From a virus: 24,381 nt of DNA. Both the position numbers and the translations under genes were made by a program. Below, in pieces: positions 1 through 24,381 of this stretch; the first letter of the stretch is position 1, and each line of letters begins with the position of its first letter. The notes beneath the pieces were generated by a model that was given only the letters and a program-made list of their open reading frames with translations, was not told where the DNA came from and made no database searches. The DNA lies in the IMG/VR virus record IMGVR_UViG_3300000930_000011, positions 1 to 24,381 of that record; one strand, written 5' to 3'.

Positions 1-39
1 ACCTTTAAATAACCCTTTTTTTGCCGATATCTTACATTC

Positions 40-57
40 ATGTCATAGGGGTGACAT
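40..57. repeat. Inverted repeat ATGTCA / TGACAT
   Basis: Two perfect 6-base arms (40-45 and 52-57) are separated by six bases (TAGGGG). This has the size and symmetry of an operator for a dimeric DNA-binding protein, but no protein can be assigned to it. Confidence 0.45.
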
Positions 58-128
58 CGTGTCAGAGATTCGCTGAAAAAGCCCTATAAGAACCTTTCTA
101 AAAAAGGGGCGCGGCGATAGGTTTATAT

Positions 129-143
129 AGGGGGCTGCCCCCT
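129..143. repeat. G/C hairpin next to a TATA-like box
   Basis: GGGGG (130-134) and CCCCC (138-142) can pair around a 3-base CTG loop, with A129-T143 extending the stem. The TATA-like GTTTATATA lies immediately to the left (121-129). A hairpin this close would sit between TATA box and transcription start, so it may be a binding site rather than an RNA structure. Confidence 0.4.
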
Positions 144-181
144 GCGCTTTCCATACCAAATTGTAAATCCTCAAACCTTTA

Positions 182-197
182 GTTAGGCTGGACTAAC
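182..197. repeat. Short inverted repeat GTTAG / CTAAC
   Basis: Perfect 5-base arms (182-186, 193-197) flank a 6-base loop GCTGGA. It is short enough to arise by chance. It is listed because it lies among three other inverted repeats. Confidence 0.3.
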
Positions 198-252
198 GGG
201 GGATCGTGTTTTGCGGTACATTTTCAAAACAAAGAAATATATTATTGTAATC

Positions 253-297
253 CGGGTTCACCACTTTAGGCGTAAAATCGGGAAAATGGTGCACCCG
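253..297. repeat. Long imperfect inverted repeat, 13 of 15 pairs
   Basis: The arms at 253-267 and 283-297 pair at 13 of 15 positions (mismatches at 258/292 and 264/286) around a 15-base loop. This is the most substantial palindrome in the non-coding leader. It ends about 35 bases before the TATA box of the first gene. It could be an operator, an origin element or an RNA hairpin. Confidence 0.55.
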
Positions 298-332
298 CAA
301 TACAAAAAAAATAATAGTGACTTTACAGAAAC

Positions 333-340
333 ACTTATAT
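333..340 (+). promoter_or_regulatory. TATA-type promoter of the 38-aa zinc-ribbon gene
   Basis: CTTATATC-type box beginning about 30 bases before the ATG at 363. At this spacing archaeal TBP/TFB transcription would start at or next to the ATG and give a leaderless mRNA. Confidence 0.6.
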
Positions 341-362
341 CCTTAACATTGTATCTATAATT

Positions 363-479
363 ATGTCTAATTTGAAAACAATATCTGATTCTCGGGGATT
401 GTGTCACAAATGTTACGCATCAAACGTATTTGTATCGGTAGTCGAGGGACTGACCGTATGCGTGGATTGTGGCAACTGA
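363..479 (+). CDS. 38-aa zinc-ribbon protein
   Basis: A very small protein with one zinc ribbon: CxxC at residues 14-17 (CHKC) and CxxC at 33-36 (CVDC). The four cysteines should bind one zinc ion. The start is supported by a TATA box 30 bases upstream. The stop overlaps the next start as TGATG, in another frame, so translation is probably coupled. Its ribbon resembles both ribbons of the next protein in cysteine spacing and in the central Leu-Thr-Val, suggesting that the two genes come from duplication. Its function is unknown. Such lone ribbons in archaeal viruses often belong to nucleic-acid-binding or transcription-modulating proteins, but that is inference here. Confidence 0.7.
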   Translation: MSNLKTISDSRGLCHKCYASNVFVSVVEGLTVCVDCGN

Positions 480-841
480 TGTCCAACGAGCAAAGCAGAA
501 AGATATATTCCAGAACCAAGAAGAGACTTTTAATTCTAAAGGATAGAAAATGTGATACGTGTGAGGAATCACGCACAAAGGCACTCACGGTGGAGAAATC
601 CGGCGGGGTGTCTTGCTGGAACTGCAAGGCTGCCGGCAAGCACAGAAGATACATGGTGCACAATCTGGAACCTCACATAAATACCAAGCGCAGATGGGCT
701 AAGATCAGGGTTCTGGGGACTGTGTGTAACACCTGCCAAGAGACAAGACGAATGGCTTTGGATGTCATAACAAGGGACGGAGTAAAACTGTTACGGTGTA
801 AAAATTGTCTTAGAGAGAGCATAGCACGCAGGTACGACTAA
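479..841 (+). CDS. 120-aa protein with two zinc ribbons
   Basis: Two tandem zinc ribbons: CxxC pairs at residues 25/28 with 46/49, and 83/86 with 107/110. The linkers and tail are rich in Arg and Lys, which suits nucleic-acid binding. A longer open frame begins at 401, but the ATG at 479 is preferred because it overlaps the stop of the 38-aa ribbon gene (TGATG) and because bases 401-478 are already used in another frame by that gene. Together the two genes encode three ribbons of one type. It is probably co-transcribed from the promoter at 333. No enzyme domain is visible and no specific function can be named. Confidence 0.7.
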   Translation: MSNEQSRKIYSRTKKRLLILKDRKCDTCEESRTKALTVEKSGGVSCWNCKAAGKHRRYMVHNLEPHINTKRRWAKIRVLGTVCNTCQETRRMALDVITRDGVKLLRCKNCLRESIARRYD

Positions 842-864
842 ATTAAGCTCTTTAATTTAACAAC

Positions 865-873
865 GTTTATATA
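865..873 (+). promoter_or_regulatory. TATA-type promoter (GTTTATATA)
   Basis: A good archaeal TATA box about 30 bases before the ATG at 896, predicting a leaderless transcript. Confidence 0.7.
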
Positions 874-895
874 TGGGATATGATATTATATTGTA

Positions 896-1225
896 ATGAC
901 CAACATATCAGAATTTGAAACAACAAGCAATTCTATCAGTCTTGCAAAAATAGATGGCAAATCATTTACAATTGTAAGCGTTGAGAAATCAGATTACGAA
1001 GAAGGTTCAGGCGACGATAGAGTTAGCACCGCAGGTGTTAAAATTACCGTAGCGGAAGACTTTGACGGAATCAATATTCTTCACACGACTAGAACGGCTG
1101 TAGTTTCAAAACTAACATCAGAAGCAGTTTTGGAGGCATTGAAAACAGGATCAATCGGTCCCGTAAAATGTGTCAAAGCCAAATCCGGCAACGGAAAGGA
1201 CTACTTCAAACTAGTTGACGCGTAA
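896..1225 (+). CDS. 109-aa protein, possibly OB-fold-like
   Basis: An acidic single-domain protein without cysteine motifs except one Cys near the end. The pattern of short alternating hydrophobic strands, a conserved-looking HTTRTAVVSKL segment in the middle and a C-terminal KSGNGKDYFKLVDA strand recalls small phage single-strand-DNA-binding or other OB-like proteins. That is a resemblance of pattern, not a recognised family. It has its own TATA box 30 bases upstream and a T-rich terminator just after the stop, so it looks like a single-gene transcription unit and may be well expressed. Confidence 0.65.
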   Translation: MTNISEFETTSNSISLAKIDGKSFTIVSVEKSDYEEGSGDDRVSTAGVKITVAEDFDGINILHTTRTAVVSKLTSEAVLEALKTGSIGPVKCVKAKSGNGKDYFKLVDA

Positions 1226-1228
1226 GCG

Positions 1229-1247
1229 TTTTCTTTTTTTCTTTTTA
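1229..1247 (+). terminator. T-rich transcription terminator
   Basis: A run of nearly all T residues directly after the stop at 1225, with no clear hairpin. Archaeal RNA polymerase terminates on such T tracts. It separates the 109-aa gene from the next promoter. Confidence 0.6.
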
Positions 1248-1254
1248 TTATACA

Positions 1255-1263
1255 TTTATATAA
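1255..1263 (+). promoter_or_regulatory. TATA-type promoter (TTTATATAA)
   Basis: TATA box 30 bases before the ATG at 1285. Confidence 0.65.
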
Positions 1264-1284
1264 CGTTATCACTATTATCATATT

Positions 1285-1422
1285 ATGAGATGTAAAATAT
1301 GCTTCATTGTTCAAAGAGGTTCTTTGTCCAAGAAAAGACACTGTTGGGTTACAAATCAACAATGTCCAACCTGTCACTATCTGGGTGACAAAAATATGCG
1401 TAGAGTAAAAACCTGCGCGTAA
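1285..1422 (+). CDS. 45-aa cysteine-rich zinc-binding protein
   Basis: The translation begins MRCKICFIV and has six cysteines: 3, 6, 20, 27, 30 and 44. C3/C6 and C27/C30 form two CxxC knuckles that could bind one zinc. It is very basic. The start is supported by a TATA box 30 bases upstream, and the stop codon at 1420-1422 abuts the next promoter motif (TACTTCT at 1423). No function can be given beyond likely zinc binding. Confidence 0.6.
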   Translation: MRCKICFIVQRGSLSKKRHCWVTNQQCPTCHYLGDKNMRRVKTCA

Positions 1423-1437
1423 TACTTCTTTATATTA
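1423..1437 (+). promoter_or_regulatory. TACTTCT-type promoter
   Basis: TACTTCTTTATATTA begins 34 bases before the ATG at 1457. It combines the recurring TACTTCT 7-mer with a TATA-like segment. This is one of nine copies in the window. Confidence 0.65.
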
Positions 1438-1456
1438 TTGTACCCGTTAGTATAAC

Positions 1457-1642
1457 ATGAAATGTCCCATATGCAGTTGCAAGGTACTTAACAATTCAGA
1501 CTATTCGGTTCATATGAACCTGTCACACAGGGGACAGTCATACGAGCAGATTTCCTCATATGAAACCAAGGATATAAATAGGGAGACAGGTAAGAAGAAC
1601 AATGAGTCAAGAAAAACAAATGTACGTTCTAAAGTGGACTAA
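1457..1642 (+). CDS. 61-aa C2H2-type zinc-finger protein
   Basis: A classical C2H2 spacing is visible at the N terminus: C3-x2-C6, then H19-x4-H24. The rest is hydrophilic and basic (many K, R, N, S). It is a probable DNA-binding or protein-binding finger. The start fits the TACTTCT promoter 34 bases upstream. The 3' end overlaps the next small gene, which starts at 1602 in another frame. A second one-finger protein of this type lies between the terminase genes (4142-4252). Confidence 0.7.
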   Translation: MKCPICSCKVLNNSDYSVHMNLSHRGQSYEQISSYETKDINRETGKKNNESRKTNVRSKVD

Positions 1643-1754
1643 CTCTTTGGGATTAGAATTAAAACTGACACATCAATTTGTTGAGGATGTGTACAAGTTC
1701 GGTGAACTGTTATTAAGCGAAGGCAAGGAAATAACTATATGCCGGATGGATTAG
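1602..1754 (+). CDS. 50-aa hypothetical protein
   Basis: A short frame that begins MSQEKQMYVLKW inside the 3' end of the zinc-finger gene and ends 16 bases inside the nuclease gene. Without it, 1643-1738 would be an unexplained gap in a tightly packed block, and no promoter is seen there. The sequence has alternating hydrophobic residues (YVLKW, LGLELKLTHQF) consistent with a small folded domain. No family is recognised. The call rests mainly on position and overlap. Confidence 0.5.
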   Translation: MSQEKQMYVLKWTNSLGLELKLTHQFVEDVYKFGELLLSEGKEITICRMD

Positions 1755-2434
1755 ATTACAGTGACACAGAAGATGTCATTGATTCGCTTTATGAGCAATC
1801 CATTATTGCTAAATGTGCTGACGAGCCTCGGCGCAAGTCAATCCACGTTTCAGATCTTACGTCTGAGTGCATGAGAAAGGCATGGTACAGGCTTAACGAC
1901 CATGCGGTCGATCTGAGAGACTTTAAGAAATCACTGCCGTTGGTACACGGTACCGCGTTGCACGAGGTATGCAATCTTGGCGGCGTAGAGCACGAACTGT
2001 CGATGTTCTGTAACATCAAGAAGGGCAGGATGAAGGAGGATGCCGACAGTCTGTATGACTGTGTAAAGGGATCCATGGACGACTTGGTAGAGATAGATGA
2101 CGAGTTGATCATCTGCGACAAAAAGACCACAAAGAAATCCATACCTAGGGAGGTGCCTGACAACTACAAGGCACAGATGAACATATACAAACTGTTATAC
2201 TATATTGCGACAGGAGTGGAGATAGAAAGGGCTTGCATAGTATACATAGACAAGTCATCCGCTTGGGAACGACACAAGGCAAGATGTTTCGATTTGAAGC
2301 CGATAGACGAGATACGCAAGTTTGTCCTTGACAAATTGAAGGTGCTTGACGTTGAGACTCCGCCGCCTAAGGTGGTAACGTTTTTGTGTCCTTGGTGCAG
2401 CTACTATACCGAGTGCAATCCTAACGGATATTAA
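1739..2434 (+). CDS. Cas4/RecB-like PD-(D/E)XK nuclease
   Basis: 231 aa with the hallmarks of the Cas4/AddB group of RecB-like nucleases. Visible motifs are a Cys in SECMRKAWYR (C44), the HGTALHE helix with H70/H75, the acidic residue in GSMDDLVE (D114), the DxK of IICDKKT (D127, K129), and QxxxY (Q146, Y150). A C-terminal CPWC plus a third Cys (C217, C220, C226) together with C44 would hold a 4Fe-4S cluster, as in Cas4. The expected activity is metal-dependent cleavage of DNA ends or single strands in viral replication, recombination or genome processing. No Cas1, Cas2 or CRISPR array is nearby, so a role in spacer acquisition is not supported. Lone Cas4-like nucleases are common in archaeal viruses. 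Confidence 0.85.
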   Translation: MPDGLDYSDTEDVIDSLYEQSIIAKCADEPRRKSIHVSDLTSECMRKAWYRLNDHAVDLRDFKKSLPLVHGTALHEVCNLGGVEHELSMFCNIKKGRMKEDADSLYDCVKGSMDDLVEIDDELIICDKKTTKKSIPREVPDNYKAQMNIYKLLYYIATGVEIERACIVYIDKSSAWERHKARCFDLKPIDEIRKFVLDKLKVLDVETPPPKVVTFLCPWCSYYTECNPNGY

Positions 2435-2455
2435 AACCTTACTCTTTAACTGAAC

Positions 2456-2465
2456 GTATATATAT
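2456..2465 (+). promoter_or_regulatory. TATA-type promoter (GTATATATAT)
   Basis: TATA box about 30 bases before the ATG at 2487; it probably drives both the cyclotransferase-like and glycosyltransferase genes. Confidence 0.65.
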
Positions 2466-2486
2466 GGCATATGTGTCAATACAATC

Positions 2487-2792
2487 ATGAAGAAACTATT
2501 TGTATACGGACTGTTAAAGGAAAAAGACATACAGAGAAGACTGTTCAAGCGTGAAGTACGACAGCACTCATACATGATAGAGGGATACGCGATATCTGAC
2601 ACGTTGGTAGTTGACCGATATAAGACGATAGAGTTTGACTCTGACGAGTATACGGAGGGAATACTGTTGCATTTGGAAGACAGCGAGTTGGAAATCACTG
2701 ACAAGTTTGAGGGCGTATCGTACGGACTGTACAGACGCATAGACATAGGAAACGACGTACAGGCATACATACACGACGGTGACTGGAAATGA
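2487..2792 (+). CDS. Gamma-glutamylcyclotransferase-like (AIG2/GGCT) protein
   Basis: 101 aa, the usual size of small AIG2-like/GGCT domains. Family signatures are the N-terminal LFVYGLLK loop that forms the substrate pocket, the EGYAISD strand, the TEGILLHLED segment, and the DKFEG...YRR region whose Glu (E75) lies where the family's catalytic acid is expected. Family members cyclise gamma-glutamyl peptides or gamma-glutamylamines to 5-oxoproline; the substrate here is unknown. The last codons overlap the glycosyltransferase start as ATGA, so the two are translated together. That pairing hints at a joint role in modifying a virion or host molecule, but this is inference. Confidence 0.8.
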   Translation: MKKLFVYGLLKEKDIQRRLFKREVRQHSYMIEGYAISDTLVVDRYKTIEFDSDEYTEGILLHLEDSELEITDKFEGVSYGLYRRIDIGNDVQAYIHDGDWK

Positions 2793-3577
2793 AGATACTC
2801 CACGTTGGCAACCCTTCCGGCATAGCGTCCATAATGGCAAACATGTGCACCAAGCTCGGACATGAGAGCGTGGTAATAACTGACGATGTGGAGGAATGGG
2901 ATCACGGGGAATACTATGGAAACATGGCAACGTGTTCCTCAAGCGGGATATTGAAGAAGATAATCAGTCATACCGAGCAGAACTATGATCACATAGTATA
3001 TCATGACAGGTATGACGTGGCGTCCGATCTGGACTACCTGCACATACCGTCGTCGTTCATGTTTCATGACAACATGCTGAGACTGGATCCCGAGATGTAC
3101 ATGCACGTTGACAATCTGGAATCCATAGACAATCTGTTTGTAATAAGTCAGGATCTATTAAAGTACGCGCATACGGCAATACTCTTGCCTACTCCCGTGG
3201 ACTTGGATCTGTTCAAGGCATACAACTCCGAGGACAGGCTTGAGATGGCAGTATGTCTTACGAGGAAATGCTATATCAGAACCGCAAACGAGCTTACAAA
3301 GGACTTGGATCCGATGGTGCTTGTAACGGACAAGATGGACAACAGAAAGCGGTACAAGGACATGCCGGAATTCCTTAACGGTTTCAAATACTATCATGAT
3401 ATAAAGTTTCAGGCGACTGATCCGCCAATGGTACTGCCGGAGTTTACGCAGACCGGATTACAGGCGCTTGCCTGCGGAGTGGCGGTATGCAACAACGGCA
3501 TATGGTTCTACAAGTTCCCCATGGTTCACTCTGACGAGTGGGTATGTAAGGAGTTTATAAGCGTTCTGCTTGAATAA
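2789..3577 (+). CDS. GT-B-fold glycosyltransferase-like protein
   Basis: 262 aa. It begins MKILHVGNPSGIASIMANM, a nucleotide-binding first strand and glycine turn as in GT4-type glycosyltransferases. Further on come VVITDD, a middle ILLPTPVDLDLF segment (the 'PnGVD.. F' linker between the two Rossmann halves) and a C-terminal TGLQALACGVAV helix (about residues 221-232), which matches the donor-binding EA.A.G.PV region except that the usual acidic residue appears as Q. It is short for the family (usually 350-400 aa), so the C-terminal half is reduced. It probably transfers a sugar to a viral or host surface component or to DNA. Acceptor and activity are not evident. Confidence 0.75.
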   Translation: MKILHVGNPSGIASIMANMCTKLGHESVVITDDVEEWDHGEYYGNMATCSSSGILKKIISHTEQNYDHIVYHDRYDVASDLDYLHIPSSFMFHDNMLRLDPEMYMHVDNLESIDNLFVISQDLLKYAHTAILLPTPVDLDLFKAYNSEDRLEMAVCLTRKCYIRTANELTKDLDPMVLVTDKMDNRKRYKDMPEFLNGFKYYHDIKFQATDPPMVLPEFTQTGLQALACGVAVCNNGIWFYKFPMVHSDEWVCKEFISVLLE

Positions 3578-3582
3578 ATTTC

Positions 3583-4164
3583 ATGGTCAAGGGTAAGAGA
3601 GGAAACAAGGCACGACCTACGAAGGATCTTTCGGAGATGAAGAACATACTGAGGATCATGTGGATTTTTCAGGGATTTTCGGTAAGAAAGATGAGCAGGG
3701 TATTCAATGACAATTCCGACTATGTGGCAAAGTACGGAACGGTATCGGTTTCTTCCGTAACGTCTTATGTCAAGGAGTTCAGAAGGGACGCCGAGAAGTG
3801 GTATGACGAGGATGCCGTGGAAAAGTATGCCGCGGAGTTTGTCAGAAAGCAGCATACCATAGACGAGCAGGTTGACAGGATAGACGACGTACAGCGTCTT
3901 ATAGACACGTCCGATCCCAAGGAGCGAGAGATGTTTCTAAAGTTTGAGATGGCAAAGCATACGCTGCATCAGGATCAGATAAAGATGATGTCAGAGATAG
4001 AGCTGGTACTTCATATTAAACGACTTAACAAGGAACGCAGGATAAAGAACGAGACTATAATCGCCCTGCCTGACGAGAACAAGGACAAGTTGATAGCAAA
4101 AAGAAGAGGGTATTTAAACGTGAACACGGTAGAGGAATCAGATGGCGATAAATCAATCAGTTGA
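3583..4164 (+). CDS. Putative terminase small subunit
   Basis: 193 aa. The N-terminal ~70 residues look like a helix-turn-helix (FQGFSVRKMSRVF followed by VSVSSVTSYVKEFRR), preceded by a basic tail. The rest is a long charged helical region (VRKQHTIDEQ ... EMAKHTLHQDQIKMMSEIEL) able to oligomerise. An N-terminal HTH followed by an oligomerising helical region, directly upstream of the large terminase, is the standard layout of small terminases, which bind the packaging site and hand DNA to the motor. The assignment is mainly by position and architecture; a transcription regulator is the alternative. Confidence 0.6.
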   Translation: MVKGKRGNKARPTKDLSEMKNILRIMWIFQGFSVRKMSRVFNDNSDYVAKYGTVSVSSVTSYVKEFRRDAEKWYDEDAVEKYAAEFVRKQHTIDEQVDRIDDVQRLIDTSDPKEREMFLKFEMAKHTLHQDQIKMMSEIELVLHIKRLNKERRIKNETIIALPDENKDKLIAKRRGYLNVNTVEESDGDKSIS

Positions 4165-4252
4165 ATGTACCAGATGTGGCACAAGCGTCATAGGCGGAAA
4201 GCTTATGATGAAACTGCACATGAAGAGACATTCCAGCAAGCAAGAGGACTAG
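4142..4252 (+). CDS. 36-aa C2H2 zinc-finger protein between the terminase genes
   Basis: The translation begins MAINQSVECTRC and contains a complete single finger: C9-x2-C12, H26-x3-H30. It overlaps the putative small terminase by 23 bases in another frame and stops one base before the large terminase ATG (4254). A GAGG-type ribosome-binding sequence lies just upstream. It could be an accessory of packaging, such as a DNA-recognition finger, or a regulator. It is too short for any family assignment beyond the finger itself. Confidence 0.6.
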   Translation: MAINQSVECTRCGTSVIGGKLMMKLHMKRHSSKQED

Positions 4253-4253
4253 C

Positions 4254-5699
4254 ATGACAAAGGGATTTGTCTCCGAGGAGACTAAGAGATTCATAAACGT
4301 AGAGGGCAAGGTGGTAGAGAAAAAGATATACCCCGAGAACTTTTGGTGTTACAACCCTCTGTCCGAAGACGAGTCATGCTGTTTCTGGCATTACATATTC
4401 TATCCAAATGGCGGTCCCGAAAGGGACGGCATATTTCATCCATGCTACAGGTACGAGCAGGAGATACTTGAGTATCTGGATCAGGGAAAGCTTGATTCGG
4501 CAAAGAAGATGATATGCGTCTACAAGGCGACCGGACTGGGACTTACCGAACTTATACTTATGTGGATTCTGCACAGGGCTGCAACGGATCCGTTCTTCCA
4601 GCAGAACGAGGACGTCGTAATATTTACGGGACCGAACATCGAGCTGGCAAAGAAACTCATCGAGAGAATAAAGCAGTTTGCAAACGAGAGGGTTGAGTAC
4701 GAGGATCACGGAATGTATAAGATTCAGATAGGCAAGGCGAACATACAGGTGTACCCGTCAAACAACATCGATGCCGTCAGGGGAATACCTAGGGTGTCCT
4801 GCGTGTTTGGCGACGAGGCTGCGTTCTTTACGGGACTGAAGGACGACAAGCCTATCAGGACGGTAGGAGAGAGATACAGGGGAAAGTCTGACTCCTATGT
4901 CATATGGGTAAGTACCGCGGGAGACTTTGCGTCAGGATTCTTCTACGAGATCAAGGAAGAGCCGGATTCCATGTGCCAGTACAAGAGGTTCGAGATGTAC
5001 GAGGACAGGGGACTTGAGAAGGACATGGTCACGGGCACCTCGATCTTCTCGGACGACTATATTGACGAGGCTAGAAAACTGCCATCCTTCCCGCAGGAGT
5101 TTCAGGGAATATGGGGTGCAAACGTCGGAGACATATATTCCACGGAGGCATTGGACGAGATTACCGACATGGACTACGAGATAGACTATGAGCTTGGAAG
5201 CAAGAACAGGCTGGGTTTCTGTGATCCCGGATTCGGTACGTCCCAGTTCGGAATATGCATTACGGAGATGAGGGATAACATGCCTTACGTGATATATTCA
5301 AAGTCTTACAAGCGTCAGTCCGCAACTGCCATGGTCAAGGAACTGGGCAGGCTTGCCGACCTGTTTACCGTACGCAAGTGGGGATGTGACAAGGCAAACC
5401 CTGAGATCATCAAGGACATGCGTGAGACTCTGCACCTTAGCGTTACCGGAATTTCAAACAAGGAGTCAGGCAGAAAGATGACAGTTGACGCGGCTACGAA
5501 GGTGTCAAAGAAGAAGGTAAGAATTCATCCAAAATTTATGAATCTAAAGAAGCAGTTGATGACCATAGTGTTTGGAAAAAACGGTCAGCCTGCAAAGTCA
5601 AGGGACAATCCGTTTGATGAGGGTGATGCGTTTCAGGGAAACCTGTATCTTAGGTTCAGTGGTTCTGGGCACTTATCGATTCAATATGACACAGAATAG
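4254..5699 (+). CDS. terL: Terminase large subunit
   Basis: 481 aa, normal length. It is the ATPase-nuclease motor that packages DNA into the prohead. ATPase motifs: a P-loop variant KATGLGLTE (K91-E99) with the Lys at the front of the loop, as in several phage terminases; Walker B CVFGDEA (D187, E188); and coupling motif STAG (220-223). Nuclease (RNase H fold) acidic residues: D324 in GFCDPGFG, D379 in KWGCDKAN, and D455/D458 in NPFDEGDAF. It follows the putative small terminase and a 36-aa finger gene. Its 3' end overlaps by 44 bases the convergent gene on the minus strand. Confidence 0.95.
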   Translation: MTKGFVSEETKRFINVEGKVVEKKIYPENFWCYNPLSEDESCCFWHYIFYPNGGPERDGIFHPCYRYEQEILEYLDQGKLDSAKKMICVYKATGLGLTELILMWILHRAATDPFFQQNEDVVIFTGPNIELAKKLIERIKQFANERVEYEDHGMYKIQIGKANIQVYPSNNIDAVRGIPRVSCVFGDEAAFFTGLKDDKPIRTVGERYRGKSDSYVIWVSTAGDFASGFFYEIKEEPDSMCQYKRFEMYEDRGLEKDMVTGTSIFSDDYIDEARKLPSFPQEFQGIWGANVGDIYSTEALDEITDMDYEIDYELGSKNRLGFCDPGFGTSQFGICITEMRDNMPYVIYSKSYKRQSATAMVKELGRLADLFTVRKWGCDKANPEIIKDMRETLHLSVTGISNKESGRKMTVDAATKVSKKKVRIHPKFMNLKKQLMTIVFGKNGQPAKSRDNPFDEGDAFQGNLYLRFSGSGHLSIQYDTE

Positions 5700-5949
5700 A
5701 CACGTAGGCTCCTACGTTGACTCTCATCATGTCTACGCCCTGCTTTACCAAGTGATGTACCTGTTCGTTCTGTAGCATGTCCATCGTAAGTGCCTCGGCA
5801 TGCAGATGTATTGGAGATCTGTGAATCTCGTATATTCCATACTTTTCATAGTGATCCAAGGTCTTGGAAGGATGAACGTATTCAAACTGCCATCTGTCTT
5901 TCACCATTTCCATGGTCATTCCTGACTGCGGAGTGTGTATGGCAAGCAT
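5656..5949 (-). CDS. 97-aa hypothetical protein, minus strand
   Basis: The second gene of the leftward pair. It starts two bases after the stop of the nucleotide hydrolase-like gene and ends 44 bases inside the large terminase gene on the opposite strand. The protein is rich in His and Met (EIHRSPIHLHAEALTMDMLQNEQVHHLVKQG), with a mixed alpha/beta look and no recognised domain. Close coupling with the upstream gene suggests a shared nucleotide-metabolism role; that is inference only. Confidence 0.65.
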   Translation of the reverse strand: MLAIHTPQSGMTMEMVKDRWQFEYVHPSKTLDHYEKYGIYEIHRSPIHLHAEALTMDMLQNEQVHHLVKQGVDMMRVNVGAYVSILCHIESISAQNH

Positions 5950-5951
5950 GA

Positions 5952-6278
5952 CTATAGTCTATCTTCGTTGTATTTAAACCGTGTGTCATTTCCTATCTTG
6001 GACTCCACCTGATCTGACAGCATGGCTGCACATGACAGTACGTGATCGGTATGTCGCAATCCTGATTCAGGATCAAATTCTTCTCCGCCAATCCAAGCAA
6101 ACAGGTGTCTTAGCAGGGCGTTGTAGTGTCTGTCCCAGTCCAGTCCAACACCTGTCTTGTAGTTATAGGAGTCATATTTTATAGCCCCGTATGAAAGTGC
6201 CCTTGCCATTGCAAATACTGCATGTGGAGGACACAGTCCGATTTTAGGCTTTCCATCGTCATATTTTATACTTTCCAT
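5952..6278 (-). CDS. dATP/dGTP diphosphohydrolase-like (MazG-related, DUF5664-type) protein
   Basis: 108 aa. It matches the all-alpha domain known in many phages as the 'dATP/dGTP diphosphohydrolase N-terminal' family: KYDDGKPKIGLCPPHAVF, then ALSYGAIKYDSYN, then YNALLRHLFAWIGGEEFDPESG with the acidic metal-binding residues, and HTDHVLSCAAML. Members are thought to hydrolyse purine dNTPs and so adjust nucleotide pools or favour modified bases; which nucleotide is used here cannot be read. The domain stands alone. It is transcribed leftward, opposite to all other genes in the window, from a promoter in the 33-base gap shared with the gene at 6312. Confidence 0.75.
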   Translation of the reverse strand: MESIKYDDGKPKIGLCPPHAVFAMARALSYGAIKYDSYNYKTGVGLDWDRHYNALLRHLFAWIGGEEFDPESGLRHTDHVLSCAAMLSDQVESKIGNDTRFKYNEDRL

Positions 6279-6292
6279 ACTTCTTTATAATA
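6278..6292 (+). promoter_or_regulatory. TACTTCT-type promoter
   Basis: TACTTCTTTATAATA begins 34 bases before the ATG at 6312. Its first base is the first base of the divergent gene's start codon. Confidence 0.65.
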
Positions 6293-6300
6293 ATTCTGCA

Positions 6301-6308
6301 ATATAAAC
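6301..6308 (-). promoter_or_regulatory. Minus-strand TATA promoter (GTTTATAT)
   Basis: On the minus strand GTTTATAT begins 30 bases before the ATG at 6278. It shares the 33-base gap 6279-6311 with the plus-strand promoter at 6278. Confidence 0.65.
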
Positions 6309-6311
6309 CTT

Positions 6312-6659
6312 ATGCTTACGTTAAAACTTGGAACAGAAGAATGGATTAGAGAGGACTATACGTCTACAAGTGGAAATGGAATATCATTTACAATATATAC
6401 GGAAGAAAAGATGGTTAATGTCAAGAATCTTTCAGGATATACGTTAAAAATTAAGTTTATCGATCAGCACGACCATATGCTGTATGACGAGTTTGACTGT
6501 GACATCGTAAGCGCATCTGCAGGTACGGGTGAATTCCTGCCTCTTATAGGAGAACTGGATATAAACTTTATAGGACAGATAGAGATAGAACTTACCGGAA
6601 CAAACGAGATATTGTCTGCCAGAGGTAACAACGGTTCTGGTACGTTAAGAGTAAGATAG
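6312..6659 (+). CDS. 115-aa beta-rich protein, possible baseplate/decoration domain
   Basis: An all-beta, cysteine-poor protein. The segment NVKNLSGYTLKIKFIDQHDHMLYDEFDCDIV, then a GELDINFIGQIEIEL strand pair, resembles the N-terminal domain of phage baseplate upper proteins (BppU-like) or a small immunoglobulin-like decoration domain. It sits just before the portal and has its own TACTTCT promoter, which marks it as a late structural gene. The exact virion role is unknown. Confidence 0.6.
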   Translation: MLTLKLGTEEWIREDYTSTSGNGISFTIYTEEKMVNVKNLSGYTLKIKFIDQHDHMLYDEFDCDIVSASAGTGEFLPLIGELDINFIGQIEIELTGTNEILSARGNNGSGTLRVR

Positions 6660-6664
6660 TCAGA

Positions 6665-6679
6665 TACTTCTGTTTATTA
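6665..6679 (+). promoter_or_regulatory. TACTTCT-type promoter of the portal gene
   Basis: TACTTCTGTTTATTA begins 38 bases before the TTG at 6703. It is identical over 15 bases to the copies at 9272 and 22612. Confidence 0.75.
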
Positions 6680-6702
6680 CCTAATCACTATAAAGTAACA
6701 TA

Positions 6703-8199
6703 TTGTTCGATAAAATCGCAATCAATCCGATAGAATCAGTTGGAAACGCCATTATAGTCGAAGAAGGCATAAAAAGTGAGGTTAATTACAACGAATGGAG
6801 CGAAGGAAGCAAGCCTGAGGTATCATTTGCAAAGATTTTCTATCTAAATGATCACGATTCTAGACTTTATCTGGCATCTGACACGTATACTCAACTGATT
6901 TTAGGCTCTGGAATGGTAGTTTCAGGTAAAAATCAAAAGGCAGTAAACGCTCTCAATAAATGGATACAGGACAACTATATTGAGGAAAAGGTGGAGGACG
7001 GATGCCATTCTTATGTAATAGTAGGCAATTTATGTTTTGAATTAATTAGAAAGGGTAAAAGGGTTGTAGACATAGATGAGATTGACATAACAACCATGAT
7101 AGGTGCCAAAAGAGACAAGACAGGAATGGTACACTCCTATACACAGCATGTAAACGATAAAAATATAGAGATAGATGCCAAAGACATCGCTCATCTCAAA
7201 TTTACCTCACGTAGACAGGAACTATGGGGCAGAGCATTGGCACAAAGCATAGTTACGCCTAAAACAGTCAATGGCAAACTCATAGAATCCTCAGTGGAAG
7301 AGATGTGGTCTATAGAGGACTCCATGGTCAAGATATTCAAGTCTTACGCTTCTCCAATGATGATGATTCAGTTCGAGGACGTGGGAGAGGACTTCATAGA
7401 GGACAAACAGCAGGAGTTCAAGAAGATGGGAGCAGGTGCCAAGATCATCACTGACAAGGCTTTCAAGGCAGAGGTATTCGAGGTCAATCCGGCTTCAAAG
7501 TTCGACAAGTATATTGAACATATGGAGAAGGACGTCATAGAGGCAGGTACGCAGTTCGCATCACAGATATTGACCGCAGGATTTACCGCAAGGGCATCAT
7601 CAGAGTCGGCAAGTGACATTATCAAGTTAAAGATTAAACGTATTCAACGAAGGTTCGGACTAGGTCTTAAAAAACAGGTATTCGATCTGGTTTTGGAAGG
7701 ACTCGGATTCAATCCGAAAAACGTGGATCTAAAGGTAGACTTTCAGTTTGATTCGGAATCAGTTCTTTCAATTCAGGACGTTACGGCATTGTTCGAGAAG
7801 GGAACCATCAAGAGATCAGAGGTAAGATCCTATCTTGCAGAAAACACCGACGTAAAGATAGACATGACCGACATGGAAGACACCTTGCCTATCACCTCAG
7901 TCACTCCTACCGACAAGATGGGAGGACAGAACAAGGAACCTGAGGTACCTGAACCTAGACCTACAGAGTCAATAACAAATAATACATCTTATCATGAGGA
8001 AAAGAATAGGGTATTACAGGAGATACTTGACGACGTTAAAATGACCAAGAAAGAAATAAGATTAAAACTGCAGGAACAGTTGGATGTCAAGGAACAACGT
8101 GAGTTTATAAAGGTAAATGAGGAATCTGTGTTGAGAAGTAAGAAAATGGCAATATTGGACAAGTTAAGCGATACTATAGGAGAAGGTAACAATGATTAG
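6703..8199 (+). CDS. Portal protein
   Basis: 498 aa of the HK97/SPP1-like portal type, forming the dodecameric ring at one capsid vertex through which DNA passes. Family-like features are an N-terminal FYLNDHDSRLYLASDTYTQLILGSG segment, the central KDIAHLKFTSRRQELWGRALAQSI region that most portals have as '(hh)H.r......yG.sp', and the stem/crown part FASQILTAGFTARASSESASDIIKLKIKRIQ. The C-terminal ~90 residues are charged and probably helical. The start is a TTG placed 38 bases after the promoter motif; no in-frame ATG fits as well. The next gene overlaps its end (ATGATTAG). Confidence 0.85.
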   Translation: MFDKIAINPIESVGNAIIVEEGIKSEVNYNEWSEGSKPEVSFAKIFYLNDHDSRLYLASDTYTQLILGSGMVVSGKNQKAVNALNKWIQDNYIEEKVEDGCHSYVIVGNLCFELIRKGKRVVDIDEIDITTMIGAKRDKTGMVHSYTQHVNDKNIEIDAKDIAHLKFTSRRQELWGRALAQSIVTPKTVNGKLIESSVEEMWSIEDSMVKIFKSYASPMMMIQFEDVGEDFIEDKQQEFKKMGAGAKIITDKAFKAEVFEVNPASKFDKYIEHMEKDVIEAGTQFASQILTAGFTARASSESASDIIKLKIKRIQRRFGLGLKKQVFDLVLEGLGFNPKNVDLKVDFQFDSESVLSIQDVTALFEKGTIKRSEVRSYLAENTDVKIDMTDMEDTLPITSVTPTDKMGGQNKEPEVPEPRPTESITNNTSYHEEKNRVLQEILDDVKMTKKEIRLKLQEQLDVKEQREFIKVNEESVLRSKKMAILDKLSDTIGEGNND

Positions 8200-8476
8200 A
8201 TTTTATAAAGAGGGTGTGGAGATAGATCTGGTAAATCTGGGTGTAACTGAACTGGGCACCACTAACAGACTTGAATTGGTAATGAAGAATGACTTTGCAG
8301 ACAAAGTAGAACTCTTGGATGCCACTGTAGAGGATGTAGGCTTGAAGATTGTAGAATTTACCAGCAAACTGGGCGTAAAAGAAGAAGGCAAGATAGTTTT
8401 AGAATTCTCCCCAAATAAAGACCGTACTGAATCTCTTAAGGACTCTAAGATCAAATTCAGGGTGGTTATTGGGTAA
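8192..8476 (+). CDS. 94-aa beta-rich protein (Ig-like)
   Basis: A small protein whose strand pattern (VEIDLVNLGVTELGTTNRLEL ... EEGKIVLEFSPNKDR ... IKFRVVIG) looks like an immunoglobulin-type beta sandwich. The start overlaps the end of the portal gene, with GGAGAAGG at 8179-8186 as a plausible ribosome binding site. The stop overlaps the next start as TAATG. Possible roles are head decoration or stalk of a head-attached fibre together with the next gene; this is inferred from position. Confidence 0.6.
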   Translation: MIRFYKEGVEIDLVNLGVTELGTTNRLELVMKNDFADKVELLDATVEDVGLKIVEFTSKLGVKEEGKIVLEFSPNKDRTESLKDSKIKFRVVIG

Positions 8477-8865
8477 TGGTTATCAGACACAGTACAGTAG
8501 CAACCGCCACAGACGAAGCAGGTGCAGAGGTCAACAAGGCAGAATGGAATGACGATCACGTTATAGATGACTCAACTCTGAGCATAGCAAAGACGTCAGG
8601 ATTGCAAGCCGCTATAGATTCCAAACAGGCAACCATAACGAATGGTGATCTTACTATTGCACATACCGACGGATTACAAGCCGCTATAGATGGCGCAGGT
8701 GGTGGCGCACATACCACACAGGACTGGACAGTTCAGTCAAGCGCTCCGTCCGATCCAAGTTCGGGTACCGGTACCATGTATGTAAAGACAATAGACGACA
8801 ACAATCAAGGTCTTTTTATCAAGATAAAAAAGAACGGATCCATTGTAGAAGTTCAGGTCGGATAG
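8476..8865 (+). CDS. 129-aa fibre-like protein in the head module
   Basis: It has phage-fibre features: an N-terminal NKAEWNDDHVIDDS segment as in tail-fibre N termini, two repeats ending GLQAAID (around residues 42-48 and 67-73), a Gly-rich hinge, and a C-terminal beta module of about 32 residues (TMYVKTIDDNNQGLFIKI onward). That last module is shared with the tail fibre encoded at 22645-23235. Overlapping starts and stops tie it to its neighbours. Its place between portal and capsid suggests a head fibre or vertex spike, though a tail position cannot be excluded. Confidence 0.65.
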   Translation: MVIRHSTVATATDEAGAEVNKAEWNDDHVIDDSTLSIAKTSGLQAAIDSKQATITNGDLTIAHTDGLQAAIDGAGGGAHTTQDWTVQSSAPSDPSSGTGTMYVKTIDDNNQGLFIKIKKNGSIVEVQVG

Positions 8866-9270
8866 ATGACAATATTCAATTCCACGCTGTTTAACAAGGC
8901 TATATTCAATACAAGATTCATACCGACCGGCGGAGTGTCCAAAAGAAGATTCAAAAAGTTACCTAAGCAGTTAATGGAGGCACATGCCTCGTTCAAGGTT
9001 TCGTCAGGTCTGATCATACCTGTATATATAAAAGCAGAGAGTAAAATACTGACTGGATTTCAATCAAAAATTGAGTCCAGAATATCATATCCCGACAGCA
9101 TATCCACGTCATCCAAGATCCTACGTGAGGTGGTTCAGTCTGTAAAATCATCCGTTGTTACTGACGGAGAGATCATGATAAAGGGCAAACTTAACAACGT
9201 TGAGTTGAAACTGAATAAATTTTTCAAATCACACAGGGTAGTAAACCAACTGCTGTTGCTTGACATCTGA
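8866..9270 (+). CDS. 134-aa hypothetical protein
   Basis: It starts immediately after the previous stop (TAGATG) and ends just before the capsid promoter. It is basic and beta-rich: an N-terminal STLFNKAIFNTRF segment, then KIESRISYPDSISTS and several alternating strands. No family is recognised. The tight operon position after the portal suggests a virion component or assembly factor made with it. Confidence 0.55.
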   Translation: MTIFNSTLFNKAIFNTRFIPTGGVSKRRFKKLPKQLMEAHASFKVSSGLIIPVYIKAESKILTGFQSKIESRISYPDSISTSSKILREVVQSVKSSVVTDGEIMIKGKLNNVELKLNKFFKSHRVVNQLLLLDI

Positions 9271-9271
9271 T

Positions 9272-9286
9272 TACTTCTGTTTATTA
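9272..9286 (+). promoter_or_regulatory. TACTTCT-type promoter of the capsid fusion gene
   Basis: TACTTCTGTTTATTA begins 33 bases before the ATG at 9305, with a leaderless arrangement. Confidence 0.75.
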
Positions 9287-9304
9287 CATAGTTTAATATA
9301 AATC

Positions 9305-11191
9305 ATGTTAAAAGTAGAGGGTACTCTAGCCATGCCTAGAAAGTCACTTAACGGCAATTTCTATTTCGCTTCCGAACTTGCAAAGGGACATGACAAGGTT
9401 GTAAAACTAAGACTTAATCACGACAAGACCGATTCAGGCGTAATCGGTGAGTCATTACTAATTTGGGACCAAGAAAAGGAACATTTGAATTATCAGGCGA
9501 CAATTAACAATGGAATGGTGGAATCACAGGTTCAAGCCCTTATAGATTCAGGAGATGACGTAAAGGTATCCCTTGGTCTGTCAGCAAACGAGGAATCAAC
9601 GATCTGTCACCCTGACGGTGGAGACTGTATGAGCACGCCCATAGATGTATCGTTCAATGAGATGTCAATTCTGTTGGGAGAGAATCCGGGAATACCGGAG
9701 GTGTCATTGACCATAGCGGAATCAAAATGTGGCAAGCATAACGTGGAATTATTCGCAACGGAATGCAAAATTACTTCTAATAGTACTGAGGTTCAAGATA
9801 TTAAAGTAATGACAAGTGAAAAAGTAGAACAAGACCTAAATGCAGAATTTGATGCAAAAGTAGACGCAGCCGTTACAGCCCGTATCGACGCACACCTCAA
9901 AAAACAAGAGGAAACAGCAACCGCAGAAGCAACCGCTAAAGCAGAAGCAGACAAATGTGCAGACGACGACTTTAAATGTAAAGCCGCTCAAAAAGCAAAA
10001 GACGAAGCAGAAGATCTTGCAAAACAAGAAGCACTTGAAAAATCTATAGCAGATTTAGTCGAGAAAAGAGTAGCCGAGGAAACAGCCAAAATTGAGAAAT
10101 CATTTGAAGCAACCGAAGCAAAGAAATCCGAACTCACTGAAAGCGTAAATCCTAAACAATGGGAAGAAGCACAAGTAGATGAGCAAGTCACTTTGATGGA
10201 AAAAGTCCTCGCAGGAGAACAAGTTTCCATTAAAATTGATAAAGAAGAATTCTTAGAGAAACACTCTGTATTCAAACCAAGTCAATTCTCAGAAGCAGTA
10301 ACCACTAGTGGTACTATTCCGGGAGTAGACGTAGGACAACAAATTGTAATCCTTCCCGGTGGAATCTTAGTAAAGACCATCAGACCATGGGTACAAGTTA
10401 AAGTTATCCCACAAGGATATGATACAGTAAGATTCTATACTCTTGACATCCCTGCATTTGGAACAATCACCGAGCATGTCTCCACAGATATTACACCTGC
10501 AACCCACGCACTTACCTCAATCGAAGTAACTGCAAACACTGTTAGAGGTTTCAGACAGAACGTCCTAAAAGCAGAGGTCGAGAAATATCCTAAAGACTTG
10601 TTGGAGAAAATCCGAGAAACAGCAAGAACTAGAGCATTAGAAGACGAAGTTACAATTACTTTGTCAACTATCGCCGCATCAACATCCGTTGACTTTGGTG
10701 CAAACCACTTAAACGCAAATGATGGTGCATTAGTTGCAGACAATGCCGCAGAAGACGCTACCGGTGTCATGAAAGCCGCAGGTATTGAAGCCGCAAAAGT
10801 TAGACTTCAATCCCAAGGACATGATCCAGAGAACGGTTCCGCAGTTATTGCTCTTACACCAAAAGCACAAAAAGAACTGATCCAAGATACAGTTATAGTT
10901 AACTTTATCCAAAACAGTTCACCTGAAATTAGTAGACAAGGTAGAATCAATCTGTACTTCGGTATTGAGATATTCGTCACCAACTCTATTAAAACAGACC
11001 TTAATAACTCAGCTAGAAATATCTGTTTCATGAAAGGTAAGTCATTTGGTCTTGCAGTAGGTAGAGATATCGAACTAGAGTTTGGTAAGAACATCGTAAG
11101 ACAATCCGTTGACATTGTTGCAACACACAGAGTCAATGCAGTAGTCTTAGATGCAACATCTTACGTAATTCTTTCAAGTAAAAACGATTAG
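9305..11191 (+). CDS. Prohead protease - scaffold - major capsid protein fusion
   Basis: 628 aa in three parts. Residues 1-~160 resemble the HK97-type prohead protease: FYFASELAKG, LNHDKTDSG with the probable catalytic His39, VKVSLGLSANEE with Ser89, and FNEMSILLGENPGIPEVSL. Residues ~170-290 are a highly charged Ala/Glu/Lys-rich helix, the coiled-coil scaffold ('delta') region removed during maturation. Residues ~325-628 look like an HK97-fold capsid protein (E-loop, GIEAAKVRLQSQGHD spine-type helix, AVGRDIELEFGKNIVRQSVDIVATHRVNAVV strands). Protease and capsid are usually separate genes; here one frame carries both. Codon use changes near residue 160 (more GAA, ATT and AAA afterwards), and an in-frame ATG at residue 169 has a promoter-like motif 37 bases upstream. 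Confidence 0.85.
   Translation: MLKVEGTLAMPRKSLNGNFYFASELAKGHDKVVKLRLNHDKTDSGVIGESLLIWDQEKEHLNYQATINNGMVESQVQALIDSGDDVKVSLGLSANEESTICHPDGGDCMSTPIDVSFNEMSILLGENPGIPEVSLTIAESKCGKHNVELFATECKITSNSTEVQDIKVMTSEKVEQDLNAEFDAKVDAAVTARIDAHLKKQEETATAEATAKAEADKCADDDFKCKAAQKAKDEAEDLAKQEALEKSIADLVEKRVAEETAKIEKSFEATEAKKSELTESVNPKQWEEAQVDEQVTLMEKVLAGEQVSIKIDKEEFLEKHSVFKPSQFSEAVTTSGTIPGVDVGQQIVILPGGILVKTIRPWVQVKVIPQGYDTVRFYTLDIPAFGTITEHVSTDITPATHALTSIEVTANTVRGFRQNVLKAEVEKYPKDLLEKIRETARTRALEDEVTITLSTIAASTSVDFGANHLNANDGALVADNAAEDATGVMKAAGIEAAKVRLQSQGHDPENGSAVIALTPKAQKELIQDTVIVNFIQNSSPEISRQGRINLYFGIEIFVTNSIKTDLNNSARNICFMKGKSFGLAVGRDIELEFGKNIVRQSVDIVATHRVNAVVLDATSYVILSSKND
9772..9786 (+). promoter_or_regulatory. 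Possible internal TACTTCT promoter inside the capsid fusion gene
   Basis: TACTTCTAATAGTAC begins 37 bases before the in-frame ATG at 9809, the same spacing as the tail tube promoter. The TATA part is weaker than elsewhere and the bases also encode protein, so this is less certain than the intergenic copies. Confidence 0.4.
9809..11191 (+). CDS. Possible nested scaffold - major capsid product (internal start)
   Basis: Starting from the in-frame ATG at residue 169 of the fusion would give a 460-aa protein with only scaffold and capsid parts. Supporting signs are the TACTTCT motif 37 bases upstream, a domain boundary at this point, and a visible switch to A-rich, GAA/ATT-preferring codons as expected for a high-copy product. 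A virion needs hundreds of capsid subunits but few proteases, so a nested short product makes biological sense. No direct evidence separates this from use of the full-length fusion alone. Confidence 0.4.
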   Translation: MTSEKVEQDLNAEFDAKVDAAVTARIDAHLKKQEETATAEATAKAEADKCADDDFKCKAAQKAKDEAEDLAKQEALEKSIADLVEKRVAEETAKIEKSFEATEAKKSELTESVNPKQWEEAQVDEQVTLMEKVLAGEQVSIKIDKEEFLEKHSVFKPSQFSEAVTTSGTIPGVDVGQQIVILPGGILVKTIRPWVQVKVIPQGYDTVRFYTLDIPAFGTITEHVSTDITPATHALTSIEVTANTVRGFRQNVLKAEVEKYPKDLLEKIRETARTRALEDEVTITLSTIAASTSVDFGANHLNANDGALVADNAAEDATGVMKAAGIEAAKVRLQSQGHDPENGSAVIALTPKAQKELIQDTVIVNFIQNSSPEISRQGRINLYFGIEIFVTNSIKTDLNNSARNICFMKGKSFGLAVGRDIELEFGKNIVRQSVDIVATHRVNAVVLDATSYVILSSKND

Positions 11192-11220
11192 TCACGCTAA
11201 TCAAAACTTTTTTTATTTTC
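11186..11220 (+). terminator. Hairpin plus T-tract terminator after the capsid gene
   Basis: GATTAG (11186-11191, including the stop codon) and CTAATC (11197-11202) form a perfect 6-base stem around TCACG, followed by AAAAC and a T-rich run (11208-11219). This should end the abundant capsid transcript. Confidence 0.65.
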
Positions 11221-11225
11221 AATAG

Positions 11226-11234
11226 GTTTATATT
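11226..11234 (+). promoter_or_regulatory. TATA-type promoter (GTTTATATT)
   Basis: TATA box exactly 30 bases before the ATG at 11256. It decides the start of the secreted protein in favour of that ATG. Confidence 0.65.
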
Positions 11235-11255
11235 GTGCCACATGTGTATATCTAT

Positions 11256-12239
11256 ATGAATAACACGATACTAGCACTAGTCGTTACAGCAGTACTAACT
11301 GCAGGAACGGCATACGCGGAAGAGTCAGTCGTACAGGTACCATTTGAATCACATGGTCAAAGCTGTACGTTTGATGAGATCGCAGTAGAATACCAATGCG
11401 TTTGGCAAGGAGTAAGAGATGTCTTCACCATTGAGGACTTGAAAGAATTCAAAAGCATGCTTTCAGAACAAACTTATGACAGAGAACTTGCAAGACTTAC
11501 GGAAGAAGCCATGGCAGAGATTGCAGTAGAGAAGGCAAAACTCACACCTAACGAGAGGACAATTCAAGAGATTGAGGAGAAACTCGACAGGGGTATCGCA
11601 ACTGCAAGAGACTCAGTTCTAATGAACCTGCTCAAAGAGTTGAACACATGCGAACAGGGCATGGATGAAAGAACTCAACACTTCCAAACCGCAAGAGAGT
11701 TTGAAGTCTCAGACTTTCAACTGTGGTCAGTCAACAACGTAAAGTATGAAGGAGTCTTGGGAGAACTTGCTATGGCAATAGAAGAGTGTCAAGCACAGCA
11801 AGAAATCTATAAACTCGGTGTAGGTTATCAGAACTTTGACTTTGGTAGCAAACAGTACTCACTGAATGACAAGTTCACATCTGACATACAAGCCGTTAAC
11901 TATGACAGTCTGGTTGCAACAGACAGTGGAATCAACAAGAGTCTAATATGTGACAGCAACGCACACAGTCAACAGTACAAGAAACAGTTCGGCTGTAACA
12001 TGCTGTATAACGGCATAGACGAGTCTGAAATCAAACGTCAAAACGAGATACGATTCGGTACTGACGGAAAGATCAGTTATGAGTCACAAGTCTTGGATGA
12101 CTATATGAATTTCATGAACGAGTATGGCGACAGACAGGCAACCGCTGAGGACAAGAAGGTACAGGAGATGATCGCCGAACCAATCGCAAACGAGTGGAAA
12201 GATGATCACAACTTTTACAAAAATCATTCAGAGGACTAA
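11256..12239 (+). CDS. Secreted protein with N-terminal signal peptide
   Basis: 327 aa. It begins MNNTILALVVTAVLTAGTAYA, a Sec signal peptide with an AYA cleavage site before EESV. The mature part has paired cysteines (SHGQSCTFDEIAVEYQCVW and later single Cys) and a long helical, Glu/Lys-rich middle (IEDLKEFKSMLSEQ onward, KLTPNERTIQEIEEKLDRG). The style recalls secreted thaumarchaeal proteins. A GTG at 11235 gives seven extra residues, but it lies only nine bases after the start of the TATA box, so the ATG is preferred. It lies right after the capsid gene in its own transcription unit. Possible roles are modification of the host surface, superinfection blocking, egress or a virion glycoprotein; none is demonstrated. 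Confidence 0.75.
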   Translation: MNNTILALVVTAVLTAGTAYAEESVVQVPFESHGQSCTFDEIAVEYQCVWQGVRDVFTIEDLKEFKSMLSEQTYDRELARLTEEAMAEIAVEKAKLTPNERTIQEIEEKLDRGIATARDSVLMNLLKELNTCEQGMDERTQHFQTAREFEVSDFQLWSVNNVKYEGVLGELAMAIEECQAQQEIYKLGVGYQNFDFGSKQYSLNDKFTSDIQAVNYDSLVATDSGINKSLICDSNAHSQQYKKQFGCNMLYNGIDESEIKRQNEIRFGTDGKISYESQVLDDYMNFMNEYGDRQATAEDKKVQEMIAEPIANEWKDDHNFYKNHSED

Positions 12240-12267
12240 CCCTCCCTTTTTATTTAACTGTATAATA

Positions 12268-12280
12268 TACTTTCTTTAGA
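12268..12280 (+). promoter_or_regulatory. Degenerate TACTTCT-like promoter
   Basis: TACTTTCTTTAGA, like the recurring motif with one extra T, begins 34 bases before the ATG at 12302. A T-rich run at 12247-12254 lies just upstream and may terminate the previous transcript. Confidence 0.45.
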
Positions 12281-12301
12281 TACACTTATATATTATAACA
12301 T

Positions 12302-12523
12302 ATGGAAGATATCCTGTTGCAGCGTATTTTTGACAAACTTGACGTAATGGATACAAAGATATCAGATCTATGCAATAGAATCACAAAACAGGAAGAATAT
12401 CACAAGGTACAGCAAGAGTTTAGGGACAATACGTCTAATAAGAATAAATGGGGCTGGGAAAGAATATTTAGCATTATTGCTTCCGTAGGCATGGTTATAG
12501 CAATATATATTTCAATACAATGA
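12302..12523 (+). CDS. 73-aa small membrane protein with coiled coil and C-terminal TM helix
   Basis: The N-terminal ~45 residues form an amphipathic, probably coiled-coil helix (LLQRIFDKLDVMDTKISDL). A charged hinge (NKNKWGWER) leads to one transmembrane helix at the C terminus (IFSIIASVGMVIAIYISI). This layout is that of XhlA/haemolysin-type small phage proteins that work with holins. Homology is not established. It lies next to another small membrane protein, each with its own promoter-like box. Confidence 0.6.
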   Translation: MEDILLQRIFDKLDVMDTKISDLCNRITKQEEYHKVQQEFRDNTSNKNKWGWERIFSIIASVGMVIAIYISIQ

Positions 12524-12526
12524 TAA

Positions 12527-12538
12527 TACTTATATAGT
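12527..12538 (+). promoter_or_regulatory. TATA-type promoter (TACTTATATAGT)
   Basis: Begins 33 bases before the ATG at 12560. It shares TACTT with the late motif and has a TATATA core. Confidence 0.55.
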
Positions 12539-12559
12539 CTTACAATATACATATCTTAC

Positions 12560-12799
12560 ATGAGTTTAAGAATAGACGACGGGACCATTGGTAAAATCCA
12601 AATAGTCTTGGTTTCAATCTTAGTCTTTGGCGCAGTTGGATACGTAAGCATAGGTGCTATATCCTATGGATTCGATTCTACTGAGGGCAAGGCACTATGG
12701 AACGATGTCAAACTGATCGTTATAGCAGGGGTATTAGCCTCGTTTGCTGTACTTGGATTAGGCAGACGTATAAGTTCAAACCCACCAGATAAGGTATAA
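12560..12799 (+). CDS. 79-aa membrane protein with two TM helices, holin-like
   Basis: Two hydrophobic helices are visible: residues ~13-33 (IQIVLVSILVFGAVGYVSIGA) and ~51-68 (LIVIAGVLASFAVLGLG). A short polar loop joins them, and a basic tail (RRISSNPPDKV) follows. Size and topology fit a class II holin, which makes membrane pores at the end of infection. Lysis proteins of archaeal tailed viruses are poorly known, so the function is a hypothesis from topology and neighbourhood (an adjacent one-TM protein). Confidence 0.6.
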   Translation: MSLRIDDGTIGKIQIVLVSILVFGAVGYVSIGAISYGFDSTEGKALWNDVKLIVIAGVLASFAVLGLGRRISSNPPDKV

Positions 12800-12801
12800 T
12801 A

Positions 12802-12813
12802 ACTGTTTATATA
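12802..12813 (+). promoter_or_regulatory. TATA-type promoter (ACTGTTTATATA)
   Basis: Begins 34 bases before the ATG at 12836. A T-rich tract (12825-12834) lies between box and ATG, where it could end read-through from upstream without being in the new leaderless mRNA. Confidence 0.6.
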
Positions 12814-12835
12814 CCTCATCTACTCTTTTTTATTC

Positions 12836-13126
12836 ATGGTACAACTAACTGTAGCACAGATAAACAAGGAACTAAATTATCTCGAAGTCAACTATCAACG
12901 ACTTACAATCAAGACCATAGAGTATCTGGCAGAGAAGAAAAAACTTGAAGATCAAAAGAAGAAACTGCTCAAACTGGATGACAAGGAACTTGCTGTAATT
13001 GAGACACAGAAAAAACCATACAAGACATCTACACTTAAAGGTAAATTTACAAAACTGAATGGTAATCGAATTCAGGACGAGGGTAGAGTTATTGTTGGCG
13101 AAGATAATGACGAGTATGCAGGATAA
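12836..13126 (+). CDS. 96-aa coiled-coil protein
   Basis: The first ~60 residues are a heptad-like helix (INKELNYLEVNYQRL ... AEKKKLEDQKKKLLKLDDKEL); the last third is polar and less ordered. It has no recognised family. It is the first gene of a three-gene overlapping series with the zinc-ribbon protein and the zincin-like protein, driven by the promoter at 12802. Confidence 0.6.
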   Translation: MVQLTVAQINKELNYLEVNYQRLTIKTIEYLAEKKKLEDQKKKLLKLDDKELAVIETQKKPYKTSTLKGKFTKLNGNRIQDEGRVIVGEDNDEYAG

Positions 13127-13307
13127 CGTCTTGCATTTTTTTACTAACTTTATAAACGGGCTGAAAAAGTCATTCTCAGGCAAGGAATATCTCAGGGATC
13201 TTCATCAGTGTGACATGTGTGCAAATCCAAGCTTTAGCTCATGGTGTCAGTGGTGCGAGGTCAAGAAAAGATACGAGGACAGCGACGGTGACAAGAAATG
13301 GACATAA
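13107..13307 (+). CDS. 66-aa zinc-ribbon protein
   Basis: It has an N-terminal hydrophobic or amphipathic stretch (VLHFFTNFINGLKKSF) and one zinc ribbon with C35/C38 (CDMC) and C47/C50 (CQWC). The frame is open from 13059, but the ATG at 13107 (or 13116, giving 63 aa) is preferred. Either keeps the overlap with the coiled-coil gene short. The stop overlaps the next start at 13298. The hydrophobic N terminus could be a membrane anchor or binding helix; the function is unknown. Confidence 0.55.
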   Translation: MTSMQDNVLHFFTNFINGLKKSFSGKEYLRDLHQCDMCANPSFSSWCQWCEVKKRYEDSDGDKKWT

Positions 13308-13909
13308 AGTTTCATGGCTTTGAGAACATAGGGTGGACGGAAAAACGAAGGTATGTCAAGATCATGTATAAGTGGATGGAAGACCATATAGGTCACATAG
13401 AGAACGAGGTTACAAGAGACTATGCACTAAGCAGGGCTATGAGATTCAAGGTAAGATTTTTTCCTACGACCATGTATAAGAAGATGTATGGCGAGTATGA
13501 CTGGAGAACCGGAGACACCGGAAACCTGTCAGATCTCATACCTCATGAGAAGGTAGGTCAGTTTGTCATAGATCTGTTCATACTGGACAACAATGACGAC
13601 ATGAGATTCGCATCAAACCTGATAATGATGAGTCACGGACTGGGACACGTGCTGCTGTACTCATATGACCATACCAGAAGGACTGAACTTACAGTGAATG
13701 ATGCCAGTGGTAACAGGAAAGGCAAGGTCTTGGCATGGCATACGGCAGCCGTGCATAATCGTACCGAGGCTATTGACAAGTCAGTCCAGAAACTAAACGA
13801 CAAGGAGATAGACAATCAGATATACTATCTGCAGACATGGCGCAGGTTTGGATTGAAATGGCGCAAGGTAATTTACAGGATGTATGACTTTAGGGATGAT
13901 CTTAACTAG
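13298..13909 (+). CDS. 203-aa protein with a degenerate zincin-like motif (HGLGH)
   Basis: Mostly helical and basic. In the middle, SNLIMMSHGLGHVLLYSYDH (residues ~108-127) closely resembles the active-site helix of zinc metallopeptidases (hhHELGHxLhy), except that the catalytic Glu is Gly. Further histidines follow in LAWHTAAVHNR and could include a third zinc ligand. The GGA codon differs by one base from GAA (Glu). Either this is an inactive zinc-binding relative, a mutated peptidase or a chance resemblance. It closes the accessory block before the connector genes, so a role in surface-layer degradation or virion maturation could be considered. Confidence 0.55.
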   Translation: MDIKFHGFENIGWTEKRRYVKIMYKWMEDHIGHIENEVTRDYALSRAMRFKVRFFPTTMYKKMYGEYDWRTGDTGNLSDLIPHEKVGQFVIDLFILDNNDDMRFASNLIMMSHGLGHVLLYSYDHTRRTELTVNDASGNRKGKVLAWHTAAVHNRTEAIDKSVQKLNDKEIDNQIYYLQTWRRFGLKWRKVIYRMYDFRDDLN

Positions 13910-13919
13910 TTGATGCGAT

Positions 13920-13934
13920 TACTTCTGTTTATTG
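13920..13934 (+). promoter_or_regulatory. TACTTCT-type promoter of the neck genes
   Basis: TACTTCTGTTTATTG begins 34 bases before the ATG at 13954. Confidence 0.75.
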
Positions 13935-13953
13935 TACAGTATAATATAATACC

Positions 13954-14286
13954 ATGGTGTATGGTACTGCTTCAACGGTCGAGACTCTGGTCTATGGTAC
14001 GGCGAAAGCGGTAACGCCTGCAGGAGTAACGTCAGCGTTACAGTCAGCAACGGATTTCATTAACGGTAAACTTAACATAAGAGTGGAACTTACGGGGGAC
14101 GATAAACCCATAAAGTTTGAATCAATAGCCAATCAGTTAGCCGCAGGCATGCTACAGGAACAGAGGGATCCTAGGGCAGAGTCACAACGCACTATCATGG
14201 GCAAGCAGATGCTAGATGATTTCATGGATCAGACAACTTCATCAAGAGGCGAATCTTATCACATTAGATTTGTATCACAGGATTGA
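13954..14286 (+). CDS. Putative head-tail connector protein
   Basis: 110 aa. It is helical, with an ATDFINGKLNIRVEL segment, then FESIANQLAAGMLQEQRDPRAES, similar in style to gp6-type connectors ('..d.iN..L... ..lAa..l......'). These form a ring under the portal that joins head to tail. The assignment rests mainly on length, helical content and position before a tail-terminator-like gene. Its stop overlaps the next start as TTGA. Confidence 0.55.
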   Translation: MVYGTASTVETLVYGTAKAVTPAGVTSALQSATDFINGKLNIRVELTGDDKPIKFESIANQLAAGMLQEQRDPRAESQRTIMGKQMLDDFMDQTTSSRGESYHIRFVSQD

Positions 14287-14822
14287 CAGTAACTATCAGA
14301 CACCTAGTAGGTACAAGAGAGCCTATGGATGTAACAATAGCAGCTCAGATAACCGAGAACTGGACAGCCGTAAACACGTCATCGATTACCCCTACCATAG
14401 AACCTCTGTCCTATATTCCTTCCATGGACGTAGAAGAGGACTTTCAGACCAATCCTAATATAATAAAGACATCAATCACCAACACCGAACGTATGACAGA
14501 AGATGAGCCTTTAGGGGATGACAGTCATTATTACAGAACCGAGGTAGTGATAGACGTTTGGGCTGAAACACCCACAATATTAGGTCTGTTTCAAGATGAG
14601 ATAAACCGTATTCTATGGGAGATAAGACCTAATGGTGCCACAAGGTTAAAAAAATCAGACGGTATAGACGGTGTATTGAATGTAGGTACTGAGAATTCTG
14701 AGATTGAAACGTTTGAAGATACTGAACTTACATGGGAGTATATAGGCACGGATGATGATTCCAATCTAAGGGTATCGTCACAGGGTTTATTGGAATGTAA
14801 TTGGTTCAAATTAAAAACATAA
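14283..14822 (+). CDS. Putative tail terminator / tail completion protein
   Basis: 179 aa from a TTG start that overlaps the previous stop (TTGA). The alpha/beta pattern includes HYYRTEVVIDVWAETPTILGLFQDEINRILWE, where a strand followed by an amphipathic helix matches the tail-terminator fold (strand '..v.v..wa.' then helix with 'l..ei.riL'). Such proteins cap the tail tube and join it to the connector. Its place directly before the tail tube gene supports this. Confidence 0.6.
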   Translation: MTVTIRHLVGTREPMDVTIAAQITENWTAVNTSSITPTIEPLSYIPSMDVEEDFQTNPNIIKTSITNTERMTEDEPLGDDSHYYRTEVVIDVWAETPTILGLFQDEINRILWEIRPNGATRLKKSDGIDGVLNVGTENSEIETFEDTELTWEYIGTDDDSNLRVSSQGLLECNWFKLKT

Positions 14823-14837
14823 TACTTCTTTATACAA
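14823..14837 (+). promoter_or_regulatory. TACTTCT-type promoter of the tail tube gene
   Basis: TACTTCTTTATACAA begins 37 bases before the ATG at 14860. Confidence 0.75.
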
Positions 14838-14859
14838 TTCATAACATTAAATAATCATA

Positions 14860-15774
14860 ATGGCAGCCCATAATATACAAACAAAACGCGATTTTGTAAA
14901 AGTCCTACAGTACAAAGGCGAAGGAGATACAGTAACCACACCTGCAAGTTACGGTGCGGCAATCACGTCTCCGACCTTTGTCGCAGTAGGAAAGGTTACA
15001 GACATAAATTTACAGCCTGATATACAACATTCAGACACAGACGTTTTGGGTAATGAAGATGTTATTGATGCTATTAAGACAATGGAAAACTACTCATTCA
15101 GCATATCATTTGAACTGACTGATACTACATTGATCAACTATGCCTTTTCACCTTCAGGTGGCGGTGCAGGATCAATAGACGAGTCACTAACAATGACGTT
15201 TTCTGAATATCTTAATGGAGTCGAGAATTACACAGCCATGTATGGTTGCAGACCTACCTCCTGTACGGTCAATCTGGACAGGGGAATATGGACGGCAACT
15301 ATGACATTCGCATGTAAGCAAATAACACTACCGTCCGCTACAAGTCCTTGGGCAAGTTCTTCACCGACATTCGTATCCGAATCATCAGCAGCAACATTAA
15401 CGCATACTGATGCAGGTGCAGATCCGTTCACATGGAACTCAGTGGTATACCCAGAGAGTAAATTTAGTGCAACAGTAACCAGAGGCATGGCAGTACAGGC
15501 AGTGAATGGAACATCACAGATCATTTATTGCAAAGCAAGCACAAGAAGAATCGACTTCTCAGTAGATGCTTTTGTTAAAGCAGTTACATTGGAAACAGAT
15601 TTCTTGGCAAAGACCGAAAGAACAGCAGGCTATTCCATATCAACTAGTCCTAACAAAGATTTCGCATTTGTCGACTGTGTAATTACCTCATATTCCAGAC
15701 AAAAAACTGCTTCCAATGCAGACGGATTCAGAGAATCCATCACCGCAAGAGCAGGTAGCGTAACTATAACATAG
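14860..15774 (+). CDS. Major tail tube protein
   Basis: 304 aa, all-beta, acidic, rich in Ser and Thr. Typical tube-protein features are FVAVGKVTDINLQPDIQHSD near the N terminus, MENYSFSISFELTDTTLI, repeated beta segments, and a C-terminal SPNKDFAFVDCVITSYSRQKT followed by FRESITARAGSVTI. It has its own late promoter and A-rich codon use, as expected for an abundant protein. No sheath gene follows, which supports a non-contractile siphovirus-type tail. It is longer than many tube proteins, probably from an added C-terminal beta domain. Confidence 0.75.
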   Translation: MAAHNIQTKRDFVKVLQYKGEGDTVTTPASYGAAITSPTFVAVGKVTDINLQPDIQHSDTDVLGNEDVIDAIKTMENYSFSISFELTDTTLINYAFSPSGGGAGSIDESLTMTFSEYLNGVENYTAMYGCRPTSCTVNLDRGIWTATMTFACKQITLPSATSPWASSSPTFVSESSAATLTHTDAGADPFTWNSVVYPESKFSATVTRGMAVQAVNGTSQIIYCKASTRRIDFSVDAFVKAVTLETDFLAKTERTAGYSISTSPNKDFAFVDCVITSYSRQKTASNADGFRESITARAGSVTIT

Positions 15775-15780
15775 GTATAG

Positions 15781-15788
15781 TTTAAATA
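15781..15788 (+). promoter_or_regulatory. TATA-type promoter (TTTAAATA)
   Basis: Begins 30 bases before the ATG at 15811. A T-rich run (15800-15810) ends right at the ATG and could terminate the abundant tail-tube transcript. Confidence 0.55.
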
Positions 15789-15810
15789 CCTTAGATTCCT
15801 TTTTTATTTT

Positions 15811-16206
15811 ATGATAGAAACTGACTACATAAACGGACAGCTGTTGGTCAAGCGTGGAGACAAGGTTGTAAATACTTTTAAATTTAAAGAATTTGTATCG
15901 GCAAAACAGTTTAAACCTGTAAATGATCTGAGAAATAAACTAGTCAAACTTGCGAACGGTCAAGATGTTAAGACAACAGAGCAAGAGGCAGATGAGATTA
16001 ATATAGAATTCTATACCAAGACAACAAACATAGGACTGGAAAATCCCATGTCATTTGAAGATGCGTGTGAGATATTGACAGTCGCGGAACTTGCAAAACT
16101 GAGTGAGGAAATACTTATTTTTTTAGTAAATTGGAGTTCGATAGAAGCGGTCAAGCAATACGCTCAGCAATTGTCGGAGACTACAAAGAAAGAAACAAAG
16201 CCTTAA
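15811..16206 (+). CDS. Tail assembly chaperone, short form (gpG-like)
   Basis: 131 aa. It lies between tail tube and tape measure, where siphoviruses encode the G/GT chaperone pair. It is helical with a conserved-looking EFVSAKQFKPVNDLRNKL start and an AELAKLSEEILIFLVNW segment. It contains a slippery heptamer (TTTTTTA, 16119-16125) in the correct reading phase, so a fraction of ribosomes should move back one base and make a longer product. The short form would coat the tape measure protein during tail assembly. Confidence 0.75.
   Translation: MIETDYINGQLLVKRGDKVVNTFKFKEFVSAKQFKPVNDLRNKLVKLANGQDVKTTEQEADEINIEFYTKTTNIGLENPMSFEDACEILTVAELAKLSEEILIFLVNWSSIEAVKQYAQQLSETTKKETKP
16119..16125 (+). 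promoter_or_regulatory. -1 ribosomal frameshift site TTTTTTA
   Basis: In the frame of the chaperone gene this reads T TTT TTA, a canonical X XXY YYZ slippery heptamer (the same heptamer as HIV-1 gag-pol). The -1 frame is open from here through 16367. Only weak downstream base pairing is visible, such as AGCG/CGCT, and no strong hairpin or pseudoknot. Confidence 0.75.
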
Positions 16207-16367
16207 ACGCGTTTCCTGAGATCTCGGATCTGTTACTGTTAAACAATTACGTGTCGGCAGGATATGGTACGATGGCTGAGGCTATAAGTCTGATAGACGA
16301 AAAAGGTCGTGACTATCTAAACAAATTACTTCGTGTTAAGATGATTCAACAAGAAGAAGCGGATTGA
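16125..16367 (+). CDS. Frameshift extension of the tail assembly chaperone (gpT-like part)
   Basis: After a -1 shift at 16119-16125, translation continues SKLEFDRSGQAIRSAIVG and ends at 16367, adding 80 residues to the first 105 of the chaperone for a ~185-aa GT-like fusion. The extension, with DYKERNKALNAF and YLNKLLRVKMIQQEEAD, is helical and charged like T domains that recruit the tape measure protein. An independent start at TTG 16131 exists but has no ribosome binding site or promoter. The stop overlaps the next start as TTGA. Confidence 0.7.
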   Translation, partial: SKLEFDRSGQAIRSAIVGDYKERNKALNAFPEISDLLLLNNYVSAGYGTMAEAISLIDEKGRDYLNKLLRVKMIQQEEAD

Positions 16368-17041
16368 CTTCTAGTATAACATTTGACAGTAATTGGAGGC
16401 AGATGATAAAGGATATGGAAAATTCCATTAGAAACAGTGACGATTATCAGCGTGAATTCGTGGATTTGCTTAGTCAGGGATTGTTAAAGATATGTAAGGA
16501 CTTGTCTCCCGTAAAGGACGGTCAGTTGAGGGACTCTTGGCAAATATCCAAAAAGTCATTGAAAGAGATAATAATAGAGACTGACATGGTTGATGCCTAT
16601 TCCAGAATTGTAGAAGGCATGCGTCCTCAGGTCATATATGCAAAGAACGCCAAGGCGATGCATTATTTCATAGGCAACAAGGAATTCTTTAGACAGAAGG
16701 TAGAGATACTTGGATCGCCTAAAAATGACTTCCTTCAGCCCGTATTGGACAAGGCTGTAGACAAGGTCATACATGATCTTAGTCTGGCGTTAATACCTAA
16801 ACATAACAAATTTTTTGCAAAAAGTATGAGTCCGTCACAGCCGCGTACAGGACATAAGAAGTTCGTCAACTCTAACCTGTCAAAGGCGGTAGGTCTTACA
16901 GGTACAAAGCGTAACACCAGAAGGGGAAGAGGCAGCGGTATGCAACGTGCCAAGACCGGACGCAAGTCATTCAAACGTACGTTATCCAGACGTAGACGTA
17001 CTGGAAAGTTCATTACTTCTAAAAACGTCAAGATTGGATAA
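16364..17041 (+). CDS. HK97 gp10-like tail/neck protein with Arg/Lys-rich tail
   Basis: 225 aa. The first ~145 residues match the HK97 gp10-like pattern: LSPVKDGQLRDSWQI ('P.dtG.LrdSi'), then AYSRIVEGMRPQVIYAKN ('YA..vE.G'), a central HYFIGNKEFF, and a C-terminal helix FLQPVLDKAVDKVIHDL. The last ~65 residues are extremely basic (KRNTRRGRGSG ... RKSFKRTLSRRRRTGK), unusual for the family and suited to nucleic-acid or acidic-surface binding. The chosen start is a TTG overlapping the previous stop (TTGA); an ATG 13 codons later (16403) is the alternative. Its place after the chaperone rather than before the tube is atypical. Confidence 0.65.
   Translation: MTSSITFDSNWRQMIKDMENSIRNSDDYQREFVDLLSQGLLKICKDLSPVKDGQLRDSWQISKKSLKEIIIETDMVDAYSRIVEGMRPQVIYAKNAKAMHYFIGNKEFFRQKVEILGSPKNDFLQPVLDKAVDKVIHDLSLALIPKHNKFFAKSMSPSQPRTGHKKFVNSNLSKAVGLTGTKRNTRRGRGSGMQRAKTGRKSFKRTLSRRRRTGKFITSKNVKIG
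17014..17020 (+). promoter_or_regulatory. TACTTCT element upstream of the tape measure gene
   Basis: TACTTCT begins 34 bases before the ATG at 17048, inside the 3' end of the preceding gene. It is followed by AAAAACG instead of a TATA-like segment, so it is a weaker candidate. Confidence 0.4.
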
Positions 17042-17047
17042 ATATTC

Positions 17048-20000
17048 ATGGTTGTTAACTCTAAAATTAAGGTAACAATAGACATAGTTGATGCCAACGG
17101 TAAGATTCAAACGTTTAAACAGAACCTAACTCAGGTCGGTACTGCCGGTCAAAAGGCAGGTATGCAAGTACAGCAAGGCATGCAACAAGCCACCTCTGGC
17201 ATTAATACCGCCAGTCAGTCCGCAGTAAAGGCATCAGTTAACTTTCAGACCATGGGTATGGGTATGCTCAACTTGTCCACGGCAGGTGTACAGACTTTCA
17301 CTTCATTCTCCAACTTGGACAGGGTTCAAAACAGAGCCGCCGCCTCGGCAGTAGGATTGCAAAGGGCACAGGATTTGTTAGCCCGTAAGTCAGAACAACT
17401 TACCAAGTTACAGGAAGCCGGAAACGGTGCAGGTAGGGATGCCGTATTAATTACAAAGGAGATAGCAACTGCAAGAGCAGATTTGGCAGTTAAGACAGAC
17501 AAACTAAAGATTGAAGAAGCCGCAGTGACGGACGTATATATGTTGTTCGCAGCAAACCTTATGAACGTCGGCGTGTCATCACTTATGATATATAAGACCG
17601 CTTTTGAAGGCGTGACCATAGCAACTGTTCGAGGAAAAATCGCAACCGTTGCAAACACAGTAGCAACTAGACTTGGATCTATAGAAAGATGGGCGGCAAG
17701 TAGATCATTAGCCGCTTCAACTCTAGGTCATACTACATTAATGACAGCACAAGGAGTACAGACAGTGGCAACTGTACAAGCCACAGTAGCAACTAGAGCA
17801 TTAAATCTTGCATTGGGTCCAGTAGGATTATTAATAATGGGTATATCAGCCGCATTGGTGGCATATGAAACTAATTTTATGGGATTCAAGGATGGCATTA
17901 ACGGATTCTTAGGTATTCAGAACGACTTTAATGCCGGAGTAGAAGACGGTACGGGTGCCATCAACGAGCAGACAGCCGCATTAAACAGTCAAAAGAAAGC
18001 CTTTGATGACCTGTCAACACCAATGCAGAACTATATCAGAATGAACGAGATAGCCGCAATACAGTCAAGAGATCCTAGCAGAATTAGACAGGTAGCTGAA
18101 CAGTTCAGAGGTTCCGGCTCGGGCTCGGGTTCGGGTTTTAGTCCGGGCGTCGGAAGCCCAAACTTTGGATCAGGCGGTGGAAACGGATCAGGAATATCAG
18201 CAGGCAGCGGTGGTTCCAGTGGAGCATTTATGTCTTCCAATACGGTTGGCGGTACGGATCCTTACGTGTCTTCCATTGGTGACGGCAAGTCAATTCCCGG
18301 AATAACGGCAAGTGAATTTATGGATTCCAAGCGCTTGGCATCAACAAATATAATGTATGGTACGGATGGAAAAGTCGCAGAGCCTACGCCGGATTCATTT
18401 TGGAACGCGTTAGGTCAGGCAATCAGCGGTGACGTAATAATATCAACCTCAAACAAGAAGATACTTGATGAAGAGATACAAAAACATAAGACCTTGCCAT
18501 CATATGATCACAAACCGTTTGACGGCAAACAATATTATTCAAGCAATCAGCAAGCCATGTACAGTGGGTTTAACGTTAGACAGTTAACCGCAGACATGGA
18601 AAAGAAAAATGCCGCAAAGTTCAGCTATGCAGATCCTATAGGCACTCCTGAACAGCAAATGTCTTTCTATAATTTACAGCCTAAGGATCAAGAAATACAG
18701 TTACGTTCGTTTATTGACATGTTCCCTGACGGATCAGGTACACAACTCATGTATATAGAAACATACGAAACCATGTACAACGAGACTGACGGATTCAGAA
18801 AGGTGTACAAAAAGGGCGGAGCGGTAGATCCTTCGGCTGAATTCAATGCACAACTTAACAAAGACTTTGCAGGCATGCCTAAAAATCAGTCAGCACATGA
18901 TCGTATGAATAGTGAATCCATATTTGACTTTGATCTGTCAAACCGTGAATTGGTTAAGAAAGGACTGGGTGTCGACATTGGTGTGATAGGTGACAGACTT
19001 AACACACATGATGCCATCAGACTGGGATCAATGCAAAAGTCTCTGGGAAAATTCAATGCACCTCACAGTAAATGGGTAACAGACGTAATGGAATTTGAAA
19101 CAAATATTCCTTACATTGTAGCAGGTTCGATGAACTTTGACGTAAAATCATTAAGAAAAAACATGGCTACAGGTGGCAGAACTGCAGAATTGCTAAGAGA
19201 GATAAGAAACTTTGGCGGAATTAACCGTGACGGTCAGACATCCGCTACTGCCATGTATCAGATACAGGACGTTGAAGAGAAAAGAATTGTAGGATATGAT
19301 CAGAAATCAGGCAAAGCCGTATTTGAGACTAGAATGGTAAGCGGATTAAACTGGGCTAGAAAGGCTGAATGGAAAGCAGAACTTGCATTTAACGATATGA
19401 TGGCAAACACCGGACTGGGTAACAGAATCAAGGCAGCCGGCAACGTGTTTGGTGTGACTCAACAACTTGGAGTGGGATACAGGTCTAATTTACCATCACC
19501 CGTACACTGGGCTAAATATGATACTACTACAGCAATGGCAAGAACGTTCGGATCGGACGAAATAGCCAAACAGGAGATGATAGATGCAAAAATCAGATTT
19601 GATATAAACATGGCAAGCGGAAGACCGGGTGGAATCATACCTTTCATCAATGCATACTATGAGGAAACTCAGCAGATAGCGGCAAGAAGCAACACAAGGG
19701 CTGCAGCCAAAACACAGTCAATAGGAATCGATTTTGATCCTAACGCTAACGAAGGCTGGTGGGAGAGAAGAGTGGCACCGGGAAGCAAGGGAGTTGTTAG
19801 ATTATACTGGAACAAGACGTCGCTCTCGTCAGAAGGACAGATAAGGGCAGACATACAGGCAAGTGCGTCCGTAAGCCTGCCAAGTGTGACAAGACTTATT
19901 GCAATATCTGAGTCGTTTGCCAACAACGGAAAATATACAAACTTTAACAACACCGCAATAACTCAGGATGCCATGGCAAAGCTGGGCATGACCGAACAGA

Positions 20001-20110
20001 CAGTGTTTGACATCAGGTTCGAGTCAACCAGAGGTGACAGGGAACTTGAAAACAGAATGAGACACATAGAACAGCAAGCCGCATCATCATCAGGGACGTC
20101 ACCGCTATGA
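17048..20110 (+). CDS. Tape measure protein
   Basis: 1020 aa, the longest gene. It sets tail length and is carried in the tail tube. It has an N-terminal Gln/Ala-rich helical region (QKAGMQVQQGMQQATSG), coiled coil with QLTKLQEAGNG, two hydrophobic segments (about residues 162-185 and 251-275, the latter LALGPVGLLIMGISAALVAY), and a Gly/Ser-rich linker (about 355-395). The large polar C-terminal part (~400-1020) has no recognised domain. By the usual rule of about 0.15 nm per residue, the maximum tail length would be near 150 nm, less if the C-terminal part is globular. Its stop overlaps the next start as ATGA. Confidence 0.85.
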   Translation: MVVNSKIKVTIDIVDANGKIQTFKQNLTQVGTAGQKAGMQVQQGMQQATSGINTASQSAVKASVNFQTMGMGMLNLSTAGVQTFTSFSNLDRVQNRAAASAVGLQRAQDLLARKSEQLTKLQEAGNGAGRDAVLITKEIATARADLAVKTDKLKIEEAAVTDVYMLFAANLMNVGVSSLMIYKTAFEGVTIATVRGKIATVANTVATRLGSIERWAASRSLAASTLGHTTLMTAQGVQTVATVQATVATRALNLALGPVGLLIMGISAALVAYETNFMGFKDGINGFLGIQNDFNAGVEDGTGAINEQTAALNSQKKAFDDLSTPMQNYIRMNEIAAIQSRDPSRIRQVAEQFRGSGSGSGSGFSPGVGSPNFGSGGGNGSGISAGSGGSSGAFMSSNTVGGTDPYVSSIGDGKSIPGITASEFMDSKRLASTNIMYGTDGKVAEPTPDSFWNALGQAISGDVIISTSNKKILDEEIQKHKTLPSYDHKPFDGKQYYSSNQQAMYSGFNVRQLTADMEKKNAAKFSYADPIGTPEQQMSFYNLQPKDQEIQLRSFIDMFPDGSGTQLMYIETYETMYNETDGFRKVYKKGGAVDPSAEFNAQLNKDFAGMPKNQSAHDRMNSESIFDFDLSNRELVKKGLGVDIGVIGDRLNTHDAIRLGSMQKSLGKFNAPHSKWVTDVMEFETNIPYIVAGSMNFDVKSLRKNMATGGRTAELLREIRNFGGINRDGQTSATAMYQIQDVEEKRIVGYDQKSGKAVFETRMVSGLNWARKAEWKAELAFNDMMANTGLGNRIKAAGNVFGVTQQLGVGYRSNLPSPVHWAKYDTTTAMARTFGSDEIAKQEMIDAKIRFDINMASGRPGGIIPFINAYYEETQQIAARSNTRAAAKTQSIGIDFDPNANEGWWERRVAPGSKGVVRLYWNKTSLSSEGQIRADIQASASVSLPSVTRLIAISESFANNGKYTNFNNTAITQDAMAKLGMTEQTVFDIRFESTRGDRELENRMRHIEQQAASSSGTSPL

Positions 20111-21819
20111 CCTTGACACCCAACTTTGATCCTACAGAGTCCGCACCAGAGGTATACATATATGACTATGACGGAGCGCTTGCATATACATATACGACCT
20201 CCAAGACACAGTCATCCCCCGTACAGGACTTTAGACTTACCGATCTTTCACTTACGGCACAGGCAAACGGATCATACGGTCATGCAACCCTGATGCTGGA
20301 AGACAACGCGGGAGTGCTTATAGACACGTCCGCACGTAAGAAATGTCTGATCAAGAGAGAGTATGACGTACAGATATATATGGGAAAGAACAATACGGGC
20401 AGAGTCAGGTGGTTCTATGGAAAGATAAAGTCAGCAAACGTAATAAGACCGGGAACCGCGTCACAAAGGATTCAGTTGAACTGCGTGGGATGGGGAGAGG
20501 TATTGAAATCAAAGATCACCACGATCAAGAGAAATCAGGCTAAGACCTCAAACGGAATCGATCTGGATGCAACTGACACGTCAACCAAGGTATACGAGCT
20601 TATTCAGGACATGTTCGATGACACGGATCACCTGTTTGACAATAACATTAATCCAATCAACACGTTCACACATACCACGGGTGACGAAGGAATATGTACC
20701 GAGTGTACCGACATATCGCTTGCAAACATCAACGAGTTGGGCAACACGTATGCTGGTTTCATATCCAGAGTGGTAGGTACTGCCAACGCGGACTGGCACA
20801 TCAACGCAGACAGACGCATAGTGGTAAGGGATCCGATCAACCACGATTCAGGATTCCTGATAACCAATAATCTAGCAGGGATAGACGCACAGAACTGGGA
20901 CTCTGGAAAGATAATGTATATAAAGGATTCGCCTTTCGCATGGGACGACTCTTCATATGATACCATGTACTCATGGATTCACGCTTACGGACATTTCGCA
21001 CCTTCACTGGGAGTCAAGGAAGAGTCTACGCCTAACGCCTCTGACAACGTGGATGACGAGTACGTATCCGTGCCGTTTACCACCCTAGTAGACAACGTTT
21101 TCAAGCTGGCTTTCAGAATGACCAAGACCGGAACTCCTGCTACAAACGCCACCATTGAGATCAGGGGAGATGACGGTACGGGAAAGCCTAACAACAACGA
21201 CATCAGACGTACCATAGTTATCACCAAGGAGATTCTGCAAGCCCTTGGAACCACCACACCTGCCCCGTGGTTTGAGGTACCCGTGTCACCAAAACTGGAA
21301 GTCAATCCCGGAGACAAGTTACACATAGTATTTGTCAAATATGGAACTGCCTCTCATACATACAACGTTAACTATCAGACAGGTGGAAGTCATTACCATG
21401 TTTCATCAGACGGTATAACTTGGTCTACCTCTACAGGCAAGTTAAACTTTAGAGTATATGATGCCAAGAGACTGCATACGTCAGTGGAGAATACAAATTT
21501 ATCTAAGATCCTGACCGAGCAGCGTGAGAAACTACTACCGATCAGAGCAGATCTTGAGGAACAGACCGTCAGACAGGCATTGTTGATAGCAGGAGAGACT
21601 CTGGGAAGAGAGAGAAGGGTTTATGAGAACATCGTATGTACGATGCCTGATGACAGAATACCTCTATCGTCTTATATACGTATGCAGGACATTCAGACCG
21701 GACTTGACATAAAGGCTACCATAGTGTCATATACCTTAGAGATGCATGCAGGTGATGCGGAAACTAACATAGGTGCCACATCCGTAAAACTTACTTTAGA
21801 CGACATACACGCAGTATAA
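20107..21819 (+). CDS. Baseplate hub / distal tail-like protein with inserted beta domain
   Basis: 570 aa. The N-terminal part (VYIYDYDGALAYTY, then LSLTAQANGSYGHATLMLED, then KCLIKREYDVQIYMGKN and VRWFYGKIKSANVIRPG) resembles the first hub domain of baseplate hub (gp27/GpD-like) proteins. The C-terminal part (EQTVRQALLIAGETLGRERRVY ... YIRMQDIQTGLDIKATIVSYTLEM) resembles the closing hub domain. Between them (about residues 300-450) lies a beta-sandwich insertion, with APWFEVPVSPKLEVNPGD and GSHYHVSSDGITWS, typical of carbohydrate-binding or appended virion domains. It is co-translated with the tape measure protein, as usual for tail-tip genes. Confidence 0.65.
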   Translation: MTLTPNFDPTESAPEVYIYDYDGALAYTYTTSKTQSSPVQDFRLTDLSLTAQANGSYGHATLMLEDNAGVLIDTSARKKCLIKREYDVQIYMGKNNTGRVRWFYGKIKSANVIRPGTASQRIQLNCVGWGEVLKSKITTIKRNQAKTSNGIDLDATDTSTKVYELIQDMFDDTDHLFDNNINPINTFTHTTGDEGICTECTDISLANINELGNTYAGFISRVVGTANADWHINADRRIVVRDPINHDSGFLITNNLAGIDAQNWDSGKIMYIKDSPFAWDDSSYDTMYSWIHAYGHFAPSLGVKEESTPNASDNVDDEYVSVPFTTLVDNVFKLAFRMTKTGTPATNATIEIRGDDGTGKPNNNDIRRTIVITKEILQALGTTTPAPWFEVPVSPKLEVNPGDKLHIVFVKYGTASHTYNVNYQTGGSHYHVSSDGITWSTSTGKLNFRVYDAKRLHTSVENTNLSKILTEQREKLLPIRADLEEQTVRQALLIAGETLGRERRVYENIVCTMPDDRIPLSSYIRMQDIQTGLDIKATIVSYTLEMHAGDAETNIGATSVKLTLDDIHAV

Positions 21820-21821
21820 TC

Positions 21822-22610
21822 ATGTCATATCTAAACGATTACATTAAACCGACTGACTATGGTGCCGTACGCAAGGACATCAACAGGATTCTGTCTCTGA
21901 TCCACGACATCACTGCACAGGAACCTGAGGACGAGGGACTGCAGGAGCGCATATGTATCTCATCCAACGTCAAACTCAGAACGACTTCCGTGGTTTTCGG
22001 AGCAGCAAACCTGCTAGGTCTTACTCCGCGAGACAGATTAATATCTGCTTTCAGAAAGAGCATACCGTCGTCAGTTTACACGTATGATTTGTCTCATGCC
22101 ACCACGGGTACTTTGACATATTCAAACAGTTCCACCAAGTTTGGCGGAGGTGCCACGTTTGACGGTTCATCATATATCACCATAACAGATCATGCCAGAA
22201 TGGATACGGACTATGTGTCTCTGGGAGGATGGTTCTATCTTCCTGCGACCGATTCTGGCGATACAGACTCGCAGAACCTTGTAGGAAAGGGAAACGAGTT
22301 CAGTCTGTCAGTTGATCCCCATGCCACGGCACCCAATCAACTGCGTGCAGTGTCAAGAGATCCCGAGACGACACAGTTTGAGACTGAGGCAGGTGTGGGA
22401 ATAACTACGGAGGATTCCACCATACTTGAGGCAACATATAATACGGGCGCTTACGTGGTGGGAACGTTCACTCCGGACGCTTGGAATCACGTGGTAATGA
22501 CAAGAGGATCTGTAAACATCAAACTGTATATAAACAACGTTCTGGTTGGAACAAACGCAACCATGGACGGTCCCATTTTGCAGGGAACTGAGGATCTAGT
22601 CATTGGCTAA
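21822..22610 (+). CDS. LamG-domain adsorption protein
   Basis: 262 aa. Residues 1-~80 have a helical N terminus (NDYIKPTDYGAVRKDINRILSLIHDI), which may attach to the baseplate. Residues ~85-262 form a LamG/concanavalin-like jelly roll: FGGGATFDGSSYITI, LGGWFYLPA, TPDAWNHVVMTRGSVNIKLY and NNVLVGTN are classic LamG3 strands. Such domains bind sugars or proteins on the host surface. The frame stops right after DLVIG, where LamG domains normally continue with a final strand (typically ..G.iD.v.iy...), so the domain seems to lack its last strand. Confidence 0.75.
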   Translation: MSYLNDYIKPTDYGAVRKDINRILSLIHDITAQEPEDEGLQERICISSNVKLRTTSVVFGAANLLGLTPRDRLISAFRKSIPSSVYTYDLSHATTGTLTYSNSSTKFGGGATFDGSSYITITDHARMDTDYVSLGGWFYLPATDSGDTDSQNLVGKGNEFSLSVDPHATAPNQLRAVSRDPETTQFETEAGVGITTEDSTILEATYNTGAYVVGTFTPDAWNHVVMTRGSVNIKLYINNVLVGTNATMDGPILQGTEDLVIG

Positions 22611-22611
22611 T

Positions 22612-22626
22612 TACTTCTGTTTATTA
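22612..22626 (+). promoter_or_regulatory. TACTTCT-type promoter of the fibre genes
   Basis: TACTTCTGTTTATTA begins 33 bases before the ATG at 22645. It starts two bases after the LamG gene's stop. Confidence 0.75.
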
Positions 22627-22644
22627 TAGACTTTAATATAAGTC

Positions 22645-23235
22645 ATGGTTAAGGTAACTGAACTAACTAACGAACCTACCCCAGTGGCAGCAGATCTGGT
22701 AGCGATAGTAGACAACGTGGCAGTTACCCCAGTTACAAAGAAGGCAACTTTAAATAACGTACTGGCAGTTTATGATTCTCAGACGGCAACTTTAACTAAC
22801 AAGACCTTGACCGGATGTACTGGCTTGGTGGCAACCACCGGACTCACGGCAACGGGTACCAAGGACGCAACCACGTTCCTTAGGGGAGACGACACTTGGG
22901 CAGTCGTGGATGCATCACCGCTTACAACAAAGGGTGACGTCTATACCTATTCAACAGGAAACGCAAGACTTGGAGTAGGTGCAAACGGTCTTGTACTCAC
23001 CGCAGATAGTACAACTGCAACTGGACTTTCATGGGCATCCGGTGGCGGTGGAGCATCAGCAGTTCATGCCTTCTCAAATACTACAACTACGACCTATACG
23101 GGTACCGCATCATCATTTGGAACGGTAGGAGTGGGAGACAGGGACATTTACATTAAAAAGATAGACGCCAACAACGAGGGCGTATTTACAAAGATCTGGA
23201 AGAACGGAGCCGCAGTCGAGGTTCAAATCGCTTGA
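22645..23235 (+). CDS. Tail fibre protein
   Basis: 196 aa with well-known phage fibre elements: SQTATLTNKTLTG, then TFLRGDDTWAVVDASPLTTK, GDVYTYSTGNARLGVGANG, and VLTADSTTATGLSWASGGGG. These repeats form trimeric beta shafts. After a Gly-rich hinge comes a C-terminal beta module (DIYIKKIDANNEGVFTKIWK onward) shared with the fibre-like protein at 8476-8865. Its late promoter and its place after the LamG gene support a host-binding role. Its stop overlaps the next start as TTGA. Confidence 0.75.
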   Translation: MVKVTELTNEPTPVAADLVAIVDNVAVTPVTKKATLNNVLAVYDSQTATLTNKTLTGCTGLVATTGLTATGTKDATTFLRGDDTWAVVDASPLTTKGDVYTYSTGNARLGVGANGLVLTADSTTATGLSWASGGGGASAVHAFSNTTTTTYTGTASSFGTVGVGDRDIYIKKIDANNEGVFTKIWKNGAAVEVQIA

Positions 23236-24293
23236 CCGTTACATATCAAGCAGGCAGAAGGATTCAGGCAACAAGTACGGATTTCGGAACCGCAGGAGCA
23301 GGCATACCAGCAGTAGCAGGTGGCTGGAAGGAACTAGGTAGAACTACTTTGGGTTCATCAGGAGATTCCATAGATGTATCAAGTCTAGCAGACAAGAGAT
23401 ATTTGATGTTTTTATTAGACAGTAGAAGTAATGGAACGGCTATCTCTACTACATGGAAAGCTAATGGTTCAACAGGTAATGAGTATTCTTTTAGAAGAAA
23501 TCATGATGGCACAGAAACAGATGCAAACACACAACCATCAGCAGCTACCTCATGGACAAGCATAGTTACAAATGCTTTTGGTGTTGGTTATGCAGCTAAT
23601 AAATCTGGAAAAGAAAAATTATTTTTAGAACATGAAGTTTATCAAAATACAGCAGAAGCAGGAACATCTACTACTAGAACAGAGAACGCTTTCAAATGGA
23701 CAGGAACAGATGTTATAGATCAGTTGACAATGCACAATTCATCATCAGGAGATATAGTATCAGGTTCAGAACTTGTTGTATTAGGCTGGGATCCATCAGA
23801 TACTCATACAACCAACTTCTGGGAAGAATTGGCTAGTGTAAATGCTAGTGGATCGTCTACAAATCTGTCCAGTGGAACCATTACAGCCAAGAAATACCTG
23901 TGGATTCAATGCTATTCGGAGGGAACTGGCGGAGATATTATAACCACTTTCAACAATGACACCGGTTCGAATTATACCAGACTTTACTCGATTGACGGTG
24001 GTGCAGACGGTTCAGATGTAAATCAGACGGGAATAGATAACATGCACAACGCTGGATTGCCTACTGATGATGCCTTTTCAAATTGGTTTATAATTAACAA
24101 TTCCGCAAACGAGAAACTTATAATGGGACACTCTGTACAAAACGGTTCGGCAGGTGCAGGTACAGCACCGTTGAGACTTGAGTTTGCAGGTAAATGGACT
24201 AACACAGCCTCACAAATCACCGAGATAGACTTTGATTCCAGCAGTGGAAACTTTGGTTCTAATTCAATCATAAAGGTATGGGGTTCTAACTGA
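23232..24293 (+). CDS. Tail fibre/spike protein with two tandem beta-sandwich repeats
   Basis: 353 aa from a TTG overlapping the previous stop (TTGA). After a ~30-residue N-terminal arm there are two homologous beta domains of ~165 residues. The first starts WKELGRTTLGSSGDS and ends GSELVVLGWD; the second starts FWEELASVNASGSS and ends NSIIKVWGSN. Matching internal blocks are GKEKLFLEHEVYQNTAEAGT with ANEKLIMGHSVQNGSAGAGT, and AFKWTGTDVIDQL with AGKWTNTASQITEI. The first repeat is coded with more AT-rich codons (GCT, TCT, GGT, AGA) than the second, suggesting recent module exchange. Probable receptor-binding or display protein; no enzyme motif. Confidence 0.7.
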   Translation: MTVTYQAGRRIQATSTDFGTAGAGIPAVAGGWKELGRTTLGSSGDSIDVSSLADKRYLMFLLDSRSNGTAISTTWKANGSTGNEYSFRRNHDGTETDANTQPSAATSWTSIVTNAFGVGYAANKSGKEKLFLEHEVYQNTAEAGTSTTRTENAFKWTGTDVIDQLTMHNSSSGDIVSGSELVVLGWDPSDTHTTNFWEELASVNASGSSTNLSSGTITAKKYLWIQCYSEGTGGDIITTFNNDTGSNYTRLYSIDGGADGSDVNQTGIDNMHNAGLPTDDAFSNWFIINNSANEKLIMGHSVQNGSAGAGTAPLRLEFAGKWTNTASQITEIDFDSSSGNFGSNSIIKVWGSN

Positions 24294-24381
24294 TGGTCTG
24301 GGCTAAGGCAGGTTCAGATACCTTGAGTTCAGCAGGAGACACGTTGACAGTTTCAGGAATGACGGCAAGTAAGTTCAATAT
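24293..24381 (+). CDS. Partial gene: start of a further related beta-domain protein
   Basis: The ATG overlaps the previous stop (TGATG) and the frame runs off the window after 29 codons. The visible part, MVWAKAGSDTLSSAGDTLTV, lines up with the start of the repeats in the preceding protein (WKELGRTTLGSSGDSIDV), so this is probably a paralogue or third copy of the same domain at the beginning of the next fibre gene. Confidence 0.6.
   Translation, partial: MVWAKAGSDTLSSAGDTLTVSGMTASKFN

Follow-up and report, generated by a model that had tools for sequence, protein, structure and literature searches.

A second start signal appears to be hidden inside the protease-capsid gene of viruses of ammonia-oxidising archaea, as is strongly indicated by the conservation of a 7-mer and an in-frame ATG within that gene. 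Since protease, scaffold and shell protein are encoded there as one protein, each subunit of the shell would come with a protease attached, and a second promoter inside the gene would be a testable way out of this problem. The best explanation for the conserved element, and very probably the correct one, is a nested late promoter from which the scaffold-capsid protein would be made without the protease, in larger amounts than the full-length fusion.

The window, by which we mean the whole 24.4 kb stretch of DNA analysed (24,381 nt, from the IMG/VR collection), comes from a tailed virus with a relative in Nvie-Pro1, a provirus of Nitrososphaera viennensis; the two terminases are 33% identical. 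The fusion ORF of the window is homologous along its full length to Nvie-Pro1-8, annotated as "protease/major capsid protein" (30% identity over 87%). Such protease-capsid fusions have already been published for Nvie-Pro1 and for the Nitrosocaldus provirus NCAV2-Pro1 (PMC6563490), and a related marine fosmid, Oxic1_7, carries a homologous protease/major capsid fusion (PMC4392320). Both papers describe the fusion only and mention no promoter; in the literature searched, no report was found of an embedded promoter in such fusions or of thaumarchaeal virus promoters, a prior mention elsewhere being possible. The gene and the elements discussed below are as follows, in window coordinates.

9272 to 9278, plus strand: TACTTCT promoter element (predicted) for the full-length fusion, 33 nt before ATG 9305
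9305 to 11191, plus strand: protease-scaffold-major capsid fusion gene, 628 aa, homologue of Nvie-Pro1-8
9305 to 9754, plus strand: protease domain, residues 1-150 (AlphaFold2 pLDDT 74, pTM 0.72), with invariant H39 and S89
9755 to 9826, plus strand: variable linker, residues 151-174, predicted to be disordered (pLDDT 25-45), containing the predicted internal promoter and start
9772 to 9778, plus strand: predicted internal promoter element (TACTTCT), exactly 37 nt upstream of ATG 9809
9809 to 11191, plus strand: predicted nested ORF for a protease-free scaffold-capsid protein, 460 aa, MTSEKVEQD...
9827 to 10126, plus strand: scaffold (delta-like) region, residues 175-274, with AlphaFold2 helices at 175-216 and 224-274
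10295 to 11188, plus strand: major capsid (HK97-fold) region, residues about 331-628, by profile match

Relatives were collected as loci fetched from viral contigs, 23 of which cover the internal site. The non-redundant set comprises 13 sequences including the window (at least 3% nucleotide difference), with L033 as a fourteenth (62% identity across the capsid C-terminus). At four-fold sites shared by the relatives the mean pairwise difference is 0.46; because the marine relatives form one clade, the sequence counts given below are not independent events. Besides Nvie-Pro1, no record in the "phages" collection matched the window terminase or the fusion protein, the Nvie-Pro1 protein as query retrieved no further viruses, and searches of genome contigs found no relatives in host genomes.

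The predicted structure of the first 150 residues points to an S78/assemblin-like prohead protease fold. Foldseek matched the model to phage prohead maturation proteases in BFVD (E 7e-5, probability 1.0), and the best PDB matches were herpesvirus assemblins, at E values of 0.014-0.09 that are not significant alone. H39 and S89 are assumed to be the catalytic His and Ser. Neither Pfam nor PHROGs, run on the fusion, its domains and its neighbours, returned a protease family (E below 0.001) or a capsid family for the fusion. In profile searches residues 469-611 matched the PDB major capsid proteins 8zvi, 5tjt and 8ho3 (E 6e-7 to 8e-5); in a full-length AlphaFold2 model built from 12 sequences the capsid part is unreliable (pLDDT about 25). 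The sequence-only reading had placed the internal start at the protease/scaffold boundary, and the predicted model bears this out, with the ATG falling in the linker between the protease-fold domain and the helical region.

TACTTCT is over-represented in the window and strongly positioned with respect to ORF starts. There are 11 exact copies against 4.3 expected, and none of 100 shuffles contained at least 11. All nine plus-strand copies lie 33-38 nt upstream of the start of an ORF of at least 60 aa, a placement shared by 7.4% of random window positions and by neither of the two minus-strand copies. Over the 14 non-redundant loci, 77 of 86 plus-strand copies were start-positioned, compared with none of 28 on the minus strand and 6.7% of random positions. 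Between genes the spacing ranges over 33-38 nt, 34 being commonest, so that the motif behaves as a promoter element near the usual place of a TATA box. We infer from this position that late (structural) genes in tailed viruses of ammonia-oxidising archaea have TACTTCT as their core promoter element. The other plus-strand copies in the window are these.

1423 to 1429, plus strand: TACTTCT, 34 nt before ORF 1457
6278 to 6284, plus strand: TACTTCT, 34 nt before ORF 6312
6665 to 6671, plus strand: TACTTCT, 38 nt before 6703, where the portal-position gene has its TTG start
13920 to 13926, plus strand: TACTTCT, 34 nt before ORF 13954
14823 to 14829, plus strand: TACTTCT, 37 nt before tail-tube gene 14860 (35-38 nt in relatives)
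17014 to 17020, plus strand: TACTTCT, 34 nt before tape-measure-like gene 17048 and inside the preceding gene (16364-17041) at its 3′ end
22612 to 22618, plus strand: TACTTCT, 33 nt before ORF 22645

The portal-position gene is apparently TTG-initiated, and the 38-nt spacing with a TTG or ATG start recurs in many relatives. The coding-embedded copy before the tape-measure-like gene is retained in several relatives. A test for the canonical archaeal TATA/BRE arrangement found no TATA-like box at about -30, where TACTTCT or TAGTTCT sits. Genes 896, 2487 and 12836 have a TATA-like TTTATATA or TATATATA at about -30 instead of TACTTCT; set against TACTTCT before the structural genes, these sequences suggest early/late or host/viral promoter classes.

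The sequence-only reading had singled out TACTTCT at 9772, followed after 37 nt by the in-frame ATG 9809 (residue 169) and a 460-aa ORF, and all of this is confirmed on the sequence. The window by itself makes the internal copy no more than suggestive, because 264 of 20,000 synonymous shuffles (1.3%) recreate it; a chance match, which this result would allow, was rejected in view of conservation and of Nvie-Pro1. Each of the 23 related loci spanning the site keeps TACTTCT, the 37-nt spacing and the in-frame ATG together, and all seven bases with the exact spacing occur in 14/14 non-redundant sequences (window included). Motif and ATG are thus retained in every relative found, where their loss from close relatives had been named as the outcome that would speak against an internal promoter. 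The surrounding region is the most variable of the gene, with indels adjoining the element and none between element and ATG. Linker residues likewise vary, except for T157-S158 and M169, and indels adjoin the linker. The invariant run at the site is exactly the 7 nt of TACTTCT, and no longer one exists in the 504 nt of protease and linker. Directly before it, codon 156 is either ATT (Ile) or AAT (Asn), its third-position T being constant. At 37 nt the spacing is near the maximum of the 33-38 range, and the A/T-rich spacer of the intergenic copies is less marked here. No RNA structure was found at the internal site (z = 0.86), nor any Rfam match. The element upstream of the fusion gene is a positioned consensus in 11/14 non-redundant relatives, with CACTTCT in L008, ACTTCCT in L014 and no positioned copy in L015. 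In these three loci the internal element is intact, which is consistent with stronger constraint on the putative internal promoter than on the upstream one.

Nvie-Pro1 served as an independent test. TACTTCT is absent from this provirus (0 copies), which has 12 copies of TAGTTCT, all on the plus strand and all start-positioned, where 1.8 would be expected on both strands. Within the fusion gene, one of them precedes by exactly 37 nt ATG 7439 of the provirus, the codon that aligns with M169 and is invariant in all relatives, Nvie-Pro1 included. With a shuffle expectation of 0.9 per strand over 23,750 bases, the chance of TAGTTCT at that position is about 4e-5. The residues encoded at the internal element are Ser-Ser, compared with Thr-Ser in the marine viruses, so the DNA would have tracked its own promoter consensus and the protein changed along with it. 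A broader proposal, which we offer tentatively and lean slightly against, treats TA(C/G)TTCT as a late promoter class of its own in these viruses, distinct from TATA promoters and recognised by a virus-directed initiation factor; the embedded copy would predate the marine/soil split, and the consensus would have switched from C to G in concert at all sites, the coding one among them. In Nvie-Pro1 (L001), TAGTTCT before structural-region ORF starts (3664, 4394, 6895, 9193, 9499, 9741, 10588, 10812, 11324, 15667 and 17327) could serve to correct annotated starts.

It has to be asked whether the conserved stretch might instead reflect a feature of the protein, for example a site at which the protease cuts free of the scaffold, in which case the resemblance to the promoter motif would be incidental. 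T157, S158 and M169 are indeed invariant at the protein level in the marine relatives, and a protease of this kind would be expected to have a release site in this linker. However, the codons ACT and TCT are themselves invariant, whereas among invariant columns only 2/18 Thr and 3/17 Ser are fixed at the codon level (these two included), and the third-position T of codon 156 survives the change between Ile and Asn. The Ser-Ser of Nvie-Pro1 is, moreover, exactly what its own variant TAGTTCT demands. A minus-strand TACTTCT that is protein-encoded, within the conserved peptide LKAEVEK, provides a control: it drifts freely and is kept in 5/13 sequences. We consider a protein feature very improbable, and on these grounds (codon invariance, Ile/Asn switch, Ser-Ser and drifting control) constraint at the protein level was rejected.

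Internal translation initiation on the full-length mRNA could also produce the short protein, with no nested transcript. The overlap product of lambda C/Nu3-type genes is generally ascribed to such initiation, the in-frame ATG here is invariant, and leadered initiation exists in the window, as operon-internal genes often have Shine-Dalgarno-like sequences. However, a test for this type of arrangement found no conserved ribosome-binding site before the internal start: no Shine-Dalgarno lies at a useful distance from ATG 9809 and none is conserved, which speaks for a transcript start at or near the ATG. Internal translation would also leave unexplained a conserved 7-mer at -37 that is the same as the element before eight other ORFs, and we regard it as very improbable. 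Another possibility is that the embedded element is a true promoter serving the downstream genes, from 11235 onwards, the in-frame ATG being incidental. Promoters embedded in preceding genes do seem to occur in the window, as at 17014 within 16364-17041, and a transcript from 9772 would cover the capsid region too. However, the element is about 1.4 kb upstream of the next gene, both the ATG and its exact distance of 37 nt are invariant, Nvie-Pro1 included, and high codon adaptation starts close to this ATG, so that a promoter for the downstream genes alone seems extremely unlikely.

A shift in codon use near the boundary, claimed by the sequence-only reading, proved to be real. Adaptation was measured against the capsid-part codon set of the other loci, and therefore only the contrast between scaffold and protease is free of circularity. 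Values in the window are 0.45 for the protease, 0.76 for the scaffold and 0.73 for the capsid, the latter two parts being the best adapted in the window (next value 0.56). Splitting at residue 169 gives 0.45 before and 0.76 after; as a change point, codon 162 fits the window best, and codons 161-167 fit best with 13 loci pooled. Adaptation of the protease is below that of the scaffold in 13/13 loci, the difference being slight in some (L004, 0.715 to 0.732), and in Nvie-Pro1 it rises from 0.52 (protease) through 0.71 (scaffold) to 0.76 (capsid). This pattern fits stronger expression of everything 3′ of the internal start.

From these comparisons we infer promoter action of the motif, a transcript start, an excess of the short form and a role in assembly. 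Transcription from the upstream copy (9272) would give the 628-aa fusion, and transcription from the embedded copy (9772) would begin at or just before ATG 9809. The latter mRNA may be leaderless or near-leaderless, the wider wording being preferred because the distance from motif to start varies between 33 and 38 nt, and it would be translated into the 460-aa scaffold-capsid protein lacking the protease. Made in excess, this short form would build the prohead. The long form would join the assembly through its identical scaffold-capsid part, and in this way a minority of protease molecules would be carried inside the prohead, where the enclosed protease could cut linker and scaffold.

Known systems resemble parts of this arrangement. 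In HK97, two genes encode an S78-type protease (gp4) and a capsid protein that carries a scaffold (delta) domain at its N-terminus (gp5); here the corresponding parts are fused, an internal promoter apparently restoring the separation. In herpesviruses, a promoter within the UL26 protease ORF gives rise to the 3′-coterminal, in-frame UL26.5 transcript encoding abundant protease-free scaffold (PMC4498786, PMC2949831; citing Liu and Roizman, 1991). As in UL26/UL26.5 and the CMV assemblin nested gene family, an assemblin-type protease and a scaffold share one ORF in the archaeal virus. As in UL26/UL26.5, the in-frame nested ORF begins after the protease domain (ATG 9809, in linker 151-174), and a promoter element, predicted here from sequence conservation (TACTTCT/TAGTTCT at -37), lies within the longer ORF. 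Unlike in herpesviruses, where the capsid protein has a separate gene, the archaeal virus joins its scaffold to the capsid protein as well; the host is an archaeon and the element a 7-mer. The likeness is likely to represent similar design in related machinery, the proteases resembling each other at the level of fold only. The closest counterpart is gene 8 of Nvie-Pro1, a homologous fusion whose internal element reads TAGTTCT, with G where the marine viruses have C. In the bacterial Pseudomonas phage MD8, one gene, gp5, has been proposed to encode protease, scaffold and capsid, and the accessible part of that article describes no solution to the stoichiometry of this three-part gene, which we liken to ours by description (PMC8508860). 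For the protease-scaffold genes of lambda (C/Nu3) and P2, PMC8508860 cites Shaw and Murialdo (1980) on an overlap between scaffold and protease gene. The capsid protein of these phages is separate, in contrast to its fusion in the archaeal virus.

Nested promoters of this kind are best known from herpesviruses; one in these fusions would bring the same logic to tailed viruses of archaea and take in the capsid protein too. The proposal also yields a prediction for the N-terminus of the main virion protein. The motif would provide a late-promoter signal for viruses of abundant ammonia-oxidising archaea and could aid the annotation of uncultivated genomes. Several other genes of the window deserve mention. 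The gene that follows the capsid gene (11235-12239) has a signal-peptide-like start (MNNTILALVVTAVLTAGTAYAEE) and no TACTTCT, and may encode a secreted or virion-surface protein. ORFs 1739-2434, 2487-2792 and 21822-22610 encode, respectively, a Cas4/PDDEXK-like nuclease just below the Pfam cut-off, a gamma-glutamyl cyclotransferase (GGACT) protein and a protein with a concanavalin-like lectin domain (Laminin_G_3). Small cysteine-rich, zinc-finger-like proteins lacking Pfam matches are encoded at 401-841 and 1457-1642 and are candidate late transcription factors, the 1457 gene being itself preceded by TACTTCT.
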